Positions 1-64,000 of a stretch of 64,000 nucleotides of DNA are shown here, in pieces (position 1 is the stretch's first letter; every line of letters begins with the position of its first letter). Origin of the DNA: Benincasa hispida (Eukaryota; Streptophyta; Magnoliopsida; Cucurbitales; Cucurbitaceae); NCBI RefSeq assembly GCF_009727055.1, contig NC_052354.1:51385143-51449142 (forward strand), in the 5' to 3' direction. The translations under genes were made by a program, and so were the position numbers. The notes beneath the pieces were generated by a model that was not told where the DNA came from, searched no databases, and worked only from the letters and a program-made list of their open reading frames with translations.

Positions 1-1034
1 AACTTAAGGAGCATGATGTATTCACAGGGGTAAAATGGTTATATTGACTCAGCTATAATTACGAACAACCTGTGAAGGATCGACTTACTGATTAAGATTA
101 TAAAGTGGATATAATATATCTACAGTGACGGGAGTTCAACTATGGGCTATAGTGGAGTGTCTCATTAGTTAATGAATGGGGGTTAAATCAGTCTAATGAG
201 TTTAGCCGATTAAACTTGGATCATTGGAGCCCATGATCTATAGGTCCACAAGGTCCCCCTACTAGCTCGTAAATGGTTAAGCTTTAGAGTAGCTAGAGAA
301 ATTAATTTGAAACGTTCAAATTAAAATAAACAGAATAGGAGAATAAATATTTAAATATGATTTTAAATATATGAAGATAGATTTGTGCAAAAATCAATTT
401 AATATTTGATATTAAATTAATTAGTATCTTTTAAATTAATTTATGAAATTAATTTTAGAAAATTAATTTGTTCAGTTTTAAATCAAAATGGTTTTTCAAA
501 TCAAAATTTTGATTTTGAGTTAAATTGGAAAATTGGAAAAACATGCACAAAATGGAATTTCATGGTTTTTCATTATCATTTTCTTCATGCTCACACAAAA
601 CTCACTTCCTCTTCTTCATTAACCCCAAGCATGAGCTACAAGCCATGCACATTTCTTCTTTTCATGTTCACCTACATGATTTAGAGGCATGCATTCTACA
701 CAAATTTGAGAGAAAAAAATTTTGGTTGAAGAAGAGTTTTTCAAAAGTGAGTGCTTTTGTGAGCTTCTCCTTGCGTTTACATTGCTTCAAGTTGTTCTTG
801 AGTCCTATAACTCAGTCTAAAGCTCCAAGAGAATAGTAAGGAAGATCTTGAGGTGGTTCACGGTGATCTTTAGAGAAGACTGCTTCTGATTGATCGAGAT
901 TTTTAAGAGTTCAACAAAGGTACGATCTAAAACCCTCTTATTTAGATGAGCATGCTTTAGTTTCTGTCAAAATTAGTGAATTTGAATGCTTGTTGATCCT
1001 TGTTACTTCTACTACATGTTATTACACTCTTACA
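1..1034 (+). repeat. Copia-A 5' LTR (3' part only)
   Basis: Collinear with 7557-8530 of the 3' LTR with scattered substitutions and small indels, including an insertion around 190-250 absent from the other copy. It ends CTCTTACA at 1034, directly before the primer-binding site. Short open frames inside it (for example 525-836) are chance readings of LTR sequence. Confidence 0.9.
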
Positions 1035-1036
1035 AT

Positions 1037-1047
1037 TGGTATCAAAG
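1037..1047 (+). other. Copia-A primer-binding site
   Basis: TGGTATCAAAG lies 2 bases after the LTR end. It matches, with one change, the TGGTATCAGAGC complement of the initiator-methionine tRNA 3' end used by plant Ty1-copia elements. Confidence 0.85.
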
Positions 1048-3550
1048 TATCATATAAGCATTCAATTCGGTTTAATTTTGGTGTGGTGGGTGTTTTTCAT
1101 GAGATATATAAAACTGATGCACTGATATGGTTTTCTGAGTTTTGGCATTTTAATTCTCTTTAATTTCTCAATTAAATTTGTAATTGCCTCTTGTTTCATG
1201 AGCTTATATGTGTTAGCAAGAGTCTGTAATTTATTTGGAGTCACTAGAGTTGAAATTAAAATGTAATGGAATAAACAAATGAAGGAGGTCGCGCTGTTGT
1301 TCCAGTTTTTCAGCTTCTACTCAAAATTTTTGTTCAGGTTCAGTTCCAGGCGTTATACGATGTGAAGAAAATCTAGACGATCCTATAACAATGGGAGCTG
1401 GTCGTTGTGATTATTGAAATCTGTAATACTTTTGTGTTCCCGAACATCTCTGCTGAAGAAGTTCGACTAACGTTATTCTCATTGAACGCTGAACGATCGT
1501 GTACCTGCGCGAGCAAAACGATGCATTGAAATGCTATACAACAGCACCATGTGATCGTTTAGCTTTTACGTGGGAACTGAACGATGCGTTGGAGGTGCTA
1601 TACGATGGCACTACACGATCATGTAGCTGCGGCGTGCATTAAGCGATGCGATGAAGTGCTATGCGATAGCACTAAGTGATCATCTAGATGCGGTGCTAAA
1701 CGATACGTTGAAGATTCTATGCGATGGACCTAAACGATCGTGTAGCAACGACGTTGAACGACGCGATGATGTTCTATGTGATGGAATTAAACGATCGTTT
1801 AGCTGCGGCAGACACTAAATGATGACATGAAGCACTAGGCGATGGTGTTAAGCGATCGTGTAGTTCTACCCTAGTGCTAAACAATTGCACTATGCGATAG
1901 ATAGAAGACACTAAGCGATCATGTACCTCTTCTCAACGCAAGGTGATGGTGTTAGACGATTGCCTTCAGTGCTACATGATCGACCTTGGCGAGAATTTGA
2001 GGTTAGACCGAGAACAGTCGGTTCGACCAGTTTTCTCGAGGTCCAATCTAGTTTAGCCTTAAAGGGTTTTTGGCTGGTCCGGTTCAGACTTTGTTGTTCC
2101 AGTTCAGACTCATCCAGTTCGGTTCAAGATGCTTGGGTTCGGTTTGGAGTAGTTCGAGCGGTTTAAAGATGGTTTTGAAGCTGTTTGTAATAGTTAGGCA
2201 TCTGTTTGCTTGTTTATGCCAAAACTAAAACTATGTCAATTAGTATTTAATTGTTTATGCATGTGATATATGTAATAATTAGATAATTCATATATATGCA
2301 TACAGTATGTCATGTAGATTTAAAACCCCATCATAGGAAGCATGTTACATGCATTCAAAGTATGTTATAATTGTTATAATGTATAGTATGCATGTTAGGG
2401 TTATATTTAATATAATAGTTATACTAGATGCCTTTGTTGAATGTTGTGGATGTTTAGCATGTCTAAAATTTTGTAAGTTGTTATAAAATTGGTTAGACGT
2501 TTAAAATCTATAACAAAGAACAGCTGCATGCTCACTTAGTTAACAACTATTTTTAATCTTTAAAATAGATTGTTACCTTATAAAATATGGTTACAAACTC
2601 ATATCGGTTCATAAACCTATCTAAGGCTGGGGGTACTTAAGTTGATGGTTTATAGAACACCTCCTACCTAGAGATTATGACTGAAATATTGAGCATTATT
2701 AACCGATTTTTGAGCTTACGTAAGCGATGTGAGGTAATAAAATGGTTTATCACCTAGACATTGTAGGTTAAATCCAATTATAAGCGTTATACTTGGATAA
2801 ACCACTTAGACTTAGGTTGTTAAAATTAGCCAATATACCTAAGTAAAATACCCAAATACTTAGAACACTTCAATGGGAGATTAACAATATATTTGATATA
2901 TAGTTATTAGCTCTCACGTCCTCAAGAGTTCACACCGTGAGATCCATGCTCGACTTCGTGTCGGTTTTACCGTGACTACTCCATTCGGAAAGGTGAATGA
3001 GAGAGGTAGTTCATAGTAAGTGGGTGAAGGAAATGTGTCAACATTGTCCTACGGTCTCCTCCATTAGTTTGAACCGTGAGATTGCTATGTTGCGTCTGCT
3101 GTCATTTTTAGGCGGCACTAGCTAGTCGTTAACCACGACAATCCCCTCAGAGGGTTGTAACATAGGATTCGGAACAACCCAGGCTTCAGATGAATAGGGT
3201 CTTATAGTTCCGTCTTGGATATTGTCTTCTATTTCGAAGGCATATTTACACCGTTCTATAAGATCTGAAAAATGGCGGGCCACACTTACAAGAATTACTA
3301 ATTGTTAGTAAAGATCTTGTCCGAAAGTGATAACCAAAAGAACTATTGGAATATGAGTTATTCTGGAAGGAGTACTTGGTCAAGAATTGTCTTGCTTTTG
3401 TGAAGGAATTCTTGACTGCCCCTCGATAGCATTTATTCTAAATCACTTAAGTATTGTTGCAATAAATAAAGATTTATTGGGTACTTTAATATTTTGCTAA
3501 AAAAGGATTTAGATGCATATTTAATAAAGTTTGTTTAAAATGTATCAACA
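1048..3550 (+). other. Copia-A long untranslated leader
   Basis: About 2.5 kb between primer site and gag without a credible ORF. It holds a tandem repeat (1495-1985), an A+T-rich middle part, and from about 2920 to 3130 a module that is recognisably shared with the leader of Copia-F (58110-58300): a CGTGAGA motif, AGTAAGTGGG, GTGTCAACAT and GTCCTACGGTCTCC in the same order. Conservation between two diverged elements suggests a function in the RNA (packaging, translation or splicing), but this is inference. Confidence 0.7.
1495..1985 (+). repeat. Degenerate ~60 bp tandem repeat with a GATCG core
   Basis: Nine unit starts at the GATC core: 1495, 1553, 1617, 1678, 1736, 1793, 1854, 1917 and 1978, with spacings of 57-64 bases. 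A typical unit reads GATCGTGTAGCTGCGG, then GATGCGATGAAGTGCTATG, then CGATGGCACTAAAC. Copies differ strongly from each other, so the array is old. It lies wholly inside the Copia-A leader. The open frame at 1921-2166 runs through its end and is not a gene. Confidence 0.85.
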
Positions 3551-4195
3551 ATGTTGAACTCAATCATACAATTGCTTGCTTCTGATAAATTTAATGGAGA
3601 GGGTTATTCAAACTGGAAGTCAAACATCAATACGATATTAATTGTATATGATTTGAAGTTTGTGTTGACGGAGCAGTGTGCTCCAATTCCTAGTTCAACA
3701 ACCACCCAAAATGTTCAGGATGTCTATGATAGGTGGGTGAGGGCGAATGAAAAAGCCCAAGCCTATATCCTGGCGAGTATATCTGATGTACTCAACAAGA
3801 AACATGAGGTCATGCCCATCGCCCGTGAGATTATGGTGTCATGACAGAAGATGTTCAGGTAACCGTTATCTACTGTTAGACATGAAGTCATCAAGTATGT
3901 CTATATTACACGCATGAAAGATGGAACCAACGTAAGAGAACACGTTCTCAACATGATGGTTCATTTTAATATTGCGGAGGCTCACGAGGCGATGATAGAC
4001 GATACGAGTCAACTGAGCATGATACTGGAATATCTTCCAGAGAGTTATCTGTCGTTCAGGACAAACGTTGTTATGAACAAAATCACTTATAACTTGACAA
4101 CGTTGTTGAATGAGTTGCAGACTTATCAATCAATGATGAAATTGAAGGAAAAAGAAATAAACGTTATTTCAAAACTGAAATTTTTTTTATAAGGG
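3551..4195 (+). pseudogene. Copia-A gag remnant
   Basis: The reading starts at an ATG (3551) with the copia gag hallmark FNGEGYSNWK near residue 15, followed by DRW and AQAYILASISDVL. This is the capsid-forming part of a Ty1-copia polyprotein. The frame is stopped by TGA at 3842 and TAA at 3858, then continues in the same frame with REHVLNMMVHFNIAE and ILEYLPESYLSFR, which are typical of the second half of the gag domain. Reading ends at about 4192 in an A/T-rich stretch. The order and spacing fit a full gag, so the damage is point mutation rather than deletion. Confidence 0.85.
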
Positions 4196-4344
4196 GTCTA
4201 CGTCAGGTACAAAACCCATTGATGATAAAAAAAAAAAAAAATACCGGTCCTTCTTCTTCTAAGGATAAAACAGTACAAATGAAAAAGAAATGAAAAGGGA
4301 GAAAGAAAGCCACTACAAAGAAAAACAAAAACAAAACTCTCAAA

Positions 4345-5060
4345 GGAAAATGTTTCAAATATGGAGAAGTTGGGCATTGGAAAACGAAACTGCCCAAAAT
4401 ATTTGGCTGTGAAGAAAGCAGAAAAGGCTAAACAAGGTAAATCTAATTTACTAGTTATTGAAACATGTACAGTGGAAAATTCTCACCTTACCTGGATATT
4501 GGATATAGGCGCTGCTAATCCTGTTTGTACTTTTCTACAGGAAAATGGTTTTTGGAGAAGACTTTCTGAACTTGAGATGACTTTCAAGGTGGGAAGGGTA
4601 CAGTCATTTCAGCTGAAGCAGTGGGAGATTAAAGTTGTTTTTTGGAGATTCTTTTTTCTTGCTTAAGAATGTGTTCTATGTACCAAAGATGAAAAAAAAT
4701 TTGATCTCCATTTCTTGTCTATAAGAAAATATATATAGTGTATCTTTTGAATGTAATGAAGTGTTTGTTTATTCAAGAGGTGTTCATATTTGTTCTGCAA
4801 GACTTGGAAATAACTTGTACATATTAAAACCAACTAAAGCAAGGGCCATTTTAAATATAGAAATGTTTAAAACGGCTAAGAGTCATAATAAAAAGTGGAA
4901 AATTTCTCATAATGCCTATCTTTGGCACCTCAGGCTTGGTCACATTAATCTTAATAGGATTGAGAGATTGGTTAAAACCGATCACCTAAATTAGTTAGAA
5001 GACAGTTCTCTACCTCCATGTGAATCATGTCCTGAGGGAAAAATGACTAAAAGATCTTTT
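4345..5060 (+). pseudogene. Copia-A zinc knuckle, protease and GAG-pre-integrase remnants
   Basis: A degenerate zinc knuckle (CFKYGEVGHWKTKL, with second and last Cys lost) at about 4351-4392 is followed by a protease segment at about 4495-4665 in which the usual copia DSGA active site reads DIGAA. Next, NLISISCL-like and LYILKP segments lead to WHLRLGHINLNRIERL (about 4921-4970) and CESCPEGKMTKRSF, the HHCC zinc-binding N-terminal domain of integrase. There are stops at about 4663 and 4992 and frame changes between the segments. Nucleocapsid, protease and integrase N-terminus are therefore all inactive. Confidence 0.8.
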
Positions 5061-6102
5061 TCTGACAAAGGTCTTCGGGCCAAAGAGCCTCTCAACTTAT
5101 ACATTCAGACCTATACGATCTGATGAATGTTAAAGCTCGAGGAGGATATCAGTATTTCGTTAGTTTTATTGAAGATTACTCTAGATATGACTACATTTAC
5201 TTAATCAGTCATAAGTCTAAAACTCTTGAAAAATTCAAAGAATTTAAGGCTAAGACTGAAAATCTGTTGAGTAAAAGAATCAAAACACTTCGATCCAATC
5301 GAGGTGGTGAGTATATGGATTTTTAATTCCAGAACTATCTAGTAGATCATGGAATTCAATCCCAACTCCCAGGACCTAGAATACCACAACAAAACGGTGT
5401 TACAAAAAGGAGAAATCGAACCTTGTTGACATGGTTCGGTCTATGATGAGTTATGCTTAGTTACCTCAATCCTTTTGGGGGTATAAAGTACAGAATGCAG
5501 TATTTATTTTCAATGTTGTTCCATCAAAAAGTGTTTTAGAAACACCATACGAATTATTGAAAGGACGCAAAATGAGTTTACGTCATTTTTGTATCTAGGG
5601 TTGTCCAGCACACATGTTGGTATAGAATTCTAAGAAATTGGAATCACGTTTGAAATTATGCCTATTTTTAGGATACCCCAAAGAAACAAAAGAAGGATTG
5701 TTTTATGATCCCCAAGAAGATAAAGTATTTGTATTGACAAATGTTATGTTCTTGGAAGAGGATCATATTAAAAATCATCTACCTCGCAGTAAACTAATAT
5801 TGCAAGAACTGAGTAAAGATACTACAGAAAGGTCAACAAGAATTGTTGATCAAGCTGGTCCATCAACAACTGTTGTTGTCTCGTCATGTCCATCCCAAGA
5901 GTTGAGGATGCCTCGACGTAGTGGGAGGGTTATTCAACAACCTGAACGCTACATGGGTTTAATGAAAACTCAAAACATCATACAAGATGATGGTTTAGAG
6001 GATCCATTAACCTTTAAGAAGGCAATGGAAGATGTTGACAGGGAACAGTGGATAAAAGCCATGGACGATGAAATGGAGTCTATGTACTTCAACTTTATTT
6101 GA
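5061..6102 (+). pseudogene. Copia-A integrase core and C-terminal region remnant
   Basis: YFVSFIEDYSRYDYIYL (about 5155-5205) is the integrase core around the first catalytic Asp. It is followed by KTLRSNRGGEY, where the second catalytic Asp of the usual RSDRGGEY reads Asn, then by a damaged PQQNG segment. From 5638, LCLFLGYPKETKEG and FYDPQEDKVFV are the conserved integrase C-terminal motif, followed by the linker RRSGRVIQQPERYMG and the start of RT (AMEDVDREQWIKAMDDEMESM). Stops near 5325 and 6100 and at least one frameshift near 5440 disrupt it. Confidence 0.85.
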
Positions 6103-6663
6103 GAACTTTTAGATCAACCACATGGGGTTACACCTATAGATTGTAAACGGATCTACAAGAGAAAATGAGACCAAACTGGCAAGGAACAGACCTATAAAGC
6201 CAGACTCGTGGCAAAAGGTTTTACCCAAAGAGAAGGAGTTGATTATAAAGAAACTTTTTCTCTTGTTGCCATGATAAAATCAATAAGAATACATCTTGTC
6301 ATTACCACATATTATGACTCCACAATGAAAGCGGAATACCTGGCTACATGTGAAACTGCTAAAGAAGCAGTATGGCTACGCAAACTCTTGGCTGATTTGG
6401 AAGTAGTTTCAGATATGCACATATCTATCACACTGTATTGTGACAATTGTGGTGTTGTTGCCAACTCGAAGGAACTCGGAAGTCACAAACATGGAAAACA
6501 CATTGAAAGAAAGTACCATCTCATTCGGAAGATGGTGCACAGAGGAAATGTGATCGTCACAAAAATTTCCTCTGAATACAACCTTGCTGATCCATTCACA
6601 AAGGCCCTCTCGGCTAAAGTATTTAAGGGCCATCTAGTTGGATTAGGACTCCAAGTAATGTAA
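6103..6663 (+). pseudogene. Copia-A reverse transcriptase stub joined to RNase H
   Basis: YKARLVAKGFTQREGVDYKETFS (as two adjacent short motifs) marks the RT N-terminal part up to about 6320. The reading then jumps to the RNase H segment EYLATCETAKEAVWLRKL, LYCDNCGVVANSKE, HIERKYHLIRKMV and LADPFTKAL. The catalytic RT palm with the YVDD box and the first RNase H Asp are absent. The junction lies near 6300-6325 and the missing part would be roughly 1 kb in a normal element. The frame stays open across the junction. Confidence 0.85.
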
Positions 6664-6780
6664 TCTAGGGAAAGTGGGAGAATATCTATGCTATTAGAGA
6701 TGCCGTAGTTTATTGTACTTTTTCCATTATGTTTCTCAACATTATATTGTATATATTTGTTCTCAGTAGAGTTTTAATCT

Positions 6781-6791
6781 AAATGGGAGAT
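6781..6791 (+). other. Copia-A polypurine tract
   Basis: AAATGGGAGAT immediately precedes the TGTTGGGAATG start of the 3' LTR. It is the usual position and composition of the plus-strand primer. Confidence 0.8.
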
Positions 6792-8530
6792 TGTTGGGAA
6801 TGTCCTAAAACTCCCAGTTCATGTTAAACATTCTATTTATCAATAAATAATAAATTGTTGATTTTGCATCTTATTATGAAAATCCAATATACATATCCAT
6901 GGCTATAGTCTGAATTCTGTAACTTTATGTAGTGACATAAACAAGATCAAGTTAACAGTATATAGCCTAAATGGTCTAATAAGTATATGGATGAAATTGG
7001 GTATCTCGTCCTAGTAACTCTATTGAATGCGGCCCACTCTATAGTTGTTACAAGAGTTGTAAAGTGCTACAGACGATGTGATCAACAGATCATTCATGAT
7101 GAGACATGTGAGTGGAGGCATCCTACTCTGTAGTTGTTATAAGAGTTGCATGTAGATTAGACCACGTAAATAGTCACTTTTTTTTATAACGACCGTTTAC
7201 TATAAAAACTACCTATTTCAATTATCAAATAACCTAGATTAACTTGATCTTAATCCTGAGCTAGCTATGGACTCCTGTTTGTTCGGGATTATCCTTTGAT
7301 CTGCAAACGGTGAGAGTAGTCCAACAATACTGCTCAATAAGCTTCCTATTTTGTGGACAAGACCGGATGAATAACTGGGGACATAGCCTTGTAAGATGGA
7401 ATTCACTCCTACTCGATTTAAGGTTAGTAGATAGGCTGTTCTCTTAAGTACTGATTCCAAGTCTTGAATAATAGGGGCCCCACCTTCTCATGATAGAGAA
7501 AGGATTTGATTCATAGGTGTTATGAATCAAAATTGTTCATTAGAGGATCAGTGGGAACTTAAGGAGCAAGATGTATTCACAGGGGTAAAACGGTTATATT
7601 GATCTAGCTGTGATTACGAACAACCTGTGAAGGATCGACTTACTGATTATGGTTATAAAGTGGACATAATATATCTACAGTGAGGGGAGTTCAAATATGG
7701 GCTATAGTGTAGTATCTCATTAGTTAACGAATTGGGGTTAGATCGGTCTAATGAGTTTAGTCGATTAAGGTCCCCTTACTAACTCGTAAATGGTTAAGCT
7801 CTAAAGTAGCTTGAGAAATTAATTTGAAACGTTCAAATTAAAAATAAACAAAATAGGAGAATATATATTTAAATATGATTTAATTATATGAAGATAGATT
7901 TGTGCAAAAAATAATTTAATATTTGATATTAAATTAATTAGTATCTTTTAAATTACTTTATTAAATTAATTTTTTTAGTTTTAAAATCAAAATGGTTTTT
8001 AAAATCAAAATTTTGATTTTGAGATAAATTGGGAAATCTGAAAAACATGCACAAAATAAAACTTCATGGTTTTCCATTATCATCTTCTTCATGCTCACAC
8101 AAAACTCACTTCCTCTTCTTTATTAACTCCAAGCATGAGCTGCAAGTCATGCACATTTCTTCTTTGCATGTTCACCTGCAATAAATAAAGAAGAATGGAG
8201 CAATTTAGAGGCATGCATTTTACACAAATTTGAGAGAAAAAATTTCAGCTGAAGAAGAGTTTCTCCTTGCGTTTACATTGCTTCAAGCTGTTCTTGAGTC
8301 CCACAACTCGGTCTAAAGCTCCAAGAGGATAGTAGGAAAGATCTTGATGTGGTTCACGGTGATCTTTAGAGAAGATTGATGCTGATTGATTGAGATCTTT
8401 AAGAGTTCTACAAAGGTATGATCTAAAGTCCTCTTATTTAGATGATCATGTTTTAGTTTCTACCAAAATTAGTGAATTTGAATGCTTATTGATCCTTGTT
8501 ACTTCCGCTGTATGTTATTACACTCTTACA
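6792..8530 (+). repeat. Copia-A 3' LTR
   Basis: Begins TGTTGGGAATGTCC and ends CACTCTTACA (TG...CA), 1739 bases. The part from 7557 matches 1-1034. It contains A+T-rich stretches around 7800-8000. A related solo copy in opposite orientation is at 29176-31027. Confidence 0.9.
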
Positions 8531-9260
8531 TTCTTAACCCTTCAAACCTAGTGGAATCATGAATAATTCAATTTCTTAGTTACTTACCTCTATGGTCCTA
8601 CTGTCCCAGCCCACTTCTGCAACCTCTGCATTTTTACGATGATCACTATACCTACTCTTGAGCGTAGAGACGATGACCCTTCGACGCCATAGTAAATTTG
8701 GGGGTGTTGTAAATTTGGAATGGATTTTCTCTATGTTTTGTTTATTTTGCTTATATCTACGAATTTTTTAATTCAACACATTATTTTTAATATATAATAT
8801 GAATTATGTGATTGTTTGCGTTCATTGTTCTGCTTTTATCTATTCTTGTCTTGTTATTTTTCATGTCTTATCCTTTTGCAATTCAACTTTATTATCTGTC
8901 TTTTTGTGCATTGATAAATTAGAAACCATTATAATACTTATATATTTCATTAGTTCACTCACTAAGAGTCACATACCTCTCTTAGCCTTGGTAGTTTCTT
9001 CCTCGTTTGATAGTCTTAATTTTAATGCACTCAAGCCTGTACTCAATCCTCTTTTCAAAATTTTCGAGTAATTTTTTTTTCTTTTTTTTTCTTAATAATG
9101 AGGAACTTTCTACTCTAAAAATTTTGGGGGTGGGAGAGGTTTGAACAAATGCATTTAACTTACACATTGCGATTACATACATAATTTTACTTAAAAAAAA
9201 TCTCGAATAATCAACTCCACTCTCAGCGCAAGGAAAAAACAGAACCTGATGTGAGTTTAA
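8531..9260. other. Left remnant of older gypsy element (Athila-B 3' region)
   Basis: No gene is supported. The last part (about 9240-9260, TGTGAGTTTAA) aligns with the 3' UTR of Athila-A near 20085, and the sequence resumes at 27125 after the Athila-A insertion with the expected continuation. The rest is A+T-rich, with T-runs at 9066-9093 and two AAATTTGGGGG-like tracts. I read it as 3' untranslated sequence of an old Athila-like element. Confidence 0.5.
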
Positions 9261-9265
9261 GTTGT
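9261..9265. other. Athila-A left target-site duplication (GTTGT)
   Basis: GTTGT precedes the 5' LTR; the identical GTTGT at 27120-27124 follows the 3' LTR. Flanking DNA on both sides aligns with 3' UTR sequence of an Athila-like element, so the insertion target was another retrotransposon. Confidence 0.85.
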
Positions 9266-10861
9266 TGATAACTTGTAAAAATACAAGTTATTGTGGCTCA
9301 AAAGTTGGAACAATTAGGGTCTTTAATGATAAAATCTCATCATTTTTAGAAGAAACGCATAGAATTACTCGAACACTATCAAACTCATACAAAAAATTGT
9401 TTATTGCTAAAGTACTATCAAACAAGAGGCTAACGCATGATTAAGAAAAGTGTCGCAGGCAAAGTCTAACGCATGGGGCATGCGTCAAAGGGATTCAACG
9501 CAATGAAGATTCATTGATCCAGGCTGTTTGTGTTAAATCACCACTAGCAAGTTTGGGCACCTGCAGTGGGCGGCATCTGAAAAGCATCTGAGTGTTAGCG
9601 GCTGACCAGGGTATGGAATTTAATGCTGCCCGTCATCAAGTTGGAGAAGACCGACGCCTATAAATAGAAGAAATCCCGCCGAGTTCGAAGTTCCAATTTC
9701 TCAACTCTCAGTTTTTAGTCTCAGTTTTAGCTTAGTCTTAGTTTTAGATCTTTAGAGTTGGGCTGTGGTGCCGAGAAGAACAAGAGGGAAGAGAACCACC
9801 ACCATCGCCGATCAAAAAGCGGAGGAAGTCGAGCTCGAGAGAGACACTTCTTCACAATTCTTCCACAAGTGGTTGTACACAACTAGAATTGAGCCAAAGA
9901 GGATAAGAATTGTACTCTGTGGCTTGACTCATTTAATTTCATCTTACTTATCACTTCCATCTTTTCATCTGATTAAGTATTGATTTTGTAAAGACAATCA
10001 GTTTCTTTATAAATTCACATATTTGATCTATCATACTTGGCCATTGTTTATTTCTTGTTTATGTTGGATGCATCTATACTTCATGTAAAATTCCATTTCG
10101 AATGCTTAAACCAACTAAATCAATTGGTAAAAGCATCTTTAGCTTAAACTATTCGAGAGAATAAGTAAGCCAACATCAAGTTAGATCGCCTAGTACATCT
10201 AGAGATAGACTCACTGGTGTTTTATTGCATCCTGTGTTTGACGCATACATCCTAGAGATAGGTATTGTATGATATTCGCATTGAGAAGTGTCGAATAGCG
10301 TTTACCGCATAAATGAAGATAAACAAGTCATCTCATTCGCATCATATTCTTGTTCGTGTACATCCAACCTAGATCGACGCATATCACTTGTCTCAAACTC
10401 CATTTTCACACGACCCATCATTCTCTACTCGACCCTTTTGTATCTTCTTGCACACACACACAGCACCTTAGTGTAAATAACTCATTTCTCCATACACTTA
10501 GGATATCCCTACAACAATTACAACGCAAGGTTTGCGTTAGGTTTAATCTGAATCCCTGAGTTCGACCCTGGACTTACGAGGAACCTAAGTTGGATTTATA
10601 CTTGGATCTGATTTAGGAAAGCTTTAATATCAATAGAGAAGTGTCATGCGTCCTGTTGCACATCTCTAACGCATCAACGCGTTACTAATGCATCAATGCA
10701 TCAACACATCATTCATACTTATACTTCTTTTTCCAATTATTTTATACAATACACTCCTAAGCTCGAATCACAAAATCAACGAACAAGTTTTTGGCGCTAC
10801 TTATTTTTCCAATTATTTGATACAATACACTCCTAAGCTTGAATCACAAAATCAACGAACA
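9266..10861 (+). repeat. Athila-A 5' LTR
   Basis: 1596 bases, TGATAAC...CGAACA. It opens with an inverted repeat (AACTTGTA, 4-base loop, TACAAGTT) and has a TATA box at 9659. An array of short ACGCATCA-like words lies at about 10665-10720. Removing the 76-base duplication at its end gives about 1520 bases, close to the 1516-base copy at 24275-25790. The Arg-rich reading around 9765-9850 (MVPRRTRGKRTT) starts at GTG and lies in the transcribed part of the LTR; I do not call it a gene. Confidence 0.9.
9659..9666 (+). promoter_or_regulatory. TATA box of Athila-A LTR
   Basis: TATAAATA in the context GACGCCTATAAATAGAAG. It is conserved in the other Athila-A LTR copies (near 20854 and 24665) and is about 400 bases into the LTR, fitting the U3/R boundary. 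Confidence 0.75.
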
Positions 10862-10874
10862 AGTTTTTGGCGCC
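10723..10874 (+). repeat. 76 bp tandem duplication across the LTR/primer-site boundary
   Basis: 10723-10798 and 10799-10874 are near-identical copies, each running from ACTTNTTTTTCC to AAGTTTTTGGCGC. The first copy thus embeds a broken primer site (TGGCGCT) just before the real one. Other LTR copies here have one unit. Confidence 0.9.
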
Positions 10875-10888
10875 ATTGCCGAGGATTC
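10868..10888 (+). other. Athila-A primer-binding site (tRNA-Asp type)
   Basis: TGGCGCCATTGCCGAGGATT begins 6 bases after the LTR end. Athila-like elements use TGGCGCCGTTGCCGGGGA, complementary to tRNA-Asp; two substitutions are present here. Confidence 0.85.
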
Positions 10889-10983
10889 AACAATAAAAGT
10901 AACTAGAAATTTTGCTTGTATCTTTTGTAGGAACACTTCAGCTGAGGGAGTATTACAAGCTAATCCGAAGCTTGTAAACGTTT

Positions 10984-12376
10984 GTGAGTAGGGAGAGTAC
11001 TCCTGAACTTGTATACGACCCCGAAGTTGAAAGGACCTTCCGACGAAGAAATCGATCTAATCGTCGTTGTAGGTTAAGGCAACAACTGCTCAGACAACAA
11101 ACCAGGCAACAACAAATGGCGGACGAACAAGCAAATCAAAACTTAGCTCAACAGCTAGCCCACGCTGTGCAAAATCTTATCATAATGGCAAATAGTAGTA
11201 CGCGTCCCATGAGAGAGCATGCGTCTCCTATATTGTATGATTTCTCACCAGGGATCATATATCCAACGCCAGATTGGACAAGATTTGAGATGAAATTTGT
11301 GATGTTACAAATGCTCCAAACAGCTGGACAATTTGTGGGTGCTCGGGGAGAAGACCCTTACGCCCACATGAAACGTTTCCTAGAGACGTGCAACTCATTT
11401 GTGATTCCTCGAATCACCCCAGAAGCTATCAGGCTATCTTTATTCCCATATTCTCTGCATGACGACGCAAAGCAATGGGTAAGTTCTTTGGAGCCTGATG
11501 AGATCACAACCTGGGAAAAGTTGGTGGAGAAATTCATGCAGAAATACTTCCCACTGACCACCAATGCAAGGAGGCAGAGAGAGGTCATGAACTTTGAGCA
11601 GGAAGAATTCGAAACCTTGAGTGCCGAATGGGAGCGTTTCAAAGGATTAGTCAAGAATTGCCCAATCACGGATCACCATTAACCATTTAGATGGAGACTT
11701 TCTATGGCGGATTAAATAGAGCATCCGAAATGGCGACCGACGCAGCTACAGCTTGTGGTATCATGGACAAATCTTATACTGAAGCTAAGGAAATATTGGA
11801 CCGCATTGCCAAGCATAATACGGAATGGGTGGATGAAACTTACGAGGCAAGAGCAGAAAGAAAGATGCGATCTCAGAATGTGAATTCTATTGACTCTAAC
11901 GCAATATCCACGCTCTCTGCACAAGTGGCTACTATGACAAACCTTTTGCATAATATGTCACTAGGGAACACATCAAACCAGCAAAAGGTAAATCAGGTAG
12001 AAACATTTGTACAACCCATGGTTAGTTGTGTGGGCTGTGGAGATCCCCATTCCTACTCTGATTGCCCACAAAATCCACAATCGGTATGCTTTATTAAAAA
12101 TAACCCATTCTCAAACACATATAATCTCGGATGGAGGAACCATCCAAATTTCTCTTGGGTAGGTAATCAATAAGAGCCACGTCAGCTAGGGGTGAACCAG
12201 AAGCAAAGGCATGGACCGCCGCCTGCATTCCAGCCAATGCAGCAACCGCACGAACAAACCTTTAATAGAGAAGGTCATACGTCGAGTTCAACATCTCCGC
12301 TTGAAAACCTCTTAAAGGAGTATATTGCCCAGAACAACGCATTGCTAAAAATCCAGGCATCGTCCATAAAAAAAAC
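10984..12376 (+). pseudogene. Athila-A gag remnant with zinc knuckle
   Basis: The likely start is the ATG at 11116 (MADEQANQNLAQQL). Upstream, from 10984, an Arg-rich reading (RRRNRSNRRCRLRQQ) is open but has no ATG. The capsid region shows FEMKFVMLQMLQTAGQFVG, RLSLFPYSLHDDAKQW, TTWEKLVEKFMQKYFP and AEWERFKGLVKNCP. A frameshift after about 11680 moves the reading to METFYGGLNRASE and a CX2CX3HX4C zinc knuckle (CVGCGDPHSYSDC, about 12034-12072). TAA at 12171 stops this frame, which continues in frame to 12392. A second shift occurs in an eight-A run near 12370. Capsid and nucleocapsid functions are inferred from family membership. Confidence 0.88.
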
Positions 12377-13333
12377 TTGGAGATACAGGTAGGGCAGATT
12401 GCGAGTGAGTTGAAGAATCGGCAACCTAGAGTTTTGCCTAGCAACACAGAAACCCCAGGGAATAACAATGGAAAAGAGCAATGTCATGCGGTGACATTGC
12501 GAAGTGGCAAAGATCTTGAAGAAAGAATCATAAACCCAAGAGCCAACAATCCTTCAAAAGAACTCAACACACGCCCAACGGCATTAGAAGATCAAGAAGA
12601 AAGGACGCCTAAATCCACAAGCCATTCGGAGCCAAACACGTCTAATGCGGGAAAACCTGCGGTGCAGCTAAACGCACCATTCCCTAGACGCTTGACGAAG
12701 AAGAATGATGAACTGTAATTTAAGCGTTTTCTTGAACTCCTGAGGCAACTACACATCAATATTCCACTTGTAAAAGCCTTGGAACAAATGCCTAAATACA
12801 TCAAATTTTTTAAAGATATTTTGACAAAGAAAAGGAAAATCAGCGAGACGAAAGTAATTATGCTAACACAGGAGTGCAATGCATTAATCAACAATAGACT
12901 ACCCAAGAAACAGAAGTACCCGGGAAGCTTCACAGTCCCGTGCTCAATCGGAGGGTTCGACGTGGGACATGCGTTGTGTGATCTGGGAGCAAGCATTAAC
13001 CTCATGCCACTCTCAATCTTCAAGAAATTGGGAATTGGTGAAGCACAACCCACTTCTGTAACTCTTCAACTCACTCATAGGACGATCAAGTACCCTGAAG
13101 GAAAGATTGAAGATGTTCTGGCAAACGTTGACAACTTCATATTCCCAGTGGATTTCATCATCCTAGACTATGAAGCAGACAGGGATGTACCAATTATTCT
13201 TGGACGACCCTTTCTAGCCACTGGGAAAGTATTAATAGACGTGCATAAAGGAGAATTGACCATGTGCATAGACAATCAGGAAGTGAAGTTTAATGTGTTA
13301 AATGCATTAAAGTTCCCAGATAGTGAAGAATGA
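12377..13333 (+). pseudogene. Athila-A gag-protease linker and aspartic protease
   Basis: CHAVTLRSGKDLEE (about 12482-12525) is a typical motif of the gypsy gag-protease linker. After the stop TAA at 12716 the same frame gives FPxxxxK-like linker sequence, then the retropepsin: FTVPCSIGGFDVGHAL, active site CDLGASINLMP (about 12979-13011), and DVPIILGRPFLATG (about 13189-13230), the ILGRP flap/dimer motif. The protease would cleave the gag-pol polyprotein. The catalytic Asp is present. TGA at 13331 separates this piece from RT in the same frame. Confidence 0.88.
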
Positions 13334-14935
13334 CAACTGAACAGAATAGAGTTGCCTGAAGAGGAAGCGACCCAAGTTTGCGAGGTCCTCGCATTGGAAG
13401 AAAACATGAAAGAACCGGAGCCGCCAAGTCTGAGTGAGCGGCGGACGAAACCAACGCGTCCATCATTAGAGGAACCACCAGAACTAGAGTTGAAACCGTT
13501 ACCTAATCACCTTAAATATGCTTTCCTTGGAACAAACAAAACCTTACCTATAATTATTTCTGCAAATCTTACCGAGCTTAACAAACATTCTCTTTTACAG
13601 ATGTTGCAAAAGCACATGTGTGCAATAGGTTGGACATTGGTTGACATCCGTGGCATCAGCCCATCTTACTGCATGCATAAAATCAGGCTAGAAGAAGGGA
13701 AGACTGGATCGATTGAGCCTCAACGAAGGCTGAATCCCATAAAGAAGGAAGTGATCAAGAAAGAAATCTTAAAGTGGTTGGACGCAGGAGTAATCTACCC
13801 TATATCCGATAGCAGCTGGGTAAGCCCAATTCAATACGTCCCCAAGAAAATGGGAACAACAGTGATAGTTAATAGTAAGAATGAGCTCATCCCTACAATG
13901 ACTGTCATGGGTTGGTGCATGGACTATACGAAACTCAACGCAACAAACAAGAAGGACTACTTACCTCTTCCCTTCATTGACCAAATGCTTGACAGACTGG
14001 CTGGCAAAGAATTTTATTATTTTCTTGATGGATATTCTGGCTATAACCAGACTTTAATTGACCCAGAAGATCAGGAAAAGACGACATTCACTTGCCCCTT
14101 TGGAACGTTTGCGTTCAGATGCATGCCCTTTAGACTATGCAACGCACCTGGAACATTCCAAAGGTGCATGATGGCAATTTTCTTTGACTTCTTGGAAAAG
14201 ACCGTTGAAGTTTTCATGGACGATTTTTCAGTCTTTGGAGACTCATTTCAATCATGCTTAGATAACTTGGAGTCCATCCTCGCTTGATGCGAGGAAACAA
14301 ATCTTGTATTGAATTGGGAAAATTGTCATTTTATGGTAACTGAAGGCATTGTTTTGGGCCACAAGGTATCTAAAGCTGGGTTGGAAGTTGATGAGGCTAA
14401 GATAGATGTCATAGGTAAACTTCCTCCACCATCAAATGTAAAAGCTATACGAAGTTTTCTAGGACACGCTGGCTTCTACCGAAGGTTTGTTAAAGGATTT
14501 TCTCAAATTGTGCGACCTCTAAGCGCATTATTAGAAGCGAATCGACCCTACGAATTCAATGACGACTGCTGCGACGCATTTAAAAAACTAAAGTATGCGT
14601 TGACTACAGCTTCGGTACTAATAGCATCGGATTGGACACAACATTTCATTCTAATGTGCGACGAAAGTGATGTTGCAGTAGGTACCATGTTGGGGCATAA
14701 GAAAGGGAATTTGATACACCTCATCTCTTATGCGTCCAAGACACTGAACGACTCTCAGGAACACTACACAACCACGGAGAAAGAAATGTTGGCTGTAGTG
14801 TTTGGCATCAAAAAGTTCAAATCTTATTTAGTTGGTGCATCAACAACCATCTATACAGATCACTCAGCCATTAAGTTCCTGATGAGTAAAAAGGACGCGA
14901 AACGAAGATTAATTAAATGGGTGCTACTATTGTAG
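13334..14935 (+). pseudogene. Athila-A reverse transcriptase and RNase H
   Basis: The frame continues from the protease. RT motifs in order: KKEVIKKEILKWLDAGVIYPI, WVSPIQYVPKK, MDYTKLNATNKKDYLPLPFID, YYFLDGYSGYNQ (first catalytic Asp), FGTFAFRCMPFRLCNAP, and FMDDFSVFGDS (the F-x-DD catalytic box, about 14215-14247). TGA at 14285 interrupts, then VLNWENCHFMV, GIVLGHKVSKAGLEVD and SFLGHAGFYRRFV follow in frame. RNase H is marked by FILMCDESDVAVGTMLG, EKEMLAVVFGIKKF and YTDHSAIKFLMSKKDAKRRLIKW (as separate motifs). TAG at 14933 ends the piece. Catalytic residues are mostly retained; the defects are the in-frame stops. Confidence 0.92.
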
Positions 14936-16330
14936 GAATTTGACATCGATATTCAGGACAGAAAGGGAACTGAGAATCAGGTGACCGACCACCTGTCTAG
15001 ATTAGAGAATCAGGAAATACAAGACCAAGAAAATGAAATCAAAGATGCATTTCCTTATGAAAGTTTATTCAAAGTTGAAGGCAGGGAACCTTGGTACGCA
15101 GACATAGTTAATTACTTAACTACCAAGCAATTCCCCGAACACTTCAACTCTCAGCAAAAGAAAAGGTTGGTACATGACAGCAAATTTTTTTGGGATGAAC
15201 CGTTTCTGTACAAACAAGGTCCCGACTCCATCATGCGTCGATGTGTTCCGGAGGAAGAGACACAATGCATCCTAGCTGAGTGTCATGACTCTCCTTACGG
15301 AGTGCATTTTGGAGGGTAAAGAACCGCTTCGAACGTTCTTCAAAGTGGATACTTCTGGCCTACCCTCTTCAAAGACGCAAGGGAGTATGTTCGCAAGTGT
15401 GACCCTTGCCAACGAAACGGAAATATCTCATCAAGGGATGCAATGCCTCTGAACAATATTCTTGAAGTTGAATTATTTGACGTCTAGGGCATTGATTTTA
15501 TGGGACCTTTTCCCCTGTACCAAAGTGGATGGAAGCAGTAGCTTGTGCCAGAAATAATGCATGGACTATTTCTAAGTTTCTTACCAGGAAGATTTTCACA
15601 CATTTTGGAACACCAAGAGCCCTGATAAGTGATGAAGGTAGGCATTTTATTAATCACATCATTTCAAAATTTCTTGCCAAATATAATGTCAGGCATAAGA
15701 TCGCTACCGCATACCACCCGCAAACCAACGGTCAAGCTGAGGTATCGAATCAAGAAATAAAATCAATACTGGAAAAAGTTGTCAAGAATCTAGGAAATAC
15801 TGGGCACAGAGGCTGGATGAAGAAGTCTAGGCCTACAGGACTGCCTACAAGACTCCCGTAGGTATGTCTCTATACTTTTTAGTATTCGGAAAAGCTTGTC
15901 ACTTCCCCTAGAGTTAGAGCACAAAGCTTTCTGGGCAGTAAAGAAGCTGAATTTAAACTTGGATGTCGCGGGCGATCAATGCAAACTTCAGCTCAATGAG
16001 CTTGAGGAATGGCAGTTGAACGCATACTAGAACAACAAGCTCTACAAGGAGAAGACCAAACGTTGGCATGACCAACGTATTAGTAAGAAAGAGTTTGTTG
16101 CTGGCCAAAAAGTTTTATTATCCAATTCACGATTGCGCTTGTTCCCAGGAAAATTAAAGTCAAGGTGGTTAGGACCATTCATTATGAAAACAATCTTTCC
16201 CCATGGAGCAGTAGAGTTGACGCGGGAGGATGGCACAAATATGTTCGAGGTAAATAGGCAATGAGTGTAGCCTTACTTTGAAGATGGTGTAGAACGAAAA
16301 AAGTCATCCCTCGCATTACGCGAAGCCAAT
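14936..16330 (+). pseudogene. Athila-A integrase
   Basis: EFDIDIQDRKGTENQVTDHLSR opens the piece (as a gypsy RNase H-integrase connector), followed by the HHCC zinc domain: HDSPYGVHFGG and, after TAA at 15317, a CDPCQRNG motif near 15401. GIDFMGPFP (first catalytic Asp) follows TAG at 15485. A deletion near 15520 removes the segment up to KWMEAVACARNNA and changes frame. ALISDEGRHFINHII (second Asp) and TNGQAEVSNQEIKSILEK (catalytic Glu) are present. The C-terminal part, [32 protein letters not shown] and [18 protein letters not shown], runs to about 16330 with further stops. Integrase would insert the cDNA into chromosomes; this copy cannot encode it. Confidence 0.88.
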
Positions 16331-16645
16331 TGAGGCTTGCGCCAAAGTATCCCTACGTTCACATCGACACATATTCTAGGGAAGCTTCTTCCATCTTCAT
16401 TCCTTTTGCATTATATATTTTATCACAGTGTTTGAGTTTACTCTGATTGTTTGCTTGTATTTGCGTTTTAAATTAATGAATGTTATTGCTTTCTTAGATT
16501 TATTTGTTTTAAATAAATAAATAAATAAAAGTTGTGTACAATCAGAAGAAGCTTAGGATGGGAATAAAACTGACGAGTTAGACTTAAGCCAACGCATGAC
16601 CCAAACCGAAAGAACGCATCTAAAAAACAGAAAACACTCGATTTT
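16331..16645. other. Spacer between pol and third ORF of Athila-A
   Basis: No domain seen. It contains an AATAAATAAATAAAT run near 16515 and leads into CTATAAAACGCGC at about 16731 within the next reading frame, a possible internal TATA box or splice-acceptor zone for the third ORF. Confidence 0.5.
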
Positions 16646-17512
16646 TTGGAAGCCTTAGCTATGTCCTTTCGTCTTCTTAATAAATGCGGATGTCAGGCGC
16701 CACCTGACGTCACCACTCTGTCTCCCCGACCTATAAAACGCGCAGCTTTGATGGTCTCCCTTCTTCCATCTTCTTTAAAGCATTCTTCGAAAAAAAAAAC
16801 CTTGCGCCTCAATCCTTCACGGCCACTCGATCAAGCCTGTTACCCCGATCATTCTTCGACAAAAACGTCTTCAGCATCCGACAGCCAAAACAACTCGATG
16901 AGCTACGGAGGCATGTTGCCGGTAAGCTTCTTCTCATCTTCGTCTGCTTCAATGTCACCTCCTCCAAACCCTCGCCGAACTTCAAAAACACCCATTCCAA
17001 CCAAGCCTTCACACGACGGGCCTTCTTCTACTTCTCAGTGCCTATCTCTATCGAAACCTATAAAAACCACCACAAACCCTTCTTCTAAAACCCACCAAAA
17101 ACCCAAAACCATCGCAAAACCAAAACCCAAAACACCCATAAAACCGAGGCAGCAGCGCTCTTCTTCCTCCGCGGCTGCTAAGAAACCTTACATCAAGCCC
17201 GCCCGACCATCGTTCATTCCAAATATTACTTCGGTGGGTGCGACACATGACCCTATCCCTGCTTATCTCTATAACGCGCCATCGCTCGCACTGCGTCCAC
17301 CTTCCCTACTATCCATCCAACCCTTAGCCACCATTTACCCCATCGAAGCAGAAGTAGCCAGCCAACCCCTTCTGCCGCGTTCACCCATTATCATTTCATC
17401 TCCAGGGTCGCTTCATACCCCATTCGGCACTCCACCGAGGCCCAGCTCTGATAGTCCTGTGTCAGAGCAAAACATCGAGAAACTCGCGAAATTGGCTCGG
17501 AGAGACGAGTAA
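16646..17512 (+). pseudogene. Athila-A third ORF, Pro/Ser/Lys-rich N-terminal part
   Basis: A 288-codon open frame rich in Pro, Ser, Thr and Lys, with low-complexity stretches such as KPKTIAKPKPKTPIKP and RQQRSSSSAAAKKP. No catalytic motif, signal peptide or membrane segment is evident. The usable ATG is uncertain because the first 30 codons include a region that may be untranslated. It precedes the conserved domain at 18067-18881 and is probably the disordered N-terminus of the same protein. Athila-like elements carry an ORF in this position that has been called env-like; I see nothing that proves an envelope function. Confidence 0.55.
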
Positions 17513-18066
17513 GAAGTCTTTGGAACAATCTTGGAAAGTTTGAATCAGGGCCAAGAAGAGGAACAAGTGATGTGTCCTGCCCCAACCAACGCATCATTTG
17601 AAATCGATGAAGCGCAGCGTTATGCAATGATGCTTGAAGCAGAGTTGGATGAAGAAGAAGAAGATGAATAAAGGGAAGTAGGCCCGAATGCGTCGCAACC
17701 TCGCCAATCTGATGCGAATAAAGAACCATCGAAAGCAAAGAGAGTGATGATAAAAAGAAAATTAATTTTGGAGGATGAAGAAGAGCAATCTACATTCAAT
17801 CATGGGGGAGCAACACATGAGAGCTACTCAAGGCCTATAGCGTTGGAGAAGGAATTGGAACAATATCAGCTCGCAAGTAAGGGCGAAGGAATTTAGCTCT
17901 CGAAAGAGAATTGGAAAATGAATTAAGGGAGCTGGCGCGGGAAGCCAAAGCACATCAAGCGGGCAAGCACAAGGTAACTGACGCGTTACCTAAAAAGACC
18001 ATAGGGAGGAATCACCAGTTTAGTGAAATTCTTGCAAAAAAGGGCTTCTTCCCTTAATGCAACCCA
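17513..18066 (+). pseudogene. Broken middle part of Athila-A third ORF
   Basis: Stops in all frames. Acidic runs (LDEEEEDE near 17645-17668) and Lys/Glu-rich pieces such as RELEQYQL-like sequence are readable. It connects the Pro-rich N-terminus with the conserved domain, so I treat it as a decayed linker. Confidence 0.5.
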
Positions 18067-18881
18067 TTGTCGGCATATATAACCGAAACTGTGGAAACAA
18101 TGGGCTGGGGTCAGCTATGCGTTGGGCATACAAGAATTTGGCCCAACCTTATCTGCCAATTTTACAGTAGTGAGTTTTATTTGGAGAGAATTACGACATT
18201 CGTTGATGAAATTTTGGTACACTTCTCAGTCGATCAATTAATGAAGTGTTCAATATCACAAATAACCTGAACGCAGAGGGCAACTGCATCTTGGAACATC
18301 TGACTCCAAGCCAAGTAGAAGATTCGTTAAGAGTAGTGGCCAAACCTGGAAGCAAATGGCAAATATCAATAAATGGAGTAAAGATATTAGCTTCCAGGAA
18401 CCTGAAACCAGACGCGAACTTATGGTATTATTTGATTAAGAAAAGCATCATGCCTACAATGTATGATGAGACATTGTCAATAGAACGCGTCCTGGCCACT
18501 TACTGTATCATGCAATGCATTCCTCTAGATGTAGGGAGGATAATAAGAGACCAGATCAAAGCCATTAAGGTCAAACCACGAGGACAACTTTATTTTCCTA
18601 GGCTGATCTATGTGCTGTGTGAACAAGGGGGCATCCCTCAGAGGGATGATTATGAGCAAATCGATGGTCTGATGGATATCAAGTTGATCAGGCGTCTTCT
18701 TTGTGGTTTGCCGCACCAACCTGCCCTACTTTGCAATGATGCTAGAGCCAGACCTCGACCCTCTAAACGTACCCCCGAAAGAAGACGCGTTCGGGTGATT
18801 GACACAGCGATGAAGCTTCAAAGAATGAAGATTACGAAGTGGAGCATGCATTTACTGATGAAAAAGCGCAACCAGACCTAA
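18067..18881 (+). pseudogene. Athila-A third ORF: putative plant transposon protein domain
   Basis: Two overlapping readings (18067-18270 and 18246-18881) separated by a frameshift near 18255. The second contains KWQISINGVKILASRNLKPD, LWYYLIKKSIMPTMYDETLS, IERVLATYCIMQCIPLDVG, RIIRDQIKAI and LYFPRLIYVLCEQGGIP. This pattern matches the 'putative plant transposon protein' domain (Pfam Transposase_32, recalled from memory) found in ORFs downstream of pol in many plant gypsy elements. Its biochemical role is unknown to me. Its place between integrase and the 3' LTR corresponds to the env position. Confidence 0.75.
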
Positions 18882-19351
18882 AAATCCCTCTCCCAAACTC
18901 ACCATTGGCCCCGCAAGAAGGGAGTCTTGATCCAACGCACCATGAGCCTACCGATGTAGATCAAGAAATCCCTAGTCCCCTTCCTTCACCCTTACCAACT
19001 CCAATTCCAACTTTTGTGCTACCTCCAGTTATTTTTGAACCAACTGGGTTAGGGTCAAGTAACGCAGGAAATATCGAACACCTAGTTGAAAGAACTGAAG
19101 AGCCAACACCGCCACAACAACGCACCGATATTGACGAGTTGAAAACTTTCATTAGTAATCAACTCAGACCACTAGCCGCGTCCATTGGAAGTCTTCAACA
19201 ACAAAATAAGGATCTATGGGTTACTTGCAACAACAAACAAGAAGAATGCAAGACCAGTTTGTCTACACAATGTAGTATATTAATCAGGTCTTGGTTAGAA
19301 TGTTTGCTCTGCAACTGTTACCTGCTCAACTTAAGAACCCTCTACGATTGA
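18839..19351 (+). pseudogene. Athila-A third ORF, C-terminal Pro-rich and coiled-coil-like tail
   Basis: It overlaps the previous reading in another frame and most likely continues it after a frameshift. It has a Pro-rich stretch (SPLPSPLPTPIPTFVLPP) and then DELKTFISNQLRPLAASIGSLQ, which has heptad-like spacing of hydrophobic residues and may form a short coiled coil. Acidic and Pro-rich tails of this type are common in these ORFs. Confidence 0.5.
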
Positions 19352-20275
19352 TGGATGAAGACCCTGCAGAAGAATGCAAGGATGACGCGCCAGCACAATA
19401 AGTTTTGGGGTGTTGGTTACTTTGTACTTTGTTTCTTTGTTAATCTTTTGTATTAGTTTGCTTTTTTTGTTTATTCCATTAGTCATCCAATGAAAATGAA
19501 TGAAATTTCTATCATTTTTTTTTATCTTTGCGTTTGTCCTTAGCATACTTTTTTTTTGTTCTTTAGCTATTTTTCTAGTCTTGTGCGTTGCTTTACCTCA
19601 ATGATATTAGCAATATGAAATTTATAAGTATAGAGTAGGCGTAGAAAAATCAACAAAGCCTTAACTTTTCTAAAAAGACTACATGTTTTCTTTCTAACGC
19701 ATGCAAGCTTTAAATCAAAACTCCTTTCGAAATTCTCAAAACTTTTTCGAAATTTTATTTCTCTTTTAGCAATGAGGATTTAGCTAATCTCCAAATTTGG
19801 GGATGAGGAAAATCCGAGTTAAGACACATTAATCGATTACATCAAAAAGAAAGGAAACAAAATAGAAAGATGTTAAGCGCAACTCCTCTATCATTACTCT
19901 AAAAGAAAAACCTCAAAGTGGCATGAGTTAAAAATTTGGAACAGGCACTTACCCGTAAATGGATGCTCGCATGACACCCGTGGGGGCAAGCCAAAACGAA
20001 GTTAAGTCTCCTAGACCAATGCGTCCCAAAACTTCTCTATCTTGTTTAAATAAGCTATATCTTGAAACGCATGAATGCTAGATATGAGTTTAATTGTAAA
20101 GGGCTCTCACTCGTAGTTGGATGCTTGCATGACACACGTGGGGTCAAGCCAAAACGAAAGTGGGACACCTGGAACGACGCATGGGTAATCGAAAGTTTGT
20201 ACTTTTTCTTTTTAACCGACATCTATTTTAAAAAACATCTAATGCATTACTGGTTTAGAAAAAATGGGAATGTTT
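19352..20275 (+). other. Athila-A 3' untranslated region with twin motif
   Basis: Non-coding. Two copies of a ~50-base motif (about 19950-20000 and 20103-20158) share GGATGCTCGCATGACACC or its variant, then GGGGCAAGCCAAAACGAA, about 155 bases apart. The same pair occurs at 27133-27180 and 27303-27345 in Athila-B. A purine-rich AAAAAATGGGAATG at about 20260-20273 precedes the 3' LTR and is the likely polypurine tract. Confidence 0.7.
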
Positions 20276-20466
20276 TGATAAACAAAAGGAGTTATTGTGG
20301 CTCAAAAGTTGGAACAATTAGGGTCTTTAATGATAAAATCTCATCATTTTTAGAAGAAACGCATGGAATTACTTGAACACTATCAAACTCATGCAAAAAA
20401 ATGTTTATTGCTAAAGTACTGCGGCACTAACGCATGATATTACAGGATCTCAACAAGAGGCTAACA

Positions 20467-20762
20467 CATGATTAAGAAAAGTGTCGCAGGAAAAGTCTAA
20501 CGCATGGGGCATGCTTCGGAGGGATTCAACGCAAGGAAGATTCATTGATTCAGGCTGTTTGTGTCAAATCACCACTTGCAAGCATGGGCACCTGCAGCTG
20601 TCTCTTATACACATCTAGATGTGTATAAGAGCATGATTAAGAAAAGTGTCGCAGGAAAAGTCTAACGCATGGGGCATGCCTCGGAGGGATGCAATGCAAC
20701 CAAGATTCATTGATTCAGCCTGTTTGAGTCAAAAGACCACTTGCAAGCATGGACACCTGCAG
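20467..20762 (+). repeat. ~131 bp direct repeat on both sides of the adapter
   Basis: 20467-20597 and 20632-20762 both run from CATGATTAAGAAAAGTG to CACCTGCAG. The offset is 165 bases. Neither the 5' LTR nor the copy at 24275 has this duplication. Small differences (for example CTTCGGAGGG versus CCTCGGAGGG) indicate that the two copies come from different genomic repeats or read errors. Probably an assembly artefact tied to the adapter. Confidence 0.85.
20598..20631. other. Sequencing-library adapter (Tn5 mosaic ends, mate-pair junction)
   Basis: CTGTCTCTTATACACATCT followed directly by AGATGTGTATAAGAG. The first 19 bases are the complete reverse-complemented Tn5 mosaic end used in tagmentation libraries; the next 15 are the mosaic end in the other direction, lacking only the last four bases. 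Two mosaic ends head to head are the junction adapter of circularised mate-pair libraries. This is not plant sequence and marks an unclean gap fill or misjoin. Confidence 0.97.
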
Positions 20763-21068
20763 CGGCGGCGTCTGAAAAGCATCTGAGTGTCAGGCGGCTA
20801 ACCAGGATATGGAATTTAATGCTGCCCATCATCAAGTTGGAGAAGACCGACGCCTATAAATAGAAGAAATCCCACCGAGTTCAAAGTTCGAAGTTCTCAA
20901 CTCTCAGTTTTAGCTTAGTCATAATTTTAGATCTTTAGAGCTGTGTTGTGATGCCGAGAAGAACAAGAGGGAAGAGAACCACCATCATCACTGATCAAGG
21001 AGCGGAGGAAGCCGAGCTCGAGAGAGACACTTCTTCTAATTCTTCCACAAGTGGTTGTACACGACTAG

Positions 21069-21320
21069 TGATAACTTGTAGGAATACAAATTATTTATGC
21101 TACTTTATCTAGATATTGCGACCAAAAGAGAATAAATATGCGCCAATTGTATGAAAATTAGCTTAGAAATACAATAATTATGAATTGTCGTAATTACGCC
21201 CACTAACATCATTAAGATGGAAGAAAATGAGATTTCTACTCTGTTTTGTAGGAAACCAAGTCACCGATTGCGATCAAGGTTCAAGACGAACTGACCAACG
21301 CATCTCTGTCACATTGCGCC
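21069..21320 (+). repeat. Left arm of the long inverted repeat in insertion X
   Basis: Pairs with 22915-23152 plus 26209-26226. Shared segments include GTAGGAAACCAAGTCA, TGCGATCAAGGTTCAAGA and TCACATTGCGCCC (reverse-complemented in the right arm). Identity is high but not perfect, so the arms are either aged or derived from different copies. Confidence 0.85.
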
Positions 21321-21609
21321 CGACAATCAACAATGAAAAGATGATTAATGCAATGACGGCGCAATGCGACAGTCGATACAGAGCTAACTTTCAACCACAT
21401 GCGGTAATAAAAACAACACCGCATGTGATCTCCTGATCGAAAGATACAGCTGAGCAACGTAAAAGCGAAGGATTATGACACATGTACGACTAACGGTTGT
21501 GCAAATTTGATGGTGTGATTGCATAATAGAAGGAATAAATATCCCTCCATCTTCGGAATTTCCATAACAAAAAGTGGGGTCCACAAGGCTGGAGTCAAAG
21601 ATCTTCACC

Positions 21610-21617
21610 TATAAATA
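21610..21617 (+). promoter_or_regulatory. TATA box of LTR-X
   Basis: TATAAATA in CACCTATAAATACCCC, about 540 bases into LTR-X, consistent with an LTR promoter. Confidence 0.6.
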
Positions 21618-22914
21618 CCCCATAGAATTCAGAGAAACCATGCTAAATGATACGGGGCAAAATTGATATTAGGTTATTAAGAGAAAGGCTGAGCTGATTG
21701 CTAAATGGAAGAAATCTGGGAAGAAGAAGAGACAAGGCCGAAAGGTGAGTCTCAGAACGATTCTGCCAGATCCCCGCCATAGAGTTCTATACTCAGATCC
21801 CTGCTATTGGTTGAGCAAGCCTGAGAGAGAAGCTCATCCTTCCGTAGAATCCATCCGTACTGGCAAGCAAACCTTCACCCAAATCGGTGCCGAAACATTA
21901 GCACTTGTTTGTATTTGTTCTATCTCTTTTCATCATTGTATTTCATCTTTTTTATCTCTTTATTCACACACCATGTATCAGACGCTGAATAGATATATGG
22001 AATGTCTCGATCGTTTTCATTACCACTTCTCTGTCTATTTTCGTTCCTCCATTTATCGTTTTCTCCATAAAGTCTTCTTAATCCCTTGGTAGTTAATATG
22101 AATTAAACGAGTACTTAATCTATGTTAAAGAGATAAATGCATTTATCTAAGGCATGCTAGACGACATCTTCACCTGTGAAAGCAGAAGTGAAGATGCCAT
22201 TCTGATCTATCGAGAGAAGGTTAGAAGAATGCATTAACTAAAGCGAGTAAAACTTCTAGAGATGGAAGCAACCTTTCGTTCATTACATTCATCTCTGTTT
22301 CACCACAGACATGTGGGAACACGGCCGATCACCGAGAGATGTACGCCAAGGGAAAGCGGGACCGTACTTATGTCATTAATGCAATTAAGTAACTTGTGTT
22401 GTTTATATTAGTTATCATTTCTTTTTTGCTTCACATAAGACTTGTCAACACATCACACTATCTTTGTATAATCTTCATAGCCAACCTTAACCTCAGTAAC
22501 CCGTATCATGAGACCTGTATCTTGTACCATCTTAGCTTAGGTTTATTGTAATTTTTTTAATTATTGCATTTTTACTGCTTTCCTTTACTTTAATGCATTT
22601 TGAATACTTGTACAAACCATCCTTTTATATAGTTGAAAATCTGGTCGTATGTATCATAACCATAACGCAATAACCTCAAACAGTCCGTGTGTTCGACCTC
22701 GGATCACACCAAGAAACTTGCGGTGGAATTATACTTGGTTCCAACGTAAAGAAACTTGTGACAACACACGACATACTACAAGAACATTCATTAATAACAC
22801 ATATCTAGAAGTAGTATTGCATGAATTGAGTCATGGCAGGTCATTATTGCATATCATTGGACTTGAACCATGCGTGCATATCATCACATACAACTTGCGA
22901 TCAACAAGTTTATG

Positions 22915-23152
22915 GGGCGCAATGTGATAGAAATGTATTGATCAGTTCATCTTGAACCTTGATCGCAAGCGTTGACTTGGTTTCCTACAAAACAGAGTAG
23001 AAATCTATTTTTCTTCCATCTTAATAATGTTAGTGGGTGTAATTGTGATAATTCATAATTATTGTATTTCTAAGCTAATTTTCATACACTTGGCACATAT
23101 TTATTCTCTTTTGGTCGTAATATCTAGATAAAATAGCATAAATAACTTGTAT
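22915..23152 (-). repeat. Right arm of the long inverted repeat in insertion X
   Basis: Reverse complement of 21085-21320. Its inner edge overlaps the primer-site stub at GGGGCGC. Its outer end breaks off at AACTTGTAT, where Athila-A LTR sequence TTGTATCTTCTTGC begins; the missing last ~18 bases appear at 26209-26226. Confidence 0.85.
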
Positions 23153-23500
23153 CTTCTTGCACACACATAACACCTTAGTGTAAATAACTCATTTCTCTAT
23201 ACACTTAGGATATCCCTACTACAGTTACAACGCAAGGTCTGTGTTAGCTTTAATTTGAATCCCTGAGTTCGACCCTAGACTTACCAGGAACCTAAGTTGG
23301 ATTTATACTTGGATCTAATTTAGGAAAACTTGAACGTCAATAGAGGAGTGTCGTGCGTCCTGTTGCACATCTCTAACGCATCAACGTGTTACTAACGCAT
23401 TAACGCATCAATGCATCAACGCATCATTCATACTTATACTTATTTTTCCAATTATTTTATACAATACACTCCTAAGCTTGAATCACGAAATCAACGAACA
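23153..23500 (+). repeat. Athila-A-type LTR fragment (3' end)
   Basis: Matches about 10440-10861 of the Athila-A 5' LTR: TCTTCTTGCACACAC, the U5 segment and the ACGCATCA word array (about 23375-23425), ending CAACGAACA at 23500. Confidence 0.85.
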
Positions 23501-23506
23501 AGTTTT

Positions 23507-23527
23507 TGGCGCCGTTGCCGGAGATTC
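23507..23527 (+). other. Primer-binding site of truncated Athila-A copy
   Basis: TGGCGCCGTTGCCGGAGATT, the best match to the tRNA-Asp-type primer site in this window; it follows the LTR end at 23500 by six bases. Confidence 0.85.
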
Positions 23528-23587
23528 AGCAATAAAACTAACCAGAAATTTTGCTTGTATCTTTTGAAGGAAAACATCAGCTAAGGG

Positions 23588-24257
23588 AGTATTATGAGCT
23601 AAGCTGAAGCAAGTAAACGTTGAGCAGGAAGAGCACTCCTGAACTTGTATACGACCCCGAAGTTGAAAGGATTCCGACAAAGAAATTGATCTAATCGTCA
23701 CCATAGGTTAAGGCAACAACTACTCAAACAACAAATCAGGCAACAACAGATAGCAGACGAACAAGTGAATCAAAACTTAGCTCAACAGCTAGCCCACGCT
23801 ACGCAAAATCCTATCATGATGGCAAACAGTAGTACGCGTCCCATGAGGGAGTATGCGTCTCCTGGGTTGTATGATTTCTCCCCAGGGATCATATATCCAA
23901 TGCAAGATTGGACAAAATTTGAGATGAAATATGTGATGTTACAAATGCTCCAAACAGCTGGACAATTTTAGGGTGCTCGGTGAGAAGACCCTCACACCCA
24001 TTTGTGATTCCTAGAATCACCCTAGAAGCTATAAGGCTATCTTTATTCCCATATTCTCTGCGTGACGATGCAAAACAATGGGTAAGTTCTTTGGAGCCTG
24101 GTGAGATCACAACTTGGGAAAAGTTGGTGGAGAAATTCATGCAGAAATACTTCTCACAAACCACCAACGCAAGGAGGCAGAGAGAGATCATGAACTTCGA
24201 GCAGGAAGAAGCTAAAACCTTGAGCGCCGCATTGAAGCGTTTCAAAGGATTAGTGTT
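23588..24257 (+). pseudogene. Truncated Athila-A gag copy 2
   Basis: Collinear with 10984-11652. QNLAQQLAHATQNP, FEMKYVMLQMLQTAGQF, then TAG where the main copy has TGG-like sequence, and a ~28-base deletion at about 23998. Then FVIPRITLEAIRLSLFPYSL and TWEKLVEKFMQKYFSQTTN follow. It stops at KRFKGLV, followed by an unrelated 17 bases ending GAGGGTG that look like a polypurine tract before the next LTR. Confidence 0.85.
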
Positions 24258-24274
24258 AGAATTCTTCGAGGGTG

Positions 24275-25790
24275 TGATAACTTGTAGAAATACAAGTTAT
24301 TATGGCTCAAAAGTTAGAACAATTAGGGTCTTTAATGATAAAATCTCATCATTTTTAGAGAAAATGCATGGAATTACTCGAACACTATCAAACTCATGTA
24401 AAAGAATGTTTATTGCTAAAACACTGCGGCACTAATGCATGATATTGCAGGATCTGACACAGGCAAAGTCTAACACATGGAACATACGTCGGAGGGATTC
24501 AACACAATGAAGATTCATTGATTCAAGTTATTTGTGTCAAATCACCACTTGCCAACATGGGCACCTGCTGCAGGCAGCGTCTGAAAAGCATCTGAGTGTC
24601 AGGCGACTGACCAGGGTATGAAATTTAATGCTACCCATCATCAGGTTGGAGAAGAACGACGCCTATAAATAGAAGAAATCCCACTATATGAAAGAGTTCG
24701 AAGTTCCAAGTACACAACTCTCAGTTTTTAGTCTCAGTTTTAGCTTAGTCTTAGTTTTAAATCTTTAGAGCTGTGTTGTGATGCCGAGAAGAACAAGAGG
24801 AAAGAGAACCACCACCATGTCGATCAAGGAACGGAGGAAGCCGAGCTCGAGAGAGACACTTCTTCCAATTCTTCCACAAGTGGTTATCCACGACTAGAAT
24901 TGAGCCAAACAGGACAAGAGATTGTACTCTACGGCTTCACTCTTTCCATTTCATCTTACTTATCGCTTTCATCTTTTCATTTGATTAAGTATTGGTTTTG
25001 TAAAGACAATCAGTTTCTTTATAAATTCACATATTTGATCTATCATACTTTGCCATTGTTTATTTCTTGTTTATGTTGGATGCATCTATACTTCAATGCA
25101 AAATTCCATTTCGAACGCTTAAGCGAACTAAATCCATTGGTAAAAGCATCTTTAGCTTAAACTATTCGAGAGAATAAGTAAGCCAGCATCAAGTTAGAAA
25201 GCCTAACACATCTATAGATAGACGCACTGGTGTTTATTGCATCCTGTGTTTGATGCATACATCCTAGAGATAGGTATTGTATGATATTCGCATTGAGAAG
25301 TGTCGAATAGTGTCTTAACGCATAAATAGAGATAAACAAGTCATCTCATTTGCATCATATTCTTGTTCGTGTACATCCAGCTTAGATTGAGGCATATCAC
25401 TTGCATCAAACTCCATTTTCACACGACCCATCATTCTCTACTCGAACCTTTTGTATCTTCTTGCACTCACATACAACACCTTAGTATAAATAACTCATTT
25501 CTCCATACACTTAGGATATCCCTACAACAGTTACAACGTAAGGTCTGCGTTAGCTTTAATCTGAATCCCTGAGTTCGACCCTGGACTTACCAGAAACCTA
25601 AGTTGGATTTATACTTGGATCTGATTTAGGAAAACTTGAACGTCAATAGAGGAGTGTCATTCATCCTATTGCACATCACTAACACATCAACGTGTTATTA
25701 ACGCATCAACGCATCATTCATATTTATACATATTTTTCCAATTATTTTATACAATACACTTCTAAGTTCGAATAACAAAATCAACGAACA
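24275..25790 (+). repeat. Complete Athila-A-type LTR (1516 bp)
   Basis: TGATAACTTGTAGAAATAC at 24275 to CAACGAACA at 25790, with TATA box CCTATAAATAGAAG near 24664. It is preceded by a GAGGGTG tract and followed by a primer site, so it is shared by a deleted upstream copy and a truncated downstream copy, as in tandem LTR-internal-LTR arrays made by unequal recombination. Confidence 0.88.
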
Positions 25791-25796
25791 AGTTTT

Positions 25797-25817
25797 TGGC
25801 GCCATTGTCGGGGATTC
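25797..25817 (+). other. Primer-binding site after the 24275-25790 LTR
   Basis: TGGCGCCATTGTCGGGGATT, tRNA-Asp type with two substitutions. Confidence 0.8.
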
Positions 25818-25914
25818 AAGAACAAAAGTAACTAGAAATTTTGCTTGTATCTTTTGTAGGAACACTTCAGTTGAGGGAGTATTACGAGCTAGGCCGAAGC
25901 TTGTAAACATTTAT

Positions 25915-26195
25915 GAGTAGGGAGAGCACTCCTGAACTTGTATACGACCCCGAAGTTGAAAGAACCTTCTGACGAAGAAATCGATCTAATCGTCGTCGTA
26001 GGTTAAGGCAACAACTGCTCAGGCAACAAACCAGGTAATAACCAATGGCGGACGAACAAGCAAATCAAAACTTAGCTCAACAGCTAGCCCATGACCCTAT
26101 CATAATGGCAAACAGTAGTACGCGTCCCATGAGGGAGTCTGCGTCTCCTGGGTTGTATGATTTCTCACCCGGGATCATATATCCAACGCCAGATG
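25915..26195 (+). pseudogene. Truncated Athila-A gag copy 3
   Basis: Collinear with 10984-11270: MADEQANQNLAQQLAH at 26045, a 15-base deletion, then MANSSTRPMRESASPGLYDFSPGIIYP (as in the main copy). It ends at GCCAGAT near 26195, where the text passes through GGGACAAGAGATTGTA (LTR-like) into the end of insertion X. Confidence 0.85.
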
Positions 26196-26231
26196 GGACA
26201 AGAGATTGTATTCCTACAAGTTATCAACTAG

Positions 26232-27119
26232 AATTGAGCCAAAGAGGACAAGAAATTGTACTCTGCAGCTTCACTCCTTCCATTTCATCTTACTTATCGC
26301 TTCCATCTTTTCATGTTATTAAGTATTGGTTTTGTAAAAACAATTAGTTTCTTTATAAATTCACATATTTGATCTATCATACTTTGCCATTGTTTATTTC
26401 TTGTTTATGTTGGATGCATCTATACTTCATGAAAAATTCCATTTCGAATGCTTAAGCCAACTAAATCCATTGGTAAAAGCATCTTTAGCTTAAACTATTC
26501 GAGAGAATAAGTAAGCCAGCATCAAGTTAGAAAGCCTAACACATCTACAGTTAGACGCACTAGTGTTTGCATCCTGTGTTTGACACATACATCCTAGAAA
26601 TAGGTATTGTATGATATTCGCATTGAGAAGTGTCGAATAGAGTCTCACGCATAAATAGAGATAAACAAGTCATCTCATTCGCATCATATTCTTGTTTGTG
26701 TACATCCAGCTTAGATCGACACATATCACTTGCATCAAACTCCATTTTCATATGACCTATCATTCTCTACTCGACCCTTTTGTATCTTCTTGCACACACA
26801 CACAACACCTCAGTGTAAATAACTCATTTCTCCATACACTTAGGATATCCCTACAACAGTTACAACGCAAGGTTTGCGTTAACTTTAATCTGAATCCCTA
26901 AGTTCGACCCTAGACTTACCAGGAACCTAAGTTAGATTTATACTTGGATTAGATTTAGGAAAACTTGAACGTCAATAGAGGAGTGTCATGCGTCCTATTG
27001 CACATCACTAATGCATCAATGCGTTACTAACGTATCAATGCATCATTCATATTTATACTTATTTTTTCAATTATTTTATACAATACACTCCTAAGTTCGA
27101 ATCACGAAATCAACGAACA
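26232..27119 (+). repeat. Athila-A 3' LTR, right half
   Basis: Starts AATTGAGCCAAAGAGGAC, exactly where the LTR stopped at 21068, after the second ACTAG (26227-26231). It ends CAACGAACA at 27119 and is not followed by a primer site but by the GTTGT target duplication, as expected for a 3' LTR. Confidence 0.88.
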
Positions 27120-27124
27120 GTTGT

Positions 27125-27689
27125 GAAAGGAACTTGCTCGTACTTGGATACTTCGCATGACACCCCTGCACGTAAGCCAAAGCAAAGGTAGGTAAGTAGG
27201 ATCAGCCTAATATAAGTATCATTTAATAAACACAACTCTAATGTCTGGCAAAAGTTAAACTTAGTCAAGATAAGAGTTGAGTTGAATTTGGCACGCAACC
27301 ATAGTTGGATGTCAGCATAACACCCATGGGAGCAAGCCAAAACGAAAGGTGTAACCAAGTTTAACGACTTACTATAATCTGAATAAGTAATCGTAAAATG
27401 TCAAAACTGCTTTTCTTTTTAAAACAAACGCATTACAAAAGAAAAAGGGGATACGAAAGTTGTTGAAACGAGAAAAAGGATTTTGAGTGAGTGTTTGTCG
27501 AATTAAAATTAAGAAAATATTTCCTTAAAGAAGTGACCAAGTTCAAGAAAAAAATGTAGCTTGAAAAAGGAGTGCAGGTGACAAGCATTCTAACAAGATA
27601 GTTAGCGCAACTTTGAGGTGTAGAGTAAGTTTGAATTTCTTTAGTATAAGATATGCTTGAGAACAAGCATTTTTCTAAATTTGGGGGTG
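27125..27689 (+). other. Athila-B 3' UTR and polypurine tract
   Basis: Continues the sequence interrupted at 9260. It holds two copies of the twin 3' UTR motif (about 27133-27180 and 27303-27345) and ends with TTGGGGGTG (27681-27689), a polypurine-like tract directly before the LTR at 27690. Confidence 0.7.
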
Positions 27690-28086
27690 TGATAACTTGT
27701 AGAAATACAAGTTATTGTAACCTTTTACTTAGAATAATGAAGGTAGATAAACAAAATATGTGTTGATTATACTAAGAATTCATGTTAAATAATATATTTG
27801 CACTGAAGAACACTAAAAAAATCCCTGTTGACCGCATATCATGAGTTCAATTATGCCAAAATGTATATTTTGCAGTTGATTGCAGAATCTATCCACATGC
27901 ATCAAGCTTCTACCCGATGAACAAATATTTGATCGCATGCTTCAGGATCTTTGACCCAGTGCCAGTGGATCTTTTGTCATAGCTACAAAATGTTGACCAT
28001 CATAGAGGTGCTGGCATTTTCACCTACCATGTCAGAGATGACGATTGGTCAGTGTAGAAATCTCAATGATTGTCACCGCATGGCTC

Positions 28087-28094
28087 TATAAATA
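28087..28094 (+). promoter_or_regulatory. TATA box, promoter unit 1
   Basis: TATAAATA in GGCTCTATAAATAAAGCC. Confidence 0.6.
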
Positions 28095-28727
28095 AAGCCT
28101 TGATGCCCATGAAGAAGAGGTCCAAGAGTCGAGATTTTACCTGAGAACACCCTTAGGCACGATACTTGCACCACAAGCAAATAGTGAAACAAAGAGTATT
28201 TATGAGAACTCCCACTTCCAAAATCCACCCTGACTTACCAACAGAACTTCATCGGAGCAAGAGCTTGAGAGGGCTTTCTCGACTCCATACTACCATTTTG
28301 TCATTAGGAGCCTTGACATTACATCTATTAGAAGTAAGAAATTGTTGAAAACTGCCATTTTCTTTACTCTCTTCTTGTCTTTTACTGTGTTATTGCATTT
28401 GAGATGTTAAGAGATTATTCACTTTTGTAAACAACAAGTCTATTTTTATCTATATATCATCATGTCTACTTCCATTATCTCCACTCTCTCTACTGTCACT
28501 TTTTCATTTACCATGAGTTGATTGCAGGATATGTCCACATGCGTCGAGCTTCTACCTGATAAAAAAATATGTGATCATGTGCTTCGGGATTCTGACCCAC
28601 TGCCAGCAGATATTTTGTCATAACTTCATAATGTTGACCATGATAGCAGTGCTAACATTTTCACCTACCATGTCAGAGATGATGATTGGTCAGAGCGGAA
28701 TTCCCAATAATTGTCACTGTATGGCTC

Positions 28728-28735
28728 TATAAAAA
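28728..28735 (+). promoter_or_regulatory. TATA box, promoter unit 2
   Basis: TATAAAAA in GGCTCTATAAAAAGTGCC; changed relative to units 1 and 3. Confidence 0.5.
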
Positions 28736-29175
28736 GTGCCTTGAGGCCCATGAAGAAAAGGTCCAAGAGTCGAGATTTTACCTAAGAATACCCTTAGGCA
28801 CAATACTTGCACCACAAGCAAAGAGTGAAACAAAGAGTATTTCTGAAAACTCCCACTTCCAAAATCCACCCTGACTTATCAACGGAACTTCATCAGAACA
28901 AGAGTTTGAGAGGGCCTTCTCCACTCCATACTACCATTTTGTCACCAAGAGCCTTGAAATTACATCTATTGGAAGCAAGAAATTACTGAAAACTTTACTT
29001 TCCTTTACTTTTTACTTTCTTTTACTGTGTTATTGCATTTGAGATATTAAGAGATTATTCACTTTTGTAAACAAGTCTATTTTTATTTATATATCATCAT
29101 GTATACTTCCATTATCTCCTCTCCCTCTACTGTCATTTTTTCATTTACCATGAGTTGATTACAGGATCTATCTGC

Positions 29176-31027
29176 TGTAAGAGTATATTAGCATGTTGCA
29201 GAAGTAACAAGGATCAATAAGCACTCTAATTCATTAATTATGACAGAAACTAAAGCATGCTCATCTAACATAAGAGGGTTTGAAATCATACATTTGTAAA
29301 ACTCTTCAAGATCTTGATTCTCAACGGTTGTCTTCTCTGAAACTTGTCGTGAACCACCTCAAGATCTTCCCCACTATCCTCTTGGAGCTTTAGAAAGAGT
29401 TGTGGGACTCAAAAACAACTTGAACGATCGGAAACAAGGAGAGTAGCTCACTACTATAACCCACTTTGAAGAACAATTCTTCAGCTCGATTTTTTCTTAA
29501 AAAACTCTTTGAATGCATGCTTCAATTCCACTCTAATCTTCTTTATTAATTGTAGGCTATCATGCAAAGAAGAATATTGCATGGGATGCAGCTCATGCTT
29601 GGATTTATTGAAGCCAAGGTAAATGGGTTTGAGTAAGCTAGTTTGAAGATGATAATGTAAAATCTCATTTTTCCATTTTGTGTAGATTTTGTAATTTTTC
29701 AATTTTTCAAAAAACTGAATGATTTAAAAAAAATCAATTTGATTTTAAAATTGAAACTATTATTAATTTTGTAAAATTAATTTCATAAATTAATTTTCTA
29801 ATTAATAAATAATTACTTAAATAATTCAATTAATTCTAATTAATTTAATATCAAATATTAAATTAATTTTTACACAAATCCACCTTCATATATTCAAATC
29901 ATATTTAAATATAAATTCTCCTATTCCGTTTAATTCTAATTGGAATGTTTCAAATTAACTTATCATGCTACTCTAAAGCTTATCCATTTACGAGCTAGTG
30001 GGGACCTCGTGGACCTATTTATCATGGGCTCCAACGATCCGAGATTAATTGGCTAAACTCATTATACCGAATTAACCCTCATTCGTTAACTAATGAGTCA
30101 TTTCATTAAAGCCTATAGTTGAACTCCCCTCACTGTAGATATATTAGGTCCACTTGATATAACCATATGTAAGTCGATCCTTCACAAGTTGTTCGTAAGA
30201 ACAGTTGGGTCAAGATCACCATTTTACCTCTGTGAATACATCTTGTTCCTTAAGTTCCTACTGACCCTCTAATGAACAATTTTGATTCATAATACCTATA
30301 AATCAAGTCCTTTCTCTATCATGAGAAAGTAGGACCCCGAATGTTCAAGACCTGGAATCAGTACTTATGAGAGCAACCTATCTGCTAACCCTAAATTGGG
30401 TAGGAATGAATTTTATCTTACAGGGTTATGTCCCCGGCTATTCATCCGGTTTTATCCCCAAAATGGAAGGCTTATTGAGCAGTGATGTTGGACTACTCTC
30501 ACCCATGCAGATCAAAGGATAATCCCAAACAAACAGGAGTTCATAGCTAGCTCAGGATTAAGATCGAGTTAACCTAGGTTACTTAATAATGAAATAGTCA
30601 GTTTTACAAGAAACGGTCATTATAAAGAAAAATACTATTTTTTGGTCTAGTCTATATGCAAACTCATTGCATAGGATGCCCCCACTCACTTGTCTCTACA
30701 TGAACGATCTCTGTATCACATCGTTTGTAGCACTTTACAACTCCTTGTAACAATTACAGAATGGATCGCATTCAATAGTGTTACCAGGATGAGATACCCA
30801 ATTTCATCCATATACTTATTAGACCATTTAGGCTATATACTATTAACTTGATCTTGTTTATGTCACCACATAAAGTTAAAGTATTCAGATTATAGTCATG
30901 GATATGTTTATTGGATTTTCATAATAGAATGCAAAATCAACAACTTTATTGAATAAGTTACTCAATAATATTTTATTGATAAATAGAATGTTTAACACAA
31001 ACTGCGAGTTCTAGGACATTCCCAACA
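29176..31027 (-). mobile_element. Solo Copia-A LTR
   Basis: Reverse complement of the Copia-A LTR: it starts TGTAAGAGTATATTAG (the LTR end reversed) and finishes AGGACATTCCCAACA (the LTR start reversed). No internal sequence is present on either side, so it is a solo LTR left by LTR-LTR recombination. It splits promoter unit 3. Flanks TCTGC and TCCAT do not form a clean 5 bp duplication. Confidence 0.88.
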
Positions 31028-31222
31028 TCCATATGCATCAAGCTTCTACCCGATGAACAAATATTTGATCGCATGCTTTAGGATCTCTGACCCAATGCCA
31101 ATGGATCTTTTGTCATAGCTTCAGAATGTTGACCATGATAGCAATGCTGACATTTTCACCTACCATGTCAGAGATGACGATTGGTCAGAGCAGAAATCCC
31201 AATGATTGTCACTGCATGACTC

Positions 31223-31230
31223 TATAAATA
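31223..31230 (+). promoter_or_regulatory. TATA box, promoter unit 3
   Basis: TATAAATA in GACTCTATAAATAGAGCC. Confidence 0.6.
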
Positions 31231-32339
31231 GAGCCTTGATGCCCATGAAGAAGAGGTCCAAGAGTCGATATTTTACTTGAGAACACCCTTAGGCACGATA
31301 CTTGCACCACAAGCAAAGAGTGAAACAAAGAGTATTTCTGAGAACTCCCACTTCCAAAATCCACCCTGACTTATCACCGGAACTTCATCAATGCAAGAAC
31401 TTGAAAGGGCCTTATCCACTCCATACTACCATTTTATCACCAAGAGCCTTGACATTACATCTGTTGGAAGCAAGAAATTGCTGAAAACTATCATTTCCTT
31501 TACTCTCTTCTTATCTTTTACTATGTTATTGGATTTGAGATGTTAAAATATTATTCACTTTTGTAAACAACAAGTCTACTTTTATCTATATATCATCATG
31601 TCTACTTCTATTATCTCCTCTCTTTCTACTGCACTTTTGCATTTACCATGATTAACTAATCTCAACAGGGTATGGGGAAGTTTAATGTTATGAGCTAAGT
31701 AGAGTCTTTAAGTGTTAATCTTGTTTGCTTAGTGTATGACCATTTTAATGCTTGCCTATGATCATTCATTGCGTCAAGTAGTTATAACCAATTGCACGAG
31801 GGGATAAGTAGTTATGGATGTCAGTAAGCAAAATAAGAAGTATTTCTAGAGATAGAAACAACCTTCTGCTCAATGCAACATCATTCATGCATTATAAAGA
31901 TTTAACAAATGTGGCTAACTACCAAGAGGTATACGATGAACGAATGTCGCGAGCCTGGATTATCCTTGAAACTAAATTTAGGAACTAGGCATAAATTTCC
32001 CCCAAACCCTACTTCTCTATACATTTTTTTACACACGTTGAAGTTGCTGTCTAACTAAGTTTTCTTACAATTAAACTCAAAGTGTTCATTGTTTGTTTAG
32101 ATAATTTCATCGCATAGTTTCTTTAATTGCATGATTTTTTACTCTATTACAATTACTTTAGTCCTTGCTGCATACACATTACTTTTCAAACATTTGTAGT
32201 TACAAATCCCTGAGTTTGACCTTGGCTTACGACGAGAAACTTGTAGTTTGTTTATACTAGAAAAACTATAAGAAAACTTGTGGTCAATGCATGATTAACT
32301 ACAACACGGCGCATAGTAAGTCCAGCACATAGTCATTCT

Positions 32340-32825
32340 AACTGCATCAAAAGCAACATTTATCCTTGGACTCCAATGTTTTTATTTTGTCATGAGACGC
32401 TTGTTTATCCTTGGTCCTTGACACTTTTTTTTTCTTGTTTATCCCTGACCCACAACATTTTATTTTTATTGTGATGACATTTGTTTATCCCTAGTCTATA
32501 ACGTTTTATTTTGTCATGTGGCGCCTGTTTATCCCTGGACCTTTACACTTTTTGTTGTGGTGGCAGTCGTATATTCCTGGCTCCCGATGTTTTTTTTTTT
32601 TTTTGCTGGATGGCGCTTGTTTATTCTTGGCCTCCAGCTCGTTTTTATTTTTTCATGTGGCACTTGTTTATCCTTGGCCCTTGGTACATTTTTACTACGA
32701 TAGCGCTTGTTTATCGTTGGCCCTTGACACCCTTTGTGTAGTGATGACGTTTGTTTATCCCTAGCCTCTAGCTCTCTTTTTATTATAATATGAGGTGCTT
32801 GTTTTATCCCTGGCTCTTGACACCA
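32340..32825 (+). repeat. ~47 bp minisatellite
   Basis: About eleven degenerate units, each with TTGTTTATCCCTGGCCC or a variant, then TTGACACTTTTT and TGTGATGGCGC-like text. Unit markers (TTTATCC) at about 32354, 32404, 32438, 32484, 32528, 32570, 32618, 32668, 32710, 32752 and 32803. It overlaps three open frames at 32511-32764 that are artefacts of the periodic sequence. Confidence 0.8.
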
Positions 32826-35040
32826 TTAATATGTTTGAAGTATTTTATCTCGACAAAATAATGGTTATACTTTCATCCAGCTTCTAATTCCAAGGATGTA
32901 TGAAGAGGCGCATGTTGTAGCCACCTATTTTTGTCCAACCTTTTCTTAAATAAATTTGAACTAACATGTAAATTTGTTTTTGTGTGTGTGCGCGCTATTT
33001 TTAATTAAGTCTCAATTTTACATATACATGTTGATTTGTGGAGTTATGCTTTTTTATTTATTTAGTTTGATTAAAATACCTAATTTAGTTAGGAAAAAAG
33101 AAAACAAAACGAGTAAAATTTTGAATTGGAATTTGGTTAGTATGAAGCTCCAACACATTTTGAGCACGGGCCATGTTTGGTAAAGTATGAAATTTGAATT
33201 AAAAACCAATAAAAAAAACGTAAATGGAGTAAAGTTTTTGGATTTTAAATACTCATCTTTCTAAAAATAAATAAATAAATAAATAAGCAAACCTAGCCAG
33301 AAGCCACCATTTTGATACAAACCCTTTTTTTTTTCTCTTTTAAAAAAATCTTCTTCTCTAGAAACCCTAGCTCCACAACCAACAAACCCATTTTTCCTTT
33401 TTTCTTTCTCTTCCAGAGGCACTAAGCCACCATCCAAAAAAGAAACCCCAATCTCATAACACAAAAAGCCTTGACTTAGTTAGAGGTTGCATTTGGTAGG
33501 GACTTTGTCTAAGGATCCGTACCTCACACAACAAGTGGCTATGTATTTGAGATTTCATCCTTCAACCTTCTTTTTCTCTCTTAGAGACATTCAAAATAGA
33601 GAGAAAAAGAAAAGGTATTAGGAACAAACATTAGTTCTGTTGTTGCCATTTTTCTTCTTCTTTCCTTTGTTTATTTTATCTTCATTTTATTCTTATGATT
33701 CTTTTGTTTATTTTTACATGCATTTGTTTTAGATCTGTAATTATTGTTGGTTTTATTTATTTATTTTCTTTTTTTTCACCTTCTTTCTCTTCCATGATCT
33801 TTCTTTATTATTGTTTTATTTTTTATTTTTTTTTAAAGAGGAAGAAGTTAAATATATGTAGCCAAAAGAGTTGAGATTGAGGTTAAAAATGGAGGTAGCA
33901 TACCTTTGGTGGTGGAAGAAAGTTTTCCTTTGTGTTCTAAAGTAAATCTTTGTTTTGTTAAAGAAGAGAAGGTAAAAAAAAATGTGAAGAGACTTTGAAG
34001 AAGAAAAGAGAGGAAATAGATCGGGGGTGTGAAAAAAATTAATTTGAAAAAGTAGAAGAAGAAAAAATGAGAGATGTGAGTTTTAAAAAGAGAGAAAATT
34101 ATTATTATTAGTATTAGTATTTGGTTGTGTATGAGTTTGAAATGGAAGGCAATTTTGCCGCCCATTTGTAACACTTTTTTTAATGTTTTAATTTTTATAT
34201 TGTCATCATTACTTAATTGAAGCTTTTTTTATATTATTATTATTATTTAATATGATTTTCTATTTGGTTTTATTTCATTGTTTTATGGCATCTTCTTTAT
34301 TTTTACTCATTTGTCTTTTTTATTTTAAATGTTGTATTTAATCACTTTATTAAACTCTTTTATTATAAATTATTTATTGTTAATATTCTTAATCTTTACT
34401 TATATTGTGTAAAAAAAAATCAATGGTGGAATTTAGAAAATTTGGAAGTCCAATTTTCTAAAATTCTTGAGGTGAGGAGTCGATTCTTTGGATGTCCGAG
34501 ATAGAATTCCAATATATTTTTATTAAAAAACTTAATATGTTATTTTATGCTACCTAATTTATTATCATGCTTCATTAATTATGATTTTTGCTTATATATA
34601 TTTATATTAAATTAATTTTGTTTTCTATTTAATGTTTCTTTAAGTTTTTAAATCTTTTCTAAAACCTTTTTGAAAAATTTATTTAAATTACACTCTTTGT
34701 GTATTTTTGAGCATTTAAAAAACTAATATATTACAAAATGTTTTCTAATCATTTGTTTTTTTAAGACTGTCATTTTCCTTACAAAATTTTTGCGATGGAA
34801 TTTATTGAGAGTCTGATTTTCTAGAATTTTTGAGGTGAGGAATCGTAATTTTTGGGAGTTCGAGATTTAGTTAAAAAAAATGAATTTAATTAATGTTTTA
34901 AAAAATTATTTCATTAAAAGGCTATTCCTATGATGAATTCCGAGAAATTGTAATAATTTCTCACATTCTTGAAGTGAGAAATTTGTCCTCAATATTAATA
35001 TAGCCCAATTCTTGGGATTCACTAAAAAAATTTTGGATTT
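32826..35040. other. A+T-rich stretch with degenerate LTR-like repeats, no gene
   Basis: No gene supported. A possible LTR start (TGTTGTAGCCACC) lies at about 32912. An AAAT microsatellite is at 33268-33290. The motif TTCTAAAATTCTTGAGGTGAGG followed by GGAGT and TCCGAGAT-like text occurs at about 34452-34520 and again, diverged, at 34820-34870, with a third weak copy near 34965. These look like decayed LTR sequence of an unidentified family. Confidence 0.4.
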
Positions 35041-35168
35041 GAATAGTTTGAGATAGAGCTTCCAAGAAGTTATATATATCGTAGGAGCAATACTTGGAAA
35101 AGGTGCCTGAGCGTTTCAACATGGTAACGCGAATCCAGTCAGTTCTCCTTTATCTAGTCACTTCAAAC
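35041..35168 (+). pseudogene. Copia-C reverse transcriptase fragment (left of Copia-B)
   Basis: Short readings such as PERFNM near 35106-35125 and a SHFK-like end at 35155-35167 match the end of copia RT. The frame is damaged. The remaining part of the same domain resumes at 41010 on the other side of Copia-B, so the two are one interrupted sequence. Confidence 0.7.
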
Positions 35169-35975
35169 TGTTGGGCTTGAAATGCGAAAGCAGGTAGAAT
35201 GCAAGACAGATTTGCAAAGTCTTTTCGAGTCGAGAGTGAATGAAGGCCCTTACACGACTATCGGATACCCCTCAATGTTTCAGACAAACTCTAGGTCACG
35301 TGCAGGATGTACAAACCGGGTGACGTACGATCTCAGCCTTACACTTCAATGGCTGAGATTAGAATCATAAACTTCTGCTGGAGAAACCTTTCGACTGACT
35401 TATCTTTTCTTTTCCTTTCGCATAGAAAGAATCGAGAGAAAAGAAAAGAGAGGAACGCTGGGAGGCTGCCTGAATTCGCTAGGACGAGGAATCTTCGATC
35501 ATCTAGGAAATGGAGGTAAAGCATGGGTCGACTAGACGATAAGGCATGAGTCATCTAGACGATGAGGCTTTACTGAAGGTCGTCTAGACGACGGTCGTCT
35601 AAACGATGGTCGTCTACACGATGAGGTTTGCAGAAATAAACGATCGTTGTGTAAAAGCTAAACGATCATTGGGAAAAGCTAGACGATCGTTTGCCAAAGC
35701 TAAATGATCATTTGGGTTAGGGGGTATACGAAAAAAGAAGACGATAAAAAGAATAAGATGAACACGGTCATTTACGGGTTCAGCCAAGGGAGGCCTACTT
35801 CCACGGAGAAGCTGGCAGAGTTTTCTTTTATTCAAGATTGCTTCAAGATAGTGTAAACAATCAATTACAATTGCTCTCTCTCTTTTACAAAATTAGTTAT
35901 ATAGAGTATTTAAAGGTAGCTAAGTTTGTAACAAAAACTGTAACCGAATGTAGTTTATTTCACTTCTGTTTAACA
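35169..35975 (-). repeat. Copia-B 3' LTR (807 bp)
   Basis: On the minus strand it starts TGTTAAACAGAAGTG and ends AAGCCCAACA. It contains three copies of a 15-base palindromic unit (35579-35623) followed by AACGATCGTT-type words to about 35715. Confidence 0.92.
35579..35623 (+). repeat. 15 bp palindromic minisatellite, 3 copies
   Basis: GGTCGTCTAGACGAC, GGTCGTCTAAACGAT and GGTCGTCTACACGAT in tandem. The core CGTCTAGACG is a perfect palindrome. Confidence 0.92.
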
Positions 35976-35986
35976 ATCTCCACCTT
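35976..35986 (-). other. Copia-B polypurine tract
   Basis: Minus-strand AAGGTGGAGAT directly before the 3' LTR start TGTTAAACAG. Confidence 0.85.
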
Positions 35987-36331
35987 GAAATGAACTTCAA
36001 CTTCTCTAATCTGACTGTCTCTCTGCTTTAACCTTTGTCTCTCAGCTCAAACCCTATTATATCAAGGCACTTCTGGAGCTTGAGCTGAGTGATTGTTTTT
36101 GTCAACATGTCGGAGGCATTTTCTGAGGTATGAACTTTCAGAACTTCAATCTGCTTAGCTTGCTTAGCTTCTATCTGTTGTCGTATAAAATGATATTTCA
36201 CATCAATATGTTGTTATGGTACTGTGGATGCTTTGACAAATGAATTGTACTCTGATTATCAAAAAAGATCTTCACTGTGTCTTGTTTAATTCTGAAATCA
36301 CTTAGGAGACCCTTTAGCCATAGGCCTTCCT

Positions 36332-37400
36332 TCACTGCTTCTGATAATGCATGAACTCTGCTTCAGTAGTAGAAAGAGCTACTACTGATTGTAAGGTAGC
36401 CTTCCAGCTTAGAATACATCTTCCAAATAGGAAGATATACCTCAATAATGACCTCCTTTTGTCGAGATCTCCTACATAATCTGCATCTACACAACCAACC
36501 AGCTCTGGTTCACTGTCTGATAGTTGTTGGTACTTTAGTTTAGCATTAGTAGTACCCTTTAGGTACCTCATAATTCACTTTGTAGTCTCCCAGTGTCTCT
36601 TACCTGGATTAGCCATGTATCTACTCACCAGGCTAGTAGCATAGGCTATGTCAGGTCTTGTGGACATTATTAAATACATCAAACTTCCCACAGCTTGGGA
36701 ATAAAGAACTGTTAACATAATTTGCCGATGCTCAATGTTTGAATCTTTAGGTGAATTCTCTGCTGAAAGTTTGAAATGGTTGGTTATTGGAGTAGTCATT
36801 GCTTTAGCTTCTGTCATTTGATACCTTTTCAACAATTTACTGCAGTATTTTGACTGATCAATGCTTAGAATACTTGTTTTTCTGTTTCTAATAATGTCAA
36901 TACCAAGTATTTTTGTTGCATTTCCCATGTCTTTCATTTCGAACTCTGATTTCAGTAGATCTTTTACTTTGTTCAGCTCTTTCATTATTGCTCTTGCTAG
37001 AAGCATATCATCCACATATAAAAGCAAGTAGATAGGATGAGTATAGAACTTTGTATTTATATAAACACAGCTGTCATAGGAGCTTCTGTAGAAACCATTC
37101 TTCTAAACAAAGTCACTAAACCGTCTGTTCCAGCATCTTGGGGATTGTTTGAGGCCATAAATAGATTTTTTCAACAGGCACACACAATCTTCCTTCCCTT
37201 TGACCTCATATCCCTTCGGTTGGCTCATGTATATAACTTCCTCTAGGAAGCCATGTAGAAAAGTTGTTTTGACATCTAGTTGCTCCAGCTCTAGGTTGTT
37301 TTGAGCCACAATCGATAATAGTAATCTGATAGAAGTCTGTTTAACCACTGGAGAAAAAATTTCATTAAAATCAACACTTATTGTATAAAGCCCTTAGCAA
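36332..37400 (-). pseudogene. Copia-B reverse transcriptase and RNase H
   Basis: Reading the minus strand from 37348: SIRLLLSIVAQNNLELEQLD, VKTTFLHGFLEEVIYMSQP and LLKKSIYGLKQSPRCW (RT fingers and palm), a frame change, then LLYVDDMLLA (catalytic YVDD, about 37001-37024) and TKILGIDIIRNRKTS, SQAVGSLMYLIMSTRPDIAYA. RNase H follows at 36571-36332: GCVDADYVGDLDKRRS (catalytic Asp region), CILSWKATLQSVVALSTTEAEF. Stops near 36573, 37030 and 37101 break the frame; the C-terminal end of RNase H is readable only in fragments below 36332. Confidence 0.9.
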
Positions 37401-37686
37401 CCAACCTAGCTTTAAATCTAGGTCATTGATCGTTAGAGAACCCTTCCTTCAACTTGTACACCCATTTGGATGCAATTGGTTTGCATCCTTTTGGTAAGGA
37501 TGTTAACTCCCATGTATTATTTCTCACCAGTGAATCAATCTCTTCATTTATAGCTTCTATCCACATCTTAACTTAAGAACAACTGACTACTTCCTCAAAG
37601 GTTGAGAGTTCTGCATCATTAGACAAATCAATAGTATTCAAAGCTAAGTAGTCTTCATTTCTTGATGGTGGGACAATGTTTCTTCT

Positions 37687-38538
37687 CTACCTATCTCTAG
37701 CTAGGCAGTAACTTCTCAATTCTGATTCTTCTTGCTCAGTATCAATAATAATAACATCTTCTACTTCTTCTTCTTGATGAGGTAGTTGATCAAAGTGTGA
37801 TTCAGAGCTTGAAGGATTAGAAGTAGGAACTAGAACTTGCTCCACCTCAATTGTATTGCTTTTCTCTTGAGGTACTAAAACATTTGGATTAGTTTTCTGC
37901 ATATACATTTTTTCTTCCTTGAAAATCACATCTCTACTAGTTATCATCTTTTCTCAATAGGGTGCCACATTCTAAACCCCTTAACACCTTCTGTGAAGCC
38001 CAAAAACATACACTTCACAGCTCTGGCAGCAAACTTTCCTTTACTCTGATGAACATAGCCAGTGCAGCCAAATACCCTCAGGTTATTCAGGTTAGGTGAC
38101 TTCAGGGGTTAGCAAGTTAAGAGATGCATGAGGGCATCTATTCAGTATATAGACTGTATATGAAGCTGCCTCTGCCCAAAACTTCTCATGTAGTAAAGCA
38201 TCAGATAGTAAGCTTCTGACCCTCTCCATTACTGTTCTGTTTAACCTTTCTGATACCCCATTTTGCTGGGGTGTATACCTAATTGTCTTGTGTCATAATA
38301 TGCCTTGTTGTCTACAATCAACATTGAACTCTTCTGCACAATATTCAAGCCCATTATCTGTTCTAAAACACTTAATTTGACAGTTAGACATTTTCTCAAC
38401 CATCACTTTCCATTCTTTAAACTTTTTAAACACTAAATCCTTTGATTTAAGGAAATAGATCCATCTCTTTCTTGAGTAATCATCAACAAATGTAAGGAAA
38501 TACCTGGCACCACTCAAAGATAAGGTGAAGGACCCCAT
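37687..38538 (-). pseudogene. Copia-B integrase core and C-terminal linker
   Basis: FLTFVDDYSRKRWIYFL (first catalytic Asp, about 38465-38500) and IKCFRTDNGLEY (second Asp) are intact at 38538-38293. Beyond a stop at about 38290 the rest is readable only in pieces: a PAKWG-like form of the TPQQNG motif, then the acidic linker at 37947-37687 (ITSRDVIFKEEKMY, then DVIIIDTEQEESE). The integrase C-terminal CFLGY-type motif lies near 38000 in another frame. Confidence 0.85.
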
Positions 38539-39350
38539 AGGTCTGAATGCACATAGTCGAGGATGGCCTTGGTTGTGTGTTGTGCCTTCACAAAGCTCTG
38601 CCTAGTAGCCTTCCTTATTACACAATGTTCACAAAAGGATAGGCTCTGATGTACTCCCTTAGGTAGAATACCTTGGTTGGCTAGAGCTTGTAGACCTTTG
38701 GCACTTATGTGAGAGAGTCTTTTGTGCCATAGGTCTCCTTCAGTAGGCTGATTATGAGTCACAATCAAGGCTGAGTGTACTTGATGAACACCTTGCACTA
38801 CATACACTCCATTTATCTTCACCCCTCTAAGGACAGGCTTACTGTTCTTCAACACTTCATAGTATCCTTCCTTGCCTCTGTATTCACAGCCAATAGAGTC
38901 AAGCATGCCCAGTGAAATTAGATTTCTCTTCAGCTTAGGTACATGTCTGACATTTTTTAAGAGTTTGACTGTTCCATCTTCTAACTTCAATGAGACTGAA
39001 CCAATCCCAACCATTGGACATGAGTTATTGTTTCTCATGTAGACTGAACCTCCATCCAATTCTCTGTAGGTACTGAACCAGCCCTTGTGAGGTGTCATGT
39101 GGAATGAATACCCTGAATCTAGAACCCAATCTAGGTTCTTATTTGCTTCTTCTTCTGCCCTGCAATTAGATGTAGCCAAAGCATCAGAATAAAAGTAAGA
39201 ATATTTACAAACTGAGGCTTCACCTGACTGGTTTGGTTGGACTTTGGGTTGTGGCTGAGATTGTTTATTTTTCTGCTTATTTTTCCACTTGAGTGTTCTG
39301 CAATCTTTGATCAAATGTCTAAGCTTTTTACAATATTTGCATCTGACCGT
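38514..39350 (-). pseudogene. Copia-B nucleocapsid, protease and integrase N-terminus
   Basis: Zinc knuckle CKYCKKLRHLIKDC (CX2CX4HX4C, about 39298-39345) is followed by a Lys/Gln-rich linker and the protease with WVLDSGYSFHMTP (active-site DSG, about 39100-39135) and VGIGSVSLKLEDG. Then LKNVRHVPKLKRNLISLG and the GAG-pre-integrase domain LWHKRLSHISAKGLQALA with CEHCVIRKATRQSF, and YVHSDLWGPS leading into integrase. This 266-codon frame is open from the zinc knuckle to 38514 and is the best preserved part of Copia-B. Confidence 0.9.
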
Positions 39351-39439
39351 GGACTTTTCTTTTCCCCCTTCTTCATTTGAGCTTTGTTTTCCTTTCTCCT
39401 TGTTATTCTATTTTGACTTTCCTTTAACAAACAAGCCTT

Positions 39440-40027
39440 CTACACTAGATTTTTCTTCTTTGTTTGTAATGAGTTCCATTTCTCTGATTTTAAGAGCAGA
39501 AATAATGATATCAGTAGTAATGGAATCTCTCCCATACTTAGGGTTGTCTTCACTTCTCTGTAGGATTCTGGCAATGAGTTAAGAAGCACAAATGCTTCAT
39601 TGTCTGCCTCGATTTCTTCTCCTTGAGTCTTAAACTCAGTAGTAATTCTCTTGAAATCATCTAAGTTCTCTGTTAATGACTTCGAAGCATTCATCTTAAA
39701 TGTAATGAACCTTTCCCTTAGGAAAAGTTTATTAGGTAGATTCCTTGTCTCATAAAACTCATTTAATATGTTCCACATCTTGTAGATTGTCTCCTAATCG
39801 ATTACTTGTCGTAGGACATTATCTGACAAGTTCAAAATGAGTGTTCCATGAGCAGTAAGCTCCATATTTTCTTTTTCTTCTTCTGTCACTGTATTTGGCA
39901 ACTTTGTCGGATCATCAAAGGCCTTGTATGCCCTCCGCTGTCCCAAGATAACCTTTATTTTGGCCTTCCACAAACCAAAGTCATCTTTTCCATCAAATTT
40001 CTCGATGTCGTACCTTGCAACTGCCAT
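39440..40027 (-). pseudogene. Copia-B gag
   Basis: The start is most likely the ATG at 40027-40025 (MAVARYDIEKFDGKDDFGLW), a typical copia gag N-terminus; an upstream extension uses no ATG. The frame stops at about 39794 and continues from 39778 with MWNILNEFYETRNLPNKLF, RERFITFKMNASKSLTENLDDF and LLNSLPESYREVKTTL, the central gag motifs. It ends near 39440 in a Lys-rich tail, before the zinc knuckle. Confidence 0.9.
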
Positions 40028-40106
40028 TTCTGAACTGATAGTTCGACTGAAAGACTTCAAGATTATTGCTTCTTTGAATCTTGACTAATCTTGAAGCTTT
40101 CTTACA

Positions 40107-40119
40107 GGCTCTGATACCA
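40107..40119 (-). other. Copia-B primer-binding site
   Basis: Minus-strand TGGTATCAGAGCC, two bases after the 5' LTR end; an exact initiator-methionine tRNA complement. Confidence 0.92.
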
Positions 40120-40121
40120 CT

Positions 40122-41004
40122 TGTTGGCTTTGAAATGCGGAAGCAGGCAGAACACAAGACGGATTTGCAAAGTCTTTTCGAGCCGAGAGTGAACGAAGGC
40201 TCTTACACGACTATCGGATACCCCTCAATGATTCAGACAAACACTAGGTCGCGTGTAGGATGTACAAACCGGGTGACGTACAATCTCGGCCTTACACTTC
40301 AATGGCTGAGATTAGAATCACAAACTTCTGCAGGAGAAACCCTTCGACTAACTTATCTTTTCTTTTCCTTTCACAGAGAAAGAATCGAAAGAAAAGAAAA
40401 GAGAGGAACGCCGGAAGGCTGCCGGAATTTGCTAGGGCGAGGAGTCTTCAATCGTCTAGGCAATGGAGATAAAGCAGGGGTCGACTAGACGATAAGGCAG
40501 GAGTCGTCTAGACGATGAGGCTTTACTGAAGGTCGTCTAGAAAATGGTCGTCTAGACAATGGTCGTCTAGACAATGGTCGTCTAGACGATGGTCGTCTAA
40601 ACGATGGTCGTTTAGACGATGGTCATCTAAACGATGGTCGTCTACACGATAAGGCTTGCAGAAGTAAACGATCATTGGGTAAAAGTTAAACGATCGTTGG
40701 GAAAAGCTAGATGATCATTTGCTAAAGCTAAATGATCATTTGGGTCAAGGGGTATACGAAAAAAGAAGACAATAAAAAGAAGAAGATGAACACGATTGTT
40801 TACGTGGTTCGGCCAAGGGAAGCCTACGACCATGGAGAAGCTGACAGAGTTTTCTTTTATTCAAGATTGCTTCAAGATAGTGTAAACACTCAATTATAAT
40901 TGTTCTCTCTCTCTTACAAAATTAGTTATACAGAGTATTTAAAGGTAGCTAAGTTTGTAACAAAAACTGTAACCGAATGTAGTTTATTTCACTTCTGTTT
41001 AACA
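40122..41004 (-). repeat. Copia-B 5' LTR (883 bp)
   Basis: Same sequence as 35169-35975 with scattered substitutions. Its extra 76 bases are explained by five more copies of the 15-base unit (75 bases). Confidence 0.92.
40531..40650 (+). repeat. 15 bp palindromic minisatellite, 8 copies
   Basis: Eight exact-length units from GGTCGTCTAGAAAAT to GGTCGTCTACACGAT, without any length variation. The 3' LTR has three. Confidence 0.95.
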
Positions 41005-41715
41005 TAAACTGAGTAGCAAACAGAGTCCTTCTATAGATAAAGAGAAGGAAGATATGACCAAGGTCCTTTATGCTTTAGCAGTTGGGAGCTTGATGTATGT
41101 GATGGTATGTACTAGACCTCACGTTGTTGGTGTTGTTAGTCGTTTTATGTCCAATCCAGGAAAATAGCATTGGGAGCCAGTCAAGTGCATCATGAGATAT
41201 TTGAGAGACACTTCCAATTTGAATTTGGAGGTGGAAAGCCAGTACTCATTGGGTACACTGATTCAGATATGGCAGGAGATCTAGATAATAGAAAGTCTAC
41301 TTCTGATTACTTGATAACATTTGCAGATGGTGCAGTGTCTTAGCATCAAGGTTGCAGAAGTGTGCTGCACTTTCTACAATTGAAACAGAGTATATTGCAA
41401 TAGTAGAGGCTTGCAAAGAGATGTTGTGGATGAAGCATTTTATACAGGAGCTTAGCTCCAAGCAACAAAGATATGTGATATATTGCGACAATCAGGGTGC
41501 TATTCATCTTGGTAAGAATGGTACATTTCATTCCAGAATGAAGCATATAGATGTAAGGTATTATTGAATGAGAGATGCTTTGAATGATGGATTGTTTGAG
41601 ATTGAGAAGATACATGTTGATCATAATGGATCCGATATGTTGACAAAGAGTCTACCAAGAGAGAAGCATGAGTTTTGTCATTTCGCTACAGGAATGACTA
41701 GTTCCTCTACAAAGT
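41005..41715 (+). pseudogene. Copia-C RT end and RNase H (right of Copia-B)
   Basis: The reading resumes with KQSPSIDKEKEDM, AVGSLMYVMVCTRP and VVSRFMSNPGK, a stop, then HWEPVKCIMRYLR. RNase H follows in another frame: CAALSTIETEYIAIVEACKE, MLWMKHFIQEL, VIYCDNQGAIHLGKN and HSRMKHIDVRY, then EIEKIHVDHNGSDMLTKSLPREK to about 41690. Stops at about 41167 and 41565 and frame changes make it non-functional. Confidence 0.88.
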
Positions 41716-41731
41716 GAAATAGGGGGAGATT
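41716..41731 (+). other. Copia-C polypurine tract
   Basis: GAAATAGGGGGAGATT directly before the TGTTGGGTTATTTC LTR start. Confidence 0.85.
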
Positions 41732-42310
41732 TGTTGGGTTATTTCACAAATTTGTGAAGGCCCACTTGGGCCATAATAGGTTTTTCTTTTTAAAAAAAAA
41801 AACTACATGAGTCGGTTTTTGTGATACACGCAAATTGAGAGTGAATTAAAAAATGGCAAAAGAAAATTAGAGATTTTTGCATTTCGATCAGTAGCGTTTT
41901 TCAGCCGTTTGGAGATCGATCCGCGGTTCGATTAAGCTAAAATTTTGAAAATGTGTTCTTGACACGAGATTCTTCAATCTGGACGGTGGAGATTCTATTC
42001 GGAACTACCTATAGTCAGATACCGTGGGTAATTAGTTTGCACTTCATGTGAGACGTTTCTAATTTTATTCTTCTCTATTTATTGTCGTTTGTTGCCGAGA
42101 TTACCAATCTTGAGATATATTTGTGTGTCTCTAGTTGTGACTAGGGATAACTTATTTGTACCCATGATTTGATTATAGTGGAGATTTTTTATTTCGGACC
42201 GTGGTTTTTTACTCCTCACATTGAGGGAATTTTTCAACATTAAAATTTCTTATGTCCTTACTTGATTATTATTATTGTTTCTAATCGATTAGTATTCTAT
42301 TAGATTCACA
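41732..42310 (+). repeat. Copia-C 3' LTR
   Basis: Starts TGTTGGGTTATTTCAC; the end at GATTCACA (42310) is estimated from the TG...CA rule. Features GAAGGCCCACTTGGGCC near 41756, a partly palindromic stretch. The element's left half was lost or lies outside the recognisable sequence upstream of 35041. Confidence 0.7.
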
Positions 42311-43754
42311 CAATAGTGGAATAATTGATCAGAAAGATATACTATTCATCTCAAAACAAATATATATATCATTGCTAAGCTTCTAACTTCCCAGATTGTT
42401 TTTAATAAATGTAATTTAAAATATGAAATTATCCGCACATAAAAAAATTAATAAATAAATAAAAACCTGACATTATTGTATTTTGATGTGACCTGTATAT
42501 AAGTCCCCACATCTGTCATTTTGAGTGCCTTATCCACAATTTTCCTTTCTCAAAATAAATTATATATTCGAAGGAGGGAAAAAAAGGGGGAAAAACCTTA
42601 TCGACTTTAGAAAAGATGACTCTAGGTGACGTGGCGGTGGCCCCCTCTTCTTTAGTGAGATTGAGACATAAATATATTTCTTTTTTAAAAGAGAAATTCA
42701 TTAAAAATCAAGCGCCTGAAAATTCCAGCAGACACATAAATGAAATTGAAATATAAAAATTCAGTCTAATTAATCTCAATATTGAAATAGGGTAATTCTC
42801 TTAAATTATAAAACGATTGAAAATATATTTTTAAGTATAGGAAAATGTCACTATCTATCTATCAGTATTAGATTGCGATAGGTATTTATTACTGACATTG
42901 ATTTGATATTTATTGTGTTCTATCACTAATTGATAATAACATTTTGCTATATTTTTAAATAAATTAACTCATTTTTCTTTATGTGAAATCAATATGTTAA
43001 AATATTATTATATCTAATTTATCTCTAAATTTTTAAAGAAATATGAATTAATATTAAAGATTATCATTTAATCTTTCATTGATTATGAAAATTAAGCTTA
43101 TATTGTTTTTTTTTTCATTCTAAATTAACTAACACTAATTCAAGTTGAAGTAAAATATCACAACATTTAACTATATGGTGCAAATGGATGAATTTAAATT
43201 TTTAAGACAAAAGTTGATAAACTTTTAACCGTTGAAGTTTGATTTTAGTGTCTATTTAATCTCTAAAATTCCAATATACACTTCAATACTTGAAGTTTGA
43301 AAATTAGTTATAAATAGTCATTAAACAATTAATCGATTAACGAAAAATGACATGGAAGTTAAGTTATTAATTGTCTATTGATGAGTAGACAAACATACAA
43401 ATTTCAATTGATTTATTCTAGGGGAGACTTATCATTCTCATTTCTTTTATGCTTCCCGCCTTCTTTTTCCTCACAATTGATGAGGATTTCCATTATCATT
43501 CATTGCTTTCCTCTTCGACCGTTGCTACCTTTTCTCTTCTCTCTTCACCCTCAACACTACAAGGATTTATACAATAAGGAGAGATTGATAATCGTCCTTG
43601 AAATTTTGACCCCGACGTGGTGTTCATGGAGCAATTTGATGGAAATCAATTCAAGGTCTAAAAATTTGAGGATCAGTTCGAGCTTGGACTAAGATTGAAA
43701 TCGTGATTGACTACCTGAAAAGAAATTAGAGTAAGAAATATTAACAAATTGAAT
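42311..43754. other. A+T-rich intergenic stretch, no gene
   Basis: No gene supported. 42834-42966 resembles a short interspersed repeat (CTATCA/TGATAG words ending TTTTGCTATATTTTT) that I remember from cucurbit introns and intergenic DNA. 43200-43330 (TTGAAGTTTGA repeated) resembles the foldback elements at 51850 and 54662. The open frame at 43378-43692 has no recognisable domain. Confidence 0.5.
42834..42966. repeat. Short interspersed repeat with CTATCA/TGATAG words
   Basis: Shares with 52465-52600 the words CTATCA..TGATAG and a terminal TTTGCTATATTTT. Copies are short and diverged; the class is unknown. Confidence 0.5.
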
Positions 43755-43769
43755 TCAATGGAAGATTAA

Positions 43770-44869
43770 ATCGTGATTGTCTTTATCAGTTGCATAATCT
43801 GCATCCACAAAACCTGTGAGAACCTCTTGATTACTTAAGTGTTTAGTATATAATAGCTCATATGATACGGTTCCTTTAATATATCTTAGAATCCACTTAA
43901 CTGCTTGCCAATGATAACTCCCTGGATCAGTTATATATCTACTAATAACACTTAAATAATGAGCTAAATCTGGTCTGGTACAAACCATAAGATACATGAG
44001 ACTTCCTACAGCGTTAGCATATGGTACAGCTTGCATTTGATCTCTTTCATCATCAGATTTGGGGGCATGCTTAAGGGAAAACTTAAAATGAGATGCAAGA
44101 GGTATTGTAACTGATTTAGATTCATTCATTCTAAATCTTGTAGGCATCTTATGGCAATATGCTTCTTGAGAAAGTCTCATAGTACCAACATTTCTATCTC
44201 TATCAATTTTTATCCCTAGTATTTTCTTTGCAAGTTTGAGATCTTTCATGTCAAAGACCCTTTTTAAATCATTTTTCAGCTTATTCACCTCTTGTCTATT
44301 TATGCTTGCTACTAGCATATCATCAACATATAACAATAAGAAAACAGAATGTCTTCCTACTCATGTCTAAAGTACACATAATGATCCAGCATACTTCTTT
44401 TAAAACCACATGATAACATAAATGAATCAAACTTAAGATACCATTGCCTAGGTGCTTACTTTAGACCATACAAGGATTTCTTAAGAAGACACGCTTTATT
44501 TTTAGTTCCTGCTTTTAAATCTAGGTGGTTGATGCATATAGATAGTTTCAGATAAGTCTCCATGTAAGAATGTTGTTTTGACATCCAGCTGGTCTAGCTC
44601 CATATTATACTCAGTAACCAGTGATAATAGCATTCTGATGGAGGTGTGTCTCACTACAAGTGAAAAATTTTCATTGTAGTCTACCCCTTCTTTCTGATTG
44701 AACCCTTTAGCAACAAACATTGCTTTATACCTTGGTGAATCTTTATTTTGAAAGTCATGTTTGAGCTGTATATCCACTTACATCCAAGCATCTTCTACTT
44801 AAGTGGTTTGTCCACCAATTCCCAAGTTTTATTCTTGATCAAAGAATCCATTTCTTCTTGCATTATTCG
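43770..44869 (-). pseudogene. Copia-D reverse transcriptase and partial RNase H
   Basis: From 44777: KAMFVAKGFNQKEGVDYNENFS, SIRMLLSLVTEYNMELDQLD and KTTFLHGDLSETIYMHQP (RT), a damaged stretch 44337-44501, then MLYVDDMLVAS (catalytic YVDD, at about 44310-44336) and KKILGIKIDRDRN, AVGSLMYLMVCTRPDLAH and HWQAVKWILRYIKG. RNase H starts with GFVDADYATDKD at about 43778-43815 and is cut off there. The catalytic box is intact but the frame is not. Confidence 0.9.
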
Positions 44870-45841
44870 CTACCATTTGAGTTTTTCTTTACAATTTACT
44901 GCTTCTTCGATGGTCAGTGGTTCATTATCAGCTTCTTTCAACTCAGTACAGAATGCATAATGAACTATATCAGCATCTGCATACCTGGAAGGTAGCCTAA
45001 TCTGCTTTCTTAGTCTGTCTCTAGCCAGAGTGTATGACTGAAGATCATCTCCTTGAGAAGTTTTTGCTTGAACCATCTCCACCTGAGAGTTATCTTCTGC
45101 ATTTTCCTGATTTTCAGATTCATTTGAAGCGTGGCTCGGTACTTCAAACTCAATAAGTTTCAGATGTTGCCTCTGGCTCTTGCGCAGTCTTATTCTCTTT
45201 ATTGGTCAATGTCATCCTAGTCTCATCAAAAGTTACATCCCTACTAATGATGCATTTCTCTTGTCCTTCTTCAACACACCATAGTTTATAGCCTTTGCAC
45301 CTTTGGGGTATCCTAGAAAAAGACATTTCTTAGCACGATTGTCTAACTTTCCTTCTTTGGAATGTGCATATGTAACACACCCAAAACTCCTCAAGTTAGA
45401 TGAGTTTGGTGGATGTCCTGTCCATTTTTCCATGGGAGTTTTAAACTCTATAGCTGAAGAAAGACTTCTGCTAACAAGGTAAATAGTTGTTTCCAATACT
45501 TCCCCCCAAAAGTTCCTTGGTAGATTAGCATTTGACAAGAGACATCTTACCTTATCTAACAATGTACGATTCATCCTTTCAGCCAGGCCATTTTGCTGAG
45601 GTGTTCCTTTCACTGTACGGTGTCTCTGAATTCCATCTCTCTCACACAGGAGCTTCAATTCATTATTCATAAATTCCAAGCCATTTTTAGTCCTCAATGA
45701 CTTTAACTTCTTGTCTGTTTGATTTTCAACCAAATTCTTCCATTCAACAAATTTCCTGTAGGTTTCAGCTTTGCTTTTCAATAAATAGGTCCAAACCCTT
45801 CTTCAATAGTTATCAACAATGGAGAGGAAAAACCGTGACCT
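44870..45841 (-). pseudogene. Copia-D integrase and linker
   Basis: 45781-45233: KFVEWKNLVENQTDKKLKSL, RTKNGLEF (second catalytic Asp of RTDNG replaced by Lys), GTPQQNGLAERMNRTLLDKV (catalytic Glu present), and the C-terminal KKCLFLGYPKGAK. 45082-44870 holds the linker SYTLARDRLRKQIRLPSRY and the first RT residues. Stops lie at about 45232 and 45790. Confidence 0.88.
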
Positions 45842-46439
45842 TCACATGGTAGAAGTTTTTTCTGAACTCCATAAATTAGCATGTACATATTCTAAGATAG
45901 ATTTAGACGTGTGTAGCCCTTTACTGAATGAAACTCTAGTTGACTTGCCATAGATGCAGTGCTCACATATACCTAGGCTAATTTTTAAAGTTGTTTCCAG
46001 CAAGCCTTGCTTGAAAAGATGTTTTAAACCATTCTCACCGATATGTCCCAACCTTTGATGCCATATTCTTTCTTCTATTGGATGTTTCTGTGAAACAACT
46101 AATGAGGCACCAACTACTTTATTTCTCTCCAAAATATATAGTCCATGTCGAAGCTTTCCTCTTAGTTTCACCAACACTCCTTTTATAACTTTTAAGGTAC
46201 AATTCTTAAATCTACAAAAGTATCCTGCAGTGTCAAAAGCTTTAAGAGAAAGAAGATTTCTCTTCAAATCAGGAACATACCTTACTAAAGTGAGCTCCTT
46301 GATCTGTCCATCAATTATCTTCACTAGAACTGTTCCAATTCCTTCAACACTGCATTCTTGATAATTTTCTAGAAGAACCTTCCCCTATTAATCTCCTTGA
46401 AGTGTTGAAACCAATCCTGGTTTAGACTCATATGAAAAG
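45842..46439 (-). pseudogene. Copia-D protease end and integrase N-terminal domain
   Basis: ELTLVRYVPDLKRNLLSLKA is the conserved segment after protease; RIWHQRLGHIGENGLKHLF and CEHCIYGKSTRVSFSKG form the HHCC integrase N-terminal domain; YVHANLW leads to the integrase core. Upstream of 46324 a protease piece is readable in damaged frames until LTR-E starts at 46440. Confidence 0.88.
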
Positions 46440-48404
46440 TGTTGGGGTTAATGCCCTAAATCTCGTAAGGTCTTATAGTTTGTAAACATTATTGAACAAA
46501 CTCGTTGTGTATTTAATAAAATATATGATATTTTATTCAAACTCATTGTCTATTTAATAACATATGTGATATTTTAGTTGCATTAACCACAAACCAATAA
46601 ACTAACATCCATCTTGAAACTTAAATATGTATGTAGAGACATACGGGTGGATCATGTTTAAGTGATAACCTAAATGGTCTGTAATAGATGGATAAGGCTG
46701 GGTGCCTTATCTTGGTGACACTACGAGTATGGCCTACTTTGTAGGTGTTACAATTGTTGTAAAGTGCTACAAATGATCTGATCCTGATCATTTATGTATA
46801 GACATGCAAGCGGGGATATTCTATACAAAGGAGTTTGTATAAGATCGAACCACAAAATGTTTAGTCTCATTATATAATACCGTTCATAATAGAGACTTAC
46901 ATTTCACCAGGATAACTATAGGTAACATGACCTGAATCCTGGGTGAGTTGTGAACTCCTGCATATGAGGGTAGTCCTTTGATTTGTATGGGTGAGAGGGC
47001 CAGATCGCCGACTCAACAAGCCTACCATTTTGGGGATTCGTCTGATTAGGGAGTTGGGAACACAGCTACACAAGAAAGAACTCACTTCTTCCCTGAGGTC
47101 AAGGTAAGTAGATAAATTACTCTCTTAAGGGTTGATTCCGGATCTTGAACAATGTGGTGCCACACCCTCTCCTGGCCCGAGAGGGGTTTAATCATAGTTG
47201 GCTATGATTTATTGTTCATTAGAGAGATTAGTTGTACTTAAGGAGTTAGATGTAACTATAAGGGCAAAATGGTAATTTTGGCCTAGCTATACTTACGAGC
47301 AATTTGTGAAGGGTCGTTGTACTGTTGATTAGTTATATCCAATGGACACAGAAATATATATGTAGTGTGAAGAATGCAGTTGTGGGTCTTTAGTGGAGTG
47401 TCCAACAATTAACGGATGGTGAATAATTTAATTAAAGAGTTTAATTAATTATCCATGTACCATTGGAGTTTCAAGCTACAGATCCATGAGGTCCCCTTGG
47501 TAGCTCAATAGGATTAATTGAGAATCAGTTTTTGGATTAATTTTAATTGTTCAAATTAGTAGAAGGATTTAATTATATATGATATAATTAAGTTGTTTTA
47601 ATTATATGTGATATAATTGTTATAATATATTTGATATATTATAGCTGTAGTGAGAGGAAATAAATATTTGAATAAGATTCAAATATAAATTCTATGAATT
47701 GGATTCACAATAGTTAAATTTAATATAAATGTGAGTTATATAAAATGTCATATAAGAGAGAAAAGAAACTATAGGTTATATTGTATGTGATACAATGTTA
47801 AAACTATAGGTTATATGTTATATTTGATATATTATATGATAAGTTAGTTATCATATTTATATATATATTAAATGTTATTTTTTAAATAAAAATAAGGAAG
47901 AAAGTTATAACTCCCTTTTTCTCTCTTTTCTCTCCACCCACATAAGTGGGTGGTTGATATATTTGATAGATTGAAAAAGAGTTTTTCTTCTTCTGACTTG
48001 ATAGAGTCGATTTTGACATAGTGAGAAAAACAGAAAAGTTCTCTGTGAGTTTGAGTTGTTGGTGAACATTCTCAAACCTTCCTCCTTACTCCCTCATATT
48101 CCAAAATAGCCAGAGCCCACCACTCTTGGGTTTTCAGCCTAAGAATACGAAGGAAGTCTTTATGGTCGTGTTCATTCTTGTTTGAAGGTTTCTTGAAGAA
48201 AGTCTTCAAGGGGTTCGTGTGCTGTTCGAAAGAATCCTAAAGAAAGGTCTTCAACGGTAAGGTTTCTAAAACCTTTATATAGCATACTGTAATTTTTATA
48301 TAAATGTATATCTTGTGTTTGTTTTACTGTAAATCTCACATTCAACGTGGCATTTGGGACGATTTTGCTTCCGCTTAAGGTTCCCTTCAGAATGGGTTCC
48401 TTCA
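46440..48404 (+). repeat. LTR-E: long LTR of a Copia-F-related element
   Basis: TGTTGGGGTTAATGCC at 46440 to GGTTCCTTCA at 48404, followed by a primer site. It is a diverged relative of the LTRs at 55184 and 62161 (shared text around GCTACAAATGATCTGATCC, CAACAAGCCTACC). It interrupts Copia-D. The left flank AAAAG has no match on the right. Confidence 0.85.
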
Positions 48405-48406
48405 AT

Positions 48407-48424
48407 TGGTATCAGAGCCAGGTT
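48407..48424 (+). other. LTR-E primer-binding site
   Basis: TGGTATCAGAGCCAGGTT, a full-length initiator-methionine tRNA complement. Confidence 0.9.
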
Positions 48425-48734
48425 GTTGGTTATCTGATCCCAAACTTCATTTTTTTTTTATTGAATCGATTTTACAATGATGATAGATTTTACAAATCCT
48501 ATATTTGATTTCATGTGATGAATGGTTGTAAATGTGGTTTTGTTGATAGATGTTTCGAGATAAGATACTCTATTTTAAGGCTTTCTTTGTTTACAAATTT
48601 ATTTTGTAAAGGCCCCTGTATTTTTAGGCATATTCTTGATATAGAGTCTGTAATTCATAAGTTTGAATCTTATAGACTTTCTTTATGTTTTTGGGCATAC
48701 TCGTGCTCTAGAGTCGGAATGGGTTCCTTCAATT
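48425..48734 (+). other. Short leader fragment of the LTR-E element
   Basis: Resembles the Copia-F leader from about 56460 (GAATGGTTG, GATGTTTCGGGAT-like, AAGGGCC, TTTTGGGC). It ends with AATGGGTTCCTTCAATT (48718-48734), a repeat of the 17 bases at the LTR end (48391-48407). All coding sequence is missing. Confidence 0.65.
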
Positions 48735-51700
48735 AAAATCATTGCCTTTTAAAATTGGGTTTAATTTTTATTTAAACCCCAATAAAGTTGCACTTCTTCC
48801 TATAACAATTACATACTCAAAATTTGACTTTTTTTAATAATAGAGAGATTAAATATTTGAAAATAAACAAATATTTTTGGATTAAGTTACTATAAAATAA
48901 AATTTTACAAATCCGATGATAAAATGAATTTGATACTTCTTTCAAAAAAAAAAATGAAACTGAAAACTAAATCGGAAGTCAGACCTAAATATATAATTAA
49001 AAGAAAATAATTTGTCAAAAACATTTAAATTTAATGGCATCATGTCAACATCAAGAACCAGAACCACTACAGATTCCAAGGACTGACCAAAAATCAAAGC
49101 CCACAGTTCGTTGCTCCCTCACCCACTGTTTTCTATATGAAAGGAAGCCTACTGTTTCTTTATTTCTTTAAATATATGTATATTTCTAATAATAATAATA
49201 TATAAACAAGTATTTATCTCTCTTTACTGAATCCTCTTTAAGAAAAATGTCAAAGTCACTACTAATTATATTGAACATAAATTAGAAGTTCATGATTTTT
49301 ACTTTTGTTTTTAATAAGTTTCTTAAAATCTAAAAACCTTTAATCTTATATGACCTAAAAATCTTAATTTCTTTAAGTTACCTAAGAAATATAATATTAA
49401 ATAATTTTAAATATAAGACTATGAAACATGTTTGAATAGGTAACATTAGATTAGATAATTATATTTGATAACTATTTCTTAATCATGATCTTCACCTTCC
49501 TGAAATAATTTGAATTTTTAGTTATTCTTTTTTAAATTACTTCCAAAACTCTAGACTTGAATTTAAATTTGGTCAAGAGAATTGATGACTTGGTGGTGGA
49601 GAGAGTGAATTTATAAACTTTGTCACAAGAAATTTATGTCCATGACTAAAAGTCATCAATTATATGTGTTATGTCCTATTAACTTTTAATGAATTCACTT
49701 CTCGATTAAGTGTATGAATCCTACTTTCCTGGGAAGGAATTTAAAAGAAAAAAAACTTATTTTTCTACTAAAACTTAACTAAAAATTCAAATATCTTTTA
49801 AAGAAAGAATAATGGTAGGAAAATGAAAGGGAGTACAAAGAAAACTATGCAAATAATAATAATAATAAATAAATAAAAATAAAGAGTAGTCTCCCTATCA
49901 TACATTTTATTTTAAAATTTATTTAGGAAAAACAAGTATTTTTTAAATAAATTAGGAAAAAAATATAGTTTTTTTGTCTTTTAATCACCTCAAAATTTGT
50001 GTCCATTAAGAAAAACTAACGAAAGTTCGGTAGAAGTGAACTTAATCATTTTGTATTTTTTTCGTATATAACTAATTTGGAGCTGATTCTAAATACTAGT
50101 ATATTAGCTTGGAATGGGTAGCATTGCCTTTTTATTCCTACCCCACTTGGGTTTGAGACCAATGCCTTTTCTTTTTTTCTTTTTCTTTTTAAATGGTCAA
50201 TCTTATGTATATGAATTTTTTATTTAATTTTAATTCAATTATAATAATTTACTAGGATAGGTAGTTAAATTATAATAAGAAGTTATAATTAATATTACTA
50301 AAAAGCAGTTATAATTAATTTATCAAGTTTTAGAATTTTTATTAAAAAAACACAATGGTTAAAGTGAATTTAACACCTTTATACATTCAATAATTATATC
50401 CTAATATATTAGAGTGATTGATGTTATTTGTTTTAAAAATTACATTTTTTTTTTGTTCATGTACAAATTAAGATATAATTTTAAAATTAAGATTTTATTA
50501 ATAGCATCAAACACCACACATGAAAGTGATTTTTAAATAATTAATATATTTCAAACTAAATAATTATAAAATAGTTTTTAGGCAAATTTGTGGTTAAAAA
50601 TTTTGCTAAGATAAATTGATATGATTCACAATTTAAAAAAAAAAAATTACATTTTCAATATTTACTAGATTAAAACTATAATGTTCTCATTCATAACTCG
50701 AAGATTCAAAACAATTACATTAAAAACCATTCAAACTCAAAATGTTTTTTTAAAAAAGAACATTAATTCTAAATCCAATTTCAAAATTTTAACAAACATG
50801 AATTTAGTTTGAACATAAAAAACAAATAAAGAAACGCAAATTATAAAAAAAAAATAAATAAATAAAGATAGGTTGGGAATTATTTTTAAGAAAAGGATAG
50901 ATCGGGAATAATTTATAGAAAGATAAGTTGGAAATTAAAAAATTAAAAATTAAAAAAAGGGGAAAAAAAACAGAAATGCACGCACTCCAATAAAAACAAA
51001 AAAATAACCTATTCTCCTAAAGTTTTTCAAAATGCTTTTACTAAATTTTGTTCACAAACACCCGATTTATCCTATTAACGCCCGTGGATCAGACAAACCT
51101 CTTAATACTCATTTAACATAAAAGTTAACTCCAATCTATTTTTCTTCAAACTTTCTATTTAATTTCTAAGACCCATTTTTTATAATAGTTTCTATCTTCC
51201 TTGAGAAAATCTGAATTCACACCCAAATTTTTTTTAAAAAAAAAATAATAATTTCTTAAAAACTACTATAAAAACCAATAAATTGTTCTTGGAAGCATAA
51301 AATTTTTAAAAGGAAAAAACTAAAATCATAAAAATTAAATCTATTTTATCCACATTTTTTTTACAATAATTTGATCATTCATAAATACTATGGTTAAATG
51401 AAATTTAGAAATAAAAGAAATCATCATAGACTTAATTTTAAAAAACAAAAACAAAATAATTATAACTTAAAAGAACCAAAACACGATGTGCTCCCTTTGA
51501 TTTTCTTTTTTTCTTTTTTTACTTTTGAAAACTGTGTGTTTTTTCATATTTTCTTATAATAATTAGTATATTTTATTTCTGAAATAAAAGTTTTGAATTC
51601 TTGATTATTTTAATATTTAAAAACTATTTTTTTATTGAAAAAGTGAATAAAAAGTACATAAAAGAAAAAAAAAATTAACTAAAACTCTATTAGATAACTA

Positions 51701-51849
51701 TTTAAAATTTTACTATAAAATCTACCAACATTTCTTCTACTTTTAAAGTTTTTTAACTTTAACTTTCTTAGTGTGTAATCTACGTTATCTATATTTTAAA
51801 AAATAATTCAAAATTTAAAGGCAAAATAGTTTTTAAAATTTTATTTTAT
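48735..51849. other. A+T-rich intergenic stretch, no gene
   Basis: I find no protein-like frame, tRNA or structural RNA. Simple AAT/AAAT repeats occur at about 49188-49203 and 49855-49880 and poly-A runs at several places. A weak tRNA-like pair (TAGCTTGG near 50105 and GGGTTTGAGACC near 50150) followed by T-rich sequence might be a SINE remnant, but I could not confirm it. 49020-49150 is slightly less A+T-rich with no recognised content. Confidence 0.6.
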
Positions 51850-52290
51850 TTGAGAAAGATACATTTTCTATCCCCGAATTTTCTAAAATAAGTATATTTA
51901 ATCCCTGAAGTTTTAAATTAACAGATTTAAAAGTTCATCTTCATTAAGAGAAGTGTTTAAATTAACAGAGCTATCCAAGTTGACTGACTAAGTTGATAAT
52001 TTGGATTTAAATTTGTTTCGTAACTTCACGAAAAATGAATTCAACTCCATGTCATTTTTTTCTTTTGTCTCCACGAGACGAACTTCACAAGACAAATTTA
52101 AATCTAAATCATCAACTTAATTAGCAAACTATATCAACATTTAAATAATCTAGTTGAACATATATATTAGTTTAAATAGATCTATTAATGAATAGAACAT
52201 TTTATGCCTATTATTGAACCTAAAGACTAAAATGTTTAATTTAAAATTTCAAAGACCAAACGCATATATTCTAAAAAAATAACAAAATAT
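51850..52290. repeat. Foldback (MITE-like) repeat 1
   Basis: Imperfect inverted arms: AAGTTGATAATTTGGATTTA with AATTTGTTTCGTAACTTC (about 51993-52030) pairs with GAACTTCACAAGACAAATTT and AAATCTAAATCATCAACTTA (about 52080-52118). Outer parts (TAATCCCTGAAGTTTTAAAT and TTAAAATTTCAAAGACCAA) also pair. Target duplication not clear. Confidence 0.55.
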
Positions 52291-52464
52291 ATTTTTCTTT
52301 TTTTATTTTTAAAATTTGATTAAGATTTCAACAATCTATTATTTTGAAGTATTCTATTTTTATATAGGTTATATATAAAAACAATAAATATAATTTTGGA
52401 TTATTTTTATATAAAAAAATTAACCAAAATATTTATAAAATATAATTAAATTTTAGAATTATCA

Positions 52465-52600
52465 ATGATAGACTTATATCAATACGATCAGTGACATTGA
52501 TAGACACTAATAACTATCAATCTGTATCTACCAATGTCTATCATTGATAGTTCTAAAACTTTGCTATATTTTGAAGAACTTTACCATTTGAAATAATTTT
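52465..52600. repeat. Short interspersed repeat with CTATCA/TGATAG words
   Basis: TATCAATGATAGAC, GACATTGATAGACAC, TGTCTATCATTGATAG and the terminal TTTGCTATATTTTG recall the repeat at 42834-42966. Contains several short palindromes. Confidence 0.5.
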
Positions 52601-52669
52601 CCAATAACTTTGAATAATAATAATAATCCAAACTATTTTTTTTAAAAAAATTATATCTAATTTTGCTTT

Positions 52670-53359
52670 ATGTTAATAATAATAATAATTAATCCCCATC
52701 CATTGGCGGTGATAATCAATCCCTGCAAAAAAAACAAAAATAAAATTAAAAATTAAAACACAAAGAAAAAAAAAATTCTGAATCACGAGAAGAAAAAGGA
52801 AAAAGCAGCACCTACCATCATACCTCTTTACCAGAAAAATAAAGAAAGGGAACAAAGCAACAAAGCAAACGGCGGTTTAACCCTGGTGAAAGAGGCTGAT
52901 CACTGCCGGTGCCGTATGCTCATCGAGACGGAACCGTCAAATCAGACGGCGGAGACAATGGAATGCACGAACACACAGAAGATGCAAGAGAGGCAAATCT
53001 GCTAATGGAGGATTTTCCAAACCCTAATTTCTAACATCTGGTCCGATTGATGAGGTTAAACACCTTTTTTAATTCATGTGAATTTCATTAAATTGTGATT
53101 GATTTCTCGATTTACTCGCAATTTTAGGTCTGATCTGTGCGCCGATTGCGACGAACACAAACGATTTCATATCCAGTAATCTGTATAAAATATTAATTTG
53201 TACAAAGGAGATTTCAGAGATCTGTAGCTATGAATGTGGGTAACGGTCTCCGCAGAGAAAAAGAATAGCATCGTCACCGTCACGAACCGCCGGAGGACTA
53301 GAAGAACTGCGGCTATCTCCGGAAATTCATCGATTAGGCAATTTCATCATACCGAATGA
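52670..53359 (-). other. Probable 3' UTR of the serine-rich gene, with candidate intron
   Basis: Downstream of the stop codon the G+C content stays higher than in the surrounding DNA until about 52860. A candidate intron on the minus strand begins with AGAG|GTATGATGG (donor at 52823) and ends with a T-rich tract and TTTTGCAG|GG (acceptor AG at 52724-52723). No downstream ORF was recognised. An alternative is a separate non-coding or very short gene. Confidence 0.4.
52723..52823 (-). other. Candidate 101 bp intron
   Basis: Donor GTATGATGGTAGG, T-rich interior, acceptor TTTTTTTTGCAG. All three match plant intron style. It lies over 500 bases downstream of the serine-rich gene stop codon. Confidence 0.4.
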
Positions 53360-53962
53360 TTATAGTGTTTCTTCGGCTTTTGACATAATTGAGAGCCGGC
53401 TACGCTTCGGCCTAAAATCAGATCGACGGCGTTGCTGATGAGAAGAAGGCCGAATCAAAGCAGCTAAAGCTCGCTTCACGAGATCACCTTCAACGCCTCC
53501 GATTCTAACAAGAGAATTCGTCATCGCCGATCGACGAGCATTCAACCTACTCGGCGAGTACGGAACAGTAGGTTGCGAAATTATACCTTTATGGAGACTA
53601 CACCGGAACGAGCCAGGGTGAGTAGTAGGAGAACACATACACGTCCTCTTCGAACTGCTCTGCCTCTGCACGACTCGATGACTCCCTCCGCTGCGAGAAG
53701 AAACAGACACGGATCTGTTCGGAGACGTCGCACGGTCAAGAGAAAACCGCACGGACGGCACGGAAACTGAAGGCGAACCGTGAAGCTTCACACGCGACGG
53801 GGAAGTCGATCTACAGAAGAAGGAAGTTGCGGATCCGGAGGAGAAACTGGAGGACGAGGACGCGAAGGCCGACGAAGATGAACTCCGGTAACCGTAGAAC
53901 CTTCCGGACGGTGAGAGTGATCGGAGAACTGATGCGTTTGATCTTCGAGAAGTTGCCGCCAT
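53360..53962 (-). CDS. Serine-rich protein (serine-rich protein-related family)
   Basis: A 200-residue intact frame from ATG (53962, context GAAAATGGCGGC) to TAA. It is rich in Ser and Arg: RSLSPSGRFYGYRSSSSSAF, then SFFCRSTSPSRVKLHGSP. The conserved core CMCSPTTHPGSFRCSLHK (about residues 107-124) and the C-terminal SLVRIGGVEGDLVKRALAALI with RPSSHQQRRRSDF identify the plant family annotated as serine-rich protein-related (Arabidopsis has several members). Molecular function is not known to me; no catalytic domain, signal peptide or membrane segment is visible. Many SP pairs (LSPSG, STSPS, ATSPN) could be phosphorylation sites. It is the only intact, high-G+C coding sequence in the window, with its own promoter, and is flanked by repeats on both sides. 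Confidence 0.92.
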   Translation of the reverse strand: MAATSRRSNASVLRSLSPSGRFYGYRSSSSSAFASSSSSFSSGSATSFFCRSTSPSRVKLHGSPSVSVPSVRFSLDRATSPNRSVSVSSRSGGSHRVVQRQSSSKRTCMCSPTTHPGSFRCSLHKGIISQPTVPYSPSRLNARRSAMTNSLVRIGGVEGDLVKRALAALIRPSSHQQRRRSDFRPKRSRLSIMSKAEETL

Positions 53963-54055
53963 TTTCGTTAGAGAAGAGAGAGAAAGGGGGATGAATGTAG
54001 AGCTTTCTGGTCTGCTCTTCTAAGCCTAATAGGCCGCGTTTGGCTGTTGAGTTTG
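53963..54055 (-). promoter_or_regulatory. Pyrimidine-rich 5' UTR of the serine-rich gene
   Basis: Minus strand reads CCCCCTTTCTCTCTCTTCTC just before AACGAAAATGGCG. CT-rich leaders of this kind are common in highly expressed plant genes. The exact transcription start is not visible. Confidence 0.55.
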
Positions 54056-54081
54056 GCAAACCCGTCTTCACTCGCACTATG

Positions 54082-54089
54082 TATTTATA
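54082..54089 (-). promoter_or_regulatory. TATA box of the serine-rich gene
   Basis: Minus-strand TATAAATA in CCTATAAATACATAG, about 120 bases upstream of the start codon; a transcription start about 30 bases downstream would give a leader of roughly 90 bases. Confidence 0.75.
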
Positions 54090-54439
54090 GGGATTCAATG
54101 CAAAATAAGAGCAAAGGTTTAAAGCGGCGTCTTTTTCTATCATACCCTTCATCTTTTGCATATTTGTAAAACTCCACATTACACTTTTTTAATTCCATTA
54201 ATTATTATTTTCAATTAATATTTAATTTCTTAAAATATTATTTTTGTTACTGTTGTTTGAAATTGGACCAATTTTAGTTTTTATATTTTAAATATTAAAC
54301 TTTATTCTTTTAAACTTTTAATAAATTTTAAATTTAATATTTCAAAGTTAATTTTTATCACCCTTGGTTAAATATAATTATAATAATGTTCATGCATGAA
54401 AACAAATAATGAAAAGTTTTAGAAAAATTAATAGTAGAA

Positions 54440-54576
54440 TGAAAGTAAAATATTTTTTTTAAAAGATATTGGTAATTAAAGTGTGGGGTAAGAGAATCGA
54501 ACCTCAAACCTTGAAATCAATAATATAAACACTATGCCAATTGAGTTACATTTTTATTAGTGAAAGTAAAATATTT
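54440..54576 (-). mobile_element. Short tRNA-derived SINE with 16 bp target duplication
   Basis: TGAAAGTAAAATATTT occurs at 54440-54455 and 54561-54576, perfectly duplicated. The ~105-base body between them, read on the minus strand, has an RNA polymerase III A box (TAACTCAATTGG, 54548-54537) and B box (GGTTCGATTC, 54503-54494) 34 bases apart, and ends in CTTTTAAAAAA. This is the layout of a small tRNA-derived SINE. It sits about 480 bases upstream of the serine-rich gene start codon. Confidence 0.88.
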
Positions 54577-54661
54577 ATTAGACAAGTCGAACATAACTTA
54601 ATTGACATATGAATTTGTTGGTAATTACTATTCCTACCTCAATTGTACTAAAAAAAGTTTA

Positions 54662-55042
54662 GGGCAAATATCAATTTATACATCTAAACTTTAAATGTTT
54701 ATCAATTTAAATCCTGAACTTTGAGGTAGTATCAATTTAGATTTCAAATTAATAATTGTATCAATTTAAATCTTGGACTTAATATATCTATTTACTCCCC
54801 GAATTTTCAAAGTACATCAATTTAAATCATAAACTTTCATAATTGTGTATCTAAATAAAACATAATGAATGGTTTAAATTGATACACTTATGAAAGTTTA
54901 GACTCTAAATTAATACAATAATTAGTTTGAAGTTTAAATTGATACACTTATGAAAGCTTATATTTAAATTAATACAATTATTAGTTTAGGGTTTAAATTG
55001 ATACCATCCCTAAAATTCAGGGGTATAAATTGATATTTAGCC
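54662..55042. mobile_element. Foldback (MITE-like) element 2
   Basis: Terminal inverted repeats of 20 bases, 18 of them paired: GGGCAAATATCAATTTATAC (54662-54681) and GTATAAATTGATATTTAGCC (55023-55042). Internal repeats of TTTAAATTGATACACTTATG and its reverse complement fill the body. No ORF. Target duplication not identified. Confidence 0.7.
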
Positions 55043-55166
55043 AATTTTTAATATTTATTGAAAGTATAAAAATTAAAATTAGACATTCGTAAGTACATTA
55101 AACAAAATTAAACAAATTTTAGAGTACAAAGATTAAAATGAAATTTTAACCTATTTAAATTGATAG

Positions 55167-55505
55167 TATAGATATGTGAGTAATGTTGGGATTAGTGTCC
55201 TAAATCTTTCTTGTAATCTCGTAGTTTATAAATATTATATAAACAATTTGTTATTAATAAAATAATTGTTATTTTATGAGTATTTACTCAATCCAATAAC
55301 TAAGATCCTAGGTTATTTTATATAATTTATACATGTATGTATAGATATGTGAGTAGTGTTGAGATTGGTGTCCTAAATCTTTCTCTCGTAGTTTATAAAT
55401 ATTATATAAACAATTTGTTATTAATAAAATAATTGTTATTTTATGAGCATTTACTCAATCCAATAACTAAGATCCTAGGTTATTTTATATAATTTATACA
55501 TATAT
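55167..55505 (+). repeat. 173 bp tandem duplication at Copia-F LTR start
   Basis: Copy 1 is 55167-55339, copy 2 starts at 55340. Both begin TATAGATATGTGAGTA and continue through the LTR start to the GGTTATTTTATATAATTTAT segment. The first 17 bases lie outside the LTR, so duplication happened after insertion. Confidence 0.88.
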
Positions 55506-56378
55506 GTAGAGACATAAAGGTGTATCATGTTTAAATGATAACCTAAATGGTCTATAGTAGATGAATAAGGCTGGGTATCTTATTCTAGTAAAACTACAGA
55601 TACAACTCTGTTTTGTAAATGTTACAAGTGTTGTAAAGTGCTACCCTACCATTTTGGGGATTTGTCTAATTGGGGAGTTAGGAACACAGCTACACAAGAT
55701 GAAATTCACTCATTCCCAGATGTCAGAGTAAGTAGATAAATTGCTCCCTTAAGAGCTGATTTCGGTGCTTGAACAATGTGGTCATACCCTCTCTTGGCCC
55801 AAGAAGGATTTAGTCATAATTAATTTAATTAAATTTTAATCTTAATTTAATTAAAGGGAGAGAGTTACAACTCTCTCCCCTTAATTCCTTCTCAACCAGA
55901 ACATGAGATATGATTCAGTTTTGACTAATCATGTTATTCTTCTTCTCTCGAGAGTTAGTGAGAAAGCTCTAGAAAAATTCTCCAAGAACAGAGAGTAAAA
56001 AATTATTCTTCTTCCTCCTCTCAAATCTTTCCCTCTCTTCAAAAATTACAGAGGCCACAACTCTTGGATTCTCATTCCCAAGAGAATACAGAGGTTAACC
56101 TTTTGGTGGTGGCCATTTTATTTGCTAGATTTTTTTTTTTTTTTGGAGATCGAGATCTAGAACAAACGGTTTGTGATCCGGATCGAGAGAATACATGAAG
56201 AATTATTCGACTACAAGGATAAGTTAATTTTTTCTCTAATTCTTCTGTGAATTAAGCATATTGTAAATTAAATCTGTATAATGCATAATTTTTTTTTGTT
56301 CTGTAAAATTAGGTTTATGTAAAAATTTGAAAATTGGGACCAATCCTCTTCCATTGCGGACCTTCTCCAGTTCTTTCA
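55184..56378 (+). repeat. Copia-F 5' LTR
   Basis: TGTTGGGATTAGTGTCC at 55184 to GTTCTTTCA at 56378. Relative to LTR-E and the 62161 LTR it lacks about 200 bases after AAAGTGCTACC (55640) and further sequence near 55820. Its first part is tandemly duplicated; the original start could be 55184 or 55357. Confidence 0.82.
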
Positions 56379-56380
56379 AT

Positions 56381-56398
56381 TGGTATCAGAACCAGGTT
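56381..56398 (+). other. Copia-F primer-binding site
   Basis: TGGTATCAGAACCAGGTT, the initiator-methionine tRNA complement with one substitution. Confidence 0.9.
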
Positions 56399-58750
56399 TT
56401 TTTTCCCAATTATTTTAATTTTTCATAATTTGTTTTACAGAATTATGATGGGTATCATTCTATTTTGTACATAATGATAAATGAATGGTTGAATGTTATT
56501 TTGGTTTGCGATTTATGGATGTTTCGGGATTAGGCTTTAGTTTTACTGCTTTAATTTTACGATCTGGTGTGTAAGGGCCTTGTGTTTTTTGGGCGCTAAT
56601 TGCTTTCGAGTTTGTATTATTAAAGTTTAGAGTCGTTCATGATGTTTCTAGCAACATACGGGTGAAAACGAGGCCCAAATCGGAGAAGAAATGAAGCAAA
56701 TTGCAATTGTATAGTGGCTACTGTACAGTGGGGTTGCAATGCTGCGACGAGGTGGAACGAAAATTTTTTTCGTAGTATTGCAACATTAGGACACAATGTT
56801 GCAACGCTCTGAGATGAAAACTTCTTTCCAATTCATGAGTAGTTTATGGTTTTTCCTGTTCGTGGTTCATTTAGTTCGCTTGGTTCGAGCAGTTCATGGC
56901 CGGTTAGGGTGTTGGGCGGTCTGATTCATACAGTTCAAAGCTCGGTTCACTTGTTTCGAACCGGTTCGGCTATTAGTTTGTAATAGTTAGACTTTTGATT
57001 AAATAAATTAATATACATGTTATATTAATTTAATTAATGGTTTAGGAGTCCAATCTCGATCCATAAATTGTTATTTTAAATTATGCATATGATGTGTGAT
57101 TTAATTTATTTATATATGTCATAATGTATGTCATATAGTAAAAACTTCACCATAAGTTATGCATTTTTTCATGTATAATTTATATTATAAGTGTTATAAT
57201 ATATAGTTGCATGATCTAATTTTACAGCATGCTCATACATCATATAATATAAGTGTTATACTATATGGTTGCATGAATTGATAACATGCATCATATTATA
57301 TATAGTATTTTATAGCATGCTTGCATCATTTATATTATAAGAGTTATAATATGTAGTTGAATATATGGATGCAATGTATGTTGTTAATTATTTCATTACT
57401 TTAATATATGAGTGTTATGTATGTATAGTAATGAAATGGAAATTACATGAGGTATGACATTATTTTAGATAATTATATAATTGTTATAATTTTATTAAGT
57501 GTGCCATTTGATGCAATATATGATTTTAGTTTGTTTAATTTATTTATAATTATAATTAAATGAAATTAGAAATTAAAATCAATAATTTAGAATTGCATGC
57601 AGATTTTGGTAAAATCATTTTCTAAACATAGTTTAAAAATATGATTCATATTGACCTAAGATCACCAATTTCTAATAAGATTAAAAATTAGTTTAATATT
57701 TTTAATCATTTTAATAGGATTAAGTTGATTTTAGTAAAAGATTAAAATTGTAATAAACATATCTATAAGGAACCTTTTGTCTAAGGCTAGTTCTGTCGGG
57801 CTGGGTATTTAAGTTGACAGAAACGGAACACCCTTACCTAGAAACTGACCTGAAGAAGTGAATAGATAGATTTGCTACAAGCACGCAATTGTTGATCAAA
57901 GTTTGTTAAAATATTTAACAAACATTAATCAAAATTGTTTAACTATTCAAAGTAAGTGTTAATGTTGGGCAAGCTTAAACAATCACTTAGTAAAAATAAT
58001 TAGCTGTAATTTTTCTAAGTTAAATAAACTCTAAGTTTCTTTTTTTAAAATACTTAGTGATAGGGAAAAGATGTATACGATACGTCAATTTTTCCACTCA
58101 CATTTCTCCCTTAATGTTCACATCGTGAGACTCATGCTTAGCTTTAAGGCGCCGTAGAAGTGTCCTCTTTGAATGGTGTTTGCATGGGTCAATATCAAGG
58201 TGAATGGAAAGAGTTTTTATAGTAAGTGGGAGAGGAATGCGTGTCAACATGTCCTACGGTCTCCTTCATTAGTTTGCAACGTGAGATCTTCTTGCACGAC
58301 CTCAAGGCGCCCTGCGAGTGTCCCCCTTCGGATGGTTTATGCATTTGGTCAATATCAAGGCGAAGTCCCGAAATGGAAATGATCGCTTTAGTTTTTGCCC
58401 AAATCGGTTTTTCCCTTCGATTGGCTCATTGGGGCAAAACTCTAGGGTTTAAAATAAAGGAGCACACTTACGAGAATTTGTTAAGCTAGTTAATGATTTC
58501 ATGACCAAATCAATGATGACTGATTGGTATAGGAATAAGAGTTATTCTGGTGTAATAATTGGTTTTGAATGTCTCAATTCAGTAAAGAGATAATTGACTA
58601 TCCGTCGGTAGATTTTATCCTAAATCACTGAAGCATCATTGCAAAACTTAGACGTTATATGAGGTTCATGTAGTTTTTGCTAAAATTGATTAGATATTTT
58701 AGAGTTATGCTAAAATCTAATGTAGATAAATTTGTTTATTTTCAGCAAAA
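56399..58750 (+). other. Copia-F long untranslated leader
   Basis: No credible ORF. It holds a repeated module near 57180-57350 (TATAAGTGTTATAATATATAG followed by TTGCATG), and near 58110-58300 the region shared with Copia-A (GTGAGA, AGTAAGTGGGAGAGG, GTGTCAACAT, GTCCTACGGTCTCC). Within that, a ~140-base segment is present twice (about 58120-58250 and 58265-58385; GGCGCC, GTGTCC, GGTCAATATCAAGG), giving two overlapping open frames that are not genes. Confidence 0.7.
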
Positions 58751-59275
58751 ATGTCAAATTGTATTTTTCCATTATTTGCCTTTAGTAATTTGACCGGTTT
58801 TAATTATACGACTTGGAAAGATTCAATTAAAAACTTTTTCGTGGTTAACGGCCTCAACATCTTCTTGACTGAGGATTGTCCTCAAGTTCTAACCCCTGAT
58901 GCAATATGAAATGTTCATGATTCATACGAAATGTGGACGAAGGCTAATGTTAAGGCTCGAATTTACATTTTGGCAAGCATACCTGATGCCTTAGCCAAAA
59001 GATTGAGTGCATGGTCACTGTACATCAGATCATGCAATCAAGTCATACAAGAATTATTTGAGCGAAAGTTCTCACAATTCAAGCAAAATGGGGTTGATGA
59101 CGATGAAATCAACTCCCTAGATAAACTCCAGTCCATATTGAATGTCAAGGGACAAATAGAAAAAGCAAATGTTGCTAAATCTAGTGAAGTTAATCAACGA
59201 GGATTATCCTCTGAGATGAAACTTGGAGTTTATGATATGGTTTATAAAGCTGATCCCACTACTCTCTAGAAGATG
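58751..59275 (+). pseudogene. Copia-F gag remnant
   Basis: ATG at 58751; FSNLTGFNYTTWKDSIKNF and IFLTEDCPQV match the Copia-A gag start. TGA at 58907 interrupts the frame, followed by MWTKANVKARIYILASIPDAL and ELFERKFSQFKQN. The second half is degraded and lacks the EYLPESY-type motif; the reading ends near 59269. Confidence 0.82.
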
Positions 59276-60330
59276 AAGAACTTCGAAGAAAATAAATTTG
59301 TTTTTTTTTGTCTTGGAGACATGCTTAGTAGAGAATGATGATTTTGCTTAGATAGTTTAATTCATGGGGACAATTAATAGCTGAAGAGATGACTCATGTG
59401 TAGACATTTCAGTTGTTGCTGTAGGCAAGCTTAAGTTATTTTTAGACAAGAAATGATATATGTTATTGGATGACGCATGTGTAGTTCCTCATATGAAGAG
59501 GAACTTAATTTTTGCTTCTTATCTGATTGAACAAAAGTATTCCCTATCATTCTTTGAAAATAAAGTGTTTATTTTTAAGAATGAAATAGAACTAGGCTTT
59601 GGTTCAATAAAAAGTAACTTATATGTACTAAGGCCGTTTGTTACAAAAATCATGCTAAATACTGAAATGTTCAAAACGGCAACAACTGTTAAAAGACTAA
59701 GAGTTTCTCCTAAAGAAAATGCTCATCTTTGACATCTAAATCTAGGTCACATTAATCTCAATAAGATTGATAGATCGGTGAAAAGTGGACTTCTAAATAG
59801 TTTAGAAGAAAACTCTTTTCCTATATGTGGCTCATGCCTTGAAGGCAAAATAACAAAATGACCTTTTAATGGAAAAAGTTATAGAACCAAAGAGACCTTG
59901 GAGCTTATACATTCAGATCTTTGTGGTCTAATTAATGTAAGAGCACGGGAAGGGTATGAATATTTTATCTCTTTCATAGATGATTATTCTAGATATGAGT
60001 ATATATACCTAATGCAACATAAGTCTGAAACACTTGAAAAGTTCAAGGAGTATAGGACTGAAGTTGAAAACTAGTTAAGTAAAAAAAATAAAAAAACACT
60101 ATGATCTAAATGTGGTGGAGAGTATGTGGACTTAAGATTCCAAAACTATATGATAGAATATGGAATTACATCCCACTCTCACTCCCAGGTACACCTCAAC
60201 AAAATGGTGTATCGGAAAGGAGAAACAGAACCCTGATGGATTCGGTCTATGTTGAGCTATGCTCAACTTCCTAACTTGTTTTGGGGATATACAGTAGAGA
60301 CTTCTGTTTATATTTTAAACAACGTTCCCT
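59276..60330 (+). pseudogene. Copia-F protease, integrase N-terminus and core remnants
   Basis: 59460-59732: PHMKRNLIFASYLIEQKYS and NLYVLRP, then after a stop LGHINLNKIDRS and CGSCLEGKIT (integrase zinc domain). HSDLCGLINVRAREGYEYF and ISFIDDYSRYEYIYL carry the first catalytic Asp (about 59965-60010). CGGEYVDL shows loss of the second catalytic Asp region. PQQNGVSERRN-like text near 60188 is readable in another frame. Many stops. Confidence 0.82.
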
Positions 60331-60860
60331 CAAAGAGTGTTTCTGAAGCACCAGTTATGGAGAGGTCGTAAAGGTAGTTTACGCCACTTCAGAATTTGGG
60401 AATATCCAGCCCATTTATTAATAGCAAATCCCAAAAAGTTGGAACCTCGTTCAAAAGTATGCCTATTTGTAGGCTACCCAAGGGAACGAGAGGTGGGTAC
60501 TTTTTTTATCCAAGTGAGAATAAAGTGTTTGCATCAATAAATGCTACCTTCTTGGAAGAAAACCACATGAGGGATCATAAACCATGAAGAAAAAATGTTT
60601 TAAGTGAAATTTCTAATGAATGTACTAAGACTTCAACAAGGGTTGTTGAAAGGGCTAATATATCAACAAGAGTTCTTGATATAGGATCATCTAGTCATTC
60701 ACATCCATCTCAAGAGTTGAGATTTCCTCGACGTAGTGGGAGAGTTATGAACCCACTTGTATGCTACATGGATTTAACAGAAGCCCAGGACATCATAGTT
60801 GATGATGGTATTGAGGATCCATTGTCTTATAAACAAGCAATGAAAATGTTGACAAGGATG
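60331..60860 (+). pseudogene. Copia-F integrase C-terminus and linker
   Basis: Overlapping frames give KVCLFVGYPRER and then NKVFASINATFLEENHMRDH, the integrase C-terminal motif, followed by ELRFPRRSGRVMN-like text (about 60715-60750) and EDPLSYKQAM, the linker into RT. At least two frameshifts. Confidence 0.75.
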
Positions 60861-61830
60861 AATGAATTAAAGCCATGAATCAGAAAATAGAGTCTATGTA
60901 CTTCAATTATGTCTGAGAGCTTGTGGATCAACCTGATAGGGTAAAACCTATAGGTTGAAAATGGATCTACAAGAGAAAAAGAGGTGTAGATGGAAAGGTA
61001 TAAACCTTTAAAGTTAGACTTGTGACAAAGGGTTATACCTAAGCTGAGAGAGTGGACTATGAAGAAACTTTCTCACTTATTATCATGTTAAAATCTATTA
61101 GAATTCTCTTGTCCATAGCCACATGTTCTGACTATGAAATATGACAAATAGATGTCAAGATTGCTTTTTGAATGACAATCTTGAAGAGGCCATCTACATT
61201 AATCAACCAGAAAGGTTCATTGAGCAAGATCAAGAGAGAAAGGTTTGCAAGCTTAATTGGTCCATTTATAGACTGAAACAATCATCTTGATCTTGGAATA
61301 TAAGATTTAATATTGTGATCAAATATATGGTTTTAGTTAAAATGTTGATGAGCCTTGTGTTTACAAGAAAATCATCAACAACTCAGTAGCTTTCCTTGTA
61401 TCGTATGTGGATAATATCCTACTCATTGGGAATGATGTAGGTTTTTTTACTGATGTAAAGAAATGGTTAGCCGCCTAATTCCAAATGAAATATTTTGGAG
61501 AGGCATAGTTTTTTCTAGGGATCCGGATCATCAGGGATTGTAAGAACAAAAAGTTGAATTTGTCTCAAGTATCGTGTATTAACAAGATACTTGTTAGATA
61601 TTCGATGCACAATTCCAAAAAGGATTTATTACCTTTCAGACATGGAATTGTATTGTCTAAGGAGTAGTGTCCTAAGACTCCTCAAGAGGTTGAGGCAATG
61701 AGACAAATTCTCTATACATCGGTTGCTGATAGCCTTATGTATGCAATTTTATGTACCAGACTAGACTTTTGCTATGCATAGGGATTGTCAGTCGATATTA
61801 ATCCAATCCTGATTAGATCACTAGACAATA
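60861..61830 (+). pseudogene. Copia-F reverse transcriptase remnant
   Basis: WIYKRKRGVDGK-like, YVDN at 61404-61415 in the context SYVDNILLIG (normally YVDD), FLGIRIIRDCKNKKLNLSQ near 61510-61565, and ADSLMYAILCTRLDF-like text near 61727-61770. Stops and frameshifts throughout. The Asp-to-Asn change in the catalytic box (GAT to AAT) alone would be expected to abolish polymerisation. Confidence 0.8.
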
Positions 61831-62160
61831 ATCAAAACAATCCTCAAGTTCGAAGAATGAGGGACTATATGCTTGTGTATAGACATAAGAATTTGATCCT
61901 TACAGGATACACAGACTCTGACTTTCAAACTGATCGGGATTCTTGAAAATCCCACATCAGGGTTAATGTTTACTCTGAATGGAGGAGTTATAGTATGGCA
62001 AAGCATCAAGCAAGGATGCATCGTAGACTCCACTATGGAAGTTGAATACGTAATTGCTTGTGAAGCTGCTAAATAGGTTGTTTGGCTTAAGAAATTCCTT
62101 ACTGATTTGGAAGTTGTTCCAAATATGTCTTTATACCATCACACTTTATTATGGTAACAG
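61831..62160 (+). pseudogene. Copia-F RNase H remnant, truncated
   Basis: TGYTDSDFQTDRDS (61915-61946), MAKHQARMHRRLH-like and EVEYVIACEAAK-like text in shifting frames, then a piece corresponding to TLYCDNSG. It ends abruptly at AACAG (62160), immediately followed by the LTR at 62161. The LADPFTKAL-type end, the 3' UTR and the polypurine tract are missing. Confidence 0.8.
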
Positions 62161-64000
62161 TGTTGGGATTAGTGTCCTAATTCTCCCAGAGTCTCGTAGT
62201 TTGTAAACATTGTACCCATTGTTATGAATAAAATAAGATTTTATTTGCAAATACTCATCCAATAAACAAAGATCTGTGGTTATTGTATGTAAACTTAAGT
62301 ATGTATATGAGATATACAAGTGGATCATGCCTTAAGTAATAACCTAAAAGGTCTGTAGTATAAGGATAAAGGAGAGATACCTTATCCTGTGACACTATGG
62401 ATACGACCCGCTTTGTAGAGATTTATAAGTGTTGTGAACTACTACACATAGTCTGATCCTGACCATTTATGTGGAGACATGTGAGCGGGGGTGTCCTATA
62501 TAAAGAGTTTGTATAAGATCGGATCACGAGATGATTAGTCTCTTTCTATAACACCGTTGATAATTGAGACTTATATCTCACTAAAACGACCATAGGTGAC
62601 ATGACCTTAATCCCGAGTATTTTGGGAACTCCTGCCTATGAGGGTAGTCTTTTGATTAGTATGAATGAGAGTGGCTAGATTGTTAACTCAACAAGCCTAC
62701 CTTTTTGAGGATTTTTCTGATTGGGGAGCTGGGAACTCAGTTACACAAGATGGAATTAACTTCTTTCCCGAAGCAGGGGTAAGTATATAGATTGCTCGCT
62801 TAAGGGCTAATTCCAGGTCTTGAACATAGTGGCCACATCCTTTCTTTGGAAAAGAGGACTCAGTCATAATAGGACTATGAATTATTGTTCATTAAAGGAA
62901 TCAGTGGTATTTAAGAGTTGGATGTAACTACAGGAGCAAAACGGTAAATTGACCCAACTGTACTTACGAGCGATCTATGAAGGGTTATCGCACTATTGAT
63001 TGGTTGATATGTACATAAAAAATATATATGTAGTGAGAAGAGTGCAGCTGTCGGTCTTTAATGAAGTGTCTGACAGTTAACAGATGGTGGATCTCGTGAC
63101 TAAAGAGTTTAGTCAGTTATTTACGTACCGTTGAGCTTCAAGCTACAGGTCTATAAAGTCCCTTTGGTAGCTTAATGGGTTCAAGTTGAAAATAAGTTCT
63201 TGGGGTTAGTTTGAAGTGTTTAAATTAACAAGAGAAAATTCAATTCTATATGATATAATTGGTGTGATGTATGAGATACATCAAGTGAAGAATTAATGTA
63301 AATATGATTTACATTAGGTACCATGAAATAGAAAAAGAACTATGGTTTGTATGATTCATGAGATGAAATATTAAAACTATAGGTTATAAATATAATATGG
63401 TAAGTTGTATCATATTTATTTATAATATATTAATTATATGATAATTAATTTCTTTTTCTCTAATAACCTATTGAGTAGGAGGTTATTGGTGATTTTATGA
63501 TAACCGTGAGTAAAAGGAAAAATGTTTTCCTAAAATTAAAGTTGCCTCATTCGGAAATAACTCACAGTGACAAGTTATTAAGTGAAAGAGTTTCACTAAG
63601 CGATAGCTAATAAAGACTAAATGATCGTGCAGCTTTAACTATACAATAGTCATTCAGTTGATCATAGCTAAACGATCGAGTGACTAAATCTATACGATAG
63701 GCTATCGTTTACTACACGATCGAGCACATTGTCTATATGATAGACAGTGTATTATCTCCCACTTGTTCGATCGTCTACTCGATCGTTGTCCTCCAGTTTC
63801 TTCCTTAAGCCAAGATCATACAGAGCCTACAACTCATGGATTCTCATACCGAGAATACCAAAGTAACTATTGTGGTGGTGTCCTCACTCAGTTCGTGGAT
63901 CGAGTAAGACTCGATTCGTGGAGGCTGTGTTCATTGCGTTCGTGCTGTGTACTGGTCGTTGCGTTCGAGTGTTGCTGTTCTTGGATGCTTGGAGATTGAT
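62161..64000 (+). repeat. LTR-G: copia LTR running off the window end
   Basis: TGTTGGGATTAGTGTCC start; at least 1840 bases. It could be the 3' LTR of Copia-F after loss of the sequence before it, or the 5' LTR of a separate element inserted in Copia-F RNase H. In the aligned parts it differs much from 55184-56378 and is about as close to LTR-E. Contains the ACGATCG-type repeat zone at 63600-63785. The open frame at 63763-63999 lies within the LTR. Confidence 0.85.
63600..63785. repeat. Zone of palindromic GATCG words in LTR-G
   Basis: AAATGATCGTGCAGC, CTAAACGATCGAGTG, ACACGATCGAGCAC, TTCGATCGTCTACTCGATCG and GCGATAGCTA/CTATACGATAGGCTATCG occur within 190 bases. The zone lies just before ACAACTCATGGATTCTCATA, which matches 56063 in the Copia-F LTR; that LTR has no such zone. 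Confidence 0.75.

Follow-up and report, generated by a model that had tools for sequence, protein, structure and literature searches.

The window analysed here is a stretch of 64,000 nucleotides of the Benincasa hispida genome (C6:51385143-51449142), and the genome searched alongside it comprises 912,946,352 bases (913 Mb) in 1,791 contigs. The feature of interest lies within an old retrotransposon on the plus strand. Its 5' LTR spans 9266-10797 with approximate boundaries and matches 24275-25802 at 88.7%. Downstream, pieces of the gag and pol frames are recognised by Pfam across 10978-15861 (plus strand), namely gag from 10978 (PF03732), protease from 12719 (PF13650, just below the cut-off), RT from 13334 (PF00078), RNase H from 14288 (PF17917) and integrase from 15496 (PF00665). 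The integrase follows RT and RNase H, which is the order of Ty3/gypsy elements, with a score slightly below the Pfam cut-off. The 3' LTR is altered in its first bases, from about 20277, and is interrupted further on. Its left arm occupies 20290-20597 (plus strand; 86.0% to 9286-9566 and 80.6% to 24295-24571), and the remainder of its right arm occupies 20763-21068 (plus strand), the segment 20632-21068 aligning to 9436-9886 at 87.2%. The LTR alignments and the Pfam matches hence support a location of the interruption within the 3' LTR of an old, Athila-like Ty3/gypsy element. The earlier note had spoken of an artefact inside an Athila LTR; the Ty3/gypsy LTR stands, and the name Athila, taken over from that first reading, fits the anatomy. 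The domain order, the LTRs of about 1.5 kb and the extra coding sequence before the 3' LTR are shared with Athila-type elements. The host differs from them in that its reading frames are broken and that its 3' LTR is followed, at 21084, by a sequence with a 238-base inverted repeat.

The two arms of this inverted repeat (21084-21321 and 22915-23152) are 91.6% alike, the first lying directly after the end of the LTR arm at 21068, and 21084-23152 resembles a nested insertion whose inverted ends are long. From 23147 to 27119, LTR and gag-region pieces of the same family as 9266-11651 are arranged in tandem, including a second gag fragment at 23923-24435. Other features of the window belong to different families. 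A copia-type pol piece lies on the minus strand at 38514-39407 (Pfam Pol_BBD and gag_pre-integrs), and the minus-strand open reading frames at 36578-37102 and 43758-46384 appear by eye to be further copia pieces. A single-exon gene that looks intact and encodes a plant serine-rich protein is present at 53363-53965 (minus strand). The closest named relatives of its product are from cucurbits (melon 91%, colocynth 86%, bitter gourd 86%), and one match named Benincasa hispida is 73% identical and presumably represents another gene.

The interruption of the 3' LTR consists of 34 bases. Positions 20598-20616 (plus strand) read CTGTCTCTTATACACATCT, an exact match to the complete 19-base Tn5 mosaic end, and are directly adjoined at 20617-20631 (minus strand) by AGATGTGTATAAGAG, which matches 15 of the 19 bases of a second mosaic end, the two meeting at their outer ends. 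The complete junction of this kind is a perfect palindrome of 38 bases, i.e., its own reverse complement, and 34 of these 38 bases are present here in one unbroken run with no spacer between the mosaic ends. Only the first half is therefore complete; the inner ACAG of the second is missing and is replaced by CATG, the same letters as at the corresponding place in the LTR sequence to the left. The description given in the earlier note, of a mosaic end joined head to head to a second one and lacking four bases, thus proved exact. A chance origin of such a palindrome can be ruled out, as the expectation for a given 34-mer in 64 kb is about 4e-16 and the same junction is present genome-wide. Likewise, with up to three mismatches allowed, no place in the window other than the two halves of the junction itself matches the 19-mer (0.01 matches expected after shuffling of the 64 kb), and the inner 22-base core palindrome occurs once against an expectation of 0.00. 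Adapters of other platforms gave no 14-base match in the window except the mosaic end; 12-base matches to PacBio (35875) and loxP (14444) sequences were taken as chance. When the 38-mer is translated, one frame is open and the other two contain a stop, and a literature search for an adapter-encoded peptide found no paper. The segment 20598-20631 is a mate-pair junction adapter, made of two Tn5 mosaic ends minus the last four bases, and it is not biological.

The adapter is not confined to this locus. The earlier note had proposed a screen of the whole assembly, and this screen disclosed a mass occurrence, with the 19-base mosaic end found 10,766 times forward and 10,764 times in reverse and the perfect 38-mer 9,991 times, while the reversed control patterns of the mosaic end and of the 38-mer gave 0 matches each genome-wide. 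By subtraction, 775 and 773 further sites (1,548 in all), the window site among them, hold one complete half only. If there is no overlap among these half-only sites, the total comes to about 11,539 adapter sites, a density of approximately one per 79 kb or 0.81 per 64 kb. The 34-base prefix followed by a base other than A is found at 155 sites (90 forward, 65 reverse), including the window site, and a part of these represents substitution and not loss. For example, the junction near C6:51382735, 2.4 kb before the window start, reads CCAG for ACAG, a single substitution such as an uncorrected read might leave. Genome-wide searches gave 0 matches for the natural Tn5 outside end and 0 for the mosaic end preceded by the Nextera read-1 tail, which rules out a natural Tn5/IS50 end and an ordinary Nextera read adapter, respectively. 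The mass occurrence, together with the absence of the reversed control, the outside end and the read-1 tail, implies an assembly-wide carry-over of one library adapter.

The same 38-mer is found inside contigs of many deposited prokaryote genomes, at least those among the matches listed. These include CP051244.1, which is labelled a chromosome, and, again among the matches listed, Enterococcus sp. 10A9_DIV0425, Scytonema tolypothrichoides VB-61278 and Collinsella ihumii GD8. Plasmids contributed five records with 14 places, and no match was obtained in the E. coli genomes and phages searched. Altered or cut ends are not peculiar to the wax gourd window either. In an exact count of core palindromes among the prokaryote and viral matches listed, 18/172 had an altered or cut end, two of them only through the end of the stretch.

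The probable source of the adapter can be sought in the libraries. The assembly appears to be that of wax gourd line B227, for which the B227 paper reports five libraries of the mate-pair type (2 and 8 kb) prepared by the Illumina standard protocol and read on HiSeq 2000, followed by ALLPATHS-LG contigs, mate-pair scaffolding and PBJelly gap filling (PMC6856369). Provided that the identification with B227 is right, mate-pair libraries were, on the evidence of that text, used for the assembly. The words 'Nextera' and 'adapter' are absent from the main text of the wax gourd papers PMC6856369 and PMC9905507. The protocol in PMC6298255 for mate-pair libraries made by tagmentation includes biotinylated junction adapters, a circularisation step and trimming at a later stage. 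The Illumina Nextera Mate Pair junction adapter agrees with the wax gourd sequence in being a 38-base palindrome of outer-end-joined mosaic ends with a Tn5-like footprint in the flanks, and the window site differs from it in the four missing inner bases of one half.

The letters of the 38-mer are by themselves insufficient to prove tagmentation, because the same 38-mer, exact to the base, is printed in PMC7357533 as a biotin-labelled ring adapter that was ligated to sheared 4-kb fragments; such ligation could also explain the loss of bases at an inner end. The genomic flanks, however, tell against it. The first genomic base beside the perfect 38-mers is G at 8,907 of 19,982 ends (4,402 + 4,505; 44.6%; only G was counted), and the profile from 89 distinct ends of fetched loci shows +1 G, +2 T, +4 Y, +5 W, +6 R, +8 A, +9 C and +10 T, symmetric about +5 as expected of a 9-base Tn5 target. 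It equals the profile of unrelated assemblies, with a correlation of 0.91 to 284 junction ends from the prokaryote and viral contigs among the matches listed (0.31 and -0.10 at control offsets). The motif AGNTYWRANCT, quoted as the Tn5 preference in PMC3046479, is partly resembled, +3 T and +7 A not being enriched. The same paper states that mechanical fragmentation is only slightly biased and that the transposase signature is more extended (PMC3046479). The Tn5-like footprint thus favours tagmentation over ligation to mechanically sheared DNA, and the ring-adapter origin is very unlikely. A real insertion of mosaic ends into the plant genome, through a transgene, a Tn5-type element or chance, is supported solely by the fact that the assembly contains the sequence. 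It is contradicted by about 11,500 sites at which the ends enclose no transposon, by the want of natural outside ends genome-wide, by the adapter-free state of all 12 related LTRs compared (see below), by the negligible chance expectation and by the occurrence of an identical junction across many unrelated assemblies, which together make it vanishingly improbable. The tagmentation origin named in the earlier note is accordingly upheld by the exact match of the letters, the abundance of perfect 38-mers over the control, the footprint, the missing read-1 tails and the mate-pair libraries of B227. Judged from the sequence and its flanks, the 34 bases are almost certainly the circularisation junction of a Tn5-tagmentation mate-pair library, left in the reads before assembly or gap filling.

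A same-strand duplication of 131 bp of the LTR, absent from the earlier note, flanks the adapter. Copy A (20467-20597, plus strand) lies flush to its left and copy B (20632-20762, plus strand) flush to its right; they are 92.4% identical without gaps and differ at 10/131 bases, by seven transversions and three transitions. The stretch was compared in 12 LTRs, of which two lie in the window and ten were chosen from among 39 other listed matches of copy B in the genome. All 12 hold it once, unbroken and free of the adapter, and the LTR continues after 2 to 4 further bases; in the window copy at 24 kb, 109 of the 131 bases are alignable. Similarly, at 39/39 of the other genome places listed for copy B, where about 40 of 1,254 candidates were scored, the alignment runs unbroken through the adapter position. 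As 12/12 related LTRs are collinear with the left arm and with what remains of the right arm, the demonstrable damage is limited to about 165 bp. This false part probably comprises the adapter and one redundant copy, i.e., 20598-20762 or, equivalently, 20467-20631. No contradicting evidence was found for the left arm, for the rest of the right arm or for the LTR-type repeats up to 27 kb, and the warning of the earlier note that all structure between about 20.3 and 26.3 kb is suspect goes beyond what the evidence supports.

Junctions elsewhere in the assembly were sampled at 55 places, consisting of the 54 sites listed first for contig C1 and one more in the same stretches. The junction is complete in 47 and has a shortened half in eight, and N was present within 1.5 kb of three. 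In 18/55, same-strand copies of 54 to 296 bp lie at most 3 bp from the adapter on either side, the remaining 37 being without a flush duplication. Three of the 18 belong to an array at C1:2861251-2861789, where four junction adapters stand in a row, 167 bp apart, with identical 129-bp units between them. Among the 128 prokaryote and viral loci of the matches listed, 143 junctions were testable (11 more lay too near an end), and 22 of these were flanked on either side, no more than 10 bp from the adapter, by the copies of a duplication. The contaminated prokaryote assemblies therefore share with wax gourd the 38-mer inside contigs, the flanking duplications and the altered or cut ends. Their flush copies are, among the matches listed, nearly all identical, in contrast to the 92.4% of the window copies.

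The divergence of copies A and B gives some weight to another reading of the duplication, in which the adapter is still an artefact and copy B is a genuine other LTR, a mate-pair fragment of 2 or 8 kb having been misjoined so that the two sides at 20.6 kb are not adjacent in the plant. Several related LTRs do lie in the window, 4 to 15 kb apart. Moreover, the other flush duplications of the sample differ in total by 27 transitions, nine transversions and six gap columns, and the diverged ones look like real repeat copies (one has 12 transitions and five transversions); this excess of transitions suggests that diverged repeat copies may also be joined elsewhere in the assembly. The differences of copy B are of another kind. 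Among columns in which the 12 related LTRs agree to at least 80%, it departs from the family at 8/126, all of them transversions and seven private (in 0/12). By contrast, the right arm beyond the duplicate departs at 9/270 columns, with seven transitions, two transversions and one private difference. The left arm departs at 5/295, four being transitions, and the 12 family LTRs together show 298 transitions and 155 transversions. Fisher tests gave p = 0.0002 for the all-transversion departures and p = 0.0004 for the private differences, both being post hoc and based on few (8) sites. The best relative elsewhere also reaches 93% for copy B as against up to 97% for copy A (158-base query), about 40 of more than 1,200 candidates having been scored for each. 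By their pattern, the departures of copy B seem more like the errors of a poorly supported read than the outcome of LTR evolution. It is this likeness to read errors that renders a misjoined second LTR rather unlikely. Copy B is probably a redundant, error-bearing second reading, and that it is the same locus as copy A, read again with errors, is the likely explanation.

The duplication and the adapter could both arise from the way in which the library is made. The transposase would add a 19-base mosaic end to each end of a genomic fragment, and on closure of the fragment into a circle the two mosaic ends would meet. A read across the junction would then run from the fragment end through the adapter to the fragment start. 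An assembler accepting this read may, on reaching the end of a stretch, return to its start, write the adapter and copy the stretch again. With the 131 bp of the LTR as the stretch, the order in the assembly becomes the left part of the LTR, stretch A, adapter, stretch B and the right part of the LTR, as found. The loop might have begun with very small circles, or else with contig ends that were joined by way of the palindrome they share, and the faulty step would be local gap filling or contig joining. The missing ACAG may perhaps have been overwritten towards the genomic sequence (CATG as in copy A) during read correction. In the four-adapter array of C1, the loop was apparently passed several times by the assembler.

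The presence of the adapter is a matter of assembly quality and not of plant biology. What began as a single odd 34-mer becomes a genome-wide quality warning for this assembly, to which none of the titles found in a literature search on adapter contamination points; as titles only were considered, this is no proof that it has gone unreported. The Tn5-like footprint beside the adapter offers a simple forensic test by which tagmentation libraries could be told from those with ligated adapters. Work that relies on the wax gourd reference can meet both the inserts and the false duplications, for example in LTR-pair dating, in gene prediction across the adapter and in structural-variant calling. 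LTR pairs of wax gourd have been dated with LTR_Finder and K2P distances (PMC6856369). Tentatively, and with the balance of expectation against it, the adapter might act as an artificial 38-base repeat, at about 11,500 sites and with about one third of the sample falsely duplicated, that measurably distorts what has been published on the wax gourd reference, from LTR dating and counts of tandem duplicates to gene models and the calling of structural variants.
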